This document shows positions 1 through 58,767 of a stretch of 58,767 nt of DNA, one piece after another. The position numbers were made by a program, and so were the translations under genes. Every line of letters starts with the position of its first letter. The stretch's first letter is position 1. The notes under the pieces were generated by a model that made no database searches, was not told the DNA's origin, and saw only the letters and a program-made list of their open reading frames with translations. Origin of the DNA: Candidatus Lambdaproteobacteria bacterium RIFOXYD2_FULL_50_16. GTDB lineage: Bacteria > SAR324 > XYD2-FULL-50-16. The stretch lies in NCBI GenBank assembly GCA_001783695.1, contig MFNE01000010.1, forward strand, positions 41,599-100,365. Reading direction: 5' to 3'.

Positions 1-43
1 CGGCTTGGTTATAGGTGGGGATGATAATCGAAACTTGAGGCAT
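1..43 (-). CDS. Glycosyltransferase family 2, N-terminal fragment
   Basis: Only the first 14 codons lie in the window; the gene runs off the left edge. They read MPQVSIIIPTYNQA, the opening beta strand and PTYN motif typical of GT-A fold family 2 glycosyltransferases, which use nucleotide sugars to build surface polysaccharide. The start lies 2 nt past the stop of the SDR gene upstream, so it is the last visible gene of the CDP-sugar operon and may use the sugar made there. The family call rests on the N-terminal motif alone. Confidence 0.75.
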   Translation of the reverse strand, partial: MPQVSIIIPTYNQA

Positions 44-45
44 GA

Positions 46-993
46 TCAGCCGCCAAAGGCGTCCTGGCAGAGTAACAGGCTTCGGTCCAGTTCGGCCTCT
101 TGGCTGCCTGAAAAAACAAAGCCCGTTGCTTTGAGTTTATCCACACAAAAATCCAGCGAGCCCGTGCTTTCGCCCGGTTTGGGCTGCGGGCGCTCGATCG
201 GGGGGAGGTAGCCCAAGACCGTGTGAGCCCGGCGCTGAATAGCCAAGGCGAGATCGTAAACGGTGCTCGAATCCTCGCCGCCTAGGTTAAACAGACCGTT
301 CCCTAAACTGTCTGGGTCGAGGCCCACAAAATGGGCCACCCCCTGGGCCACATCGGTCAAGGTGATGAAGTTTCGTTCTTCTAAACCACTGCCTTTTAAA
401 ACCAATTTCTTCTGGGTCACCGCTTGGCGGCACAGATCGTTGGCGACCAAGGTCCAGCGGTCAATACCGGCGTCCCGTGGGGCGCCGTAACCATTAGATA
501 ACCGGATCACTACCCCTTCGAGCTGCTTTTTATCATGAAAGCTAAAAACATAGTCCTCCACCGCCCGGTGCGAATAGGCGTAGGGATGGGTTGGTCGGCA
601 GGGGAGGTCTTCGGTCAACCGGCCCACTAGAGGGCTTTTGTAAACGTGGGCGGTGCTGAAATAGATAAAGCGTTTAACCCCCGCCTTTTGGGCGGCCAAG
701 AGTAATTTGAGGCTGTTAACTGAGTTGAGGATGACCGCGCCCAAAGGGTCTGTTCCGGCGACCACTTCGTTCATCGAGGCGAGGTGGACCACTTGGTCCA
801 TCCCCTGGCAAAGCTGGGCCAAGTCGGCCTCCTTACCTAAGTTGGCTTGAACCGTCTCTACCTCCTGAGCCCAGTCTGGATAGTCCTTAGCCGCTCGTCT
901 GGTGGGGATGCGCAGTTGGTGGCCTTGGCCATAAAGATGCTCCGCAATACGCCCGCCCAAATAGCCAAACCCGCCGGTGAGTAAAATCCGCAT
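46..993 (-). CDS. Extended SDR (NAD-dependent epimerase/dehydratase-like)
   Basis: 315 residues. The Rossmann start carries the glycine-rich TGGFGYLGG motif (residues 6-14), as in nucleotide-sugar epimerases, dehydratases and reductases. The start at 993 gives the usual MRILLTGG opening; a longer start at 1014 would add seven unlike residues. Ser113 and Tyr138 of the catalytic triad are present, but the Lys of YxxxK is His142 (codon CAC at 568-570), which is unusual for an active enzyme. It follows rfbG, a cupin epimerase and rfbF, so it is probably a 4-keto reductase or C-4 epimerase on the CDP-4-keto-6-deoxyhexose. The exact product cannot be read from sequence. Confidence 0.8.
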   Translation of the reverse strand: MRILLTGGFGYLGGRIAEHLYGQGHQLRIPTRRAAKDYPDWAQEVETVQANLGKEADLAQLCQGMDQVVHLASMNEVVAGTDPLGAVILNSVNSLKLLLAAQKAGVKRFIYFSTAHVYKSPLVGRLTEDLPCRPTHPYAYSHRAVEDYVFSFHDKKQLEGVVIRLSNGYGAPRDAGIDRWTLVANDLCRQAVTQKKLVLKGSGLEERNFITLTDVAQGVAHFVGLDPDSLGNGLFNLGGEDSSTVYDLALAIQRRAHTVLGYLPPIERPQPKPGESTGSLDFCVDKLKATGFVFSGSQEAELDRSLLLCQDAFGG

Positions 994-1781
994 CAGCCCT
1001 CCCGCCGGTCCCAAGGGGAATCGCCAGAGCGGTAAAGACTATTAAGCAATTGGAAGTCGCGGGCGGTGTCCATACATTGCCAAAAGCCTTCGTGCCGATA
1101 AAGCATCATCTGTTGATCTTTCACCAGATTTTCCATCGGACCTTTTTCAAAAACCAGGTCTTCCGCGTCCGAGAGGTACTCAAAAATACGCCGGTTAACC
1201 ACAAAAAAACCGCCTGAAATCACCCCGGCCTTAGCTTGGGGTTTTTCGTTAAATTCGGTGACCAGCCCCGAGGGATCGGTGTCTAACTCGCCAAAACGGG
1301 CCGGAGGGTGCACCCCGGTGACCGTCAATATTTTGCCGTGGCTTTTGTGAAAGGCTAGGAGTTGGTCGAGATCGACATCGCTAAGCCCATCGCCATAGGT
1401 CAAAAAGAAATTTTCTTCGTCTTTTAAAAAAGCCTGCACCCTTTTTACTCGCGCCCCGGTCATGGCCGATTCGCCTGTATCCGCGCAGGTCACCCTCCAA
1501 TCGACGTGGTCTTTGGTGCTGCCGTGATATTGAGTCTCACGGGAGCCCAGATCAATCGTAAAATCGTGGGTGCGAGACTGGTAGTTCAGGAAAAAGTCTT
1601 TGATTTTATAACCTAAATGCCCGGTTGCTAAAACAAAGTCTTGGTGCCCGAAGCTTCGGTAGTAACGCATAATATGCCAGAGGATCGGATAGGGCCCCAC
1701 CGGGATCATCGGCTTGGGTAGTTCAGCGGAGACATCGCGGATACGGGTGCCTTGGCCGCCACACAAAATAACGGTTTTCAT
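993..1781 (-). CDS. rfbF: Glucose-1-phosphate cytidylyltransferase
   Basis: 262 residues. Makes CDP-glucose from CTP and glucose 1-phosphate, the first step of CDP-deoxysugar synthesis. The N-terminus MKTVILCGGQGTRIRD is the nucleotidyltransferase signature, followed by MIPVGPYPILWHIM, and FLLTYGDGLSDVD supplies the metal-binding Asp pair. An ATG at 1784 directly precedes the one chosen and overlaps the stop of the cupin gene, so translation is coupled to it either way. The end overlaps the SDR start by one base. The neighbouring rfbG makes the assignment firm. Confidence 0.93.
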   Translation of the reverse strand: MKTVILCGGQGTRIRDVSAELPKPMIPVGPYPILWHIMRYYRSFGHQDFVLATGHLGYKIKDFFLNYQSRTHDFTIDLGSRETQYHGSTKDHVDWRVTCADTGESAMTGARVKRVQAFLKDEENFFLTYGDGLSDVDLDQLLAFHKSHGKILTVTGVHPPARFGELDTDPSGLVTEFNEKPQAKAGVISGGFFVVNRRIFEYLSDAEDLVFEKGPMENLVKDQQMMLYRHEGFWQCMDTARDFQLLNSLYRSGDSPWDRREG

Positions 1782-1783
1782 CA

Positions 1784-2233
1784 TTAGCCGTGTTTGAGGT
1801 CCCAATCGTAGCCTATCGCCTGATCGTCGTGGGGGCGGCGGCTGATTTCGCCGGGGTCGTGGGCCAAGGTGGCGCAGTTGGCCACAATCGCCATGTCCGG
1901 CCCATACCCTTTAAACCCGTTCCACACCAAGGGCGGCACGGTGACTAAACAATAATTATCAGCCCCCATAAAAACCTCTTGGGTTTCGCCCTTAGTGGGA
2001 CTGCCCTCGCGGTCGTCATGGAGTACAAACTTGATCCGCCCGTGGGGTACCGCGTAGTTCAAGGTCATTTTGGTATGAATATGCCAAGCCTTGATCGCCC
2101 CTGGGTGGACACAGCTAAAATAGATCTCCCCAAACTCCATAAAATGGGCGTCTGTAGAGCGGAGCATGTGCATAATTTTCCCCCGTTCGTCGGGGATTTG
2201 TCGCAGGGGGGTGATCTTAACGCCTTCGATCAT
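1784..2233 (-). CDS. Cupin-fold dTDP-4-dehydrorhamnose 3,5-epimerase-like protein
   Basis: 149 residues of the RmlC-like cupin family. Visible features are the opening EGVKITPLRQIPDERG, a cupin core with AWHIHTK (the His expected in RmlC-type enzymes), and the strand NYAVPHGRIKFVLHDDR. The start at 2233 overlaps the rfbG stop by 4 nt; an upstream in-frame start would lie inside rfbG. Between rfbG and rfbF it should epimerise C-3 and/or C-5 of the CDP-4-keto-6-deoxyglucose made by RfbG, which would set an unusual deoxyhexose configuration. Substrate is inferred from the neighbours, not from residues. Confidence 0.85.
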   Translation of the reverse strand: MIEGVKITPLRQIPDERGKIMHMLRSTDAHFMEFGEIYFSCVHPGAIKAWHIHTKMTLNYAVPHGRIKFVLHDDREGSPTKGETQEVFMGADNYCLVTVPPLVWNGFKGYGPDMAIVANCATLAHDPGEISRRPHDDQAIGYDWDLKHG

Positions 2234-3294
2234 TTTAGATCCTGAGTGAAGGTTTTGATTTGGGTTTGGGTTAATTCGGGGACCGACTGGCCTTGGTGCT
2301 GTTTTAAATACCACAGGGTGGTTTCTTTAACCGCCCGCTCGAATCCCCAGACTGGCTCCCAATCTAGCTTTTGGTAGGCTAAATCGCAATTGAGGTGTAG
2401 CAGCGTGGCCTCGTGAACCGCGTTGGGGTCTTGGCTAATCTCCAGTTTGCCCGAACCCCAAGCCTCCACCACCGCTTCGGCCAAACGGCCCACAGGCTGG
2501 ATCGAGGAGATAGCCGGGCCAAAGTTAAAGGCGTCTGGGTAGGCCTTGGGGTTTTCATAAAGCCGGGCGGCTAGTTTAAGATATCCAAATAAAGGGTCTA
2601 AAACATGCTGCCAGGGTCTAGTGGCTTTGGGGTTTCTTAAACGTACCGGGTTCCCTTGGGCAAGAGCGCGGATGCAGTCGGGCACAATTCGGTCTTTCGC
2701 CCAGTCGCCGCCGCCAATCACGTTGCCCGCGCGGCCCGAAGCCAAACCAATTTCGGGATTTTGGTCAAAAAAGCTGCGCAAATAACTTTGAAACAAAATC
2801 TCGGCTGCCGCCTTCGAGGCTGAGTAAGGGTCATGGCCACCTAACCGGTCATTTTCCCGGTAGCCATGGTGCCATTCTTGATTTTGGTAACATTTATCGG
2901 TGGTTACAAAAACCACTGCCCCCAAGTTAGGCGAACGACGGGCGGCCTCTAATATATTTAAGGAACCACCGACGTTGGTATCAAAGGTCTCTTTGGGAGC
3001 TTCATAGCTATAGCGCACCAGGGGCTGGGCGGCTAGATGGAAGAGTATCTCCGGCTTCGCTTTCGCAAAAACCTGATTCACCCCGTTTAAGTCCCGAATG
3101 TCGCAGACTTGGTGGTCTAGGTGTTTCTCTAGGCCTGCCAAGCAGAAGTGTTCTTGGTCATTAAGAGGTGCCAGGGCCAAGCCTGTGACTTGCGCTCCAA
3201 GCTCTAATAGCCACTGACTAAGCCAGGAGCCCTTAAAGCCAGTATGGCCGGTCACCAAAACCCGTTTGCCTTTAAATATACTTAATTCTTTCAT
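2230..3294 (-). CDS. rfbG: CDP-glucose 4,6-dehydratase
   Basis: 354 residues. Converts CDP-D-glucose to CDP-4-keto-6-deoxyglucose with bound NAD. The nucleotide-binding motif TGHTGFKGSWL is the form typical of this subfamily, the active site TTDKCY and the YSASK motif (Tyr, Lys) are intact, and RAGNVIGGGDWAKDRIVPD is a family hallmark. I chose the second ATG (3294) because an AAAAGGG stretch precedes it, while the first ATG at 3306 has no purine-rich site. It appears to be the first gene of the minus-strand operon reaching the left edge. Confidence 0.94.
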   Translation of the reverse strand: MKELSIFKGKRVLVTGHTGFKGSWLSQWLLELGAQVTGLALAPLNDQEHFCLAGLEKHLDHQVCDIRDLNGVNQVFAKAKPEILFHLAAQPLVRYSYEAPKETFDTNVGGSLNILEAARRSPNLGAVVFVTTDKCYQNQEWHHGYRENDRLGGHDPYSASKAAAEILFQSYLRSFFDQNPEIGLASGRAGNVIGGGDWAKDRIVPDCIRALAQGNPVRLRNPKATRPWQHVLDPLFGYLKLAARLYENPKAYPDAFNFGPAISSIQPVGRLAEAVVEAWGSGKLEISQDPNAVHEATLLHLNCDLAYQKLDWEPVWGFERAVKETTLWYLKQHQGQSVPELTQTQIKTFTQDLK

Positions 3295-3454
3295 CCCTTT
3301 TCCCATGAAGAGCGGCCATTATAGGCAGATAGAATATGCTTTGCCTAGGGCCTTGTGTCTTGGGACTAGGGCTTTTTTGCACAATTTAATTCTGGCCAAT
3401 TTAGAAATTATTTACTAGACTTGGCCCCTGATTAAACTATTCTACAGGCAAGCC

Positions 3455-3859
3455 TTGAAGGTTCTTATAGTTGACGACATAATTGAAAATCGGTTGGCTC
3501 TTTTTCATTTTCTGAAAAAGACGGCTAGTTGCGATTTGGCGGAGAATGGGGTTTTTGCCCTTTCCCAGTTTAAATCGGCACACGAAAAGGGCGAACCTTA
3601 CGACCTAATCCTGCTCGACTTAATGATGCCCGAGATGGACGGGATTGAGTGTTTAGAACATATTCGCACCTCTGAGCGGGACATGGGCGCCGAGGATGAA
3701 GACCTGTCCAAAGTGGTGATTATCACCGCCCTAGATGACCGCGACCAGATTCGCCGAGCCTATAATGCGGGCTGTAACGAATATTTAGTCAAACCGGTTT
3801 TAAAGGCCAATCTTACCAAGCTGTTAAACAAGCTGTTTCCTGATATTGTGTTTCAGTAG
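3455..3859 (+). CDS. Stand-alone response regulator receiver (CheY-like)
   Basis: 134 residues, one receiver domain and no output domain. The acidic pair Asp7-Asp8, the phosphoacceptor Asp55 in LLDLMMPEMDG and the YLVKP lysine near residue 117 are all present, so it should be phosphorylated. The only suitable start is TTG at 3455, with a short AGG six bases upstream. No kinase is adjacent. The next gene starts 26 bp downstream on the same strand and is probably cotranscribed, so it may share a pathway with the homocysteine-methyltransferase-fold protein. Confidence 0.9.
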   Translation: MKVLIVDDIIENRLALFHFLKKTASCDLAENGVFALSQFKSAHEKGEPYDLILLDLMMPEMDGIECLEHIRTSERDMGAEDEDLSKVVIITALDDRDQIRRAYNAGCNEYLVKPVLKANLTKLLNKLFPDIVFQ

Positions 3860-3885
3860 TCTTTGGCCTCACTACCCCCTTGCCT

Positions 3886-4683
3886 ATGAATCCGATTTTG
3901 TTTGGCGATGCCTATTGGGAATCAGAGATTCCCCTTAAGGATAAGTCACTTGCCCAATTTATTTTGGAAGACGAGGTGCCTCTGCTCCACTGCTTCCATA
4001 ACCAACTCAAATTGGGTGCAACCCTGCTGCGCACCCCCACCCGCCATAGTACCTTGCCCGACTTAGCCAAACTGGGTTTAAGTGATAAAAGTGAGGCTTT
4101 GCATAATATTGCGGTTTCCTCTGGAAAACACGCCATCGCCGCCGGGGGTTTTGACGCCCTTTTGGCCGGGGTTTTGGGGCCACATTTGCTGGTTGAAGGC
4201 GAGGACAGGGAAGCGATTTGGGAGCGGGACTACGCCGAATCAGCGATTTATATGATTGATAAAGGCGCAGACTGCATGATGGTCGAAGGGATTAACGATT
4301 TTTTGATGTTCCAAGCAGCCCTTCGAGGGATCAAAAAGGTTAATCAAGTGCCGGTGCCCGTATCCGCTTTTTTTAGACTAGGGGAGGATAGGCCCAAGAT
4401 GATTGAAAAACTTTATTATGTAGCCGAACTGTTGGAACTCGAAGCGATTGGCCTAGAGCTACGTTTAAGCGAGGTGGCGGCTTTAAGCCCCGATATGTTG
4501 CCAACCGACTTAGCCCTAGGGATTCAACTTCTAGGCGAGCCCCAACCTTTAGATAAAAAGGAGCGGGATCAAGCGATTGTGTCACTGCTTAAACTTAATC
4601 CAACCTTGATTTTGGCAGGAGAAGGGATGGAATCGGCCCAGTGGATTGAGCTTAAACCGCGGATTCAGGAACTAGCAGGTTAA
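3886..4683 (+). CDS. Homocysteine S-methyltransferase-fold protein lacking the zinc site
   Basis: 265 residues. It follows the N-terminal domain of MetH/BHMT segment by segment: LHCFHNQLKLGATLLRTPTR (35-54) matches the HxxYxxAGADxxxTNTF segment, LAGVLGPHL (93-101) the GDIGP strand, and YAESAIYMIDKGADCMMVEG (117-136) the FRExVxxMxExGVDxxxxET helix. The three zinc-binding cysteines of the family are missing: the GINC position reads GLEL (189-192) and the GGCCGT position reads AGEGME (244-249). It should not activate homocysteine thiol by zinc and is better seen as a non-canonical binding or regulatory protein. ATG at 3886 is preferred over TTG at 3880. Its stop overlaps the convergent aminopeptidase stop. 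Confidence 0.65.
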   Translation: MNPILFGDAYWESEIPLKDKSLAQFILEDEVPLLHCFHNQLKLGATLLRTPTRHSTLPDLAKLGLSDKSEALHNIAVSSGKHAIAAGGFDALLAGVLGPHLLVEGEDREAIWERDYAESAIYMIDKGADCMMVEGINDFLMFQAALRGIKKVNQVPVPVSAFFRLGEDRPKMIEKLYYVAELLELEAIGLELRLSEVAALSPDMLPTDLALGIQLLGEPQPLDKKERDQAIVSLLKLNPTLILAGEGMESAQWIELKPRIQELAG

Positions 4684-5651
4684 TCCCAACCCTCGGTTTT
4701 AACCAAAGTCTCTACCTGACTCCAAAACCGGGGCCAATCCCCTTGGGTTTGGTTCCACAAGGCCAAAATTCGGGGATCCTCTTCTTGATAACGTTGAAAC
4801 TGCAAAAGTCGGGCGTTGTTAAAATGGGTTTTTTGCCCGGTCAGGCCTAGCCACTCGTTTTCGAGCTGAGCGAAAAGGACTTCTCTGGCCTTTGCCAACA
4901 AGGCTTCTGATTGGGGGGTTTTGTATAACGCCTCGAAACGGGGCAGGTAAGCCTCAACTAAAGTTCGCACCGCCTTCCCAAGCCGCTGTCGCTCCGCCCA
5001 AGCGGCTTTTTCAGAGGGAGTCCAGAGCCCAGCCTCAGTCATAAAGGCTATTGCCCCTTTTTGCCCCACAAAGCTGGCCAGTTGCTCATTAAAATCCCCT
5101 TGCCCTTTGATATACAGCCGCTCGTGGGCCATTTCGTGAAGCAGGGTATCGGCCAAGTCGAATAACCCCGAGCGCAACATAGGCGAGGTGACCGGGTCTT
5201 TAAACCAACCCAAGGTTGAGTAGGCCGGAGCGGCAAAAATCCAGACATCCAATCCAGCTTGTTCTAATTCATTTTGCAAGGCCTGCGCATCTAGGGGATT
5301 AAAAAAACCCTTGTAGGGTACAGACCCAATCACCGGGAACCACCATTGATAAGATTCTAAGCGATTTTTAGGGGCGGCAGTGACCACAAAGGTGACCCCT
5401 TTTTGATCGGTTTGGTAGTACCCCTCAAAGTTGTTGGTTTTTTTTAAACCTAGCCTCTGTACCCCAAAGGCTTTGATCTTGGGCACCTGTAGGAGCAAAT
5501 CCCGCTCGGTTCCCACAGGCAGGTTGGCCGCCGCTTCGACCAGTGGGGTCTGGTTGAGCCGCATGTGTAATTGGCCTCGGGCTTGATCGCCCAAGTAACA
5601 GCCCCCCAACAATAAGGGCAGGCAAATTAAAAAGGCCCTTTCACCCCTCAA
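4680..5651 (-). CDS. Predicted zinc aminopeptidase lipoprotein (COG4324-like)
   Basis: 323 residues. The N-terminus has a basic start, a hydrophobic run and a lipobox LGGC, so the mature protein should be a lipoprotein. The motif HEMAHERLYIKGQGDFNEQL holds the HExxH zinc-binding helix and the downstream FNE glutamate seen in this family of predicted aminopeptidases. Nothing biochemical is known to me for the family beyond prediction. Its start overlaps the end of xseB by 11 nt, so the two are cotranscribed and coupled. Confidence 0.78.
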   Translation of the reverse strand: MRGERAFLICLPLLLGGCYLGDQARGQLHMRLNQTPLVEAAANLPVGTERDLLLQVPKIKAFGVQRLGLKKTNNFEGYYQTDQKGVTFVVTAAPKNRLESYQWWFPVIGSVPYKGFFNPLDAQALQNELEQAGLDVWIFAAPAYSTLGWFKDPVTSPMLRSGLFDLADTLLHEMAHERLYIKGQGDFNEQLASFVGQKGAIAFMTEAGLWTPSEKAAWAERQRLGKAVRTLVEAYLPRFEALYKTPQSEALLAKAREVLFAQLENEWLGLTGQKTHFNNARLLQFQRYQEEDPRILALWNQTQGDWPRFWSQVETLVKTEGWD

Positions 5652-5859
5652 AAGGCACCTTAGTAAGTTCGCCGTCTTGATCTTTAAGCAATAGCTCTAC
5701 CTTTTTTTCGGCAACCGCCAACTCCTTGTGGCAGGCGCGGCTTAATTTAACCCCGGCTTCAAAGGACTTGAGTGCTTGATCGAGATCGATCTCGCCCTCT
5801 TCTAAGGTCTCGACGATCTCTTCGAGTTGTTTCAGATTTTCTTCAAATTTTGTGGCCAT
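5641..5859 (-). CDS. xseB: Exodeoxyribonuclease VII small subunit
   Basis: 72 residues, normal for the family. XseB binds several-to-one to XseA to form a nuclease that degrades single-stranded DNA from both ends. The two helices read FEENLKQLEEIVETLEEGEI and a stretch from DLDQALKSFEAG to VKLSRACHKEL, very close to known XseB. A near-perfect ribosome site, AAAGGAGG, lies just before the ATG. XseA is not in the window. Located at the head of a short minus-strand unit with the aminopeptidase lipoprotein. Confidence 0.93.
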   Translation of the reverse strand: MATKFEENLKQLEEIVETLEEGEIDLDQALKSFEAGVKLSRACHKELAVAEKKVELLLKDQDGELTKVPFEG

Positions 5860-5932
5860 TTATCCTCCTTTTGCGGGCTTACTTTAACCTAGGCTTACGT
5901 TTTTGACTAGCCCTGCTTACCCCCCTTTGCCC

Positions 5933-5961
5933 TTGCCCCCCAAAAGGGGATGCCGTATAAT
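5933..5961 (+). promoter_or_regulatory. Probable sigma-70 promoter for tatD-moaDE
   Basis: A -35 like TTGCCC (5933-5938) and a consensus -10 TATAAT (5956-5961) are separated by 17 bp, 26 bp before the tatD ATG. This is the best promoter match I see in the window. Confidence 0.6.
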
Positions 5962-5987
5962 AGCCTTAAATTAAAAAAAAAGAGCCC

Positions 5988-6794
5988 ATGACCCAAACAC
6001 CTCGCTGGATTGATACCCACTGCCATTTGGAGATGTTAAAAGAAGATCCTCGCTTGGGTTTGGAAAAGGGACAAAACGAAGGCTTGGCCCTCGCACTGAC
6101 CATTGGTACCGACGCGGCCTCTAACCGTTTGGTTACGCAGTTTACCGAAGAATTTGAGATGGTTTACGGCGCCCTTGGCACCCATCCGCATCAAGCCAAG
6201 GACTGGGACCAAGCCGAGTTGGGCTGGATGGAAGAAGCGTTTAACCAGAACTCTAAATTAGTCGCCCTAGGCGAGTGTGGGCTTGATTATCACTATGAAT
6301 TTTCACCCAAAAAGGCCCAGCGCCAAGCTTTTTTGGACCAAATGGGCTTGGCTATAAAATTAAACTTACCGCTGGTGATTCACTCTCGCGAAGCCGAGGC
6401 CGACACCTTGGCCTGTTTGGCGGAGGTGGATTCACAAAGGTTACGCGGGGTTTTTCATAGTTTTACGGGCTCGCTACAAATGGCGGAGCAGATCTTGGCC
6501 ATGGGGTTTTATATTGGGTTTAATGGGATCGCCACCTTCCCCAAGTCGGACCAAGTAAGAGAGGTCTTGGATATAGTGCCCCTGGAGCGTTTGCTTTTAG
6601 AAACTGACGCTCCTTATCTAAGCCCGGTGCCCCATCGAGGCAGGCCCAATCTGCCAGGGCACGTGGCCCAGGTGGGGCGGTATATCGCCAAGCACCTTGG
6701 GCTAGCGGAATTAGAACTTTCAGAGATTTGTTATCAAAATAGCCTGAATCTTTTTGACCGGATCGAAACCCAAATGGGGGCACATGCAGGTTAG
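5988..6794 (+). CDS. tatD: TatD family metal-dependent hydrolase/DNase
   Basis: 268 residues. TIM-barrel metallohydrolase with the metal ligands visible: DTHCHLEM (HxH), the GECGLDYHY glutamate, LPLVIHSREA, GVFHSFTG and LLLETDAPYLSP. TatD-type enzymes are metal-dependent deoxyribonucleases. The family name is historical and does not imply a role in Tat export, although a tatA gene happens to lie 1.5 kb downstream. Its last 11 nt overlap the moaD start. Confidence 0.9.
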   Translation: MTQTPRWIDTHCHLEMLKEDPRLGLEKGQNEGLALALTIGTDAASNRLVTQFTEEFEMVYGALGTHPHQAKDWDQAELGWMEEAFNQNSKLVALGECGLDYHYEFSPKKAQRQAFLDQMGLAIKLNLPLVIHSREAEADTLACLAEVDSQRLRGVFHSFTGSLQMAEQILAMGFYIGFNGIATFPKSDQVREVLDIVPLERLLLETDAPYLSPVPHRGRPNLPGHVAQVGRYIAKHLGLAELELSEICYQNSLNLFDRIETQMGAHAG

Positions 6795-7029
6795 GTTGCT
6801 CCTGTTTGCCGGGCTCAAAGAGTTAGTTGGTAAAGAGGTTTTAGGATTAGAGCTTAAACCGGGGGCCAGGGTCCAAGATGCCTTAGACCAATTATTGAAG
6901 GAGCATCCTGCGGCCAGCCCTTTGCGCAGTAGCCTGCGGGCGGCAATAGACCTAGAATATGCCGAGCTTGACGCGGTTTTGAGTGAGGGGGTGGAACTAG
7001 CCCTGATCCCACCGGTCGGGGGTGGCTGA
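6784..7029 (+). CDS. moaD: Molybdopterin synthase sulfur carrier subunit MoaD
   Basis: 81 residues with the ubiquitin-like MoaD fold: opening MQVRLLLFAGLKELVG and the C-terminal IPPVGGG, whose final Gly-Gly is adenylated and thiocarboxylated to donate sulfur to precursor Z. The start is taken at 6784 because an upstream in-frame ATG at 6754 lies deep inside tatD. Its stop overlaps the moaE start by one base, so both subunits are made together. No other molybdopterin gene is in the window. Confidence 0.92.
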   Translation: MQVRLLLFAGLKELVGKEVLGLELKPGARVQDALDQLLKEHPAASPLRSSLRAAIDLEYAELDAVLSEGVELALIPPVGGG

Positions 7030-7445
7030 TGCTGGTTTTAACGGAGATGCCTTTAAGTATAGAGGAATTGCAAAAAAAGGTAATCCGCCCCGACGCCGGA
7101 GCGGTCGCTAGCTTTGTAGGGGTTACGCGTAACTATAATCTAGGGGAGCCTGTAGAAACCCTATTTTATGAGGCCTACGTCCCCATGGCTCTTAAAGAAA
7201 TGAAACGCTTGGTTAAAGAGACCAAAGACCGATTTGGTGTGATAGAAATTGCTATTTATCACCGTTTGGGGAGGGTCGGAGTCGGCGAGGCTAGTTTGGC
7301 TATCGCTGTTTCCTCCGCCCATCGGCAGGCTGCCTTTGAGGCCTGCCAGTATGTTGTAGATCGGCTCAAGGAGCAGGTGCCGATCTTTAAAAAAGAGTTT
7401 TTTGGCAAAACTGGAGCCCGCTGGGTGCCAAACCGAACCACATGA
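7029..7445 (+). CDS. moaE: Molybdopterin synthase catalytic subunit MoaE
   Basis: 138 residues. Converts precursor Z to molybdopterin using MoaD thiocarboxylate. Family blocks present: AVASFVGVTRNYNLG, the LFYEAYVPMA strand, IYHRLGRVGVGE, VSSAHR and the active-site stretch LKEQVPIFKKEFF with its lysines. The ATG shares its A with the moaD stop. The gene's own stop lies inside the ribosome site of the next gene. Confidence 0.94.
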   Translation: MLVLTEMPLSIEELQKKVIRPDAGAVASFVGVTRNYNLGEPVETLFYEAYVPMALKEMKRLVKETKDRFGVIEIAIYHRLGRVGVGEASLAIAVSSAHRQAAFEACQYVVDRLKEQVPIFKKEFFGKTGARWVPNRTT

Positions 7446-7454
7446 GGTTGATAT

Positions 7455-8231
7455 ATGGGTAGTGCCATGTTTACGCTTAACGACGAACAACGCAAGGAAT
7501 ATGCATCTGGAGTATTACTCGATCAGCTCATATCCAACGAACCGCGCTTAAGTGTTGTTTTGGAGCGCGACGACCGCGATTTAGAACCTTTGCTGGTTTA
7601 TATGATGAGCAAAGGTTATGTAGAGGTTGACAGCAAAAACTTCTATCAGGTGACCGTCAAAGGTGCCGAGAAAGACGCCAATCTTAAAAAACGGTACCAA
7701 GAATATCTTTCCCACTTCGACCTATACTGCGCCGTGGATACCCAATCTGGGGAGTTCGCTTTTGAAAAAATATTCGAACTCGACGACGACGAATGGGAAG
7801 ACTACCTCGCAGAAGAGCGTTTCTTAGACCTCAGGATCGCGGTTGCTTGGTTTAAAGGGATCAACCCGGCAGATTTTGTGTTTTTGAGTTTTTTAAAAGA
7901 AGGTCGTTTTGACACCACCCGTTCAGGCTGGCAGTTTGACCTTTTAAGTGGGCTGATTTGGCGTGAGATTGAGGATATTGTAAACAAAGCGCTGGGCATT
8001 GAGGAACTAGGATATCGTGGAGACGATGGACAGATGGTCACTGGCGAGATGGTGATCGAGGACATTATCGCTCAAGGGGCCAAGCTCAACGCCGAACTCC
8101 ACCAGCGAGAAGACCAATACCACGACGACGACCACGAAATGCCCAATGATTACTCTGACCAAACTCGTCATGTGATCTACGAAAGTTATTATGATCCTTT
8201 TTACATTAGCCCTATCTGGTTCATATTTTAG
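7455..8231 (+). CDS. Unknown acidic protein downstream of moaE
   Basis: 258 residues, not recognised. A GAGG site overlapping the moaE stop sits 7 nt before the ATG, so it belongs to the same transcript. The N-terminal 70 residues look like a small winged-helix-type region (LDQLISNEPRLSVVLE, then LVYMMSKGYVEVDSKNFYQVT). A middle domain runs from KKRYQEYLSHFDLYCAVD through LDDDEWEDYLAEERFLDLRIA. The C-terminal tail is rich in His/Asp (REDQYHDDDHEMPND) and ends in aromatics with no membrane segment. The acidic, His-bearing tail could bind metal, but that is speculation. Confidence 0.7.
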   Translation: MGSAMFTLNDEQRKEYASGVLLDQLISNEPRLSVVLERDDRDLEPLLVYMMSKGYVEVDSKNFYQVTVKGAEKDANLKKRYQEYLSHFDLYCAVDTQSGEFAFEKIFELDDDEWEDYLAEERFLDLRIAVAWFKGINPADFVFLSFLKEGRFDTTRSGWQFDLLSGLIWREIEDIVNKALGIEELGYRGDDGQMVTGEMVIEDIIAQGAKLNAELHQREDQYHDDDHEMPNDYSDQTRHVIYESYYDPFYISPIWFIF

Positions 8232-8244
8232 GGTAATGGGCTTT

Positions 8245-8273
8245 TTTACTGGTGCTTTGCTTAGGGCTAGTAT
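8245..8273 (+). promoter_or_regulatory. Possible promoter for tatA
   Basis: TTTACT (8245-8250) and TAGTAT (8268-8273) are separated by exactly 17 bp, upstream of the tatA ATG at 8316. Both hexamers are imperfect. Confidence 0.4.
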
Positions 8274-8315
8274 AGGCTTAAAGGACAAACACAACCCTTT
8301 AGCTTGAGGTGTTCC

Positions 8316-8510
8316 ATGATCGGCGGACTAGGCGTAGGTGAACTTTCCATCATTCTTTGTATTGTTGTAGTGCTTTTCGGCGCTGGCCGTTTGGCAGGCA
8401 TCGGTGCAGGCCTGGGCAAGGGAATTCGTAATTTCAAAGACGAAATCGACACCGCAAAAGCTAAAGCGATTGAGGAAAAAAACAAAGAAGAAGAAAAAAA
8501 AGAAGCCTAA
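8316..8510 (+). CDS. tatA: Twin-arginine translocase subunit TatA/E
   Basis: 64 residues. TatA forms the pore of the Tat pathway that exports folded proteins. The transmembrane helix GELSIILCIVVVLFGAGRL, the hinge glycine and the amphipathic helix GKGIRNFKDEI are all typical, followed by a charged Lys/Glu tail. ATG at 8316 is preferred to TTG at 8304: GAGGTG precedes it and the product then starts at the usual place. No tatB or tatC is adjacent. Confidence 0.92.
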   Translation: MIGGLGVGELSIILCIVVVLFGAGRLAGIGAGLGKGIRNFKDEIDTAKAKAIEEKNKEEEKKEA

Positions 8511-8536
8511 TCTGGTCCTTTTTTTCCAAAAAAAGA

Positions 8537-8561
8537 CCCGGCTTAGGCTGGGTTTTTTTTT
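8537..8561 (+). terminator. Rho-independent terminator after tatA
   Basis: CCCGGC (8537-8542), loop TTAG, GCTGGG (8547-8552, one G-U pair), then nine T. It ends the transcript 27 bp after the tatA stop. An alternative T7/A7 hairpin (8514-8538) overlaps its left arm. Confidence 0.8.
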
Positions 8562-8608
8562 GCCCAAAATATACAAAATTGAATAACAATTCCTAAATCG
8601 GAGCGCCT

Positions 8609-8839
8609 GTGGGTATCCTCAAGGTAGTCGAAACCATCGCTGCTAGCTATGACACTAAAATTAAAAACAGTATCGAAGGGGAGATTTACGAATTGGAAAA
8701 TGGAATTAGGGTGGTAATATCCCCCTGCGCAGACCCCAAATATCCGAACGCCGAATACGTAACTATTACTTATCCAGATGGCGACGAGGAGGCCATGATC
8801 GTTGATTCTAAAGGGAATACTTTAAAACAAATAATTTAA
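8609..8839 (+). CDS. Small unknown protein
   Basis: 76 residues, GTG start with GGAG upstream. Not recognised. It seems to be an all-beta domain: EGEIYELENGIRVVIS, then YVTITYPDGDEEAMIVDSKG. No signal peptide or membrane segment. It stands alone between the tatA terminator and the convergent chemotaxis receptor gene. Codon use looks ordinary, which together with the ribosome site makes it likely to be real. Confidence 0.6.
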   Translation: MGILKVVETIAASYDTKIKNSIEGEIYELENGIRVVISPCADPKYPNAEYVTITYPDGDEEAMIVDSKGNTLKQII

Positions 8840-8912
8840 GCCCTTATCAAGGCTTCTAAATAACTCCTTGTGCGCAATACCTTTAAAAAGGCTCCCCAGT
8901 TTGCGGTGAATA

Positions 8913-10949
8913 TCAAAATTCAGAGAAGTCTTCGCTCATAGGGATGGCTTCACTAGGTTTGATTCGCTTAACCGAACTTCGGCGTTCGGTCGATTCGACT
9001 CGGGTAAGGTCTTCAGGGCGCAATTCCAAGGGTTCTGGTTTGGAATGGTTTTTGGTTTTCTGGCCCCGATTTTTACTCGAAAAATGGGACTCCCGATTTG
9101 TTGACTGGTCTCGGCGAGCGGTACTGGCGCCAATCTTCGTACCCGCTTGCCTAGCCAGATCGGCAACCAAATCGTGTAACATCTGCGCCTGGGCTGAAAG
9201 TTCTTCCGCCGCCGCCGCGGTCTCTTCGGCGTTAGCAGCGTTGGCTTGGGTCACCTGATCCATCTCGACCACAGATAGACTAACCTCTTTAATCCCATTG
9301 GCTTGCTCGCCGGTAGCGGTGGTAATTTGATTGACCTCTTTCCCGCTGGCTTCAATCCGTTTGGCTTGCTGGTCGGCGCTTTGAGCGATTTGTTTCATCA
9401 AGGTTTCCACCTCTGAAGATCGCTCTAGAATTTCGTTTAGATTTTGCTGTCCTTGCATAGCCAGTGCGTATCCGCCCTCGGCCCGTTTGGCGCTTTCTTT
9501 GATCAAGGTAGCGATTTCCTTGGCAGCCGCCTTGGAGGACTCGGCAAGCTTAGAAACCTCGTTAGCAACCACCGCAAACCCTTTGCCCTGCTCGCCAGCC
9601 CTGGCGGCCTCGATGGCGGCGTTGGTAGCCAGCATCTTAGTCTGGTGGGTGATCTCGTTAATAAGCTCAATAATATCCGTGATCTTCGAGGCGGATTCGG
9701 CGATATTGCCCATGGCCTGATTGATCCGGTTCATAGTATCCACCCCACCTTGGGCAGAGGCTTTAGCTTGATTGGCTATTGCGCTGGCATTTTTTGCATT
9801 TTTAGCCCCTTCTTGCACCAAAACCATGATTGCTTCCATTTCTTTGGCCGTGCGTTTAGAACTTTCTGCATTATCGCTGGTTTGAGCGCTCATTTGTTCA
9901 ATCGCCGCCGAAGTTTCCTCTAGGCTTGCCGCCTGTTCAGTGGCGCCTTCAGACAGCTTTTGACTCGACTGGGCAATCTCGTTGGATGCAGCCGCCACCT
10001 GGCTGGCTGAGGTATCCATGCCATGGATTAATTCTTGTAGAATCCCCGCTAAGTACCGCACAAACCAAACCGCAAACACCATCGTTCCCACCAGCCCCAA
10101 CCCAGCGATCAGCCACAACAATATATTTGCCCTTTGGAGCTGGACGTTAATCAATTCATTTACCTCTTTGGTCTCGGCGGCTTCTTGCTGCACAAGATTT
10201 TCGATCAAGGCCTCACCCATTAGAACCGCCGAATCGACGTTTTGGCTCATTTCTTCGGCCTGATTTTTCAAAATAAATAGCTCTGCAAAAGCCTCCTTGT
10301 AGGCCTTTAAAATGGCTGCCGATTCGGGCTTGAGTTTCGGGGCCAAGCGGTCGGCAGTGGTGTTAAATTTGCTCAAATACTGTTCGCCGCCTCTTAGTAA
10401 AAAATCCTTTTCTTCCCTTCTTAACATCAGGTGTAACACCTGCAAAGAAGCCTCTTCCTTTTGGAAAGCGGCTTCCATCCGGTGCGCCGCTTGGCGAACC
10501 CGGCCTTTTGCCCCTAGGTTTTCGTTAAGTCCCAATTTCTCGTAGAATTGCCCTGCGGTTTGCAGGTCGTCAGACATAGCAGACAAGAGAGTCAGAATTT
10601 GTGAATAGTTTTCTTTGACCTCTTTTTCGTCAGTTTGCTCGATAATCTCTTTGACTTGGTCTTGGGCCAGCTTGAGTAGGGCCACTCCTTGAGCCAGTAC
10701 TTCAGGGTCTGTCGATTCCTTGTACCCATACAAGTGTAATTGCGCCTCTGCTAACTCCCCCTTTATCGTCACCACCTTTGATTGGTGCATAACCTGTGGC
10801 AGCAGCTCATTTCGCAAGCTGTTATCAATATATCTAGCCTGAAAAAGGCCAAATCCAGCAACCAAAGCCATCATCACCACGGCGAAGGCAAAACCCAGTC
10901 CTAATTTTTTGCCAATAGTGAGATTAGACAACAGGTTATTTGCGATCAT
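8913..10949 (-). CDS. Methyl-accepting chemotaxis protein without HAMP
   Basis: 678 residues. A short cytoplasmic start, TM1 (about 16-36), a periplasmic helical sensor of about 240 residues, TM2 ([20 protein letters not shown]) and a long cytoplasmic coiled coil. The signalling tip with [20 protein letters not shown] and [18 protein letters not shown] binds CheA/CheW and is well preserved. Only about 15 residues separate TM2 from the signalling coil, so the usual 50-residue HAMP relay is absent. The C-terminal 80 residues are basic and disordered and lack an NWETF-type CheR tether. No other che genes are nearby, so the cognate array is elsewhere. Confidence 0.93.
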
Positions 10950-11134
10950 CTTTTTTCGATACGAAAGGATTTATAAGTAGGCCGCGCCCCCTTGGCACCT
11001 GTCTTTACAAAGCATAACCTACACCAAAAGGTTTTGACAAATTTTTTGGACTTTTTTCAAAAACCGAATACTGGACATCGCCAATAAATTAGGGCAAAAC
11101 TGTGCTAAACACCTTGATTTAGGGGCGAAAGACG

Positions 11135-11941
11135 ATGGAACCAATTTGGCTACATGTGGACCAACTAGATTTGGCCCGCTTAGATCAAGCGGAAAAGGCC
11201 TGGGTCGCCAAGGCAGTCGCGGGGGCGTTTGTCGCCGATGGGCACGTGACCGAAGGGGAGCAACCCCACCTTGATGCTTTGCTACATCTCATTCAAGACC
11301 TGCCTGCCCTTCAAAAAGAGGTGCTCGCCATCGTTGCGTCCAATCGTCCCCCTGATCTACCGCCAATCAAAACAGACCCCCGATTAGCCCTTAAAATTTA
11401 TAAAGTAATTTTGGACATCTGTGCCGCAGACTTGGAGATGCACCCCCATGAAATCGGGTATTTGATCCGCCTGACCCATCTCCTAGGTTTAGATTCGGGC
11501 ACCGCCCGCAGTTTGCTTAAAACCACCATTCAAATGATTCGGATTGAGTATTTTTTAACCTTGTTACCCAAGCTTGATTTGCCCGAGCGGCGCTGGCTGG
11601 CTACGGCAGTGGTCAAATTAGTTTGGGCAGATGGTCGCGTTGAAAATCGGGAACTAGACTATTTAAGCCACGTTTATCATCTGTTGACTGAAGACGAAAA
11701 GTATTTAGCCCAGCTAAAAAGTGACCCGCAAAATCAATCTTTAGCCTCCTTAGGCCAGGTCCATTTCGAACCCATTTTGGTGGAGCGAATGGTGCTTTAT
11801 TTGGTCGAGATGACTATTTCTGATGACCGCCTAGAACCCCACGGGCTGGAGGTGGCCGTTGAAGCGGCCCAAGCTTTGGGTTTAAATGAAACTCAGGTTT
11901 CAAGTTTGATCACAAAAGCCGAGCATTTTTTAGCGCTTTAG
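11135..11941 (+). CDS. TerB-like helical repeat protein
   Basis: 268 residues. Four similar acidic helix-turn segments recur: FVADGHVTEGEQPHLDALL, ICAADLEMHPHEIGYLIRL, LVWADGRVENRELDYLSHV and TISDDRLEPHGLEVAVEAA. The pattern ADGxVxxxE is the signature of TerB/DjlA-N-type all-helical domains, here arranged as two tandem copies. TerB domains bind metal and often sit at membrane stress complexes, but no partner is visible here. Cytoplasmic, no signal peptide. A second TerB-like gene is found at 33104-34831. Its stop overlaps the convergent neighbour by 4 nt. Confidence 0.72.
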   Translation: MEPIWLHVDQLDLARLDQAEKAWVAKAVAGAFVADGHVTEGEQPHLDALLHLIQDLPALQKEVLAIVASNRPPDLPPIKTDPRLALKIYKVILDICAADLEMHPHEIGYLIRLTHLLGLDSGTARSLLKTTIQMIRIEYFLTLLPKLDLPERRWLATAVVKLVWADGRVENRELDYLSHVYHLLTEDEKYLAQLKSDPQNQSLASLGQVHFEPILVERMVLYLVEMTISDDRLEPHGLEVAVEAAQALGLNETQVSSLITKAEHFLAL

Positions 11942-12312
11942 GGCGATAATAGGGCTTTGATTAGAGGCCCATAAGGGGCGGGGAGATTGGCCTCCTTTAA
12001 CATAGATTGAGCCTTGGCCAAGGTTTCTGGGTCTTGGGTGTGTTCTAAACTCCTAGAGCCCTTGTGATACCCAACCCCGTCTGGGTGCTGCTCAAAACGG
12101 TTGGTTACCATCAGACAAAAACCTTGCTCTTCACGCCATTCAAGGAGCCTTTCAAAAAATAGAAATTGGAAATGTTTGAGGTTTTGCTGGTCATCCATCC
12201 ATAAAAAGACAAATAGGTCTGGGCTTGAATCGCACGCAAGACTTACTTGAGAGAGACCCGCGATGACCTGTTCGTTTTTTCGGCTTTTAACTTGATAAAA
12301 GGTATAGTTCAT
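11938..12312 (-). CDS. Unknown small protein
   Basis: 124 residues, not recognised. It opens YTFYQVKSRKNEQVIAGLSQ, then an alpha/beta stretch DLFVFLWMDDQQNLKHFQFLFFERLLEWRE, and ends with a proline-containing helix. It reads like a small cytoplasmic alpha/beta domain whose job may be protein binding. Start at 12312 is chosen because GGAG lies six bases upstream; an ATG at 12324 is also possible. It is divergent from the SiaB gene by 91 bp and convergent with the TerB-like gene. Confidence 0.55.
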   Translation of the reverse strand: MNYTFYQVKSRKNEQVIAGLSQVSLACDSSPDLFVFLWMDDQQNLKHFQFLFFERLLEWREEQGFCLMVTNRFEQHPDGVGYHKGSRSLEHTQDPETLAKAQSMLKEANLPAPYGPLIKALLSP

Positions 12313-12403
12313 CTTGGACTCCATGACCTAAGGCTAACAAGTCTTGTTCCTTTGGCCAAACATGTTTACCCACTTAAAAGGGATTAGTGAAACGAGGTAC
12401 AAA

Positions 12404-12934
12404 ATGCCATTAAAACTGTTGGAAGTCAAAAAACGATTTACCAAAAAAGGCGCCTTTTTTGGATTTAGTGGTCCTTTAAACCAAGAGCAGCTAGTCCGAA
12501 TCGGAGCGATTTTAAGAAGGCAAATGGCCGAGGAGAAGGCTAGTAGCGGCCAAATTATGAAGGTTTATTCAATCGTGGTGGAAACCGTCCAAAACGTGAT
12601 TCGTTATTCCGCCAAAACCACCCCTGATGAAGACCCACTCGGCACCCTTTGGATTGGTCGCCATGAGCAAGGCTTTTTTGTAGCTTGTGGAAACTTGGTT
12701 TCAACCCATAAGGCATCGGCCCTAAAGATCCATCTGGCCGAGCTAATGGCACTTAGCCCAGAGGAGTTAAAGACCCATTTTAAAAAAGAAAGTAAAAAAC
12801 CTATTTCTAAAGATCAAGGTTCAGGTTTAGGGCTGATTGAGATTGTTCGGCTAGCGGCCAAACCACCTGAAATCGAGTTTGTACCACTGGATCAAGAATT
12901 AAGTTTTTTTAGTATTAACACGTTTATTCAATAA
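12404..12934 (+). CDS. siaB: SiaB family histidine-kinase-fold switch protein
   Basis: 176 residues. GHKL-type ATPase fold related to anti-sigma kinases: N-box VVETVQNVIRYS (Glu60, Asn64) and G-box GSGLGLIEI (139-147). In Pseudomonas, SiaB phosphorylates SiaC and so stops SiaC from activating the diguanylate cyclase SiaD. The next gene is a SiaC homologue, which makes the call solid. The start at 12404 has GAGG six bases upstream; in-frame ATG/TTG codons upstream would add unlike residues. The phosphatase SiaA and cyclase SiaD are not in the window. Confidence 0.85.
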   Translation: MPLKLLEVKKRFTKKGAFFGFSGPLNQEQLVRIGAILRRQMAEEKASSGQIMKVYSIVVETVQNVIRYSAKTTPDEDPLGTLWIGRHEQGFFVACGNLVSTHKASALKIHLAELMALSPEELKTHFKKESKKPISKDQGSGLGLIEIVRLAAKPPEIEFVPLDQELSFFSINTFIQ

Positions 12935-12950
12935 AAATTCCGGAGGGGGA

Positions 12951-13349
12951 ATGGAGCGTTTTGTTGTGGAAAGGGGGACCTGTTACCCGCGCATAGACTT
13001 TGACCCAATTGGGCACCAACTTGTAATCAAGGGGGAATCCTACCCAGAAGACACAGCTACATTTTACGGCCCGGCGATGGATTGGCTAGAGTCCTATTTA
13101 GCCCAATTACCCACTAGCCAAGCGGTAAGGGTCGATCTCGAATTAACCTATTTTAACTCTTCAAGTTATAAATTATTACTGGGATTTTTTGACCGCCTTG
13201 AGTCCGCAGCGCAGCAAGGTCACCTCATTTTAGTAAACTGGCACTACGATTCTGACAATTCGGCCCAAGAGGAAAACGGGTTGGAATTTAAGGAAGATTT
13301 AAAACAGGTCCAGTTTAAACTCTGCCCCATTCCCTCGAAAACTCCTTAG
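12951..13349 (+). CDS. siaC: SiaC family partner-switch protein (DUF1987)
   Basis: 132 residues. Family blocks: KGESYPEDTATFYGPAMDWL (27-46), LTYFNSSSYKLLL (65-77) and LVNWHYDSDNSAQEENG. In Pseudomonas SiaC the phosphorylated residue is a Thr in YxNTSS; here the aligned position is Ser70 followed by Ser71 and Ser72, so phosphorylation could still occur on serine. A strong GGAGGGGG ribosome site lies in the 16 bp gap after siaB. The unphosphorylated form is expected to bind a diguanylate cyclase or other output protein encoded elsewhere. Confidence 0.86.
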   Translation: MERFVVERGTCYPRIDFDPIGHQLVIKGESYPEDTATFYGPAMDWLESYLAQLPTSQAVRVDLELTYFNSSSYKLLLGFFDRLESAAQQGHLILVNWHYDSDNSAQEENGLEFKEDLKQVQFKLCPIPSKTP

Positions 13350-13452
13350 TCTCGTTTACAAAACCTCGAAATAAGATTAGTGTGATAAAACCGCTTTTTT
13401 CCGCGTTTTAACCTATGCAGAATTGGGCAAAACTAATCTTTAAAGGAGCAAG

Positions 13453-13911
13453 ATGGCAAGGGCAGCGAAGGGGGATACCGTTTTTGTACACTACCGCGGG
13501 ACACTAAGCGATGGAGTCGAGTTCGACAGCAGTGCTGGCCAAGAGCCTTTAGAGTTTGTGCTAGGTGAACAGATGGTAATCGCTGGCTTTGATAACGGAA
13601 TATTAGGAATGGCGGTGGGCGAAAAAAAGACCCTGACCATTGCTCCTGAAGAAGCATACGGGCTCAAAAACCCGCAACTAGTGGGCAAGGTCGAGCGCGG
13701 GCAGCTGCCCCCTGGCGCGACCCCCGAATTAGGGATGGTCTTTAACCTAAGCACCCCCCAGGGTCCCTTTGCAGTGCGGGTTGTAGATCTGGACCAGGAA
13801 TCAATTACCCTAGATGGCAATCATCCCTTGGCCGATCAAACCCTGATTTTTGAGATTGAAATGGTTAAAATCCAAGGGGCTGGGCCTAAGATTCAAGTGG
13901 TTTCTAGGTAG
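13453..13911 (+). CDS. FKBP-type peptidyl-prolyl isomerase, SlyD-like
   Basis: 152 residues. Catalyses cis-trans isomerisation of proline peptide bonds and acts as a chaperone. The FKBP strand VFVHYRGTLSDGVEFDSS, the LEFVLGEQMVIAGFDNGILGM block, the flap insert (IF domain, roughly 70-125) and the closing NHPLADQTLIFEIEMV match SlyD. The His/Cys-rich metal-binding tail of E. coli SlyD is absent. AAGGAG lies six bases before the ATG. Cytoplasmic. Confidence 0.92.
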   Translation: MARAAKGDTVFVHYRGTLSDGVEFDSSAGQEPLEFVLGEQMVIAGFDNGILGMAVGEKKTLTIAPEEAYGLKNPQLVGKVERGQLPPGATPELGMVFNLSTPQGPFAVRVVDLDQESITLDGNHPLADQTLIFEIEMVKIQGAGPKIQVVSR

Positions 13912-13932
13912 CAAAGGGCGAGGCAAGGGCTC

Positions 13933-16827
13933 TTAAGGCAACTTGCCCGATGCATCGGGAGTTCGGGTTAGGTATTTATCAAACTTTAAATCGTTAATCA
14001 TCGCTTTGCGAGACTCCATCGCCAAAGGCCCCCACAACGCATCGGGATAATCTTTGGCCATGGATTCGAGTTCTTCAAAGATCTGTAAAGCCTTGTCCTT
14101 CTGGTTGTACCTCACGTAAATCTGCCCTTTTTGATATTTTGCCCAAGGGGTTTTTTCCGAATTAGGCCAAATTTTAATCGCCTTTTCGTAAACCTCCATG
14201 GCTTCAGGCATCTGGTTTAACTCGTAATAGAGGTTGCCCAAGATATAAAAGGTGTCGATTACATAGTCCTGCACATCCTGGTCTTGCAAGGGATGTTCAT
14301 AGGTGGCTAGACCCTTTTTAAAACTAGCAATGGCGTTATCATACTGGCCTATCGCCTGATACACATTACCCAAAGCGAACCAACATTCAGGAATAATTTC
14401 TCGTTCTAATGGGTCTTCCGAGTCCTGGTAATCGCGAATGGTTTGGTTATAAATCCTTATGGCCCGGTCCACTCGGTCAAACTTGTGTACCTTATAATAA
14501 GCGTCACCCAAAGCCTTTTTGACCATAGGGGCAAAGGAATGGGTGGGGTATTTTGTAATAAATTCGGCGTAAACCTTTTGGGCGTCGTCAGGTTGTTCTA
14601 AGGACTCTAAAATCCGACCTTTGTTAAAGGTGACCAACGAGCTTAGCGGATCTTTTTCATCTTTTAAGATCAGGTCCATGACCCCCAAAGCCTTATCAGC
14701 TAAGTTGAGCCGGTAATAGCTATCAGCAATCAAAAACAATGGAGCCCGGTCTAGGATGGGATCTACCCGAATTTGGTATTCATCGGTCTTGCCGTCTTTT
14801 GAATAGCAAGCGGATTCGGTAGGCCTTAGGTAATATTTCCGCTCATATTGTTCAAAAACTCCTAGGGCATCCAGATATTTATCCTGCTGATAATAATCGG
14901 TTATGTAATCTTCGATGCTGTCTAAGATACGGTCGTGAATGATTCGGTGTTTTACGAAAATCGAATCTGGGTATTTTTTGCAAAACTCCTCTAATTTAAC
15001 CACTGCCTCGGGATAGTGATGGAACAACGCCAAGGTCAAGCCTCGGCGCAACATCGCCTCTTCAACCTGATCCGATAAAGGATGCTCGTTAATAATAAAG
15101 TCGTAGTTCTGCATCGCCTCTTTATAAGGCCCCGGTTCAGGCATCTCTGCCTTGAGGTTTGCGATTCTAAGCTTGCCAATTAAAAGTAATTCTTTGGTGT
15201 ATTTTACAATCGCCTTTTCGTAGGCAGCAATCGCGTCATCTACCTTGTCTTCAGCCCTTAAAAAGTCGCCAATACGAATCGCCACCAAGTTAGAAAAGGT
15301 TTCTTTCGGATAGAGGTCGATTAGTTGCTCATAAATGGCGCGGGCGGTGTGGTAGTCTTGGTTTTCGAAATAGGCCTCGCCCATGTGGAACATCAATTCG
15401 GCATCTTGTTTCATATAGTTGCCGTTCATGGTCCAAGCCCGGTCAAAACTGGCTTTGGCTTCTTTATACTTTTTTAGTTGAAACTGAGATTCGCCAATTT
15501 TGTATAAAGCGATAGATACCTGGGGGGCGGTAGAATTTTCTTTGATAAACTTGTTAAGGGTATCCACCGCCTTTTGGTAACGGAACATGTTTAGATGGAT
15601 CAACCCCTCTTTAAACTGGCTGTCTGCCGAATAGGGAGAATCTGCGTAGAAATTGAGGATGATCTCAAATTGGTTAAAGGCGTCGGCGTAATATTTTTTG
15701 TTTAAATAGGCGCGGCCCATATTGTAATAGGCTCGAGGAACGTCCTCATAACCCAGATCAGCCACCAATGCGGCGTTAATGGCAGTGCGATATTCTTGCA
15801 CCACAAAATCCTCGTCTGCATCATCACCGCGACCAATCTCTGCTTGATAATAACTATCAGCACTGCGGAAGGCGGCGCGGACACCAATCTCGGACTTGGG
15901 GTCAAAGTTATAAACGTTTTTAAACAAAAGCCCGGCGGTTTTAAACCGACCAATTCGGAACTGGTGTTCTGCCTCTTCAAGCTTGCCACTTACAAAAACC
16001 GCTTTCTTTTTTTCCTCGTCGGTCATTTTGTCGGTTTCCACCTGTTCTTTAGAGGAAACCAACTTTTCTTCAGCTACTGGTCTTGCAAGATCTTCAGTGA
16101 GTTCCAGAATCACCCGGTGAGGGTTTTTCAAGGTTTGCTTGCCTAATTTGAGGACGTATTTTTTAGGCGAGATCACCATCAAAAGGTATTTGCCGCGGGA
16201 TTCCAATTGAATCCCTTCGAGCATATCAGTCCCTGCTCCTGGGATAATCAGGCCATCGACCATCCTAGTGCCAATCATCCGCACTTTGAGCTTGGCGCCA
16301 GCCGTAGTATTATCGCGGATAACGTCGTACTGAACAGGTTTATCGAAGGAGAGGATCAGCTTTTCTTTACCCTTAGCCAATTCTCGGAGCATATCGGTCA
16401 ACTCGACCCCATCGTAAACCTCTTTATCCTGAACAGGTTTGGTAAATTTAATACGGATCAGATTGCTACCCCGTTTTTGGGGCAAAATCTCATATTTGAG
16501 GTCGTTGCGTTTCGCCCGAATCTTGACCCAAAATTCTTCCTTATCCACCTTTTGAATCTGGATACCCGATAGCAAGGGGTCTCTAAAAACGATTAGGTCA
16601 CTGATTTCACCGAGCTTGATATTGCGGAACTTAATGATCATCACCTGACTTGTGAGGTTTGCGACAACCTCATAGTTGGGCGGATCGTAGGTTTCTAGGG
16701 TAAGGAGGGTCTCGGTTTCACCGACCGGCTTGTTGGTGATGTGGTCTAGGTAGTTAACCTGCCCCATCGCCGAAAAAGCGACCAGCATGAAGGATAGGCA
16801 GAATAATAACGCTCGCAAGACCCGCAT
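13933..16827 (-). CDS. Exported TPR protein with N-terminal beta domains
   Basis: 964 residues. Signal peptide (about 1-22, ending FSAMGQ), then about 230 residues of beta structure in two similar halves (VMIIKFRNIKL and LLMVISPKKYVLKLG with RVILELTE) that look AMIN-like. A charged linker follows, then at least ten tetratricopeptide-type repeats (for example RAYYNMGRAYLNKKYYADAF and ECWFALGNVYQAIGQYDNAI). Likely a periplasmic scaffold. It lies 113 bp downstream of the bactofilin gene on the same strand. AMIN domains bind peptidoglycan in other proteins, so an envelope-assembly role is a reasonable inference. Confidence 0.8.
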   Translation of the reverse strand: MRVLRALLFCLSFMLVAFSAMGQVNYLDHITNKPVGETETLLTLETYDPPNYEVVANLTSQVMIIKFRNIKLGEISDLIVFRDPLLSGIQIQKVDKEEFWVKIRAKRNDLKYEILPQKRGSNLIRIKFTKPVQDKEVYDGVELTDMLRELAKGKEKLILSFDKPVQYDVIRDNTTAGAKLKVRMIGTRMVDGLIIPGAGTDMLEGIQLESRGKYLLMVISPKKYVLKLGKQTLKNPHRVILELTEDLARPVAEEKLVSSKEQVETDKMTDEEKKKAVFVSGKLEEAEHQFRIGRFKTAGLLFKNVYNFDPKSEIGVRAAFRSADSYYQAEIGRGDDADEDFVVQEYRTAINAALVADLGYEDVPRAYYNMGRAYLNKKYYADAFNQFEIILNFYADSPYSADSQFKEGLIHLNMFRYQKAVDTLNKFIKENSTAPQVSIALYKIGESQFQLKKYKEAKASFDRAWTMNGNYMKQDAELMFHMGEAYFENQDYHTARAIYEQLIDLYPKETFSNLVAIRIGDFLRAEDKVDDAIAAYEKAIVKYTKELLLIGKLRIANLKAEMPEPGPYKEAMQNYDFIINEHPLSDQVEEAMLRRGLTLALFHHYPEAVVKLEEFCKKYPDSIFVKHRIIHDRILDSIEDYITDYYQQDKYLDALGVFEQYERKYYLRPTESACYSKDGKTDEYQIRVDPILDRAPLFLIADSYYRLNLADKALGVMDLILKDEKDPLSSLVTFNKGRILESLEQPDDAQKVYAEFITKYPTHSFAPMVKKALGDAYYKVHKFDRVDRAIRIYNQTIRDYQDSEDPLEREIIPECWFALGNVYQAIGQYDNAIASFKKGLATYEHPLQDQDVQDYVIDTFYILGNLYYELNQMPEAMEVYEKAIKIWPNSEKTPWAKYQKGQIYVRYNQKDKALQIFEELESMAKDYPDALWGPLAMESRKAMINDLKFDKYLTRTPDASGKLP

Positions 16828-16940
16828 AGGAACCCACTGTAGAGGGCTAAGCCTCTGGTTTTTTCCATCAGTTCGCGATAATCAAAGCAAATTGCTTGCC
16901 TAAAGCCAAGGCCAACCCACATCTTCTTAGGTCTGGGCCT

Positions 16941-17417
16941 TTAATCTTTGCGAAGGTCTTCGTAAATTGAACTTTGCCGATGGATTTCGTAAAATCCTTC
17001 TAACTTAAAGGCCTCCTTTTCGTCATCGGCGAGATTTCGAATCATAATACATTCGCCCTGGAACAAGGCCCCGTCTTCAATCGAAAAATCACTCGAATAC
17101 ACCAAACCTTCAATCCGGCCAGGGGCGCGCAATTCGAGTCGGTCAATGGCTTTAATGTTGCCACATAAGCTCCCAGAGACAATTACCTCATCGGCCACAA
17201 TATTGGCTTCGACCTCGGCGTTTTCAGTAATAATCACTTTCGAGGGCCAGCCTGATTTGCATAAAATCTCGCCATGGACCACCCCATCAATACGCAAAGC
17301 GCCAGAGAAGCTAATCCTCCCCTCAAAGCGGCTGCCCGTCCCCAAAAGGCCAGAGATCAGCGCTTCGCTATTTTCGCCGCCTTCTTCCTTGGGCTTTTTA
17401 AGGACTCGCTTGATCAT
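16941..17417 (-). CDS. Bactofilin (polymer-forming cytoskeletal protein)
   Basis: 158 residues. A short basic tail, then a right-handed beta-helix of repeats: GSRFEGRISFSGALRIDGVV, GEILCKSGWPSKVIITENA, NIVADEVIVSGSLCGNIKA and GRIEGLVYSSDFSIEDGALF. Bactofilins polymerise without nucleotide and place cell-wall enzymes. A GGAAAAA site precedes the ATG. It overlaps the preceding membrane-protein gene by 20 nt, a strong sign that they work together. Confidence 0.93.
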   Translation of the reverse strand: MIKRVLKKPKEEGGENSEALISGLLGTGSRFEGRISFSGALRIDGVVHGEILCKSGWPSKVIITENAEVEANIVADEVIVSGSLCGNIKAIDRLELRAPGRIEGLVYSSDFSIEDGALFQGECIMIRNLADDEKEAFKLEGFYEIHRQSSIYEDLRKD

Positions 17418-18183
17418 ATTTTTCCGTGAAAATACCTTTGTTGAGCCGGTGGGTCGAACGGGTCAATAGACTGCCTTTAAAGCTGTAAACAAACACCATC
17501 GCATGGGTATAATACTCGTCTGCCCCACCCAGGGCAAGCGAGAGCTTAACCGCCCGCGAGCTGCCCTTGGTCTTAATAAAAAAATCGACACCCGACTTAA
17601 AACTAGCGGGGAAACCTTTGTCACCTAGAGGCCCGCCCGTCACGGTTTTGTAAACAACCGGGTCTTTGTCTTCATTAACCAAAGTCACCGAAAGATAGCC
17701 ACCTAAAGACTGATCGGGGGTGCTTTGATTGATTAACTTGACCTCAAGTTTAAGTTTGTCCGACTGCACCGCCGCTTTGAAGTCTCCCACCTCAACCGCA
17801 ACCCCCTCGGCCATCTCCAGGTCAGGGGTCTGGCCTTCAGCCCAAAGGTTTTCCGTTGAAAGGTCCGCTTGGTTCAGCAATCGGTCTTTGAGCAAGGTTT
17901 TGCCGTTGTTTTCTGCCTGGGCAAAATATTTCGAATCAATCGCCGAAATCTGTTTGTTGAGTTCGCTTAAGCGTTCGCTAGCCAGTTCGAGTTGGCGTCC
18001 TACCCTTTTGTTTTGCGCCCGCAACACCAAATAATCGAAAGAGGCATAAAGGAAGAGCCCGGCGGCAATCAATAGCAACAGGCTCAACCCGGCCAACCGG
18101 CGCTTGCCGATGGTAAAGGAAAAGGGGCGCCCATAGTTTTTAACGATGGTAACCGTGTATATCTCTTTGTTATCCTGCTCCAT
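17398..18183 (-). CDS. Bitopic membrane protein, probable bactofilin partner
   Basis: 261 residues. Cytoplasmic start ending NYGRPFSFTIGKRRL, a single transmembrane helix (about 31-50), a periplasmic coiled coil (RVGRQLELASERLSELNKQI), then a C-terminal beta domain (about 130-250). The N-terminal third looks like the start of M23 (LytM) peptidases that often neighbour bactofilins, but no HxxxD or HxH peptidase motif follows. It may be a bactofilin anchor that has swapped the peptidase for a beta sandwich. Starts 1 nt after pheT ends. Confidence 0.65.
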   Translation of the reverse strand: MEQDNKEIYTVTIVKNYGRPFSFTIGKRRLAGLSLLLLIAAGLFLYASFDYLVLRAQNKRVGRQLELASERLSELNKQISAIDSKYFAQAENNGKTLLKDRLLNQADLSTENLWAEGQTPDLEMAEGVAVEVGDFKAAVQSDKLKLEVKLINQSTPDQSLGGYLSVTLVNEDKDPVVYKTVTGGPLGDKGFPASFKSGVDFFIKTKGSSRAVKLSLALGGADEYYTHAMVFVYSFKGSLLTRSTHRLNKGIFTEKYDQASP

Positions 18184-18184
18184 C

Positions 18185-20566
18185 CTACCTCAACGAAAAA
18201 CCGGCCAAAGCCAGTCTATTGATCAAGCGGTCCTGCAAATCTTTGGTTTCGTCTGCACTCAAGGTTCGGTTAGGAGCGCGGAACTCGACCGTAATGGACA
18301 GACTCTTATTATCCCCCAAAGCTTCTGACTCAAACACATCAAAAAACCGTACTGACCGAACCAAGGGGTCAAATTGTTCCACCTCTTTTTGCAATTCGGC
18401 AAAGTATAACTCCTTAGGGACCACCAAGGAAAGGTCCAAAAATACAGCCGGGAATTTCCAAGGTTCTGCGTATTTATAATCCTGACCTGACGCCGCTTCT
18501 AGGGCCGCCTTGATACTGAGTTCAGTAAAATAGACCTCCCCCTTCAAACCTAACTCTTTGGCGCTGGAGGGCCGCAGACTAAAGAGGCGACCCAAATGAA
18601 GGGCACCTGAATAAAGCTCCGCCGAAAGTTTAGGGTGTTGATAAGGCGCGGGCTCCATTGCGGGCTCAAAATAGACCGAAGGCACCTGCCAATGGTTTAA
18701 TAAGGACACCAGATCGGCCTTTAACCGGTAAAAACCCTCGCCCAAATGCCCAGCGGGGGCAGAGCGGCACAGTAAGAGCCAGGGGGTCTCTTGGGGCTCG
18801 TCGTTTTGATAGTGATAACTAATCCCTAATTCAAACAGCTTAAACCCTTGGGCGATCTTCTGATTCTGCCGAACCCGCTCTACCATATGGGGCAACAAAC
18901 TGGTGCGCATGCGGTCTTGGGTCTCGGCGACTGGATTCAGCAGAACCAACCTTGGGTCTTGAAAAAGCCCAAAGGGGGCCTCGGTTTTTTCATCGGTTAG
19001 GGGGTAGCTGTAAATCTCATGAAAACCCAATCCCGCTAACACACGCTTAGCGCGGTTCTCGAAGTGCCGCTGCTGATTAAACTGAGGCCTGACAATCGGA
19101 AACAGTGGGGGCTTAGGGGCAATCTGGTTGAGCCCATAGATACGGCCCACCTCTTCGACCAAGTCTTCAGGGATGGATACATCTTTAGTGCGCCGCCAAG
19201 TGGGCACCTCGACCTCAATCTGGTTGCCTTTAATTTGGAGGGCAAAACCCAAACGGGCCAAAGAATCGTCGATCTCTTGATTCGTCAGGGTTTGGCCTAG
19301 GCGTTTTGTGATAAAAGCATAACTGGTGAGAATGGTCACAGGCGCAACCTTAAGCCCCCAATGATCCGAGAATCCGCCTTTAATGGCTAATTGAGGACAG
19401 GTTTCTTTTAGCAGATCCACCGCCCTGGCTAGTGCCAGTTCCGTATGTTCAGGAGCCAAGGCTTTTTCAAATCGTTGGGCCGCGTCGGTCCTGTGGCCCA
19501 AGCGAGCGGCAGATTGGCGGATGGTCACCGCCTCCCAACAGGCGGCTTCTAAAAAGCAGCAGTTAGCCCCCTCTTTTACCCCTGAATTCAGGCCCCCGAC
19601 TACCCCGGCAATCACACTAGGTCCCTTATCATCGGCGATGGTTAAGTCATTTTCGCTAAAGGTAACGGTCTTTTGGTAGAGGGTAGTAAGTTGCTCCCCA
19701 GCCTTACCTCGGCGGATGGTAAGTTGGTTGCCTGCAATCTGGGACCCGTCGAAGGCGTGCATCGGTTGGCCCAGGTCCAGCATCACATAGTTCGTTACAT
19801 CCACCAGATTGTTAATAGGCCGAAGCCCCACCCGGTGTAAGCGGTGCTTGATTTTTTCAGAGCTAGGGACCACCTGGACCCCTTCTAAAAAGACCCCAGA
19901 ATAACGGTGCACGAGTTCAGGCACCGCCAAGTTTACCTTGATCGGGCAGTCGCCCTTAAGGCCCTTGGCCCAATCAGCGCCTGGATAGGGCTTAACCGGC
20001 AATTTAAAAATCGCTCCCAACTCGCGGGCATAACCATAATGTCCCCAAAGGTCGGGCCGGTGGGTGACCGACTTGTTATCAATCTCTAACACCCAATCTT
20101 GTTGGTCTGGGTAAAGCTCACTTAAACGAGTCCCAGGTTTGGTCCCTATGGGCAGCAACATCAAGCCTTCATGGTCGCTAGAGAATCCCAATTCGTCTTC
20201 TGCGCAGAGCATCCCCATAGACTCGACGCCGCGAATCTGGGCCGGTTTAATCTCAAATCCGCCGGGCAAAACCGTGCCTAATCCAGCGAATACCACCATG
20301 GCCCCGACTTCAAAGTTGTGCGCACCGCAGACCAACTCCAAAGTCCCTTTGCCTGTCTCAATGGTTACCAGCCTTAGCTTGTCGGCGCTAGGATGGGGCT
20401 TTATAGCCGTAACCAATGCGGCTAGCACTTGGCTTAAATGGGCCCCAGTCTCCTCAACCCCTTCCACCTCGCAAACAGACAGGGTAACAACTTCGCAGAA
20501 GCGAGCCAAATCAAGGTCTTTGGGCAGGTCGATATAATCACACAGCCAATTTTTAGATATCTTCAT
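18185..20566 (-). CDS. pheT: Phenylalanyl-tRNA synthetase beta subunit
   Basis: 793 residues, the normal bacterial length. The N-terminal OB-fold tRNA-binding domain (about 40-150) carries KPHPSADKLRLVTIETG. The B3/B4 editing region, the B5 domain and the degenerate catalytic module follow, and the C-terminal ferredoxin-like anticodon-binding domain ends in SADETKDLQDRLINRLALAG. Works as an alpha2-beta2 tetramer with PheS, whose gene ends one base upstream. Confidence 0.96.
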   Translation of the reverse strand: MKISKNWLCDYIDLPKDLDLARFCEVVTLSVCEVEGVEETGAHLSQVLAALVTAIKPHPSADKLRLVTIETGKGTLELVCGAHNFEVGAMVVFAGLGTVLPGGFEIKPAQIRGVESMGMLCAEDELGFSSDHEGLMLLPIGTKPGTRLSELYPDQQDWVLEIDNKSVTHRPDLWGHYGYARELGAIFKLPVKPYPGADWAKGLKGDCPIKVNLAVPELVHRYSGVFLEGVQVVPSSEKIKHRLHRVGLRPINNLVDVTNYVMLDLGQPMHAFDGSQIAGNQLTIRRGKAGEQLTTLYQKTVTFSENDLTIADDKGPSVIAGVVGGLNSGVKEGANCCFLEAACWEAVTIRQSAARLGHRTDAAQRFEKALAPEHTELALARAVDLLKETCPQLAIKGGFSDHWGLKVAPVTILTSYAFITKRLGQTLTNQEIDDSLARLGFALQIKGNQIEVEVPTWRRTKDVSIPEDLVEEVGRIYGLNQIAPKPPLFPIVRPQFNQQRHFENRAKRVLAGLGFHEIYSYPLTDEKTEAPFGLFQDPRLVLLNPVAETQDRMRTSLLPHMVERVRQNQKIAQGFKLFELGISYHYQNDEPQETPWLLLCRSAPAGHLGEGFYRLKADLVSLLNHWQVPSVYFEPAMEPAPYQHPKLSAELYSGALHLGRLFSLRPSSAKELGLKGEVYFTELSIKAALEAASGQDYKYAEPWKFPAVFLDLSLVVPKELYFAELQKEVEQFDPLVRSVRFFDVFESEALGDNKSLSITVEFRAPNRTLSADETKDLQDRLINRLALAGFSLR

Positions 20567-20567
20567 C

Positions 20568-21641
20568 TCAGCCCAACCGGTAATGAGTCGCCGCCGAGAA
20601 TAGGCGGGAGAAGTTAAGGTCTCCCGAATGGAGCGGCCTAATGTCGGAGATGCCGTATTTCATCATGGCTAGGCGGTCCGTACCCATGCCAAAGGCGAAG
20701 CCCGAATATTCTTCGGGATCAATCCCGCCAGCCCGGAGGACATTGGGGTGCACCATGCCGCAGCCTAATAGCTCGATCCAACCCACCCTTTTGCACACTG
20801 CGCAGCCCTCGCCACCGCAGATCAGACACGCCATCTCTAGTTCGAAGCCGGGCTCGACAAATGGGAAATAACCAGGGCGCAACCGAACCTTTACTTCCGA
20901 TTCAAAAATGCCCGAAAGCATCACCTGCATAAAATGTTTCAGGTTGGCCACCGAGATGTCTTTATCGACCATCATGCCTTCAAGTTGGTGGAAACAGGCG
21001 TCATGGCTGGCGTCAACCCGCTCGCAGCGGAAGACCTTGCCTGAACCAATAATCCGAAAGGGCGGCTTGAGCTTTTCCATCGCCCGAATCTGAATGGTCG
21101 AGGTCTGGGTGCGGAGCAGCCTTCCACCTTTAAAGAAAAAGGTGTCGTGCATATCGCGGGCTGGGTGGTGGGGATCGAAGTTCAGGGCCTCAAAGTTATA
21201 GTGGTCCGTCTCTACTTGAGGGCCGTCATAAATTGTAAAACCCATGGCCTCGAATATCTCTTCGAGTTTAAGGTGCATCAAGCTCACTGGATGCAGACTG
21301 CCCGGTTCTTCTTGGTAAGGGTTTAGGCTAATATCGATCCACTGCGAACGCACGGCCAAATCAGCGATGGCGGTTTGCGCTTTTTGAGACAGGTCGCTTA
21401 TGGAATTAGTGACCAACTCTTTGAGTTGGTTGACCCCTTTGCCAACCTGTGCTTTTTCTTCGTTGCCTAAATCTTTCAGGCCCACCATCAATTCGGCAAA
21501 ACGTCCCTTTTTTCCTAAAAACGCAATCCGCAGTTCTTCGGCCTGTTTGCCTGCCTGATCGGCGGCCTCGTTTAAAAGCGCTTGGGCTTCGGCCAATTGG
21601 GCCAAAAACTCTGCTTGCAGTTGATCCAGTTTGGTTTGCAT
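20568..21641 (-). CDS. pheS: Phenylalanyl-tRNA synthetase alpha subunit
   Basis: 357 residues. Coiled-coil tRNA-contacting N-terminus, then the class II catalytic core: SLHPVSLMHLKLEEIFEAMG, FNFDPHHPARDMHDTFF region, and motif 3 GFAFGMGTDRLAMMKYGI. An extra four-cysteine insert (CLICGGEGCAVCKRVGWIE) is a feature of many bacterial PheS. Sits one base after gatA and one base before pheT, so one transcript serves three translation genes. Confidence 0.96.
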   Translation of the reverse strand: MQTKLDQLQAEFLAQLAEAQALLNEAADQAGKQAEELRIAFLGKKGRFAELMVGLKDLGNEEKAQVGKGVNQLKELVTNSISDLSQKAQTAIADLAVRSQWIDISLNPYQEEPGSLHPVSLMHLKLEEIFEAMGFTIYDGPQVETDHYNFEALNFDPHHPARDMHDTFFFKGGRLLRTQTSTIQIRAMEKLKPPFRIIGSGKVFRCERVDASHDACFHQLEGMMVDKDISVANLKHFMQVMLSGIFESEVKVRLRPGYFPFVEPGFELEMACLICGGEGCAVCKRVGWIELLGCGMVHPNVLRAGGIDPEEYSGFAFGMGTDRLAMMKYGISDIRPLHSGDLNFSRLFSAATHYRLG

Positions 21642-21642
21642 T

Positions 21643-23103
21643 TTAAATAGCTAAGTTGGGTAAAGATAAATTCAAGGCCCGCTCAAACCCCCGAGCGATA
21701 CCCAACAGCCGGGCCTCGTCAAAGTGTTTGCCTAAAAGTTGTAGGCCAATGGGCAAATTGTTCGCACCGAACCCGGCAGGGACCGAGATCCCGGGGATTC
21801 CGGCCAAGTTGGCGGGGATGGTAAAGGCGTCGCTTAGGTACATTTGCAAGGGGTCATCCATTTTCTCGCCTAGTTTAAAGGCCGTCGTAGGGCTGACCGG
21901 GCTGGCAATCGCGTCCACCTGCGCAAAGGCAGCCTGATATTGGGCGCGAATGCGGTTTTGCACCTGCTGGGCTTTTAGATAATAGGCGTCATAATAGCCC
22001 GCAGATAAAGCGAAGGTGCCCAAAAGAATCCGCAGCTTTACCTCAGGACCAAAACCCTGCTCGCGTGATTCCTCATAAACCTCTTGTAGGTTATGGGTAT
22101 TCTCGGCGCGTAGTCCATAACGAATCCCATCATAACGCCCCAGATTACTCGATGCCTCGCAAGGTGCAATAACGTAATAGGTAGCGATGGCGTGAGGGAT
22201 GTTGGCAATAGAGAGTTCAACAATCTCGGCCCCTTCTTCGCGCAAAAGGGCGAGATTGGCCTCAAAACATTGGGCCACTTCCTTATTACATTGATTTAAA
22301 TCAAGTTCCCGAATCACCCCAATCCGTTTGCCCTTAAGCCCCGTTTCCAAGTGGGCCATAAAATCAGGGACTGGCCGGTCGGCAGAGGTGGCGTCTTTAG
22401 GATCGGCACCTGCAATCTGCCCCAAGATCAAGGCCGCATCGGTCACGTCTTTGGTCAGGGGTCCGCCCTGATCCAGGCTCGACGCATAGGCCACCATTCC
22501 CCAGCGACTGACCCGCCCATAGGTGGGCTTGAGCCCGACAATCCCACAAAAGCTGGCTGGTTGGCGAATACTGCCGCCGGTATCTGTACCCAGCGCCGCC
22601 AGGGCTTGCCCGGCTGCAACGGCGCTAGCAGAACCGCCCGAACTGCCGCCAGGTACATGCGCGAGGTTCCAGGGGTTTCGGGTAGCACCAAAGGCCGAGC
22701 GTTCCGTAGAGGAGCCCATAGCGAACTCGTCCATGTTGGTTTTTCCTAATAACCCGTAACCCGCTTTGTCCAAAGCCAAAGTCGCCGTGGCATCATAGGG
22801 AGAGATATAATTTTCCAAATACTTGCTACCACAGGTCGTGTGGGTTCCCTTGATATTAAAGATATCTTTAATCGCTAAAGGCATACCCATTAAAGGCCCC
22901 ACCTTTTCCCCTTTGGCGATAGCTTGGTCGGCCTCTAAAGCCTTTACTTGGGCCCGTTCAGGGGTTAACTCTAAGAAACTTTTAAGCGCGGGCTCAGTCG
23001 CGGTTAAACGAGCCTGTACAGAATCAAGAATCTCTTGGGTAGAGACCTCGCCCTTGAGGCGCATCTGGTGCAATTGGTGGATAGGGGTCTGGTACAGGGT
23101 CAT
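21643..23103 (-). CDS. gatA: Glutamyl-tRNA(Gln)/aspartyl-tRNA(Asn) amidotransferase subunit A
   Basis: 486 residues. Amidase-signature enzyme that frees ammonia from glutamine to convert misacylated tRNA. The catalytic Lys (MPLAIKDIF), cis-Ser and Ser (PGGSSGGSASAVAAG and TDTGGSIRQPASFCG) are present. gatB and gatC are not in the window. Its presence implies that this organism makes Gln-tRNA or Asn-tRNA at least partly by the indirect route. Confidence 0.95.
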   Translation of the reverse strand: MTLYQTPIHQLHQMRLKGEVSTQEILDSVQARLTATEPALKSFLELTPERAQVKALEADQAIAKGEKVGPLMGMPLAIKDIFNIKGTHTTCGSKYLENYISPYDATATLALDKAGYGLLGKTNMDEFAMGSSTERSAFGATRNPWNLAHVPGGSSGGSASAVAAGQALAALGTDTGGSIRQPASFCGIVGLKPTYGRVSRWGMVAYASSLDQGGPLTKDVTDAALILGQIAGADPKDATSADRPVPDFMAHLETGLKGKRIGVIRELDLNQCNKEVAQCFEANLALLREEGAEIVELSIANIPHAIATYYVIAPCEASSNLGRYDGIRYGLRAENTHNLQEVYEESREQGFGPEVKLRILLGTFALSAGYYDAYYLKAQQVQNRIRAQYQAAFAQVDAIASPVSPTTAFKLGEKMDDPLQMYLSDAFTIPANLAGIPGISVPAGFGANNLPIGLQLLGKHFDEARLLGIARGFERALNLSLPNLAI

Positions 23104-23203
23104 CAGGCGTTAGGGTAAAGGTTTGAGGTCAAGTCTATAAACCCTTCTTTTAGCGTTAAAGACACAAAGCGGCAAGTCTAAAGGGGCCTTTAACTGGGCG
23201 ACC

Positions 23204-25381
23204 TCAAGCCTTGGGGCCAATCAAAAACGCTTTGTGAATCTTTGGATTACGCTCAAAATCAGGAGGCAAGGTTTTCCCGCTGATCTCTTCGATGGGCATG
23301 GGCTCTAGGGCGGCTTGGTCAAGGACAAAGCTTCTAAAGTTAGTCGAAAAAATCAGGTGGCCCCCTTTTTTGAGCATCTTATAGGCCATTTGGATTAATT
23401 TAACATGGTCCTCTTGCACCTCAAACGAGGCCCGCATGGCCTTGGAGTTCGAAAAGGTAGGCGGGTCTAAAAAGATTAACCCATATTTTTTGGCCCCTTT
23501 ACCCTCTTTGAGCTTGGCCACTTCGCCCTCCATCCAGGGAGTGACGTCACAATCAAAAAAGCGGTGCTTCGCGCCAGAAAATCCGTTCCGTTCCAGGTTG
23601 GTTTTGGCCCAATCGAGATAGGTTTGAGACAGGTCCACAGACAAGGTAGATTTGGCTCCACCTTGGGCTGCATATACCGTGGCCGTGCCGGTATAACAAA
23701 AAAGATTTAAAAAATCCTGGCCCTGGGCTAGCTTGCCCACCATCGCCCTAGTGATCCGGTGGTCCAAAAAGAGCCCGGTATCTAGGTAACGACCAAGGTT
23801 CACCCGGAATTTAAGCCCTCCTTCCATCACCTCGAAAAAATGGCCTTCTTCACCGGTTTTTTCATATTGTTCCTTGCCCCGTTGACGTTTTCGGAGCTTT
23901 AGGAAGATTTGATTTTTAGGCACACCTAGGTCCAGATGAAGACGGAGCAGGGCATCTTCTAAACGGGCCTGGGCTTTCTCTGCATCAATTTCTTTGGGAG
24001 CCTCATATTCAGAAACCTGTACCGAGTCCCCATAAAAGTCCACGGACAAAGCATATTCAGGTAAGTCTTTGTCGTAGGCCCGGTAACAGGTGATGTTTTC
24101 GGTTTTGAGCCAAGATTTAAGCCGCTTTTGGTTTTTTTGCACCCGGTTGCTAAAGGCGGCTGATTCGGGGCTAGGTTCCCGGTCTGCCAAGGGATGGGAG
24201 CCGGTGCGGACCACCGGGTAGTTTTTGGCTACCATCTCAAAACGCAAGAACTTGCACTCGATGGAACCGTTATAAAACTCATGGCTCCGAATCGCTTTCA
24301 TGCCCAATTCTTTACCCAAGGCCGGCTCGCCCAAGAGCAAAGCCGCAGAAAAGCCAGGAGCTTCCTCCCTAAGCTTCTGCCCTAAAAGCCGGTACAGGGG
24401 GCCCAAGTCTTCTTCGGCCCCTAGCCGCTCGCCATAAGGTGGGTTCGAAAGGATCAAGCCGCCGCGCTTGGTTTGCTCGGCGGTTAATTGGAAGTTAGCT
24501 AGTTCCCGGCGTTCAAAGTGCGCCAATCCCGAAAGTCCAGCGCGGTTGAGGTTTTCGATAGCTAACGCTATAATCCTAGGGTCCTTGTCGTAGCCGACCA
24601 AGTGAAAATCCTTCTCCCGCCCTGCCTGCTCAATGTCTTCAGCTTCGATAATCAACCGTTCCCACAAAGCCTCATCATGGCCCTTCCAGCCGTAAAACCC
24701 CCAATGTGTCCGAAGTAAGCCCGGCGCGGCCCCAATAGCCATCATCAATCCCTCTATAATAAGGGTGCCCGATCCGCAACAAGGGTCAATCAGCACTCCA
24801 CCTTGCGCGCAGACTTCGGGCCAGCGGGCCCTTAATAAAAGCGCCGCCGCGAGGTTTTCCTTTAAAGGTGCCGCCCCGCCCGCCTCGCGGTACCCGCGCT
24901 TAAACAGTGCGTCGCCAGAAAGATCGAGACTAAGGCTAACCTGCCCTCGATTCAAATAGAGATGAAAACGGAGGTCTGGCCGTTCACGCCCTACGCTTGG
25001 CCTGCTGCCGTGGGATTTTACAAAATAGTCGGCCAGCGCGTCTTTAGCCTTGAGCGCAGCAAAGTGGCTGTTAGTGAATCCAATCGATTGACCAAGGTCG
25101 GCGTCAAACAAAAAGGTTTGGGTGGGCTCCATCACGCTGGACCAATCAAATTCCAACAAGGCCTTGTACATCCCTTCCCCGTCTTGGGCAGGGGCTTCCA
25201 ATAGGGGCATCAAAATACGCCCTGCTAACCTCGACCAAAGGCAGGCGCGGTAGGCCCCTTCTAAGTCAGATTCAAACGAAACTCCGCCTCGGCTCATTTT
25301 GGCAGCGATACCCAGGCTGATTAATTCTTCGGCTAAGAGTTCTCCTAGGCCTTTGGGGCAAGTGGCTAAAAATCGGGGCAT
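23204..25381 (-). CDS. rlmL: Fused 23S rRNA methyltransferase RlmKL
   Basis: 725 residues. N-terminal THUMP domain and RlmL methyltransferase (LIDPCCGSGTLIIEG, then LILSNPPYGERLG), which makes m2G2445, followed by RlmK (FLNLFCYTGTATVYAAQGG, LIFLDPPTFSNS), which makes m7G2069. Both catalytic halves have intact SAM-binding and NPPY/DPPT motifs. The fused form is best known from Gammaproteobacteria. The ATG shares its A with the TGA of the DUF1499 gene upstream. Confidence 0.93.
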   Translation of the reverse strand: MPRFLATCPKGLGELLAEELISLGIAAKMSRGGVSFESDLEGAYRACLWSRLAGRILMPLLEAPAQDGEGMYKALLEFDWSSVMEPTQTFLFDADLGQSIGFTNSHFAALKAKDALADYFVKSHGSRPSVGRERPDLRFHLYLNRGQVSLSLDLSGDALFKRGYREAGGAAPLKENLAAALLLRARWPEVCAQGGVLIDPCCGSGTLIIEGLMMAIGAAPGLLRTHWGFYGWKGHDEALWERLIIEAEDIEQAGREKDFHLVGYDKDPRIIALAIENLNRAGLSGLAHFERRELANFQLTAEQTKRGGLILSNPPYGERLGAEEDLGPLYRLLGQKLREEAPGFSAALLLGEPALGKELGMKAIRSHEFYNGSIECKFLRFEMVAKNYPVVRTGSHPLADREPSPESAAFSNRVQKNQKRLKSWLKTENITCYRAYDKDLPEYALSVDFYGDSVQVSEYEAPKEIDAEKAQARLEDALLRLHLDLGVPKNQIFLKLRKRQRGKEQYEKTGEEGHFFEVMEGGLKFRVNLGRYLDTGLFLDHRITRAMVGKLAQGQDFLNLFCYTGTATVYAAQGGAKSTLSVDLSQTYLDWAKTNLERNGFSGAKHRFFDCDVTPWMEGEVAKLKEGKGAKKYGLIFLDPPTFSNSKAMRASFEVQEDHVKLIQMAYKMLKKGGHLIFSTNFRSFVLDQAALEPMPIEEISGKTLPPDFERNPKIHKAFLIGPKA

Positions 25382-25779
25382 CAGTTTCTCAAGGCTTGGG
25401 TCAGCTTTTGGACCCGTTTTCGGTTAACTCCCATATCCCAAAATCCCACCCTTGAGGCAGAACGCAGCTCTAAGGTTTGGCCGACTTGGAGTAGTTCGAG
25501 GTCGTCTTTAAAACGAAATATAGTGCTAGTAAAGACCGCCTTGAGGTAAGGCGGTTGGTCCATCAAGATTTCCCCACCAAGGGCGCTAACCGCTGTTTTA
25601 ATCTGGGCCCAGTCTTGCTCGGGCCTTAGATTAATCGAGGCAACCTGCTTATCTGGGTTTGTCTCTTTAGACGAGACACAATTTGGGCTAGAAGGGCAAG
25701 GAGCAAGGTTTGGTGTGGGCATCTGGGCCAAAACAGTCAGGGCAAGGAAGGGCAAAAATAGCCAAATTCTGGGTTTCAT
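25381..25779 (-). CDS. DUF1499 family exported protein
   Basis: 132 residues. Signal peptide (about 1-19), then the family's opening PCPSSPNCVSSKETNPDKQV with two cysteines that could form a disulfide. The rest alternates beta strands (YLKAVFTSTIFRFKDDLELL, TLELRSASRVGFWDMGVNRKR). The family's function is unknown to me. The gene's stop is fused to the rlmKL start, which looks like packing and not shared function. Confidence 0.85.
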   Translation of the reverse strand: MKPRIWLFLPFLALTVLAQMPTPNLAPCPSSPNCVSSKETNPDKQVASINLRPEQDWAQIKTAVSALGGEILMDQPPYLKAVFTSTIFRFKDDLELLQVGQTLELRSASRVGFWDMGVNRKRVQKLTQALRN

Positions 25780-25823
25780 GGGCCAAGTCTATTAAACAAG
25801 CGCCATTTCGCCTAGGCAATTCC

Positions 25824-26816
25824 TTAAAAATCGTAGTCTGAGTGGTGCATATACCAGCGGACCATGGCCGTGACGCCCTCTTTGGGTGAAAAGGGCGGGG
25901 TCCAATGGTAATCTTTGCGAAAGGCTTCGCCGTCAAAGCGGAACTCGTCAAAAAGCCGAGAGACCACTGCCGGGTTAATGGGCATGCGGATTCGGGTCAA
26001 AAATTGCACCAATCCCCCGAAATGTCCAATCGCTCTAAACAACGGCTCTGGGAACCAAACAACCCCATCCCCTTTAAAAAAGCATTGAAAAATCAGGCTG
26101 TAAAACTCTGAACTGGTCAGGTCATCACAATCGGTTAAGAAGTAGCGCTTAAGCCCTTTGGGTTCCTCGCTTTGTAAAACCTTAAGCAAGGCGTCCACTA
26201 AATTCCCCACGTATAACATCGAACGAGCCCCAGATGCGCCCCTCAAGGGCAGGGTGAGACCTTGGCGGGCGGCGCTTAAGAGCGAAAGCACATTTCCCTT
26301 AACCTCTGGGCCATAAACCAAAGGCAGGCGCACAATGGTGACGCGGGTTTTGGAGTTTTCCCCAAAAATCTCTTCTAACCCTTGCTCCGCCTCCCACTTG
26401 CTGACCCCGTATGGTTCACTTGGGTGGGTTGGGCTGGCTAAGTTGTAATATCCAGGCCGGTCGCCCATTACCTTGACCGAAGAGATAAAAATAAAATGCT
26501 CCACCCCTGCGTCTTTGGCCTTTTGAGCTAGATTTAAGGTAAAGTCTCGGTTGGCTTTTTGGAATTCGAGTGCCGGGTTTTGGGCGTTGTCGCGCATCTG
26601 GTGGGCTCGCGCCGCAAAGTGGACCACCGAAAAATCCGGCCCCAATTTTAGTTGGTCTAGCTCCTCATAAGGCACCAGCGTCGCGGCTAGCTCTCGGACC
26701 AATTCTGGGCGATGCTGGTGGATGCCTAGGTAAAGTTCATAAGGCTGGCCCACTAACTGGTCAATAAAGTTATGGCCCAAAAAACCGGTGGCCCCGGTAA
26801 TAAATAGTTTTTTCAT
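25824..26816 (-). CDS. Extended SDR, NAD(P)-dependent epimerase/dehydratase family
   Basis: 330 residues. TGATGFLGHNFIDQL nucleotide-binding motif (residues 6-20), FISSVKVMGDR with the catalytic Ser, and PYGVSKWEAE with the full YxxxK pair. The fold suggests a nucleotide-sugar epimerase or a 3-beta-hydroxysteroid-dehydrogenase-like oxidoreductase; the substrate cannot be told. The start at 26816 is four bases beyond the stop of the exonuclease-like gene, so the long N-terminal extension to 26888 is not used. Confidence 0.85.
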   Translation of the reverse strand: MKKLFITGATGFLGHNFIDQLVGQPYELYLGIHQHRPELVRELAATLVPYEELDQLKLGPDFSVVHFAARAHQMRDNAQNPALEFQKANRDFTLNLAQKAKDAGVEHFIFISSVKVMGDRPGYYNLASPTHPSEPYGVSKWEAEQGLEEIFGENSKTRVTIVRLPLVYGPEVKGNVLSLLSAARQGLTLPLRGASGARSMLYVGNLVDALLKVLQSEEPKGLKRYFLTDCDDLTSSEFYSLIFQCFFKGDGVVWFPEPLFRAIGHFGGLVQFLTRIRMPINPAVVSRLFDEFRFDGEAFRKDYHWTPPFSPKEGVTAMVRWYMHHSDYDF

Positions 26817-26820
26817 CCGC

Positions 26821-27441
26821 CTAGAACAGGGGCAATTGGGTTTCGTCTTCGGGGGCAAGGTTATGGCCCCAGTCAACCGCCAATTCAATCAGGCCGCGGT
26901 CGCGGTCTAAATAATTGACTCGTTTGTGCTTAAGTCCGTGAAGATAAAGATCACGGGATACCTCTACATCTTGCTTGCAATAATCAGCGATCATACCTAA
27001 TCGTTCGGTCTGGCCCTCTAAATATTCTTGATACCATTGTAGCGCCGTCAACCCATCCGCCGACTTGGCGGCCCCCAAGGTCGGGCGGACCAAGTCGTCT
27101 AGTTTGATCCTTTTGCCAATCCGGTCTTTAATATCCACCAATAAGTCAAGATTATCCAGCGCCAAATATTCGGCCATCGCCTCCTCCCGCTCTTCTAGAG
27201 GGGCATAACCAGCCAAGACCAGATAATCAAAGCGCAAGTGGTTGTAACCAATCACCAGAGGCCCTGATTTAAGGTGCGCAATCAGGTCGATCAGGTCACC
27301 TTCAAAATAGGTATAAAACCGCTGGTCTCGGCTGTCATAAACCACCCCTACCGAAAGCTTCATATCTGCAATATGGTCCCAACCGCCCACCTCTTGGGCG
27401 CTCCGCTGGGTTTCTAAGTCGAAAACTAAAAAATCGCGCAT
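26821..27441 (-). CDS. Predicted DEDD-type 3'-5' exonuclease domain protein
   Basis: 206 residues. RNase H-like fold with the acidic residues in place: FDLET (Exo I, Asp and Glu), GYNHLRFDYLVLAG (Exo II) and DYCKQDVEVSRDLYLHG (Exo III, Tyr and Asp). This makes it a DEDDy-type nuclease of the kind found in YprB-like proteins. Stand-alone, with no helicase or polymerase domain. ATG at 27441 is favoured as it starts just before the catalytic strand. Confidence 0.78.
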   Translation of the reverse strand: MRDFLVFDLETQRSAQEVGGWDHIADMKLSVGVVYDSRDQRFYTYFEGDLIDLIAHLKSGPLVIGYNHLRFDYLVLAGYAPLEEREEAMAEYLALDNLDLLVDIKDRIGKRIKLDDLVRPTLGAAKSADGLTALQWYQEYLEGQTERLGMIADYCKQDVEVSRDLYLHGLKHKRVNYLDRDRGLIELAVDWGHNLAPEDETQLPLF

Positions 27442-27513
27442 CTTTTGACTCGTCAAAGGAAACTAATTTGAGGATTCTAACCTCCAGAGGTTAATCTGTT
27501 AATCCTTTTTTTT

Positions 27514-28425
27514 ATGCAAACCCAGATCAAAGACATTCTCCTGCAAGCCGGGTTTCCGCTGGTCGGTTTTGTGGGCGAGGCGCAGGCCCAGTTTGGAGAT
27601 TGGTATAAGAAGTGGCTAGAGCGCGGCTATCAGGCAGAAATGGCTTACATGGAGCGCAACCTAGCCATACGGGAGACCCCTTTAGTTATAGAGCCTTGGG
27701 CTAAGTCTATGGTGGTGGTGGGGGTGCCTTATAAAACCCAACCCCCAAAAGGCTGGGAGCAAAAACCGCCCATCAGTTGTTACGCTTGGGGCGAGGATTA
27801 TCACCACTGGATCAAAAAAAGGTTGCGCCTAGCTTTAAGCCAGCTATCAACAGAGATTCCCGGTTTTATCGGAAGGGCCCTGGTGGACTCCGCCCCAATA
27901 CCTGAAAAACTCTTGGCTCAACGAGCGGGCTTGGGCTGGATTGGGAAAAATAGTTTGTTAATCCACCCTAAATACGGCTCTTATCTCTTTTTAGCGGCGG
28001 TCGTGACCAATCTGGAATTAGAATCGAGTCAACCGCTGGCCCAAAACTGTGGGGACTGCGCCCTTTGTTTAGACGCCTGCCCTAATTCGGCGATAAAACC
28101 TAGAGGGTTTGTGGATGCCCGTCTTTGTATCAGTTATTTAACCATTGAGAAACGCGGGGAGTTTAAACCAGGCCAAGAGCGGCTATTAGCCGGCTCGCTG
28201 TTTGGTTGCGACCGCTGCCAGGAGGTCTGCCCAGTAAACATCCAAGCTCCAATCCAAACGGATTCGCCTTTTTGTTTCGATCCAAAATGGAGCCCCACCA
28301 GCCCCCAGTGGGTTCTCGATTTAGATTTAGCAACCTTTGATCAACTCAAAATCAAAAGCCCTTTAAAACGCGCCGGACTTAAAGGGCTCCAGCGAAATGC
28401 CCGCGCTGTTTTGGCTTACAAATAG
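27514..28425 (+). CDS. queG: Epoxyqueuosine reductase
   Basis: 303 residues. Cobalamin-dependent iron-sulfur enzyme that reduces epoxyqueuosine to queuosine at the wobble base of tRNA. Two 4Fe-4S motifs are seen, CGDCALCLDACP and CDRCQEVCP, with YLTIEKRG between them, and RAGLGWIGKNSLLIHPKYGS upstream is diagnostic. It lacks the C-terminal HEAT-like extension of longer homologues, which is common. Ends 5 bp from the convergent kelch gene with no visible terminator. Confidence 0.93.
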   Translation: MQTQIKDILLQAGFPLVGFVGEAQAQFGDWYKKWLERGYQAEMAYMERNLAIRETPLVIEPWAKSMVVVGVPYKTQPPKGWEQKPPISCYAWGEDYHHWIKKRLRLALSQLSTEIPGFIGRALVDSAPIPEKLLAQRAGLGWIGKNSLLIHPKYGSYLFLAAVVTNLELESSQPLAQNCGDCALCLDACPNSAIKPRGFVDARLCISYLTIEKRGEFKPGQERLLAGSLFGCDRCQEVCPVNIQAPIQTDSPFCFDPKWSPTSPQWVLDLDLATFDQLKIKSPLKRAGLKGLQRNARAVLAYK

Positions 28426-28430
28426 CCCGT

Positions 28431-30029
28431 TCACCGCAAAAAGGGATCCTCTGGGACCGCTTCGTCTTTAATCAGCAGAGTTTTGTAAATATCAAAGCGC
28501 GGGTCATAAACAAAGGTGTTGTTAACCGCCGCACTCGCGCCAAACTCTTTTTCTCCGCCAAAGATATAAACCTTGTCCTCATAAACAACTGACGCATGGA
28601 TGTCTAGCGGGAAGGGCATAGGGTTTTTAGGATCCCAAATACCGGCTTTGGGGTCGAAGATTTCCACCTTGGCCTCTCCCGCTCGCTCGCCGATCCCGTG
28701 CCCGCCGATCACCATAATATGATCGTTAATCACCACCGAATCCAGGTAATATCTGCCTGTGGGCATTGGCGGCCCTTCGGACCATTCGTTTTTGGTGGTA
28801 TCAAAAATATCAACTAAGGTTTCCGTTCCTTTGCCGCCGATTAGGTAAATTTTTTCTCCAACCACTTCAGCCGCGTGTCGATAACGCCCCCTAGGCATAG
28901 GAGGACCTTGTGTCCAGACCTCTTCGGCTGAATCAAAGATTTCCACCTTGGTGGGTCCACCCAGCCCACCAAAGGTATATATTTTTCCTTTCACCACCAC
29001 GGAAGCTAAGCTATATCTCGGCGTGGGCAGGGGAACCCCCCGGGCCCACTTGTTAATATGGGGGTTATAAACCTCGGTGTGTTCGATCCCGCCCTCCATT
29101 TGGGCATTGTGCCCACCAATGACATATATTGCACCGTTTAACACCGCCATCGTATGGTGGTTGCGAGCGTATTGCAGGGGTTCGCCCTCGCTCCATTCGT
29201 TTTTGTCCAAGTCATACAAAAAGACCCGGTTCGAAAAGGTTTTGTTCCAGCCGCCCGTCAAATAGACCTGGGATTTTATACTTGCTACCTTGTGCCCCCC
29301 GATCGCGATTGGAATCGGCGTCTTCTCGGCATAGGGGGTATCGACCAAGATTCGGTGTTCCTTGACCTGCTCTAATTCGCCGTCCGAAACGGTCAAGGTG
29401 AGGTTATATTCCCCTTTTAAATCAGGAATAAACTTTTGTTTCCGAAAGTTTTTTTGGGCTAAATTGGCTTTGGAGTTGGTTGGCGCGCCCACCAACTCCC
29501 ACTCGACACTAGCAATTCCATAGGTCGGATCATCTTCGGCGGCGTCGGCGTCGGTGCTTTTAGTAGAATCCAGTTTAACAGGCTTGCCTGGGTTGCCGTA
29601 TTGCACCGGCCCAGGTTCAGCTACTGGGCGGTGGTTACTAGGGTCTAAGGGGACAATTTTTTCCACAAAATCGTCTTCCGCCAAAAAGACCTTGGCGGTG
29701 TTGGTCAAGTAGCCTGATTTAGTTACCTTGACCTCGTAGTTTCCGCTTTTAAGCTTAATCCCATAATCCTCGGACTCTGGGCTAGCTTTATGAGCAACCG
29801 CATAACCTTTGGCATTGGTGATCCATTGGCTGGATTTTTTGGAGTCTATCGAAGTTACCTCGACCTGAACCCCCGAGACCGGGTATCCTCCTTCGACAGT
29901 TGAAACCACCATCGTGCCCTCGTCTATGATCTTACCCACTTTTACACTGAGCAAAGGAGTAGTGGTCATAGTCACCGCCATGATAGCATAAACCTGCATA
30001 TCCCTTTTCCGGCGGATGCTTAGAGCCAT
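28431..30029 (-). CDS. Kelch-repeat protein with carboxypeptidase-regulatory-like and PKD-like domains
   Basis: 532 residues. A weak basic-hydrophobic start (about 1-30) suggests export or anchoring. Residues about 40-130 resemble a carboxypeptidase-regulatory fold (VEGGYPVSGVQVEVTSID, SGNYEVKVTKSGYL); about 135-230 resemble a PKD-type domain (ATRPVDSTKST-like core, GEYNLTLTVSDGE). The last 290 residues form about six kelch blades (NGAIYVIGGHN, GKIYTFGGLGG, EKIYLIGGKG, DHIMVIGGHG, DKVYIFGGEK). The gene starts 5 bp after the PBP-MscS fusion ends, so the propeller may bind that channel or its ligand on the outside. Confidence 0.82.
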   Translation of the reverse strand: MALSIRRKRDMQVYAIMAVTMTTTPLLSVKVGKIIDEGTMVVSTVEGGYPVSGVQVEVTSIDSKKSSQWITNAKGYAVAHKASPESEDYGIKLKSGNYEVKVTKSGYLTNTAKVFLAEDDFVEKIVPLDPSNHRPVAEPGPVQYGNPGKPVKLDSTKSTDADAAEDDPTYGIASVEWELVGAPTNSKANLAQKNFRKQKFIPDLKGEYNLTLTVSDGELEQVKEHRILVDTPYAEKTPIPIAIGGHKVASIKSQVYLTGGWNKTFSNRVFLYDLDKNEWSEGEPLQYARNHHTMAVLNGAIYVIGGHNAQMEGGIEHTEVYNPHINKWARGVPLPTPRYSLASVVVKGKIYTFGGLGGPTKVEIFDSAEEVWTQGPPMPRGRYRHAAEVVGEKIYLIGGKGTETLVDIFDTTKNEWSEGPPMPTGRYYLDSVVINDHIMVIGGHGIGERAGEAKVEIFDPKAGIWDPKNPMPFPLDIHASVVYEDKVYIFGGEKEFGASAAVNNTFVYDPRFDIYKTLLIKDEAVPEDPFLR

Positions 30030-30034
30030 TAGGG

Positions 30035-33000
30035 TTAAATCTCCGGTTCTTCTCTAAAGTCGGCGGTTTGGATCCCGTGGATTTTGAAGGCTTCAATGAC
30101 CTTTTCCCAAACCCGCGCTTGGATTTGGCGTTTGTGTCCATAGTTGCTGATGGTGTAAACGCAGGTATAACGGGCTGACCAATGGGTGAAGTCGCTAAAC
30201 CGGACCTCTGGTTTGGGGTCCTCTAAGACCTCTTTGACCGAAGACATCGATTCGCTAAGCACCTTGACCACTTTGTAATAATCAACCGACTTTTCTAAGT
30301 TGATCTCAAACAGTGTTTCTGTGTTCGGGTTGGGGCTGGTGAAGTTGTGGAAATGGGACTCTGAAATGGTGTTGTTCGGAATCCCTACAATCGCCCCTTC
30401 GCGGGTTTGAATCTTAACGGTCCGCCAACTGATCTCCACTACCTTACCTTCTTCAATCTCGCCAATTTGGACCCAGTCGCCTAAGCGCACGGTTTTTTCT
30501 AGGTTTAGTACTAAACCGGCAAAGATGTTTGAAATGTTCATCTGCACCGCCATACCGATGATCATTACAAAAATACCCGAAGTTCCCAAGATACTGGCCG
30601 CGGTCTCGCCATAAACAATGGCCATGATCGCGAAGACACAAAGGCTTAAGATAGTCGCGGCGAAAAAGATTCGCGCAAATTTAGGAATGTGCCGCCCGGT
30701 GGTGCCTTCTAATTTGCGCCAAGCAAAGGTTTCAAACGCCCGGAGGAACAAAACCGTCGGGACTATCAACCAAGCAATATCAAAGACCTCAGTAGCGACA
30801 GCCAACCGCTCCATGTCGGCAATACGAAAATAGTAATCGGTGACTAAAATCTCAAAGTTGTAAATCAAACCCAAAATAGCCAAAGCCTTGATCAACCAAG
30901 TACCCAGCCCAGGGTCAAACTCGCGGGGCCGCTCGACAATCATTTCGGTTTCGCCGTAGTCAACCGCGTAAAAAAATCCGGACTTAGGCCTTGCAGAAAC
31001 GGGCACCTTGACCTTTTTGGTCTCCCCTAAGACCCGCTTTAAAACCGGCATCAACCAAAAACGCAGCACCAATCGGTGCTCAAAAAGGAGCAAAAAGGCG
31101 AAACAAATCGGCAGCAACGTGACTGCTACCCTTGTGCTAAAGGCGTTCCTGATTAAACTATGTTCCGCTTTTAAAGAAATAGCCGCAAAAAAACCGCTAA
31201 AGGGAACCTGCTTGGATTGCTCGTGGATATATTTAATGTTGCCTTGGATCGGCTTTTCGCGGGTGGTTTGACGGCACATAAACTCTTCCGCCAGCCAGCC
31301 GGTAGCCTGCTTGTACTCAACCCGCTCTGCGCGTGAAACCGGATGGTAAAACATATCTCCACCAATCACATCAGGTACAAATATCAAATTAGAACGGTCC
31401 AAATTTCGGTGAACAATACAAACCCCAATGTTATGGTGTTCAGCGGTTTTTTGATCGACAAAGTCGGTTTTAAAAGCCCCTTTAACAACATACCGACGGT
31501 AAATCTGGTTGCCATAGGTCACCTCTTCAACCGGCATCCTTAGCTTAATGGGGGCCACCGCATTGCAAAATTCAATGTCCCTAACGTCGATCCCCCGCCG
31601 GTAACGAAACCACAACTCAAATTCAGCCGTGTAGGTTCCCGCTACCTTCTCTAACTCGGAAAAACCGATAAAGGTCACCCCCGTATAAACAATGTAGGTG
31701 CTATGATAGAGGTGGTCACCGATCTGGGTGGCCAACCCGGCCTTAATTCGCTCCTCAAGTCCAATGATCCGTCTGGGATCTCCAGCCGCCTTCATCTGCA
31801 AAGGTGCGGAAATTAATTTATTGTGACGGTACTGACCGACGCTCAAGGGCTTTTCCATGTTCCCTTCTTCGTCGAAATAGTTAAGTCCCGTCACCCCCAA
31901 AAAGCTTGCGTTAAGCTGATTGAAGCTGGCAAGTTGGTCGCGAATGCGTTTTCGGCGCTCGGTGATGGGCATCATGTCGCCCTTGATCTTGGCCTGTTCG
32001 ATGGCTTGGGCCAGCATCATGGCCGCGTCATAAGCATAGGCAGCTCGCCAGTCGGGGGCGATTGAATACAACTTGATATAATTCCGCTCAAAATCTTGGG
32101 CCCGCTCACTGGCTGAATCATATAACAAAGGGGCCGCCACATAAACCCCGTCTGTATAGTAACCCGGATGTTGCAGCTCTTTTGGAAGACCGCGGAACGC
32201 CTCGACAAAGGTCAGTTGGGCCATGGCGTCTGGCACTAAAATTTGCCCAAAAAATTGGTGTTCCCGCAAATGTCTAATAATCTTGGCCACTTCGGCCTGG
32301 TGTCCGGCTAAAAATACCAGTCCCTGTTCTCCTGTCCCTTTTAAACTGCCCAGAATCTCATCTAACTGGGCCTCAAACTGAGCAGGGTCAGTAGAATACT
32401 TTTTGGAAAATGACACCTCTAGCCCTACCTGACGGGCTTCTTCCAAAAAGGTGTTGGCTAAAAAGCTCCCGTAATTTTGGTCCTCATAAACCACCGAAAC
32501 CTGTTCAGCGGCTAGCATAGTTTTAGTGTATTGGGCCAAGAACTTGCCTTGATAACTATCGGCAAAGATGTTGCGGAAATACCAAGGGTTGTCTTTGGTT
32601 AAGAGGTCGTTGGTAGAAGTTGGCGAAATGGCGGGCACCCCTAGGGCTTTATAGACCTCAGCCGCAGCAAGACTCGCCGCAGAAAAGTTGTGCCCAATCA
32701 CTCCTAAAATATCGGGGTCCTTGGCTATCTCTTCCGCCACTAGTTTGGCTTTTGCTGGGTCGTTTTCATCGTCATAAGCGACCAAATCCAAGCGCAAGTC
32801 TGTTTCTGACTGGCGTAGGTTAAACTCGTCCGCAAAAATCTGGGCGGCCCGGAGAAAACCTTTGCCTGCCGCTTTTTCGTCTTTCATCGGGCCCACCACT
32901 GCTAGGCGGACGCTATGGCGGGCTAGCTTAGATTCAGCCAATCCTGGAACATCTTTTTTACTTAAAAGTCCCAAATAAAAGGCAGCCCCCACCGTAGCCA

Positions 33001-33052
33001 ACGTAGCGACTAGGATTAGAGCAAGTAAAAGCAAAAACCGTTTTCGGTTCAT
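30035..33052 (-). CDS. Periplasmic-binding-protein/MscS channel fusion
   Basis: 1005 residues. TM1 (5-27), then a full type I periplasmic binding protein (about 48-420) like those of branched-chain amino-acid ABC systems: VRLAVVGPMKDEKA, LGVIGHNFSAASLAAAEVY, PAISPTSTNDLLT and AYAYDAAMMLAQAIE. A beta-rich linker domain (about 450-600) contains FELWFRYRRGIDVRDIEFCN, which recalls extracellular domains of ligand-gated channels. Four or five TM helices follow (about 641-660, 718-735, 755-775, 793-812), then the MscS pore and beta domain (815-905, with RLGDWVQIGEIEEGKVVEIS and IVGIPNN). An envelope channel gated by a bound solute is the simplest reading. Start at 33052 suits the signal-anchor. Confidence 0.85.
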   Translation of the reverse strand: MNRKRFLLLLALILVATLATVGAAFYLGLLSKKDVPGLAESKLARHSVRLAVVGPMKDEKAAGKGFLRAAQIFADEFNLRQSETDLRLDLVAYDDENDPAKAKLVAEEIAKDPDILGVIGHNFSAASLAAAEVYKALGVPAISPTSTNDLLTKDNPWYFRNIFADSYQGKFLAQYTKTMLAAEQVSVVYEDQNYGSFLANTFLEEARQVGLEVSFSKKYSTDPAQFEAQLDEILGSLKGTGEQGLVFLAGHQAEVAKIIRHLREHQFFGQILVPDAMAQLTFVEAFRGLPKELQHPGYYTDGVYVAAPLLYDSASERAQDFERNYIKLYSIAPDWRAAYAYDAAMMLAQAIEQAKIKGDMMPITERRKRIRDQLASFNQLNASFLGVTGLNYFDEEGNMEKPLSVGQYRHNKLISAPLQMKAAGDPRRIIGLEERIKAGLATQIGDHLYHSTYIVYTGVTFIGFSELEKVAGTYTAEFELWFRYRRGIDVRDIEFCNAVAPIKLRMPVEEVTYGNQIYRRYVVKGAFKTDFVDQKTAEHHNIGVCIVHRNLDRSNLIFVPDVIGGDMFYHPVSRAERVEYKQATGWLAEEFMCRQTTREKPIQGNIKYIHEQSKQVPFSGFFAAISLKAEHSLIRNAFSTRVAVTLLPICFAFLLLFEHRLVLRFWLMPVLKRVLGETKKVKVPVSARPKSGFFYAVDYGETEMIVERPREFDPGLGTWLIKALAILGLIYNFEILVTDYYFRIADMERLAVATEVFDIAWLIVPTVLFLRAFETFAWRKLEGTTGRHIPKFARIFFAATILSLCVFAIMAIVYGETAASILGTSGIFVMIIGMAVQMNISNIFAGLVLNLEKTVRLGDWVQIGEIEEGKVVEISWRTVKIQTREGAIVGIPNNTISESHFHNFTSPNPNTETLFEINLEKSVDYYKVVKVLSESMSSVKEVLEDPKPEVRFSDFTHWSARYTCVYTISNYGHKRQIQARVWEKVIEAFKIHGIQTADFREEPEI

Positions 33053-33103
33053 TGGCAATGAGCGAAGGCCCAAGGTTGGGTTTTAAGATGGCCTTTGGCC
33101 TGA

Positions 33104-34831
33104 TCAATCGGGTAACTCAAGCCCCTTGAGTTTGTTCTTGGCATAAAAGCTACGGTCTTGAAACACCTTATTGACTTGATTAAACATTCCACTAAACCGC
33201 TTTTTCCCTTGTGGGTCCATCTCTTCAAAGTGTTCATTTTTCATCACTTGGAAGAAGTTGTAATACTCCATTGCCGTATTATTGTCTTCTCGGTAAAGAC
33301 CTTCGCTAAATAAAAATTGGGCCGCTGAAAGGGTAAGGGCGTCCTCTCGGGCGTTTTCCATTACCTCTTTAGCAATTAATCGGATCTCTTCTAAGGTATT
33401 ATCCGCTTCACTGCCAAGCCCTTGGGCGCTTTGCAGTTGGGCTAAAACCAACAAGAGGTTGGCTTTTCTCCACTGGGTGCTTAGATCGTATTTAAACTGG
33501 TTAAAACACTCCAAGGTTTCTAAAGCCAATCGATAGCTGTCTTGCACATATTCCCAACTAGGGGAGGTGGACTCGGGTTCTGCAACCAATTGGGCGATAA
33601 TCGATTTTTGCTTGGCTGAAACCCGTTTCCAAAGCAGCTTAAAGTCTTCGTTTTCTAGTGGCTCCAACGCCTTGGTATCTTCGCTAGTTTTAAAATGATG
33701 CCGACTGTTGCTCGCGAAACCACAAGTAGGGCAAAAGTTTATGGCCAATTTATGAAAATCAAGCCCCTTTTCCCCGGCAGAGATAGCGGTGCCGTAAATC
33801 GGCACCCCGAAAATATTAGACCTGGGCTTTTGGCTTTTAGGCTTGAGCTGGCGGACAGTCACGTCGGCGCAACCACAAAGCCAACAGGTTTGTTTGCGGT
33901 ACATTAAACTGGAATTTTTCGAGTGGAGCAGCCATCGATCCGCACTCATAGAAAGGCTAGAGCCTACCTGATTAAACTCTACCTGCTTGGCGAGGACCGC
34001 CTTTTCTTTGCGCCAATTGATCCCAGTCTGGCACCATTCAACCCCTAAACTGATCAACTTTTCAGGTAGTTGGGTAGTTCTTATATAATTCTGAATAAAA
34101 CTGGTTTCCTTAATCGAAAGCGAATCATCCGCCCCAAACATCCGTAGCACCTCAAAAAAGATCACATACAGCCCGTCCAAGGGAATGCTAGGCGGCGCGC
34201 TGAGCTTGACTTTAACGTTGTTTTTAATCTGGGTCAGCAGGCTGGCTTTAAGTTTGGGGTGTTTAAGGAAGGAAACCGCATTTTTCAGGGGCTCAAACTG
34301 TTCACCCGAAACGATCCCGTCTAGCAAAATTGCAGAAACTAAAACTTGCGCGTACCAGTATTTTTGCCGTTCGTCATAGTCCCCAACGGGCACCACGCAG
34401 GCGTCCACCTCAACGCCTGGCGGCAGAAAATTGCGCTGTTTACGCTGCCAAGTCATCCCCTGGTTAGCCCAACGGAACAATTTCGCACGGTAAGGTTTGG
34501 TGAAGTTAAGGCGAACAGCCAGACGTTCTAAATAGTCTTTTTCCGCATCCCCAAGGTCCCAGTCGCTGATAGCAAAGGTCAAAAGTTCTAGGTAAATATC
34601 GGCTAAGGCACTTTGGGGAATGTCGGCTGGGACCTCAGCCAAGCTGATTTTGCCTGATTCCAAAATAGTTACCAACTTCTTTTGGGTGGCCGTATCACTA
34701 AAGAGCTCGGTCACTCTGGAAAACTGTTCAAATTCCCTAATAGACAGGTCACCATCAGCCCAGATCAGCTGAATAGCAGCGGTCGCAAACCAAAATTTGT
34801 GTTTTTCCTCGAGTTTTTTGATCGTTTCCAT
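33104..34831 (-). CDS. TerB-like repeats with four-cysteine zinc ribbon (DUF2225-like C-terminus)
   Basis: 575 residues, cytoplasmic. Acidic TerB-type helices recur: LIWADGDLSIREFEQF (22-37), FAISDWDLGDAEKDYLERL (86-104), SAILLDGIVSGEQFE (166-180) and MFGADDSLSIKETSFI (231-246). A zinc ribbon follows with Cys316, Cys319, Cys367 and Cys370 (CWLCG and CPTCG). The C-terminal helical region resembles DUF2225 proteins. First gene of the operon with the PBP-MscS fusion and the kelch protein; 51 bp separate it from the channel gene. A cytoplasmic regulator of the channel is one possibility. Confidence 0.72.
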   Translation of the reverse strand: METIKKLEEKHKFWFATAAIQLIWADGDLSIREFEQFSRVTELFSDTATQKKLVTILESGKISLAEVPADIPQSALADIYLELLTFAISDWDLGDAEKDYLERLAVRLNFTKPYRAKLFRWANQGMTWQRKQRNFLPPGVEVDACVVPVGDYDERQKYWYAQVLVSAILLDGIVSGEQFEPLKNAVSFLKHPKLKASLLTQIKNNVKVKLSAPPSIPLDGLYVIFFEVLRMFGADDSLSIKETSFIQNYIRTTQLPEKLISLGVEWCQTGINWRKEKAVLAKQVEFNQVGSSLSMSADRWLLHSKNSSLMYRKQTCWLCGCADVTVRQLKPKSQKPRSNIFGVPIYGTAISAGEKGLDFHKLAINFCPTCGFASNSRHHFKTSEDTKALEPLENEDFKLLWKRVSAKQKSIIAQLVAEPESTSPSWEYVQDSYRLALETLECFNQFKYDLSTQWRKANLLLVLAQLQSAQGLGSEADNTLEEIRLIAKEVMENAREDALTLSAAQFLFSEGLYREDNNTAMEYYNFFQVMKNEHFEEMDPQGKKRFSGMFNQVNKVFQDRSFYAKNKLKGLELPD

Positions 34832-34979
34832 ATCCTGCCTTAAAGTATAGCTAGGCTTTAAAAAAACGGGCAGCTTCCTGGTGAAGTCAAGACTCTCTGA
34901 TAACTACTCGCCTAGGCCATCATCTCTTATAAACATCTCCCAAGCAACCCCACTTTTACCTAAATAATGAGGCCTCTTC

Positions 34980-37475
34980 GTGTTTACGATATATCCGTTT
35001 TTAAGAGAAATGCGAAAGGAGTCTCGATTTTTTTGGGCTTACCTGTTAGGCTGTCGAAAGAGAAGTGTAACTAATACCAATGGGGGTCTTTTGCGTTTGA
35101 CGCGTTGTTTAATTTTGCTTTTGCTAGGTCTAAGCAGCACTTTTTACACCACTGCTTGGGCGCAAGAATCCCCCTACCAATGGCCTGTTTTACAGATGGA
35201 CCCTCGTTTGCCTAAGCAAAATGTAGGTGCTTACCTCGGCCTGTTCGCCGATCTATCGATGAAGTTAGATGGACCCCAAGCGGCGGCAGAAGTGTTTATG
35301 GCCCCGGCAGACTACTTTAAACAATTTTCCGAGTTTGGCACTCCAGAAAAAAACGGTTGGGCCCGGTTTAGGGTAAATAATAGCTTTAACGAATCTATCG
35401 ACCAAGTCCTTTACTGGGAAGACTGGGCCTTTGAAGCTGAATTGTGGCAACTTCATGAGGGCCAATGGAAACGCAAAGAACTCAAAGATTTTCAATCCGC
35501 CGAATCCTACCCTAGCCTAGGTACTAACTTTCCTTACTTCAAATTATCACTCCCGCCGGGTAAGTCTGATTGGATGATTCGTATTAAGGGGGTCACCAAT
35601 CACTTTCGCGAGGTCTCTCTATATTCCCCATTGGCGTTTGAAAAAAAGGTTAGCAGTGAGTTGGCCAGTTACGCTTTGCTTTTTGGCATTTTGGCCGTGA
35701 TGGGCCTTTATAACCTCAGCCTTTATCGTTCCTTTAAAAATCCAGAGTTACTATATTTCAGCGGTTACATCTGGTCTTTTTGTAGTTTTTTAGTGGTCCG
35801 TGATCGTATCTTTGAATCTTGGTTTGGGCTGCCAATTTGGTACGGCGGAATGACCAGTTTTCTCTTATCTTCAGGCTTTTTCTTAGGCACTTTTTATTTT
35901 CAAATAAAATATAGTTGGCTCATGTTAGGGATTGGGCCTAAACGGTGGATCATCCGCTGGTCAATGTACCTGCCCTTACTCGCCTCGGTGGCTACGGTTC
36001 CAATAGGTTTTTATGACATCGAGTTTTTCTCAGAGGCCGTTAATACCCTTCCCACCCTCATCGTCTTTGGCCTCTTCTTTTATGCCCTTTATTTTGCCCT
36101 ACGTCGCTCTGCGCAAGCGTTTTGGCTTTTAATCAGTTTCACTTCTGCCTTAGTCGGCGGAATTTTAGAGATGCTTAGTCTGGCCGGCCAAAGTTGGTTT
36201 TCTCATCCGTGGCAATGGGGGGTGACGCTGGAAGTATTGATTTTGTCTGGATATTTAAACCGCCGAATTCTGGCACTGCGCCAAGAAAAAGAAATCGCCC
36301 AAACGATGCGTTTGGCCGAGTCTAGGAAACATGCCGCCGAGCTTGAAGACAAAATCGCTCAAAAAACCAGAGATTTGCGCCAAGCGAACGAAACCAAAGA
36401 CAAATTTTTTTCTATCGTCGCCCACGACCTTCGCGGCCCTATTGGTAGCCTTTCGGTACTTTTTAATGAGGTCATCGAACAGCCAGATCAAATCTCGCCT
36501 GATCTGCTAAAAACGATGCAGGACACCACTCGAAACACCTTTTACTTTTTAGAGGAGTTGCTCAGTTGGGCCCGGAGTCAGCAAGGAGGAATCGACCTGA
36601 ACCCCAAGGTCTTCGATCTAGACCCGGCAGCCCGCGAAATCGCCAACCTTTTTGCCACCCAAGCAAGCACTAAAGGGATTGCCCTTAGCGTAAGCGGCAA
36701 GTCCGAAACCTGGGTATTGGCCGACCTGCCCATGGTCAATACGGTGCTGCGAAATTTGATAAATAATGCCCTCAAATTTACCCAGTCTGGTGGGTCGGTT
36801 GAGGTTGGCTGGAACCAGACAGGCGCTAAAGTGCGAATCGAAATCAATGATACGGGTGTCGGCCTAGATGAGCACAAAAAAAATAGCCTCTTCCGTTTAG
36901 ACGTTAAAGCCACCTCCAGCATAGGAACCCATAGTGAACAAGGGACTGGGTTAGGTTTGATCTTGGCTAAAGAATTTGTCACCCAAAACGGGGGTGAAAT
37001 TGGGGTAGAGTCCCAGGTTGGCAAAGGGTCCCAGTTTTGGTTTACTTTGCCGGCCAGCGCGGCACCCGATCAAAAACAACGTTTAACTGCGCTAGCCAAG
37101 TGGGCTAAACTGAAGATTCTGGTTGCCGAAGACAATGAACTACACAAAAAGACTAGCGCCAAGGTGCTGGGCGACATCGGTTGCGACGTGGTTTTTGTAA
37201 ATAATGGGGTTAAAGTTTTAGAAGAGGTCAACACCAACAGTTTTGACTTGGTTTTAATGGATATCGATATGCCCGAAATGAGCGGTATCGAAGCTACTAC
37301 CCATCTTCGCCAGCGTGGATTTGCTAGCCCTATTGTTGCCCTCACCGCATACAATCAACGCGAATTAGCCCGCCTCGCAGGCGAGGTTACCTTTGACGGC
37401 CTCATCAACAAACCCTTAGAGCTAGACTCTTTGCTCCAGGTTTTAGACCATTGTTTCCCAACTTTCAAAGTTTGA
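34980..37475 (+). CDS. Hybrid sensor histidine kinase with 7TMR-DISM sensor
   Basis: 831 residues. Signal peptide (about 38-61), periplasmic jelly-roll sensor (about 75-215), seven transmembrane helices (about 226-428), coiled coil, HisKA with phospho-His482 (FFSIVAHDLRGP), HATPase (NLINNALKFTQSGG, NDTGVGL, GTGLGLILAKEF) and a C-terminal receiver with phospho-Asp761 (LVLMDIDMPEMSG). 7TMR-DISM receptors are thought to bind carbohydrate-like ligands. The GTG at 34980 has GAGG seven bases upstream. It is divergent from the TerB/PBP-MscS/kelch operon across 148 bp. No output regulator is adjacent. Confidence 0.92.
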   Translation: MFTIYPFLREMRKESRFFWAYLLGCRKRSVTNTNGGLLRLTRCLILLLLGLSSTFYTTAWAQESPYQWPVLQMDPRLPKQNVGAYLGLFADLSMKLDGPQAAAEVFMAPADYFKQFSEFGTPEKNGWARFRVNNSFNESIDQVLYWEDWAFEAELWQLHEGQWKRKELKDFQSAESYPSLGTNFPYFKLSLPPGKSDWMIRIKGVTNHFREVSLYSPLAFEKKVSSELASYALLFGILAVMGLYNLSLYRSFKNPELLYFSGYIWSFCSFLVVRDRIFESWFGLPIWYGGMTSFLLSSGFFLGTFYFQIKYSWLMLGIGPKRWIIRWSMYLPLLASVATVPIGFYDIEFFSEAVNTLPTLIVFGLFFYALYFALRRSAQAFWLLISFTSALVGGILEMLSLAGQSWFSHPWQWGVTLEVLILSGYLNRRILALRQEKEIAQTMRLAESRKHAAELEDKIAQKTRDLRQANETKDKFFSIVAHDLRGPIGSLSVLFNEVIEQPDQISPDLLKTMQDTTRNTFYFLEELLSWARSQQGGIDLNPKVFDLDPAAREIANLFATQASTKGIALSVSGKSETWVLADLPMVNTVLRNLINNALKFTQSGGSVEVGWNQTGAKVRIEINDTGVGLDEHKKNSLFRLDVKATSSIGTHSEQGTGLGLILAKEFVTQNGGEIGVESQVGKGSQFWFTLPASAAPDQKQRLTALAKWAKLKILVAEDNELHKKTSAKVLGDIGCDVVFVNNGVKVLEEVNTNSFDLVLMDIDMPEMSGIEATTHLRQRGFASPIVALTAYNQRELARLAGEVTFDGLINKPLELDSLLQVLDHCFPTFKV

Positions 37476-37593
37476 ACTGAGGGCCCAAGTACAGGAGCCG
37501 AACCAGGGCAGAGTGAAATTTAGAAACTAGGTTGAATCAAGGGCACAAACCCGCCTTGGGGAAGCCGTAGCGAAACCCAAGCGTGCCTCCTCG

Positions 37594-39015
37594 TCACTCC
37601 CGCTTTTTTCTAAAGGTCGCCAACAGACCAAAACTGATCCCTACCACCAAAAGCGGCGTCCAATATAGACCCGAGCGGTAATAGGGCGAGACCTCGGCTA
37701 CAGGTCTTACCTCAACCTCCCCTGCCAAAATCTTTGGAACCCAGCGCCCCAAATCCTGGCCGGGCCGCTCGACCACGCCTGACAGGCCCCCGTTAACCAC
37801 CTTGACCACTGGCTTATAACTTTGGCGCGCCATCACCCGACCGGCTTGGGCCAGGACCCCTTTGCCCATAGGTGAAAATAAAAACTCTCGGCTAGAGAAG
37901 CTGTAAAACTGCACCGATGCTTCCCGGTCGCGGTACCATGCCTCTCGATATTGCTCAAAACAAATCCCTGGACCAAAAGTCACCCCTGCATAATTAAAAA
38001 ACACAGGCACCCCAATGCGGTAAGGCGCAGAACGGGGGATCAAATAGGGCAAGCCCAGCGCCTCAGCCCAACTGGGTTTATATTCAGCAAAGGGGACTAA
38101 AAACTGCTTTTTATAAAGGGAAAAATCAAACGGTCCAGGGGTTAGGTAATACAGGGCGTTATAGTTAACAAACTGGTCGCCCCCCAATTCCTGGCGATCC
38201 CCGCCGACTAAAATCGCCTGCCCGGGAGCCAAGGCCGACTGCAACTGTTCTAAGTCACGGCCCATTTCAGCCCCTTTTGGTAAAGCCGATTCGGGCAGGA
38301 GGATCAATCTTGGTTCCTTGGGGAACCGGCTCAAATAGTCTTTTACTACCGCCTCGTTTGAAGGAGAATCCCCCAAAACCCCTGACCAGGGCATAACTAG
38401 CAAGACCACCGGCTCGCCTTGGGTAGGAAGTTTTGCAAACAACCCCAAGGTGTACAACCAGGCTAACAGCCCCAAGCCCAGGCCCCAAGCCCGTTGGCGG
38501 CCTTTGCTTGCCAAAATCCCCCAGGCCAGCAAAAGACTGGCCGAAATCAGCAAAAAGTCCGCAAACCGCGCTCCCACCAGCGGCAAGGCTGGCCCAAACA
38601 AACTAACCCAAGGCTCGCTACCGATGGGTCCTACCCCGACCAGCCCTAAGCCCTCGCTACGGAGCCAAACAAAGGCGTAGTAACACAGAGGAAATAAAAA
38701 AACTCGCGCCTTTGTTCCGCCAAAGCTAGTTAAAACCCACAAAAAAAGCCCCAACAGGGCGTAAGTGAAAACCAAGAGGCTTAAAAATAAAGGGTACCCC
38801 TGCCAAAGGGGCCAGTCCCCGCCCTTTAATAGGGCATAAAAAACCCAGCCGTTTTGCAGGTGACTCAAAATAAAGAGGAAACCAAGTGCCGTCCGCCAGT
38901 TCAAACTGGGAGCGGCTTTAACCCAAAAAAAACCCCAAAGGACCCCTAACCAGCCTAAACCTAATGGCAGGCCCCAAAGGCCCAAAAGGCCTCCGGCTAA
39001 AAGTGCATAGATCAC
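37594..39015 (-). CDS. lnt: Apolipoprotein N-acyltransferase
   Basis: 473 residues. Transfers the third acyl chain to the N-terminal cysteine of lipoproteins at the inner membrane. About six N-terminal TM helices, then a nitrilase-like periplasmic domain with the triad Glu242 (LLPESALPKG), Lys304 (SLYKKQFLVPFAEY) and Cys352 (FGPGICFEQYRE). A last TM helix closes the protein. The start overlaps the corC stop by 4 nt, the pairing seen in many Gram-negative genomes. Confidence 0.94.
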   Translation of the reverse strand: MIYALLAGGLLGLWGLPLGLGWLGVLWGFFWVKAAPSLNWRTALGFLFILSHLQNGWVFYALLKGGDWPLWQGYPLFLSLLVFTYALLGLFLWVLTSFGGTKARVFLFPLCYYAFVWLRSEGLGLVGVGPIGSEPWVSLFGPALPLVGARFADFLLISASLLLAWGILASKGRQRAWGLGLGLLAWLYTLGLFAKLPTQGEPVVLLVMPWSGVLGDSPSNEAVVKDYLSRFPKEPRLILLPESALPKGAEMGRDLEQLQSALAPGQAILVGGDRQELGGDQFVNYNALYYLTPGPFDFSLYKKQFLVPFAEYKPSWAEALGLPYLIPRSAPYRIGVPVFFNYAGVTFGPGICFEQYREAWYRDREASVQFYSFSSREFLFSPMGKGVLAQAGRVMARQSYKPVVKVVNGGLSGVVERPGQDLGRWVPKILAGEVEVRPVAEVSPYYRSGLYWTPLLVVGISFGLLATFRKKRE

Positions 39016-39812
39016 GGTAGGTTGCTAGGGCGGGATATCTTTAACTTGGTAAGACTGCGATCGGTGGTGTCCTCGACGGTAATATGGACATTACCTAGCT
39101 GTATTTGTTCCCCCTTGAGCGGGATTTTGCCCAATTTGTGGCAGACATACCCACCAATCGTTTCGATCCCGTCTTTGTCAAAATCGGTGTTGTACAACTC
39201 GTTAAACTCAAACAGTTCAAAGCTGGCATCCATCAAAATATTGCCATCTTCGTCGGTGCTCCAGCCTGGGTCTTCATGGCGATTGGTGGTGTCGGGGATC
39301 TCGCCGACCAACTCTTCAATAATGTCGGTCACCGTGATCAAACCATCCACCCCGCCATATTCATCAACCACAATCGCCATGTGCATCCCCTTTTGCTGAA
39401 ATTCACTAAGCAATTGGTGGATAGGCTTTGAATAGGAAACAAACAGGGGGTCGCGCATAATTTCGGATAACTTTTTATCGCGCCCTTCATCCACGTAAGC
39501 AAACAAATCAATCGCGACGCAAATACCTACAATGTTGTCTGTTTTCCCTTCTTGTACAGGTATGCGGGAGTATCCGCATTCCAAAAACACCTTGATCGCC
39601 TCGTTAACAGTGGCGTCTTTTTCTAAGGTAATCATCTGGGTGCGTGGGGTGTTTACCTCGCAAGCGGTGCTTAAAAAATAGTGCTCCAAATTGTCTAGTA
39701 AAACCGTCTCTTCCGGGTTGACGACCGAGGCTTCTTTGTTCTCGTCGGCGCTAAAGTTCGAAAAAGATTTTTTAATCAGATCCAGTAACGAATAACTACC
39801 GGGACCGTCCAA
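39012..39812 (-). CDS. corC: CorC/HlyC-family CBS-domain protein
   Basis: 266 residues. Two CBS motifs (PRTQMITLEKDATVNEAIKV and MRDPLFVSYSKPIHQLLSEF) are followed by EYGGVDGLITVTDIIEELVGEI and the CorC-associated C-terminal domain. The family is linked to magnesium/cobalt efflux and cell envelope stability. The start is TTG at 39812, backed by AGGAGG four bases upstream; no other start fits. It has no membrane domain, so it is the short soluble form. Confidence 0.9.
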   Translation of the reverse strand: MDGPGSYSLLDLIKKSFSNFSADENKEASVVNPEETVLLDNLEHYFLSTACEVNTPRTQMITLEKDATVNEAIKVFLECGYSRIPVQEGKTDNIVGICVAIDLFAYVDEGRDKKLSEIMRDPLFVSYSKPIHQLLSEFQQKGMHMAIVVDEYGGVDGLITVTDIIEELVGEIPDTTNRHEDPGWSTDEDGNILMDASFELFEFNELYNTDFDKDGIETIGGYVCHKLGKIPLKGEQIQLGNVHITVEDTTDRSLTKLKISRPSNLP

Positions 39813-39868
39813 TTAACCTCCTGACAGGATTGACAAATACGGGATAATTTCCCGAAAAACTTGGCCTA

Positions 39869-39898
39869 ATCATAGCCCAAACCTTTCAAAGAAAACAA
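39869..39898 (-). promoter_or_regulatory. Possible promoter for corC-lnt
   Basis: On the minus strand, TTGTTT (39893-39898) and TATGAT (39869-39874) are 18 bp apart, upstream of the corC TTG. A 5-bp hairpin (39840-39854) lies between it and the ribosome site. Confidence 0.4.
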
Positions 39899-39967
39899 GT
39901 AAAATCACCGATTTTTCCCGGTTTCTTATCGCTTGCGACCTATAAAAGAGGGTGGTAACGTCCCCCT

Positions 39968-40801
39968 ATGGAACAAAGGTTACGAGAGCTTTCATCTACC
40001 GCCGCCACTTGGATCGCTAAAGCCAAAGGAATTATCATCCTGGCTGGGGCGGGAATGGGGGTCGATTCTGGCTTGCCCGATTTCCGGGGAGACAAGGGTT
40101 TTTGGAAGGCGTACCCCATGTACGAGCAGTTGGGCATTGGTTTTGTCGAGGCGGCCAACCCCCAACACTTTGAGGCTGATCCCGCGTTTGGCTGGGGATT
40201 TTATGGGCACCGCTTAGGCCTTTACCGCCAAACTTCGCCCCATCAAGGGTATCAGTTGATCCTTGATTGGAGCAAACGGCTGGGCTTGCCCTATTTCGTA
40301 GTCACCAGCAATGTGGACGGGCATTTTCAAAAGGCTGGGTTTGATGAAAAACGGGTGTTAGAGGTCCACGGCTCGATCCACCATCTGCAATGTAGCCTCC
40401 CTTGTGGCTCCTATATCTGGAATAATCAACATAATATTGCGGTAGATGTAAAGCGGATGCGCGCCTTAGAGGTGCCTTTTTGTAAAACCTGCGGCAAAAC
40501 CGCCCGGCCTAATATTTTAATGTTTGCCGACTGGAATTGGGTCTCTGAACGAAGTGATGCCCAACAAATCCGCTACAAAAATTTTATTTCCGAGATCGGC
40601 CATGAAAAGCTGGTGGCCCTAGAACTGGGCGCTGGGCTGGCGGTCCCTACGATTCGGATGATGACCGAGCGGCTTTCTCGCCAAGGGGTCAAGGCGGTAA
40701 GAATCAATCCTAAAGACCCAGTAATCGCTCGGCCCAACCTCTCTATTGCCCACGGCGGCAAAGAAGCTCTCGAGGCTATTGATCGGGCACTTTCCTTATG
40801 A
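39968..40801 (+). CDS. SIR2-family NAD-dependent deacylase, divergent motifs
   Basis: 277 residues. Sirtuin fold with GAGMGVDSGLPDFRG (27-41) in place of the usual GAGISAESGIPDFRG. The catalytic His134 is in EVHGS. Zinc ligands Cys142, Cys146, Cys172 and Cys175 (CSLPC, CKTC) are intact. The NAD-contacting TQNID motif reads TSNVD (113-117), with Ser for Gln. It should still be a zinc-bearing NAD-dependent enzyme but substrate or chemistry may differ. Its stop overlaps the next gene by 4 nt, and that gene overlaps glgA. Confidence 0.87.
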   Translation: MEQRLRELSSTAATWIAKAKGIIILAGAGMGVDSGLPDFRGDKGFWKAYPMYEQLGIGFVEAANPQHFEADPAFGWGFYGHRLGLYRQTSPHQGYQLILDWSKRLGLPYFVVTSNVDGHFQKAGFDEKRVLEVHGSIHHLQCSLPCGSYIWNNQHNIAVDVKRMRALEVPFCKTCGKTARPNILMFADWNWVSERSDAQQIRYKNFISEIGHEKLVALELGAGLAVPTIRMMTERLSRQGVKAVRINPKDPVIARPNLSIAHGGKEALEAIDRALSL

Positions 40802-41346
40802 GCCCCTACCAAATCCAACTCTTGACCTTGGCCACCCAACTCTCCAAACTGCTCAAAGTAATCGCTCATTCAGACCCTTCTGCCAGGGAGATGAAAAAAC
40901 CGCTTTATGAGAAATACAAAGGCGCGGTAGATGATTTTTACCACAGTGTCCGCGAGGAAGCGACTTGGGGTGTGATCAAAGAAGCCATTGACGCGCTTCC
41001 CAAGCTTAAGCAATTCCAAGTCGAAGCCGATGCGGTACGGGTGATTTTAGATAAATTAACCAAAGACTTGGAAGAAAAATTTGTTACCAAACTCGAACTG
41101 TCCGAATTAACCCGGCCCGCTCCGGGGATAAGGCCACCCAAAAAGCCCAAACCGAAGATCAAACCCAAGCCCGCGCCCACCGACGCTGAGCTTTTGATCA
41201 AACTAGCCCAGATGGACCAACGCCAGCAAATGGCTACCGCCAGCTTGCAAAAAGCGATTGCTGCGATAAACAAGATCAGTCCCGAATTTTTCGAGAAAAA
41301 GATACTTTCAAACCTTGACCCCAAAGAATTGGAACCCAATGGCTAA
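40798..41346 (+). CDS. Unknown protein between sirtuin and glgA
   Basis: 182 residues, not recognised. An N-terminal helical domain (about 1-100, including KYKGAVDDFYHSVREEATWG and KLKQFQVEADAVRVILDKL), a Pro/Lys-rich linker with PPKKPKPKIKPKPAP (about 113-130), and a C-terminal helix (AQMDQRQQMATASLQKAIAA). No signal or membrane segment. It overlaps the sirtuin by 4 nt and glgA by 8 nt, so translation is coupled. It could be an adaptor, but the sequence does not say so. Confidence 0.75.
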   Translation: MSPYQIQLLTLATQLSKLLKVIAHSDPSAREMKKPLYEKYKGAVDDFYHSVREEATWGVIKEAIDALPKLKQFQVEADAVRVILDKLTKDLEEKFVTKLELSELTRPAPGIRPPKKPKPKIKPKPAPTDAELLIKLAQMDQRQQMATASLQKAIAAINKISPEFFEKKILSNLDPKELEPNG

Positions 41347-42820
41347 AAAGAAACTAAAGATCTTGATGGTCGCTTCAGAGGCGGTGCCCTTTGTTAAAAC
41401 TGGTGGTCTGGGGGACGTAGCTGGTACCTTGGCCTTGGAGTTGTCCAAGGCTGGGCATGAGGTGGTATTGGTGTTACCGCGTCACTACGCCATTGATCCA
41501 GCTCGTTGGGACCTAAAGGTCCGGCTTTCGCCCCTTTATGTACATATGGGCAATACCACCATGTTTGCTCAGGTCTTTGAAACCAAACTAGAAAAGCTAA
41601 CCTGTTATTTTGTTGAATACGAAGACTATTTTGGGCGGCACCCGCTTTACGACGATGGCCTGGATGGCTACAAAGACAATGGTGCCCGTTTTGCTTTTTT
41701 CTCCAAAGCGGCCCTAGACCTAGCCCAAGCGGTAGGCTTCAAACCCGATGTGGTTCACGTAAACGACTGGCAATCAGCCTTGGTGCCCTATTTGTTAAAA
41801 ACCTGGGGTTTTGAAGGCGATTTTTACAAAAAAACCGCCAGCCTACTTACGATTCACAACATCGGTTACCAAGGAATACAACCTGACTTGAGTTTGGCTC
41901 CCTTGATTGGACTTAACTGGATGCAACTGCGCCCAGAGGAGTTTGAATCCTTCGGTGGGCTCAATTTGCTAAAAGGTGGCTTTTTTTATTCTGATCATAT
42001 CACCACGGTCAGCCCAACCTACGCTCTTGAAATTTTAGGAGAACCCGGCGGCAATGGGCTTTCAACCTACCTGGAGCGGCGCAAATCCGATCTATCGGGT
42101 ATTATGAATGGCATCGATACCGACGAGTGGAACCCCGCACTAGACAAGCTCCTACCCGCCCGTTTCGACGCTAAAAATTTAGCCGGGAAGGCCGTCTGTA
42201 AGGCTGAATTGCAAAAAGCCTTTGGGTTGGAAATAGACCCCAAAAAGCCAGTTTTTGGGCTAGTTGGTCGCCTAGCAGACCAAAAAGGGCTCGATCTTTT
42301 GCAGGCCTGTATCCACGAATTATTGTCCTGGGATATTCAAATGGTGCTTTTAGGCACGGGTAATCCTTCCTTAGAAAGCTTCTTTGGTTGGTTGCCGGGA
42401 GCTTATCCAGGCAAGTTTGGCAGTTACATCGGCTTCAAGCCCGAACTGGCTCACTTGATCGAGGCGGGTAGTGACTTTTTTATAATGCCTAGCCGATACG
42501 AGCCTTGCGGGCTCAACCAGATGTATTCCATGACCTACGGAACCCTGCCCATTGTGCGCGGAACCGGGGGGCTTAATGACTCGGTCCAAAACTGCGAGGA
42601 AGCGACCGGGGCGGGCACGGGTTTTGTGTTTTGGGATATCAGTGCTGGGGCTCTTAAAGACACGGTCGGTTGGGCGACCTATGTTTGGTACAACAACCCC
42701 AAACATTACAAAAAAATGCAAGCCAGAGCCATGGCCCAAGATTTTAGCTGGAAAAAGGCCGTCAAAGGTTACGAAGAGGCCTATCAAAAGGCAATAGAGC
42801 GCCGCGCCGGTTGGTTTTAA
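41339..42820 (+). CDS. glgA: Glycogen synthase (ADP-glucose type)
   Basis: 493 residues. GT5 glucosyltransferase that extends alpha-1,4-glucan from ADP-glucose. ADP-glucose motif KTGGLGDVAGTL (Lys20 region), HNIGYQGIQP, FGLVGRLADQKGLDLL and the C-terminal PSRYEPCGLNQMYSMTYG with the catalytic Glu. The start is taken at 41339 since the preceding in-frame codons lie inside the upstream gene. No glgB, glgC or glgP is nearby, so the rest of glycogen metabolism is elsewhere. Confidence 0.94.
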   Translation: MAKKKLKILMVASEAVPFVKTGGLGDVAGTLALELSKAGHEVVLVLPRHYAIDPARWDLKVRLSPLYVHMGNTTMFAQVFETKLEKLTCYFVEYEDYFGRHPLYDDGLDGYKDNGARFAFFSKAALDLAQAVGFKPDVVHVNDWQSALVPYLLKTWGFEGDFYKKTASLLTIHNIGYQGIQPDLSLAPLIGLNWMQLRPEEFESFGGLNLLKGGFFYSDHITTVSPTYALEILGEPGGNGLSTYLERRKSDLSGIMNGIDTDEWNPALDKLLPARFDAKNLAGKAVCKAELQKAFGLEIDPKKPVFGLVGRLADQKGLDLLQACIHELLSWDIQMVLLGTGNPSLESFFGWLPGAYPGKFGSYIGFKPELAHLIEAGSDFFIMPSRYEPCGLNQMYSMTYGTLPIVRGTGGLNDSVQNCEEATGAGTGFVFWDISAGALKDTVGWATYVWYNNPKHYKKMQARAMAQDFSWKKAVKGYEEAYQKAIERRAGWF

Positions 42821-43941
42821 ACGGCGAAGGAACCTTTTTGGTATTCGCTTCGGCGCATCCTTACATTGAGGATCAGTCCGATTCCAATCATGTGGCTCAA
42901 CATCGCAGACCCTCCGTAACTCATAAAAGGCAGCGGCATACCCACCACCGGCAAAAGGCCAATTACCATGCCGATGTTAATGGTGATCTGGGCGAGTAAG
43001 ATGGTGGTGACCCCCAAGGTTAGGATGGTCCCTGAACGGTCCTTGGTTTTGCCAATATCCTTAAGGCACCACAGAATCAACATGATATACAAGGTCACCA
43101 ATCCCGTTCCGCCTACAAAACCCCACTCCTCTGTAAATACAGAAAAAATAAAGTCTGTATGGCGGGCGGGCAAAAAATTTAGGTAGGCTTGGGTGCCTTC
43201 TAAATACCCCTTGCCCCAAATTCCTCCTGATCCTACGGCGATCTTGGACTGTATAATATGATAACCCTTGCCCAAAGGGTCCGTTTCAGGGTCAATCAAG
43301 GTTAGAATGCGGTTTCGCTGGTAGGGCTTGAGGACGTAAAACCAAGCAAAAGGCGTCGAAACCAACCCCAGTCCACTAACCACACCCATTACCTTATATC
43401 GCAGCCCTGCCAAGAAAATCACCGGGGTAGTCACCACCAATAGAACCATTGCCGTGCCCAAATCGGGCTGGCGCAAAATCAAAACAAAGGGAACCAAGGT
43501 CACCGCCAGTGGCCAAACCAACTCCTTAAAACCTAAATCACCAATCCTCCTGGAGTCCCGAAAATAGTGGGCTAAATATAGCACCAAAGTAAACTTGGCA
43601 AACTCGGAGGCCTGCAAAAACACTGGCCCAACTTTAAGCCAACGCTGAACCCTAGAGCCCGGTCCACCGGTACCATATATAAGGGTTAAAACCAAAAGTA
43701 GGGTCACCAACACATGCAACCAAAAGGAGACCTGCCCGATTAACCGGTAGTCAACCACCGTCATCCCGGCCATAACCAGGACCCCCATTATAAACCACAA
43801 AAACTGGCGCTGGAAATAGGAGGTCTCATGTCCGTAACTAACGGCAGCAGAGTAGATCGAAAAAAAACCCACAAAACAAACAGAAAACACCAAACTGATC
43901 AATACCCAATCAATAAAAGGCCAAAGGCGGCGATCAAACAT
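42817..43941 (-). CDS. rodA: Rod shape-determining SEDS glycosyltransferase RodA
   Basis: 374 residues. Ten TM helices of the SEDS family, which polymerise peptidoglycan glycan strands during elongation. Family blocks: LRQPDLGTAMVLLVVTTPVIFLAG (with the catalytic Asp), NPPRHTDFIF-like LPARHTDFIFSVFTEEWGF, and GMPLPFMSYGGSAML. The gene stands apart from mreBCD and pbp2 and follows rfaE2 with an 8 nt overlap. Its stop codon shares the sequence TTAA with the stop of glgA. Confidence 0.93.
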   Translation of the reverse strand: MFDRRLWPFIDWVLISLVFSVCFVGFFSIYSAAVSYGHETSYFQRQFLWFIMGVLVMAGMTVVDYRLIGQVSFWLHVLVTLLLVLTLIYGTGGPGSRVQRWLKVGPVFLQASEFAKFTLVLYLAHYFRDSRRIGDLGFKELVWPLAVTLVPFVLILRQPDLGTAMVLLVVTTPVIFLAGLRYKVMGVVSGLGLVSTPFAWFYVLKPYQRNRILTLIDPETDPLGKGYHIIQSKIAVGSGGIWGKGYLEGTQAYLNFLPARHTDFIFSVFTEEWGFVGGTGLVTLYIMLILWCLKDIGKTKDRSGTILTLGVTTILLAQITINIGMVIGLLPVVGMPLPFMSYGGSAMLSHMIGIGLILNVRMRRSEYQKGSFAV

Positions 43942-44437
43942 GTTGGTCTCGATAGGCGCTAAGGATTCGCTCTACCACCCCGCTGGTGGAGCTGTCTGGG
44001 ACAAGTTCAATGGTTTTAACCGCTCCTCCCCAAGACTCGACCTCGGCCCGGCCCACAATCTGGTCTAGTGCGTAGTCGGCCCCTTTAATCAACCGGTCGG
44101 GTTTTAGTAGTTTGATGGTTTCAAGAGGGGTGTCTTCTGCAAACCAGGTAACCCAGTCGATAAAATAAAACCCCGCCAAGATCTCCATCCGTTCGGCCAG
44201 GGGGACAATCGGGCGGCTGGGCCCCTTGAGCCTGCTAACCGATGCATCGTCATTAACCGCCACCACCAAACGGTCCCCTTGAGCGCGGGCCGCCCGCAGG
44301 TAGCGGGTGTGCCCCTTGTGCACCAAATCGAAGCAACCGTTTGTAAATACAACCTTTTCCCCTGAAGCTTGGGCGAGACCCAAGAGGGGTTGGAGTTGGT
44401 CACGTGAATTAATTTTTTTTTCGGTAAGTTGATCCAT
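43934..44437 (-). CDS. rfaE2: D-glycero-beta-D-manno-heptose-1-phosphate adenylyltransferase
   Basis: 167 residues. Activates heptose 1-phosphate as ADP-heptose for LPS inner core synthesis. The nucleotidyltransferase HxGH motif is FTNGCFDLVHKGHTRYL, followed by VNDDASVSRLKGPSRPI and LLKPDRLIKGADY. It corresponds only to the C-terminal half of E. coli HldE; the kinase half must be a separate gene. It is the first gene of a two-gene unit with rodA. Confidence 0.94.
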   Translation of the reverse strand: MDQLTEKKINSRDQLQPLLGLAQASGEKVVFTNGCFDLVHKGHTRYLRAARAQGDRLVVAVNDDASVSRLKGPSRPIVPLAERMEILAGFYFIDWVTWFAEDTPLETIKLLKPDRLIKGADYALDQIVGRAEVESWGGAVKTIELVPDSSTSGVVERILSAYRDQHV

Positions 44438-44825
44438 GGGGCGGATTATGAAGGGCTTTGCCCTGCTGGGTCAAGGACCGGGATTAGGGTTATGCTTGAA
44501 TTAGGTAGATCGATTGCCAAAAAGTCAGGGGTATGTGCCCTAAAAAAGGGTAATAAACTAGTTCCATTAGCAATAACTTCCAGAGCAGGGCCGCGCGCCC
44601 CTCCCTTTGAGGAGGCCTTGTATCAAACCTGGAGCTCGTTTTCTGACAAGTTTACTTTCCAATTTCAAGGGTTCTGAGCCAAAAAAAATGATGTTAAACA
44701 TTTATTTACAGTATGTTGAAATATTTTGACCGAATTTACACGAATATTCTTCTAGAATATTTTGGAATATCCTTGCCTTTGCGCTTAATCCTGATAACTT
44801 GAACCGCAAATAGGTCTGAGGAACC
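44438..44825. other. Non-coding stretch between rfaE2 and yjbQ
   Basis: 388 bp between divergent genes. The left half is GC-rich with short local hairpins and an open frame (44429-44677) that I do not think is a gene. The right half (about 44690-44775) is markedly AT-rich and should hold the promoter for the yjbQ-family gene. Includes the inverted repeat noted separately. No tRNA or known riboswitch is seen. Confidence 0.5.
44743..44761. repeat. Inverted repeat in AT-rich leader
   Basis: AATATTCT (44743-44750), spacer TCT, AGAATATT (44754-44761): a perfect 8-bp inverted repeat 65 bp before the yjbQ-family ATG. It could be an operator or simple promoter AT-richness. Confidence 0.5.
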
Positions 44826-45245
44826 ATGAAAAGTTTTCGTAAAGAGCTTTGGTTTGAGACCCCCAACCGGATGGACCTGATCAACATCACCCGCGAGGTG
44901 GAGCAGGCCCTTTTGGAATCGGGGATCAATGAGGGGTTGTGTCTGGTTAACGCCATGCACATCACCGCCAGCGTCTTTATTAACGACGACGAAGCCGGCC
45001 TCCATCAAGACTACCAAGACTGGCTCGAACAATTAGCCCCCCACGAGCCCCTTTCCCGCTACCGTCATAATAAAACCGGCGAAGACAACGGCGACGCCCA
45101 CCTCAAACGCCAGATCATGGGCCGCGAGGTAGTAGTCGCCATCACCGAGGGCCACCTAGACCTAGGCCCCTGGGAACAAGTCTTCTACGGCGAATTCGAC
45201 GGCAAACGCCGAAAACGGGTCTTGGTTAAAATCATTGGGGGGTGA
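44826..45245 (+). CDS. YjbQ/UPF0047 family protein
   Basis: 139 residues. The YjbQ fold is seen in full: [38 protein letters not shown] with the conserved His, [20 protein letters not shown] and [22 protein letters not shown]. coli YjbQ has weak thiamine-phosphate-synthase-like activity; the true job is unsettled. A GAGG site sits just upstream. Codon use is more GC-rich than the surrounding gap. Confidence 0.9.
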
Positions 45246-45353
45246 GTTGCTGTTTGTAATAGGCATTAGTCTCAGTAAATAACGATAGAGGAACGCAATA
45301 AGGTCGTTTATTCTATTAAGATAAGAACAATATTTGTGCTTGGAGAACCCGCC

Positions 45354-46634
45354 ATGAAGCGACTGATTTTAGTTTTTTTTATCATTGTGTTTTTTGCGGA
45401 ATTGGCCAGCGCTAAAAACGAGGAGTTGTGTAAGTATGACAAAACGATTGCCTCTCGGTCCCAAGCAGAGATAGAGGCTGCAGCGATAAAATTTGCCAAG
45501 GGCACTCTTACTGAAATGTCTGGGATAGAAGTCTCCAGCCTGGAAGGCGTTGAAATCTCAGTCCCAGTACAACTCAATTCTGCCACCGAAATTTTTGTTT
45601 ATACGGATGCGTTAATAAAAGAATTACAGAATATTAAATTTAAGGATGGTAAGACGTTAACCTTAGATCAACTAAAACTAATCAAACTAAAATTTCCCGA
45701 TAGGTCGAATATCAATACCTGTGTAAAGCTGGATTGGCAGTTCTCCATGGTTGGGACATATAACAAGGGTGGACATTTTACGGGGATCGATACTTTCGCA
45801 AAAACCGTGGTTGCCGCGGATGCCGTACCCTATTCCACCGGCTATTTTGCGACCGGAGTTGAGGTTTTGGACAAGGAGTTTCAATACCAAACCAGTCTAA
45901 ATTCTTTGTCTAACGCAACCCTGTTAAATCCTTGGGTGGACGACACCAAAGAGGATGAACTCACTTCTAAAAACAGTGATACTTACAAAAGTGCGATGGA
46001 GTTCGCCTCAAAAGATGAGGATCATTTTTTTTACAATGTTCACAAGGAAATTTACCGATCCAACGTAACGATTCAAAAGGATTCGGTTGGGGGGGTTTCC
46101 TTTATTCCCATTGCCGAAACCAAAGCCATTCAAAGTTTGTTTTTTAAAGAAACCTATTTGTTTTCTTTAGCCAAGGTTGACCAAAAAATCGGTTATCAAT
46201 GGAACACTGAAATGCTTAAGCCCATTTTTGACAAAGGCCGGATTGGTCTATGGGACATGCTATATAAAAAACCCATTGTCATGGAGACTAATGGGGTGGT
46301 GAATGTCCATGGTAGTCACATCTTTTCTAATGGGGTTAACGCAAACTTCAGCGGAAAAGCCAGTGCGTTTACCTACCTCCTTCATTACGGATTTGGAATA
46401 GGAACCGTTGAAAGCCGAATCCCTTTGACTTCCGCCAATACGGACTTCCAGTCTCAATCCCTGCCAATTTGGGTGCATCAGGGGGGGGTGGAGGCAACTT
46501 ATGAGAAGGGTAAGCTCGAAGCTGGATTTTCTACCGAATTCTTGTATGTGAGACTGAATAAGCGTAAAGATCAAACGTCAGAAACCATATCCTTAGACGG
46601 AATCACTAGCCTTTTTATCAAGGTCGATATCTAA
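45354..46634 (+). CDS. Exported unknown protein
   Basis: 426 residues, not recognised. Clear signal peptide (1-20, cut after ELASA). The rest is rich in Thr, Asn and Lys with alternating strands, for example FKDGKTLTLDQLKLIKLKF and GVVNVHGSHIFSNGVNANFSG, and the end (GGVEATYEKGKLEAGFSTEF) alternates like a beta barrel. No C-terminal aromatic residue is found, so an outer-membrane barrel is only possible. GGAG lies eight bases before the ATG at 45354. The coding strand is more AT-rich than its neighbours. It overlaps the convergent miaB by 42 nt. Confidence 0.65.
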   Translation: MKRLILVFFIIVFFAELASAKNEELCKYDKTIASRSQAEIEAAAIKFAKGTLTEMSGIEVSSLEGVEISVPVQLNSATEIFVYTDALIKELQNIKFKDGKTLTLDQLKLIKLKFPDRSNINTCVKLDWQFSMVGTYNKGGHFTGIDTFAKTVVAADAVPYSTGYFATGVEVLDKEFQYQTSLNSLSNATLLNPWVDDTKEDELTSKNSDTYKSAMEFASKDEDHFFYNVHKEIYRSNVTIQKDSVGGVSFIPIAETKAIQSLFFKETYLFSLAKVDQKIGYQWNTEMLKPIFDKGRIGLWDMLYKKPIVMETNGVVNVHGSHIFSNGVNANFSGKASAFTYLLHYGFGIGTVESRIPLTSANTDFQSQSLPIWVHQGGVEATYEKGKLEAGFSTEFLYVRLNKRKDQTSETISLDGITSLFIKVDI

Positions 46635-47945
46635 TCCCACCCCCACCAAGCTGAACTCCCTTCTGCCGGTGATGGTTACGGGCAGGAGGGTGCCGGGGGG
46701 AAGGTTGGTTTTTAGGGAGACGCGGAGGTTGGCGGGGGTGCTGCCTTGCATAACGCCCGGTTCTTTGGGGTGAGGGCTGTCTAAGAGGACCTCTAGGGTT
46801 TGGCCTAGGTGGCTGTCTAAGATTTCGCTCTGGATGCTTGCTTGCAGGGTGAGCACCCGTTCAAGGCGGTGTTGCTTTTCTTCTATAAGGACATCGTCTT
46901 TTACCTGCTCGGCCTTGGTGCCGGGGCGGGGTGAATATTTGAAGGCGTAGATTTGAAAAAATCGAGCCTGTTTAATCACCTCTATCGTTTCTAAAAACTC
47001 GGCCTCAGTTTCGGTTGGGTAACCTACAATCACATCGCTAGTTAATAGCAATTCTGGGATTTGGGCTCGCAGATAGGCGACTTTTTCTAAAAATTGGGCC
47101 TGGGTGTGATCCCTACGCATTTCCTTTAATATCCGGTCGCTGCCTGCCTGGAAGGGGAGGTGTAGTTGTTTGCAGATAACCGGGTGACTGGCCATTAGGT
47201 CGGTAAGTTCGGCGGTCCAGTCGTTTGGGTGGGGCGAGGTAAAACGCAGCCGCTTTAATCCGGGCAGGTCAGCGACGGCCTTGAGGAGTTGAGCAAAGCC
47301 CTGGTCCCCGACTTGGTAGCTATTGACGTTTTGCCCCAAAAGCAAGATCTCTTTGGCCCCCTTTTGGATCAAATCTTGAGCCTCGGCCAGGATGTTTTGC
47401 AGCTCCCGGCTAACCAAACTCCCCCTAGTTTTAGGGACAATACAAAAGCTGCAATGGTTGTCGCAGCCTTTGGTAATGGCGATTTTGCCTCGCCCTCCCT
47501 CGATCAAGCCGGTCTCTAACTCTTCTTCAGGGATGAAGTTTTGTACCTTTTTTTCACGGGCCATCCAACCTATATAAACCCCACGTTCCCCGGATTCAGC
47601 CCGTTTGAGCAGTTCTGGCAGGGCAAAAATTTGGTCCGTACCCAAAACCAAATTTACCGCCTTGTACCGCTTTAAGATCTGCTCCCCCTCTTGCTGGGCG
47701 ACGCAGCCCGCCACCGCAATTATCATCTGGGGGCGTTGGGCTTTGATTATCGCCAGCCGCCCTACCATTGAATAAACCTTGTTTTCTGGGGCTTCTCTTA
47801 CGGAACAAGTATTTAGCAACACCAGATCGGCCTCTTCGACCGCTTGTGCGATGCTATATCCTAAAGCGTTTAATAAAGCACGAAACCGCGCGGAATCGTG
47901 CTCGTTCATCTGGCAGCCAAAAGTGGCAATATGGGCCAACTTCAT
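46593..47945 (-). CDS. miaB: tRNA-2-methylthio-N6-dimethylallyladenosine synthase
   Basis: 450 residues. Radical-SAM methylthiotransferase acting on A37 of tRNA. The N-terminal UPF0004 domain has its three cysteines (FGCQMNEHDS, NTCSVRE, VAGCVAQQ), the radical SAM motif is CDNHCSFC, and a TRAM domain ends the protein. Overlaps the SRPBCC gene upstream by 4 nt and ends inside the last codons of the exported unknown gene on the other strand. Confidence 0.95.
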   Translation of the reverse strand: MKLAHIATFGCQMNEHDSARFRALLNALGYSIAQAVEEADLVLLNTCSVREAPENKVYSMVGRLAIIKAQRPQMIIAVAGCVAQQEGEQILKRYKAVNLVLGTDQIFALPELLKRAESGERGVYIGWMAREKKVQNFIPEEELETGLIEGGRGKIAITKGCDNHCSFCIVPKTRGSLVSRELQNILAEAQDLIQKGAKEILLLGQNVNSYQVGDQGFAQLLKAVADLPGLKRLRFTSPHPNDWTAELTDLMASHPVICKQLHLPFQAGSDRILKEMRRDHTQAQFLEKVAYLRAQIPELLLTSDVIVGYPTETEAEFLETIEVIKQARFFQIYAFKYSPRPGTKAEQVKDDVLIEEKQHRLERVLTLQASIQSEILDSHLGQTLEVLLDSPHPKEPGVMQGSTPANLRVSLKTNLPPGTLLPVTITGRREFSLVGVGLDIDLDKKASDSV

Positions 47946-48553
47946 GGCAAAGCACTCTCCTCGGCTGCTTTGCCTAAGCGGGTTTCCAGGGCCTCAACTG
48001 CCGCCTTTAGGCTGCTATTTAACCCAAAAACACTATGCGCCATAAACCGAAACATCGGATTTTTAATATGCCCCTCTTCGGTCAGGGTGAGCAGGGTTTC
48101 CCCGCCAAGGTTTTTTAACTCATAGGTCCAGGTCCCCCCAAAGGGCAAATCATCCCCCACCAATCGGCGCACTAACCGCTGGTTCTCTACCCGCTCAACG
48201 GTTTCCATTCGCAGCACCCGCCCCGAATAGTTTTCTGCCCAAATCTCTGGGTTTTCTGACTCTAGGGTCACTGAATCAAGGCTTTTGTTCCAATCGGTTT
48301 GGGCTTTAATATCAGAAAGGGTCTTCCAAACCTCGTTAAGAGGCCGTACAAACCGCACCCGCACCTGAACGCGGTGTTCCTCATCAAACATATTGCCCCG
48401 AACAAACACAAAGGCCATCAAAAAGCCCATGGCTGCCAAGGACAAGGCGATAAACTTAAGCCAATTAATCTTCTTTTTTTTGGGGTCGTCTTTGGGAGCC
48501 TTGCCTTTTTTGGGAGTCTGAGCAGGACCTTTTGTGCTGGATTTTTTGGCCAT
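47942..48553 (-). CDS. Membrane-anchored SRPBCC-type protein
   Basis: 203 residues. A Lys/Pro-rich cytoplasmic start (about 1-30), one TM helix (LKFIALSLAAMGFLMAFVFV), then a START/SRPBCC-like domain of about 140 residues: VRVRFVRPLNEVWKTLSDIK, WTYELKNLGGETLLTLTEEG and a final amphipathic helix. SRPBCC domains bind hydrophobic ligands in a deep pocket. The protein should face the periplasm. Its role with miaB downstream is not evident. Confidence 0.75.
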   Translation of the reverse strand: MAKKSSTKGPAQTPKKGKAPKDDPKKKKINWLKFIALSLAAMGFLMAFVFVRGNMFDEEHRVQVRVRFVRPLNEVWKTLSDIKAQTDWNKSLDSVTLESENPEIWAENYSGRVLRMETVERVENQRLVRRLVGDDLPFGGTWTYELKNLGGETLLTLTEEGHIKNPMFRFMAHSVFGLNSSLKAAVEALETRLGKAAEESALP

Positions 48554-48570
48554 CGTTTATTTTAGGGTAA

Positions 48571-48588
48571 CCCCACCTTGCGGTGGGG
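48571..48588. other. Perfect 7-bp hairpin between spy-like and SRPBCC genes
   Basis: CCCCACC (48571-48577) pairs with GGTGGGG (48582-48588) around a tetraloop (TTGC on the plus strand, GCAA on the minus strand, a GNRA loop). Five T follow on the plus strand only. In minus-strand transcripts it lies just after the Spy-like stop and lacks a U-run, so it may be a partial barrier or an RNA-stability element. Confidence 0.55.
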
Positions 48589-48605
48589 CGTTTTTGTAGA
48601 TGCGT

Positions 48606-49130
48606 TTAGCGCCAGCATCCTCCATCTCCGGCGCCATGTCCAGAGCCAAAGCCCATGCCCATGCCCATCCCCATACGGCCACCCGGTCCACCCTTGCTGT
48701 GGTGTTCTTCAATCAACTTGGCTAATTTGATCCGCTGCTCGGGGGTTAGGATTTTATGGAACTCTTCGAGTTTGGTTAACATAAAGTCCATATGGGTTTC
48801 ATGTTTAGCCTGCATTTGAGAGCGATGTTCCATCATCTGCGCCTTGAGGGCGGTCTTGTCGAGTTGGTCCGCCTTAACAGCATTGCCCAAAGCCCCACCC
48901 ATGGCCATTGGCCCAGCTTGATTAGGATGGTTGGCCTTGTGGAAGGCAACAATCTCATCTTTAATTTTGCTGGTCGCCGTGACCTGTTCGGGGGTCAGGT
49001 TTAGTTCGGATTTGAGTTTGTCTAATATGTACACGGATTGTTTTTCAGGATCCATCCGGTAATGAGAACAAGCGGCTAGGCCCAACGCCAAAAAGGCGGT
49101 CAGGGCGGCTAGGGTGAATTTGCTTTTCAT
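48606..49130 (-). CDS. Spy/CpxP-like LTxxQ lipoprotein
   Basis: 174 residues. Signal peptide with lipobox LAAC, then an all-helical body with two LTPEQ motifs (LNLTPEQVTATSKIK and ILTPEQRIKLAKLIEEHH), the signature of Spy/CpxP-type periplasmic chaperones. A Gly/Met-rich C-terminus (GMGMGMGFGSGHG) is unusual and could bind metal. AAGGAG precedes the ATG at 49130; the upstream open frame to 49196 would spoil the lipoprotein signal. Confidence 0.85.
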   Translation of the reverse strand: MKSKFTLAALTAFLALGLAACSHYRMDPEKQSVYILDKLKSELNLTPEQVTATSKIKDEIVAFHKANHPNQAGPMAMGGALGNAVKADQLDKTALKAQMMEHRSQMQAKHETHMDFMLTKLEEFHKILTPEQRIKLAKLIEEHHSKGGPGGRMGMGMGMGFGSGHGAGDGGCWR

Positions 49131-49233
49131 AGGGCTCCTTAAAGTCTGATGGTGCAGGGACAGTGTAACACTAATTTTAAGTAAATCCCTCAACAAAGGG
49201 TAAAAAATTGTAACTAATTAGTAACCAACCCAG

Positions 49234-50250
49234 CTAGAAACCCAATTGGTCCGCGCTGGGAGCAAAGCCCAAGGCCAGACGCGCCTTTTGGGTAACCACC
49301 CGCCCTCTTGGGGTCCGCTGCAAAAAACCAATCTGCAATAGATAGGGCTCAACCACATCTTCTATAGTATCCGATTCCTCGCCCACCGAAGCGGCGATGG
49401 TATTGATCCCTACTGGTCCCCCGCCATAACCTTCGATGATTTGCTCAATAATCCGCCGGTCCAATCGGTCCAGCCCGTTTTCATCAACCCCTAAACGTTC
49501 TAAGGTTTCATTAACAATCTGCCCAGTAATCACCCCGCCAGAGCGGTGGTCGGCAAAGTCGCGGGCGCGCTTAAGCAAGCGATTGGCGATTCGGGGAGTG
49601 CCCCGAGAACGCCTCCCGATTTGATCAGCGGCGTCGTCATAAATTTCAGTTTCTAAGATACCTGCCGAACGAGTAATAATTTGGGAAAGCTCTTTTGGGC
49701 TATAAAACCCAAAGTGAAGCGGAATGCCGAACCGTTCACGAAGGGGGGAGGACAAAAGCCCGGTGCGGGTAGTGGCCCCGACTAAGGTGAAGGGGGGCAG
49801 GTCTAACTTTAAGGTGCGGGCGCTGGGTCCCTGGCCGATCATAATATCCAGCTTAAAATCCTCCATCGCCGAATAAAGAACTTCCTCCACCACTCGACTC
49901 ATGCGGTGGATCTCATCAATAAACAGGACTTGGCCGGGCTCAAGGCTGGTTAAGATAGCGGCCAGATCACCTTGTTTTTCGATTACCGGTCCAGAGGTGG
50001 ACTTGAGCGGGCGGCCCATTTCGTTGGCGATTAGGTGGGCCATGGTGGTTTTGCCTAACCCTGGGGGGCCGTGTAGCAAAACATGGTCCAGCGACTGTCC
50101 CCGGCCCTTGGCAGAGCTGATAAACACCTGGAGATTTTCTTTCATCTCCACTTGCCCAATATATTCCCTAAAAAACCGGGGCCTTAAGGAATACTGGCTT
50201 TGGTCCTCTTCGAGGGGGCTGGGCGTAGTGATTTTATCGGGGTCTTCCAT
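49234..50250 (-). CDS. ruvB: Holliday junction branch migration helicase RuvB
   Basis: 338 residues. AAA+ ATPase motor of Holliday-junction branch migration with RuvA. Walker [13 protein letters not shown], Walker [11 protein letters not shown], sensor and arginine-finger region [19 protein letters not shown], and the winged-helix end [12 protein letters not shown]. ruvA and ruvC are absent from the window, so ruvB stands alone. Confidence 0.96.
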
Positions 50251-50484
50251 GGGTAAGCGGCTAGGGTTACCCCCCCACTATGGCCCTCCGAGCCCCCTTT
50301 GGTCAATGGGCGGCTAGTTGCTTGCTTGGCGCTAGCTTTCGATTTCGCGCTACCGTTTGCCTCCAACATCGAACTCCAGGGGGCTGAGTGGTTTAAAAAA
50401 TTGGGCTTGCCAAGAATGGGTTGGTTGGATAAAGTTTGGCTTAATTCAACTTTATATACATAAAAGGATCAAAAGGAGCCGGAC

Positions 50485-50811
50485 ATGCCCCAGCCTCAAT
50501 ACCACTTTTTTATCTGCACCAACCAGCGCCCCCCTGGTCACCCCAAAGGCTCATGTGGTTCTTTAGGCGCTGGTGAAACCTTCCAACGCCTCTTTGAACA
50601 CCTGGACCAGCAAAACCTTTGGGGCAAGATGAAGGTCACCCCAACCGGTTGCATGGGCCCCTGCATGGCTGGCCCTATTATGGTTTGCTACCCTGAAGGG
50701 ACTTGGTACAAAGCGGTGACTGCTAAAGACGTGGACGAGATTATTGAATCCCACGTTAAAAATGGCACCCCCGTAGAGCGGCTACGCCTCGATCCTGAAA
50801 TGATCGGATAA
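50485..50811 (+). CDS. Thioredoxin-like 2Fe-2S ferredoxin
   Basis: 108 residues. Cysteine pattern of the [2Fe-2S] thioredoxin-fold ferredoxins: CTNQRPPGHPKGSCG then GCMGPCMAGPIMVCYPEG. A strong AAAGGAG site precedes the ATG. It ends before a bidirectional terminator and is a one-gene unit. It probably carries electrons to an enzyme encoded elsewhere. Confidence 0.9.
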   Translation: MPQPQYHFFICTNQRPPGHPKGSCGSLGAGETFQRLFEHLDQQNLWGKMKVTPTGCMGPCMAGPIMVCYPEGTWYKAVTAKDVDEIIESHVKNGTPVERLRLDPEMIG

Positions 50812-50826
50812 AGCCAGATTTTTGGC

Positions 50827-50868
50827 AAAAAAAAAAGCCGCTCCCAACCTCTGGGAGCGGCTTTTTTT
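50827..50868. terminator. Bidirectional Rho-independent terminator
   Basis: A run of ten A, then GCCGCTCCCA (50837-50846), loop ACCTC, TGGGAGCGGC (50852-50861) and seven T. The perfect 10-bp stem with A and T tracts serves both the ferredoxin gene and the PilZ gene that converge here. Confidence 0.92.
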
Positions 50869-50885
50869 AGGTTAAGACCAGCCAC

Positions 50886-51380
50886 TTAAGCCATAATCGT
50901 ATGCCAGAGTTCCTCGTCGGCCCCATCTAAAAACTGACAACCGATCATGAACCGATCCCCTTTATCCACGCAGCGCATCACCCGAATTTCAAAATCAAGC
51001 TCTAGGATTTCGCCAGCGGCTTCGTATTTAATCTGGGCGGTGATGATCTCCATCTGATTAAACATGCGCCCCGCAAAAAAGCTTAACCCGCCAGCCGAAT
51101 AGTCATTTAAGGGGTAGCTCGACTCGGCTTCACCTTCGGCGCCTAAAATAGTGATATCCCCTTTGGCTTTAAAGCGTTTGTGCGCCCGCAAGCGTTCGAA
51201 GCGTTCCTCATCGGTCTCTTCGTCTTGATCCACCACCGGGGCAGATTGGGAGAGATTTCCGCCAACCGAGGGATAGTCCCCGTCTAAAAAGGTGAGGATC
51301 ACTTCGGTGTTATCGACCAGTTCCACGGGCTCTTTTAGGATAATCCTACCGTTTTCATATACCGCTTTTACCGATAACAT
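50886..51380 (-). CDS. PilZ domain protein with antitoxin-like N-terminus
   Basis: 164 residues. The PilZ motifs for cyclic-di-GMP binding are present: RAHKR (Arg65 and Arg69) and DYSAGG (93-98), with the barrel closing at FMIGCQFLDG. The N-terminal 33 residues (AVYENGRIILKEPVELVDNT) match the small DUF104/AF2212-like antitoxin fold, joined by an acidic linker. ATG at 51380 is chosen since upstream codons do not match. With the SiaB/SiaC pair it suggests cyclic-di-GMP signalling in this organism. Confidence 0.83.
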   Translation of the reverse strand: MLSVKAVYENGRIILKEPVELVDNTEVILTFLDGDYPSVGGNLSQSAPVVDQDEETDEERFERLRAHKRFKAKGDITILGAEGEAESSYPLNDYSAGGLSFFAGRMFNQMEIITAQIKYEAAGEILELDFEIRVMRCVDKGDRFMIGCQFLDGADEELWHTIMA

Positions 51381-51512
51381 GGGCTTCCAGGCTTGAGTTG
51401 CAAACTTTTGAAAGGTAATACTACCAAAACATCTGGACAATTACAAAGCAAAAATCAACATCCCCCCTGCCTTATGTTTAAGGCAACCAACTGCCCCCCC
51501 CAAAAAAAAGGG

Positions 51513-51542
51513 TTGACCGAACATTAGTCGGCTGACTAACTT
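51513..51542 (+). promoter_or_regulatory. Probable tetR promoter overlapping its operator
   Basis: TTGACC (51513-51518) and TAACTT (51537-51542) with an 18 bp spacer. The first palindromic operator lies within the spacer and -10, which fits autorepression. Confidence 0.5.
51524..51539. promoter_or_regulatory. TetR operator 1
   Basis: Palindrome TTAGTC-GGCT-GACTAA. Identical arms to operator 2, whose centre is exactly 20 bp downstream. Confidence 0.75.
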
Positions 51543-51543
51543 G

Positions 51544-51559
51544 TTAGTCACTTGACTAA
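51544..51559. promoter_or_regulatory. TetR operator 2
   Basis: Palindrome TTAGTC-ACTT-GACTAA, seven bases before the tetR ATG and next to its ribosome site. Same arms as operator 1, two helical turns away. Confidence 0.75.
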
Positions 51560-51566
51560 AGAGAGT

Positions 51567-52139
51567 ATGGGAAGCAAACAGAAAATCTTACAAGGACTCA
51601 AACGGCTATTGTTGCTAAAAGGGCATAGAGGCTATTCTGTGCGTGCTTTAGCCAAAGAGGCGGAAGTTAATCATGGGCTGGTTCATCACTATTTTGGCTC
51701 TAAAGAGGGGGTGGTTAGAGCCCTCTTGGCCCAAATCACTGGCGAAAAGCTCCGCCAGTTAGTCGAGCGCATTGAGGCGGGCGCGCCTGAAGAGTTCGGC
51801 GAATTTTTTGTTGACCTCTGGGTTAAAGATGAGGAATTTGCCCGATTGATTTACGAGTTTGGCCAGCTAGGCCGCCAATTCCCGGCCATTGGAAAAATTA
51901 TCAACGAAATAGCTGAGAAAAGACGCTACTTTTTAACCCAGGTCTTTGAACTAAGTGAAGCCCAAGCGATGCTATTTCAAGCGGTAATCTTTGGGATTCA
52001 AACCCTGCGTCAAGACCTGCCTATTGAGCAGATTCGACTAGCCGCAGAAGAGTTGTTCCGTATATTTCCCTTAGACAAAAAATTTAATGCCAAAAAACTC
52101 AAAGCCGTAATGGCGGCTACGGGGGCAGGGCAGCAGTAG
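51567..52139 (+). CDS. TetR family transcriptional repressor
   Basis: 190 residues. N-terminal helix-turn-helix YSVRALAKEAEVNHGLVHHYFGSKEGVV, then an all-helical ligand domain of no recognised subfamily. ATG at 51567 follows a purine-rich AAAGAGAG; the earlier TTG at 51552 lies inside operator 2. The two palindromes ahead of it, and the exporter genes that follow, make it the likely ligand-responsive repressor of the RND-LolA-DUF1302 locus. Confidence 0.9.
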   Translation: MGSKQKILQGLKRLLLLKGHRGYSVRALAKEAEVNHGLVHHYFGSKEGVVRALLAQITGEKLRQLVERIEAGAPEEFGEFFVDLWVKDEEFARLIYEFGQLGRQFPAIGKIINEIAEKRRYFLTQVFELSEAQAMLFQAVIFGIQTLRQDLPIEQIRLAAEELFRIFPLDKKFNAKKLKAVMAATGAGQQ

Positions 52140-52207
52140 GGTTGTTAATTTGACTAGAATTAGGCCAAAAAACCTCGTGTATAAAAAAACCTTTTAGGAG
52201 AATAAAG

Positions 52208-54622
52208 ATGGGTATTCGCAAGCTGATTGATCAAAGCTTTTATCGCTGGGGTGAGCTGATCATCCGGCGAAAATGGGTGATAGCGGTTTTATTTTTGCTG
52301 TTGACCGGGTTTATGGGTTCACAATTACGCTACCTAACCATGGACACTTCTTCCGAGGGTTTTTTCCACCCTGACGACCCCTTGATCCTGTCCTACGAAG
52401 CCTTCCGCGACCAGTTTGGCCGCGATGAAATGATTGTACTGTTGATTCATTCGGAAAATATTTTTTCAAAGGAATTCTTAACCAAACTGACCCAACTTCA
52501 CGAAGAGATCGAAAATACGGTTCCCTCGATCAAGGATGTCAATAGTTTGGTGAATGCGCGCAAAACTGTTGGGCAAGAGGGGGCGCTGTTGGTCGAAGAC
52601 CTCTTAGCAAACCTACCCGAAACCCCAGAGGAAGTGACGGCACTTAAGACCTATGTGCTTTCGAACCCACTTTATCAAAACCTGCTGATCGATGAAAAAG
52701 GGACTTACACCCTACTCGCCATTAAAACCGAAGCCTGGTCTAGCATTGGAACCAAAAATGAAAGTACCCAAGGTTTCAACACTAGTACCGAGACCGTTCA
52801 AACCAAACGACTGCCACTGACTGAACAAGAAAACAGCGCCATTATTGCCGCAGTCGAACAAATTAAAAACAAATACCAAGGAGCTGATTTCCAAATTTCG
52901 TTCACTGGCAGCCCTGTGGTAACGGACTTTTTAAAGAAGTCCATGCAAAAGGATATGCGAAAGTTCACCTTGATGGCGCTGGCCTTGATTGCCTTGTTTT
53001 TAGGTCTGACCTTTCGCCGGTTTTCAGGAATGTTTTTACCCTTGATCACGGTTATTTTAAGTCTGGTTTACACCATCTCCCTGATGGCGCAAACAGGCAC
53101 CCCGATGAAGCTGCCGACCCAGATTATGCCCAGTTTTCTTCTGGCCGTGGGTGTGGGGGCGGCGGTGCATTTGATGTCTATGTTTTACAAAGATTTCAAC
53201 CGGGACAAAGGGAACAAAGAGCAAGCAATTAAAGATGCCTTAGAGCATTCAGGCCTGCCAATTTTTATGACCAGTCTAACCACGGCGGCCGGTTTGGCCA
53301 GTTTTGCTTCGGCTAAAGTGGCGCCCATTGCCGACTTAGGGATGTTTGCTGCCATAGGGGTTATGATCGCTTTTATATTAACGGTCACCATGATCCCCTG
53401 CTTCTTGGCGATAATGCCCGTGCGAAGTCTAGCCTATCACGAACAGGACGAAAAACTGCCTCTAACCGAGCGGTTTTTGATGTGGATCGGCGATTTTGCT
53501 AACTCCAAGCCTTGGTTAGTGATTGGGTTTTCGGCGGTAATCGTACTAGCTGCGTTGGTCGGCACAACCAAACTCCGTCTTGCCCATAACGTTTTAATTT
53601 GGTTTCCCGCCGATTCGCCCATCCGCCAACAGACGGTGATTATGGACGAGCATTTAAGGGGCACCGTTTCATTAGAAATGGTCATCGATACGGGCAAAGA
53701 AAACGGACTTCACGACCCCGAGGTGATGAAGGCCATGGCCCAGCTAGAAACCTTCGCCCAAAATTACCAACAACCTGGGGATTCCCAACCGATGATGGGA
53801 AAGGCCTTTGGCTTGGCAACCATGCTTAAGGAAATCAACCAAGCACTCAATGAAAACGACCCTAAGTTTTACGTGATCCCCGACGATCAAGCGATGATTG
53901 CCCAAGAATTTTTACTCTTTGAAAATTCAGGTAGCGATGATTTAGAGGACCAAGTGGACTCGGTCTTTTCAAAGGCCCGGCTAACCGCCAAGGCCCCCTG
54001 GCTCGAATCTCAGGCCTATATCCCCGCCATTACGGCCATCGAGAGCGAAGCAAACCGCCTCTTTGGGGATAAAGCCAAGATCAGCTCCACCGGGATGATC
54101 AGCTTATTTGCGGGCACGGTCGATATTATGATGCATTCGATGGTCACTAGCTACGCCATTGCCGGGATCGTTATCACCTTGATGATGATCCTGTTGATTG
54201 GTCGAATTAAGGTGGGACTGATTTCTATGATCCCTAACTTTAGTCCAATTATCCTAGTTTTAGGTTTAATGGGTTGGATGGGGATTCCTTTAGATATGTT
54301 CACCCTATTGATTGGTTCGATTGCAATCGGTCTGGCGGTGGACGACACCATTCACTTTTTCCACAACTACCGCAAGTACTACGGCGAAACCAAAAGCAGC
54401 CGCATCGCGATTGAGCAAACCTTGGCTACCGCCGGGCGGGCGATGTTGGTTTCGAGTATTGTTTTAACCTTAGGTTTTTGGGTTTTCTGCTTTGCCTCAA
54501 TGAACAACCTGTTTAATTTTGGGTTGTTAACCGGGCTGGCGATGATCTTGGCCTTCTTGGCGGATGTATTGCTTTCACCTGCGTTGTTAACGGTCTTAGA
54601 TCGTCATCCAGAAGAGGATTGA
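52208..54622 (+). CDS. RND/MMPL family exporter, first copy
   Basis: 804 residues. RND topology: TM1 (about 24-42), a large periplasmic loop, a block of about five TM helices (RKFTLMALALIALFLGLTFR onward), TM7, a second loop and a second block. The intramembrane acidic residues of GLAVDDTIHFFHNYRKYYG are the family's proton-relay signature. MMPL-like RND pumps move lipids, hopanoids or other lipophiles across the inner membrane. AGGAG lies seven bases before the ATG. Not an AcrB-type pump, as the loops are smaller and no adaptor gene is present. Confidence 0.9.
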   Translation: MGIRKLIDQSFYRWGELIIRRKWVIAVLFLLLTGFMGSQLRYLTMDTSSEGFFHPDDPLILSYEAFRDQFGRDEMIVLLIHSENIFSKEFLTKLTQLHEEIENTVPSIKDVNSLVNARKTVGQEGALLVEDLLANLPETPEEVTALKTYVLSNPLYQNLLIDEKGTYTLLAIKTEAWSSIGTKNESTQGFNTSTETVQTKRLPLTEQENSAIIAAVEQIKNKYQGADFQISFTGSPVVTDFLKKSMQKDMRKFTLMALALIALFLGLTFRRFSGMFLPLITVILSLVYTISLMAQTGTPMKLPTQIMPSFLLAVGVGAAVHLMSMFYKDFNRDKGNKEQAIKDALEHSGLPIFMTSLTTAAGLASFASAKVAPIADLGMFAAIGVMIAFILTVTMIPCFLAIMPVRSLAYHEQDEKLPLTERFLMWIGDFANSKPWLVIGFSAVIVLAALVGTTKLRLAHNVLIWFPADSPIRQQTVIMDEHLRGTVSLEMVIDTGKENGLHDPEVMKAMAQLETFAQNYQQPGDSQPMMGKAFGLATMLKEINQALNENDPKFYVIPDDQAMIAQEFLLFENSGSDDLEDQVDSVFSKARLTAKAPWLESQAYIPAITAIESEANRLFGDKAKISSTGMISLFAGTVDIMMHSMVTSYAIAGIVITLMMILLIGRIKVGLISMIPNFSPIILVLGLMGWMGIPLDMFTLLIGSIAIGLAVDDTIHFFHNYRKYYGETKSSRIAIEQTLATAGRAMLVSSIVLTLGFWVFCFASMNNLFNFGLLTGLAMILAFLADVLLSPALLTVLDRHPEED

Positions 54623-54627
54623 CAAGC

Positions 54628-54666
54628 TAGAGCATAAACTCTACTTTCTTTGGAGTTTATGCTCTA
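54628..54666. repeat. 14-bp perfect inverted repeat between the RND genes
   Basis: TAGAGCATAAACTC (54628-54641) and GAGTTTATGCTCTA (54653-54666), 11 nt loop. In RNA a strong hairpin right after the first RND stop, with no U-run. Possible attenuator, processing site or operator. Confidence 0.8.
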
Positions 54667-54668
54667 AT

Positions 54669-54683
54669 CCCCTGGAAGAGGGG
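54669..54683 (+). other. Small second hairpin upstream of second RND gene
   Basis: CCCCT (54669-54673), loop GGAAG, AGGGG (54679-54683), 22 nt before the ATG of the second exporter. The loop itself is ribosome-site-like, but AAGGAAA nearer the ATG is the better site. Confidence 0.4.
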
Positions 54684-54705
54684 AAACTTAAAAATCAAGG
54701 AAACC

Positions 54706-57159
54706 ATGGTAACTCGATTTGTTAATTGGTGGGCGGAATGGGTAGTAGAGCGGCGGATGCTAGTTATCGCCGTTTCATTGGTTTTGACTGTTTTAGTGGT
54801 CTTGCCTATGAAAAATCTCTACTTCGACAACTCCAACGAAATGTGGTTTTTAGAGGGTGACCCAGCTTTAACTAACTACGATCAACTCCAATCCCACTTT
54901 GGCGATAGCGAATATTTCCTGATTGGCATCGAAGCCCGACCAGGGGAAACCGTTTTTACTAAAGACTATATCGAGGCGGTTTATCAAATTACCGATTTTT
55001 TAGAAAACCACGATTTTTTAGCAAATCTCGATTTCGATGAACGTACCAGGGCCAATAATCAGGCCAAATTTGTTCAAAGTGCAGATGCCGATTTAGGTGC
55101 CCAGTTTGGCGGGGAGGAGCCTGCCAAAAAAAGGAGCCATCCTGTCCGCGCGGTGACCAAGGTGCAGAGTTTGACCACCTACCAGATGACCAAGTCAAAC
55201 GGAGACAACCTAGACGTGGTTGATCTGTTCCCCGAAGACCCCAGCGATTTTACGGGGAGTCCAGAAGAGCTTAAAAAAGCGGAAGAATTGATGAAAGGGG
55301 AAACCCTGGTCCACGACCAATTAATCAGCTCTGACTTCCGCCATGCCATGATCAGTGCCCGCGCCACTTACCTCAAAGGGACCATTGATCATCACGTCCA
55401 ATTAGTTCGCCAGACCAAGGCCTTTATTGAGGAAAAGGGATTTGAAAAACAGGGTTTTAAATTTCACTTCACCGGGAACCCAGACATTTCAGAAAACTTC
55501 TTTTCGAGCAGTATGGCCGATCAAGGGCTAACCTTGCCTTTGATGTTTCTTTTGATCGTGGTGGTTCTAATCTCAAGTTTCCGAACGGTTGCCGGGCTTA
55601 CTATGCCTTTGTTGGTGATTGTAGGGTCGGTGATTACCACCATGGGGATGATCGGGGCGATGGGTTGGGCGATGAACATGCTTAACGTCACCTTGCCTAT
55701 TATTTTGATGGCCGTAGGAATTGGCGACTCGGTGCATATTTTGATCGAGTTTTATCACAACCGGGCGCGAGGTCTTGACTCAAAAGAGGCCTCTAAAGAG
55801 GCGGTAAAGCACCTGTTTGTGCCTTGTTTTAACACCTCCCTAACTACTGGGCTGGGATTTTTATCAATCGCTGTCTCCAAACTGCAACCTTTGCGCGAAT
55901 TTGGAATTGTTGCGGCTTTTGGGGTGCTGGTGGCTTTTGTGATTAGTGTGGGGCTCTTGCCTGCGATGATGAGCTTTACTAAGTCCAAAGAAACCAAGGC
56001 CCAGCAATTAGCCGAGGGCGGCTTGGTGGCCCGTTGGACCAGCGGTATTACGGACTTTGACTTCAAACATTCCAAACTGATTGCCCTGTCTGGGTTGGTG
56101 ATCGTTCTACTTTCCTTGTACTTCGCCTCCAGCGTGCGCGTGAACGCCAACTTTATCGACTACTTTAAAAAAGACGCCCCCATGCGGACCGACCTGGACT
56201 ATTTCAATGAGACCTACAAGGGCGGGTTTTATTTAGAATTTATTGTGGACTCTGGGAAAGAACAGGGGCTGCTCGATCCCCAGTTTATGAAGCGGGTCTT
56301 AGAGCTTCAAAACTGGTTAGAAACCACTGAAGGCGCGGGTAAAACCAATTCGTTTTTAAATATGTTGATGAAGTTTAACCAGGCGATGCACGGCGATGAC
56401 CCGGCCTGGAACATTCTTCCTGACTCTCAAGAATTGGCTGCCCAATATCTACTGTTATACTCCAACGGGGACCCTACCGAAGACCTGACGGATCAAAAGA
56501 CCTTTGACGAGCGGGAAATGCGGATTAGCCTGCGCTTGGTCAACCGGCCTACCAATGAGATGAAGGCTTATGTCTCTCATATTCAGGAGGTCGTTAATAC
56601 AGACTTCAAAGATTTAAACGTCACCATTACAGGCCTGCCGGTTTTGTACAACAACATGGACAGCTACATCTTAAACGGGATTGTCCGTAGCTTTCTCTTA
56701 GCCTTAATTTCGATTTTGATCTGTTTTGTGGTGCTGTTGCGCTCTTTAAAATATGGCTTGTTGGCGATTATCCCTAGCCTGTTCCCGATTGTGTTAGCCG
56801 GGGGGATTATGGGCCTAATGGGGCTTTACCTCAACTTCGCCTCCATGATTATCGCCTCGGTCACCTTCGGGATTGCGGTGGATGACACAATCCATATTAT
56901 GAGCCGATATATCAAGGTCCGCGCTACTGGCGCTACCAGAAAGCAGGCGGTGCATGCCGCAGTCACCGAGACCGGAAAGGCGATTACCTTTACTACCTTA
57001 ATCCTCTTTTTTGGGTTTTCTATTTTAATGCTTTCGACCTTTATCCCCAACGTCCACTTAGGCTTTTTTGCCGCCGTGATTTTAATGGTGGCCTTAATTG
57101 CCAGCCTGACCCTGCTACCAGCCGTGATATTTTTGCAAAAAGACAAGGCTGAATTATGA
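54706..57159 (+). CDS. RND/MMPL family exporter, second copy
   Basis: 817 residues, same architecture as the previous gene: TM1 (about 18-37), a loop that starts FDNSNEMWFLEGDPAL, a TM block beginning LTLPLMFLLIVVVLISS, loop 2, and a second block with FGIAVDDTIHIMSRYIK. The two are diverged paralogues that could pair as a heteromeric exporter. A third gene for a fusion adaptor is absent, which is normal for the MMPL class. AAGGAAA precedes the ATG. Confidence 0.9.
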   Translation: MVTRFVNWWAEWVVERRMLVIAVSLVLTVLVVLPMKNLYFDNSNEMWFLEGDPALTNYDQLQSHFGDSEYFLIGIEARPGETVFTKDYIEAVYQITDFLENHDFLANLDFDERTRANNQAKFVQSADADLGAQFGGEEPAKKRSHPVRAVTKVQSLTTYQMTKSNGDNLDVVDLFPEDPSDFTGSPEELKKAEELMKGETLVHDQLISSDFRHAMISARATYLKGTIDHHVQLVRQTKAFIEEKGFEKQGFKFHFTGNPDISENFFSSSMADQGLTLPLMFLLIVVVLISSFRTVAGLTMPLLVIVGSVITTMGMIGAMGWAMNMLNVTLPIILMAVGIGDSVHILIEFYHNRARGLDSKEASKEAVKHLFVPCFNTSLTTGLGFLSIAVSKLQPLREFGIVAAFGVLVAFVISVGLLPAMMSFTKSKETKAQQLAEGGLVARWTSGITDFDFKHSKLIALSGLVIVLLSLYFASSVRVNANFIDYFKKDAPMRTDLDYFNETYKGGFYLEFIVDSGKEQGLLDPQFMKRVLELQNWLETTEGAGKTNSFLNMLMKFNQAMHGDDPAWNILPDSQELAAQYLLLYSNGDPTEDLTDQKTFDEREMRISLRLVNRPTNEMKAYVSHIQEVVNTDFKDLNVTITGLPVLYNNMDSYILNGIVRSFLLALISILICFVVLLRSLKYGLLAIIPSLFPIVLAGGIMGLMGLYLNFASMIIASVTFGIAVDDTIHIMSRYIKVRATGATRKQAVHAAVTETGKAITFTTLILFFGFSILMLSTFIPNVHLGFFAAVILMVALIASLTLLPAVIFLQKDKAEL

Positions 57160-57198
57160 ATGCCCTAACCCTCATCAACCTGACCTAGAAGGAACCAG

Positions 57199-57996
57199 AT
57201 GAAAAAGTTTATTTCGCTTTTGTGTATGGTGGCTTTAGCCTTGCCCGCTATGGCCTTAACCCCCAGAGAAATTGTGGATAAGGCCGACAAACTAGACGAC
57301 GGCGAGACCAGCATGGCTGAGATGACCATGACCCTGATTGACAAAAAAAATCAGACCCGGGTCCGCACGATCAAAAGCTTCCGCAAAGACTATGGGGACG
57401 ACAAAAAGTCGATCAGTTTCTTTTTGAGCCCGGCAGACGTAAAAAACACCGCCAGCATGGGTTTTGATTATGAAGACGAAGCTAAGGAAGACGACAACTG
57501 GCTTTACCTGCCCGCGTTGCGCAAAGTAAAACGCATCGCCAGCTCCAATAAAAAAGATAGCTTTATGGGTACCGACTTCACCTACCATGATATGAACGGG
57601 CTCAAAGTGGGTGAGTGGGAATACCAGATGGTGAAAGATTCGGATATGATCGACGGCCAAGACTGTTGGGTGATTGGTTCTATGCCGAGAAAAGACATTG
57701 CCGAAGAGGTGATTAAAGACACCGGATATACCAAACGATTAGTTTGGATCCGCAAGGACAACTTTGTGGTAGTTCAAGGCAAGGTGTGGGTTAAAAAGGG
57801 CAACAAGATTAAGGTACTAAAGGCAAGTGATATTAAGCAGATCCAAGGCATTTGGACGGTGGGCAAATTAGAGATGAGCACCTATGCTGGGGATCAAAAG
57901 GAACATTCCACTGTTTTGTCTTTTGACAATACCGTGTATAATCAAGGCGTTGACGATAACACCTTTACCACCAGCCGCATGGAAAAGGGGTTATAA
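57199..57996 (+). CDS. LolA-like outer-membrane lipoprotein-sorting protein
   Basis: 265 residues. Signal peptide (1-19, cut after AMA), then a half-barrel fold typical of LolA/LolB relatives: MTMTLIDKKNQTRVRTIKSF, DDNWLYLPALRKVKRIASSNKKD and GTDFTYHDM. The long form without the classic LolA length often follows RND genes. A periplasmic carrier for the exported lipid is the likely role. The stop is immediately followed by the ATG of the next gene. Confidence 0.88.
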   Translation: MKKFISLLCMVALALPAMALTPREIVDKADKLDDGETSMAEMTMTLIDKKNQTRVRTIKSFRKDYGDDKKSISFFLSPADVKNTASMGFDYEDEAKEDDNWLYLPALRKVKRIASSNKKDSFMGTDFTYHDMNGLKVGEWEYQMVKDSDMIDGQDCWVIGSMPRKDIAEEVIKDTGYTKRLVWIRKDNFVVVQGKVWVKKGNKIKVLKASDIKQIQGIWTVGKLEMSTYAGDQKEHSTVLSFDNTVYNQGVDDNTFTTSRMEKGL

Positions 57997-58767
57997 ATGA
58001 AATCTGGTTTTTTAGCTTTGCTCTTAGGCCTAAGCTGGAGCGGACTGGCCCTAGCTCAAGGGGGATTCGACGAGGGTTTTGATATGAATATCGCCAGCCC
58101 CGAAGCCCCCACCGAAGCCACCTCTGCGGAACCAGAGGCAGAAGCTGATCTCCCAAAGGCCTGGGATTTTTACGGGTTTGCTAAGACCGACTTTGGCTAT
58201 TCCTACGAAAAACAAGACCCTGAAAAGCCTTTGAGCAAACTTCGGGAAACTCTAAACTTAACCTTTGACTATAAGTTTTCGGACTCCTGGCGCACCCGGA
58301 TTAATGGCAACGCCTTTTATGACGGGGCTTATGGGATAAACGGGACCGATCTTTATACTCAAGAGGTCCTAGATGCCTATCAGCAGGAGGTCGAACTTCG
58401 TGATACCTACCTAGAAGGGGAATTAGGTGCCGGTTTTTCGATCAAAATGGGGCGCCAAGTAATCGCCTGGGGCCAGTCTGACGCTTCCCAAATCAACGAC
58501 ATGGCCAACCCTAGGGACAATCGGGAGATGGGCATGGTGGATTTAGAGGATGCTCGTATCCCGGTTATCGCTAGTATGTTAAGCCTAGATCAAGGCTCTT
58601 GGCGCACGGATCTGATAGCGATTCACGAATTTCGGGCCAACAAAACCGCCCCCGTTGGCAGTGAGTTTGATCCCTTGATTGGACTTCGTACCACTGGGGT
58701 AACCGTTGGGGACGAACAAAAACCTAATTCTGGAGGGGAATGGGCCGCCAGGGCCTTGGCGCTGTTT
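57997..58767 (+). CDS. DUF1302-like outer-membrane beta-barrel protein, 5' part
   Basis: 257 residues to the window edge, open reading frame intact and no stop. Signal peptide (about 1-20, cut after LAQ), an acidic Glu/Ala linker, then barrel strands LRETLNLTFDYKFSDSWRTR and LGAGFSIKMGRQVIAWGQSD with NPRDNREMGMVDLEDARIPV, which is the DUF1302/alginate-export-like signature. Its ATG directly follows the LolA-like stop. It should be the outer-membrane end of the export path. Confidence 0.85.
   Translation, partial: MKSGFLALLLGLSWSGLALAQGGFDEGFDMNIASPEAPTEATSAEPEAEADLPKAWDFYGFAKTDFGYSYEKQDPEKPLSKLRETLNLTFDYKFSDSWRTRINGNAFYDGAYGINGTDLYTQEVLDAYQQEVELRDTYLEGELGAGFSIKMGRQVIAWGQSDASQINDMANPRDNREMGMVDLEDARIPVIASMLSLDQGSWRTDLIAIHEFRANKTAPVGSEFDPLIGLRTTGVTVGDEQKPNSGGEWAARALALF

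Follow-up and report, generated by a model that had tools for sequence, protein, structure and literature searches.

A periplasmic binding protein and a Cys-loop-type ectodomain joined to an MscS channel: apparent exchange of the pore in a family of bacterial receptors

The window, by which the whole 58,767-nucleotide stretch of DNA analysed here is meant, contains a gene whose product joins in one chain a type I periplasmic binding protein (PBP), the ectodomain (ECD) of a pentameric ligand-gated ion channel (pLGIC), and an MscS-type channel. Proteins of this architecture constitute a family, and not an assembly artefact, that apparently arose by one ancestral exchange of pore, from that of a pLGIC to that of MscS. 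The window protein is proposed to be an MscS channel gated, or at the least tuned, by a solute and descended from a PBP-fused pLGIC, a reading to which a probability of about 0.6 is attached and in which gating, ligand class, direction of effect, and oligomeric state are all inferred. Fusions of PBPs to pLGICs have been known since 2004 (Tasneem et al., PMC549065); no description of a PBP-MscS or pLGIC-MscS fusion was found in the open-access literature searched, most subscription papers lying outside the search.

Domain organization of the window protein

The receptor gene begins with an ATG at 33052, or possibly with a TTG located 21 bases upstream, and its frame is unbroken, without frameshift, to a stop at 30035 (Table 1). 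A first-pass annotation made from sequence alone had described one 1005-residue protein composed of a PBP, a beta domain, and MscS, which is confirmed by the single frame and by Pfam; it did not give the strand, which is minus, and among the observations that would refute it was a frameshift, or a join made in assembly, in the interval 31200 to 31900. No frameshift was detected there, and a join is excluded because the same domain order occurs in independent genomes, including three copies on one 4.81 Mb contig. Rfam and tRNA scans returned no matches, and a promoter and terminator scan gave uninformative output.

Table 1. Features of the receptor gene and the adjoining Kelch gene (window coordinates)
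Feature	Coordinates	Strand	Basis
Entire receptor-channel gene (PBP, pLGIC ectodomain, and MscS), 1005 aa	30035..33052	-	Single open frame; Pfam; full-length relatives of the same architecture
N-terminal membrane segment/signal anchor, residues 6-24	32981..33037	-	Hydropathy; model helix 3-28
Type I periplasmic binding protein, LivJ/LivK-like, residues ~45-412	31817..32920	-	Pfam (Peripla_BP_6, 60-409, 6e-31); PDB sequence matches to Leu/Ile/Val-binding proteins; model matches LivK/LivJ structures; conservation counts
pLGIC (Cys-/Pro-loop receptor) ectodomain, residues ~445-637	31142..31720	-	Homology to pLGIC-pore relatives; hhalign; AlphaFold; PDB fold search
Pro-loop position (beta6-beta7 loop), residues 525-545, GAFKTDFVDQKTAEHHNIGVC	31418..31480	-	YPxD signature absent
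Five YnaI/MscS-type membrane helices, residues 638-852	30497..31141	-	Hydropathy; model; family profile against YnaI 13-335
Pore-lining helix, equivalent of MscS TM3, residues 818-852, ILGTSGIFVMIIGMAVQMNISNIFAGLVL	30497..30601	-	PDB sequence matches; model; hydropathy
MscS beta domain, residues 840-905	30338..30535	-	MS_channel_2nd (PF00924), 7e-19
MscS C-terminal alpha/beta domain, residues 917-995	30068..30304	-	MS_channel_3rd (PF21082), 6e-8
Kelch beta-propeller gene, N-terminal membrane segment	28431..30029	-	5 bases downstream of receptor gene; Pfam

Above the curated cut-offs, a Pfam scan of the protein identified Peripla_BP_6, MS_channel_2nd, and MS_channel_3rd, and it gave no match in residues 430-760. 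The four-helix pLGIC pore (PF02932) and a C-terminal cyclic-nucleotide-binding (cNMP) domain were likewise absent from the protein by Pfam, the latter being present in 30 of 56 MscS relatives. PF02932 found no match in the remainder of the window's genome either, which is a weak negative as control genomes also gave none. Sequence matches in the PDB were to Leu/Ile/Val-binding proteins for the first part of the protein and to MscS/YnaI for the last. The two-lobe fold of the former is present in the window PBP, as judged by Pfam, these matches, and the model, and the pore helix, beta domain, and C-terminal domain of MscS are all in place, with a 35-residue insert separating the first and second helices of the MscS part. 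One N-terminal and five C-terminal membrane segments are evident from hydropathy, and from their number the PBP and the beta domain are inferred to lie outside the membrane and the MscS domain inside. The full-length model (pTM 0.46) is of low confidence in the linker between PBP and ECD and in several membrane segments.

The extents given in the first-pass annotation can be revised accordingly. Its binding protein (residues ~48-420) held; its beta domain (~450-600), which contains the sequence FELWFRYRRG beginning at residue 478, is present but longer, reaching about residue 637; and its MscS part (815-905) holds yet is larger, comprising residues 638-995 with five membrane helices and a C-terminal domain.

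Residues S124, T147, and D275 of the window PBP align with S79, T102, and E226 of LivJ, which hold the alpha-amino and carboxyl groups of the ligand. A Ser equivalent to LivJ S79 is found in 80 of 83 family rows and the T102 and E226 positions are variable. Among the MscS forms the pocket residues other than this Ser vary, and the ligand may therefore differ between members. For the window PBP an amino-acid-like ligand appears likely, an inference made without binding data.

Identification of the middle domain as a pLGIC ectodomain

The likeness of the beta domain to the ectodomains of ligand-gated channels, regarded by the first-pass annotation as its least certain part, has held, and the identification of this domain as the ECD of Cys-/Pro-loop channels is well supported by homology, profile comparison, the modelled fold, and phylogeny. 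No Pfam match was obtained with the window's own ectodomain alone, and a direct sequence search of the PDB with the middle-domain profile retrieved nothing even at an E-value of 10; the link to pLGICs therefore rests on evidence from relatives, from profile-profile comparison, and from the fold. The window ectodomain is divergent, with a long branch and an odd composition.

In three relatives (L043, L129, and L140) a Neur_chan_memb pore comes after the same PBP and beta domain, and this pore scores above the Pfam curated cut-off in L129 and L140. In L043 (779 aa) the short membrane part matches Neur_chan_memb, GABA-A receptors are matched at 3.5e-10, and the match to the NCBIfam LGIC_1 model begins at residue 471 and includes the pore. 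By phmmer the window protein and L043 have homologous beta domains, and that of the window protein hence represents a pLGIC ectodomain. Furthermore, the beta-domain profile retrieves the stand-alone bacterial pLGICs L085 and L087 in another genome, and when compared by hhalign with seven independent stand-alone pLGICs, themselves found by PF02932, the ectodomains of MscS-pore forms only were matched with a probability of 89.9% (E 1.7e-6) and those of pLGIC-pore forms with 98.6% (E 5.6e-16).

The ectodomain was modelled alone because the full-length model, used as the query of a fold search, gave only PBP-type matches among those listed. AlphaFold, supplied with 50 sequences, some of them from pLGIC-pore forms, and no templates, modelled residues 438-674 with a pLDDT of 89.6, and in a PDB fold search with this model all 50 listed matches were to acetylcholine-binding protein (best E 1.6e-8, TM-scores ~0.45-0.6). 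The alternatives that the beta domain represents a new fold or a mere spacer are rejected by the GABA-A receptor match of L043, the hhalign result, the acetylcholine-binding protein fold matches, and LGIC_1.

Family members and exchange of the pore

Full-length relatives were detected by protein search in other genomes of the window's phylum and in metagenome-assembled genomes (MAGs) named as Thiotrichaceae and Deltaproteobacteria, and a Thioploca MAG yielded a partial match. The ectodomain is present in 5 of 52 genomes searched of the window's phylum and in 5 of 395 genomes of the phylum to which the deltaproteobacterial MAG, itself with 13 matches, belongs; within the order of the Thiotrichaceae and Thioploca MAGs 31 of 43 genomes contain it, and a single genome can have as many as 16 domain matches. 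About 90 relatives were classed by architecture using home-made HMMs, the PBP and ECD being followed by a pLGIC pore (group T), an MscS channel of the window type (A), the same with a cNMP domain (Ac), or another MscS type (B), likewise identified as MscS by its PDB match. In four T rows (L076, L078, and two in L080) the pore-HMM score was weak or absent, and these rows were assigned by tree and Pro-loop. The second of these MscS types follows the same PBP and ECD in L038, L039, L040, and L044, receptors with pLGIC and MscS pores sometimes coexist within one genome, and a stand-alone MscS-cNMP protein (L045) is related. Conservation is family-wide: the PBP is kept in every full-length member recovered, and the MscS beta domain, C-terminal domain, and Gly/Ala-rich pore helix are conserved throughout.

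In a tree of the PBP and ECD with the pore left out (83 rows, 595 columns), the 27 pLGIC-pore and 56 MscS rows fall on opposite sides, with the minimum number of pore changes. When rooted on stand-alone pLGICs, the 54 MscS rows form one clade (SH-aLRT 99) nested within the pLGIC-pore forms, and a single swap from the pLGIC pore to MscS is therefore indicated. The trees are quick searches in which the outgroup attaches on long branches, and a tree of the PBP alone requires two pore changes, not one. Group B falls inside the A and Ac forms, which points to a probable later replacement of one MscS pore by another type, a second exchange in the same lineage. The A and Ac forms are intermixed, a pattern that fits repeated loss of the cyclic-nucleotide domain, probably including its loss from the window copy. 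The nearest relative of the window copy shares 44% identity over the PBP; over the ectodomain, identity to relatives reaches 35% at most.

Loss of the coupling residues

The Pro of the Pro-loop is reported to be the only absolutely conserved residue of pLGICs, in which the motif sits at the interface between ECD and pore and its Asp bonds with an Arg preceding M1 (Jaiteh 2016, PMC4795631). The [F/Y]PxD signature with its invariant Pro is absent in the window protein. Across the family, this Pro is found in 27/27 pLGIC-pore forms vs. 2/56 MscS forms, and the triad of Pro, Asp/Glu, and pre-M1 Arg is complete in all 24 pLGIC-pore forms with letters at the three positions and in none of the 56 MscS forms. 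The core W of the LWFR motif is kept in both (26 of 27 and 55 of 56, respectively), as is its R, and at the coupling-loop positions of MscS forms Q, H, and G are common instead of the old signature. As a residue pattern, the ectodomain fold has been maintained while the contacts to the old pore have been lost, with another common pattern in their place. The 83 rows are related and not independent, the triad contrast amounts to essentially one evolutionary event, and the Fisher p value obtained for it has accordingly been disregarded. As a separate observation, L084 and L086 possess a pLGIC-like ectodomain with a degenerate Pro-loop (FPYSDE and FPFGEN, respectively) and an atypical membrane part.

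Proposed mechanism and alternative explanations

It is proposed that an ancestor consisting of a type I PBP, a pLGIC ectodomain, and a four-helix pore lost its own pore and gained an MscS/YnaI-type channel, which probably carried a cyclic-nucleotide domain since lost in the window copy. In the resulting receptor, the periplasmic PBP would bind an amino-acid-like solute and close, and this closure would shift the ectodomain ring. The membrane-facing loops of the ectodomain, remodelled since the exchange, may then do the work of membrane tension, pulling the paddle of MscS by its first outer helices, so that the pore helix would open and ions or small solutes would pass. The evidence favours the 'candidate ligand-gated MscS' of the first-pass annotation, with gating itself being inferred. 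Its comparison with glutamate receptors is incomplete, the protein being a naturally occurring hybrid between MscS and a Cys-loop-type receptor with a PBP, and its contrast between channels with a cytoplasmic cyclic-nucleotide domain and one with a periplasmic receptor failed, as many relatives carry both. There are no functional data, the window ectodomain is divergent, and the linker in the full-length model is of low confidence, all of which limit the ligand-gating reading. A further limit is one of symmetry: with seven subunits in MscS channels and five in pLGICs, a ring contact of the known type is not simply transferable, and monomer models cannot show the fit.

It is possible that tension remains the gate and that the PBP and ectodomain merely tune it in response to outside solutes, by setting a threshold or holding the channel shut. 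In its pore, paddle, and cytoplasmic domain the protein conforms to the ordinary MscS/YnaI type, and a cyclic-nucleotide-linked MscS that is still tension-gated has been recorded (Ss-bCNGa; by a title cited in PMC6261518). However, two other MscS genes in the window's genome are available for osmotic release, and the coupling loop, with its common Q, H, and G, has been remodelled and not merely decayed, suggesting that a signal is still transmitted. A division of labour proposed for PBP-pLGIC fusions (Tasneem et al., 2004, PMC549065) would place the decisive ligand site in the ectodomain, as in Cys-loop receptors, with the PBP merely concentrating ligand or modulating; this is unlikely to apply here, as the PBP has been retained in all full-length members recovered and the window ectodomain is more divergent from its relatives than the PBP is. 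Least credible is that the protein is no longer a channel but a sensor or scaffold whose MscS part serves for membrane anchoring and oligomerization alone. No conductance has been shown and the Kelch partner (see below) could be the true output, but the family-wide conservation of the MscS beta domain, C-terminal domain, and Gly/Ala-rich pore helix, and the replacement of the first MscS type by group B in one clade, suggest that a working MscS pore has been selected. The view that the protein is an analogue of ionotropic glutamate receptors only was set aside as incomplete, given the ectodomain homology.

Taken further, the preferred reading of a solute-gated MscS channel would make these proteins a separate natural class of ligand-gated channel, in which a Cys-loop ectodomain and a PBP sensor sit on an MscS pore, the universal coupling loop has been abandoned, and a new one has evolved, with either a five-over-seven symmetry mismatch or a heptameric ectodomain ring. 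This bolder version could equally well prove right or wrong; were it right, gating from the periplasmic as well as the cytoplasmic side would be expected of relatives that carry a cyclic-nucleotide domain.

Comparison with known channels

The closest known systems, also on the tree, are the PBP-I-fused prokaryotic pLGICs (PMC549065), in which a periplasmic type I PBP likewise precedes a pLGIC ligand-binding domain in one chain; these have a four-helix pLGIC pore and the Pro-loop signature, whereas the window protein has five MscS helices, a cytoplasmic domain, and no signature. Its membrane helices, pore helix, beta, and C-terminal domains align along YnaI residues 13-335, but unlike other members of the YnaI/MscS superfamily it bears a periplasmic receptor of 600 residues ahead of them. 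Long periplasmic parts also occur in MscK and MscM; no match was found between these and the receptor region. Bacterial cyclic-nucleotide-gated (bCNG) channels similarly join an MscS pore to a ligand domain, and many relatives carry such a C-terminal cNMP domain, but in bCNG channels the ligand domain is on the inner side, whereas the window copy lacks it and has a periplasmic receptor. DeCLIC (PMC12664993, PMC9897478) has an accessory periplasmic domain ahead of a pLGIC ectodomain, although that domain is not a PBP and the pore is that of a pLGIC. In ionotropic glutamate receptors and the GluA1-Kcv chimera (PMC6385376), an engineered pore swap shown to be workable, a binding-protein fold also drives a pore of another family, but the pore is of K+ channel type and no Cys-loop ectodomain lies between.

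If the proposal is correct, evolution can transfer the sensing half of a Cys-loop receptor to a pore that differs in superfamily and fold, and the Pro-loop interface, thought to be indispensable, goes along with its pore. The MscS superfamily, known for tension sensing, would have gained external chemical gating, and giant sulfur bacteria would possess a large repertoire of chemosensory channels. The paired set of the same receptor on the old pore and on MscS would represent a natural experiment on how ectodomain motion leads to pore opening.

Neighboring genes and additional family members

Immediately after the relatives in L037 and L041 come genes homologous to the Kelch gene that follows the receptor gene in Table 1 (E 6e-58 and 9e-99, respectively), but no such gene directly follows those in L042, L004, and L005. 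The Kelch product is likely, by inference, to be an accessory periplasmic subunit. On the same strand, 31 bases upstream of the TTG start, a 575-aa protein is encoded (33104-34831, minus strand), for which no family was detected above cut-off (weak DUF533) and which was not seen beside the relatives examined. Near the receptor operon and divergent from it is a gene for a 7TMR-DISM hybrid histidine kinase with a receiver domain (34980-37475, plus strand).

Several further arrangements were observed among the relatives. Tandem same-strand pairs, in which an MscS-type receptor without a cNMP domain (~980-1060 aa) is followed by one with it (~1130-1180 aa), occur at G058:C33, G464:C222, G470:C104, G476:C135, G482:C300, and G494:C1, in about eight more genomes, and at L069 and L157 (six confirmed by HMM, the remainder by frame length); it is possible that their products form hetero-oligomers. 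In L128 (611-4171 and 8858-12514, minus strand) and L129 (1409-5047, plus strand) a type I PBP precedes the pLGIC pore and a type II binding protein (SBP_bac_1) follows it, a domain order from which two different sensors on one channel are inferred. A pLGIC-pore relative at L077:1320-4616 (minus strand) has a long C-terminal extension with apparent cadherin-type repeats and then a sugar-type binding protein, recognized by eye only, and a PBP-pLGIC receptor at L136:682-3705 (plus strand) has an N-terminal DUF697 domain. In the Thioploca MAG (L006/L081) a PBP-pLGIC gene is present as two overlapping frames with the break within the ectodomain (~L081:3404-3425), reflecting either a frameshift or a sequencing error.
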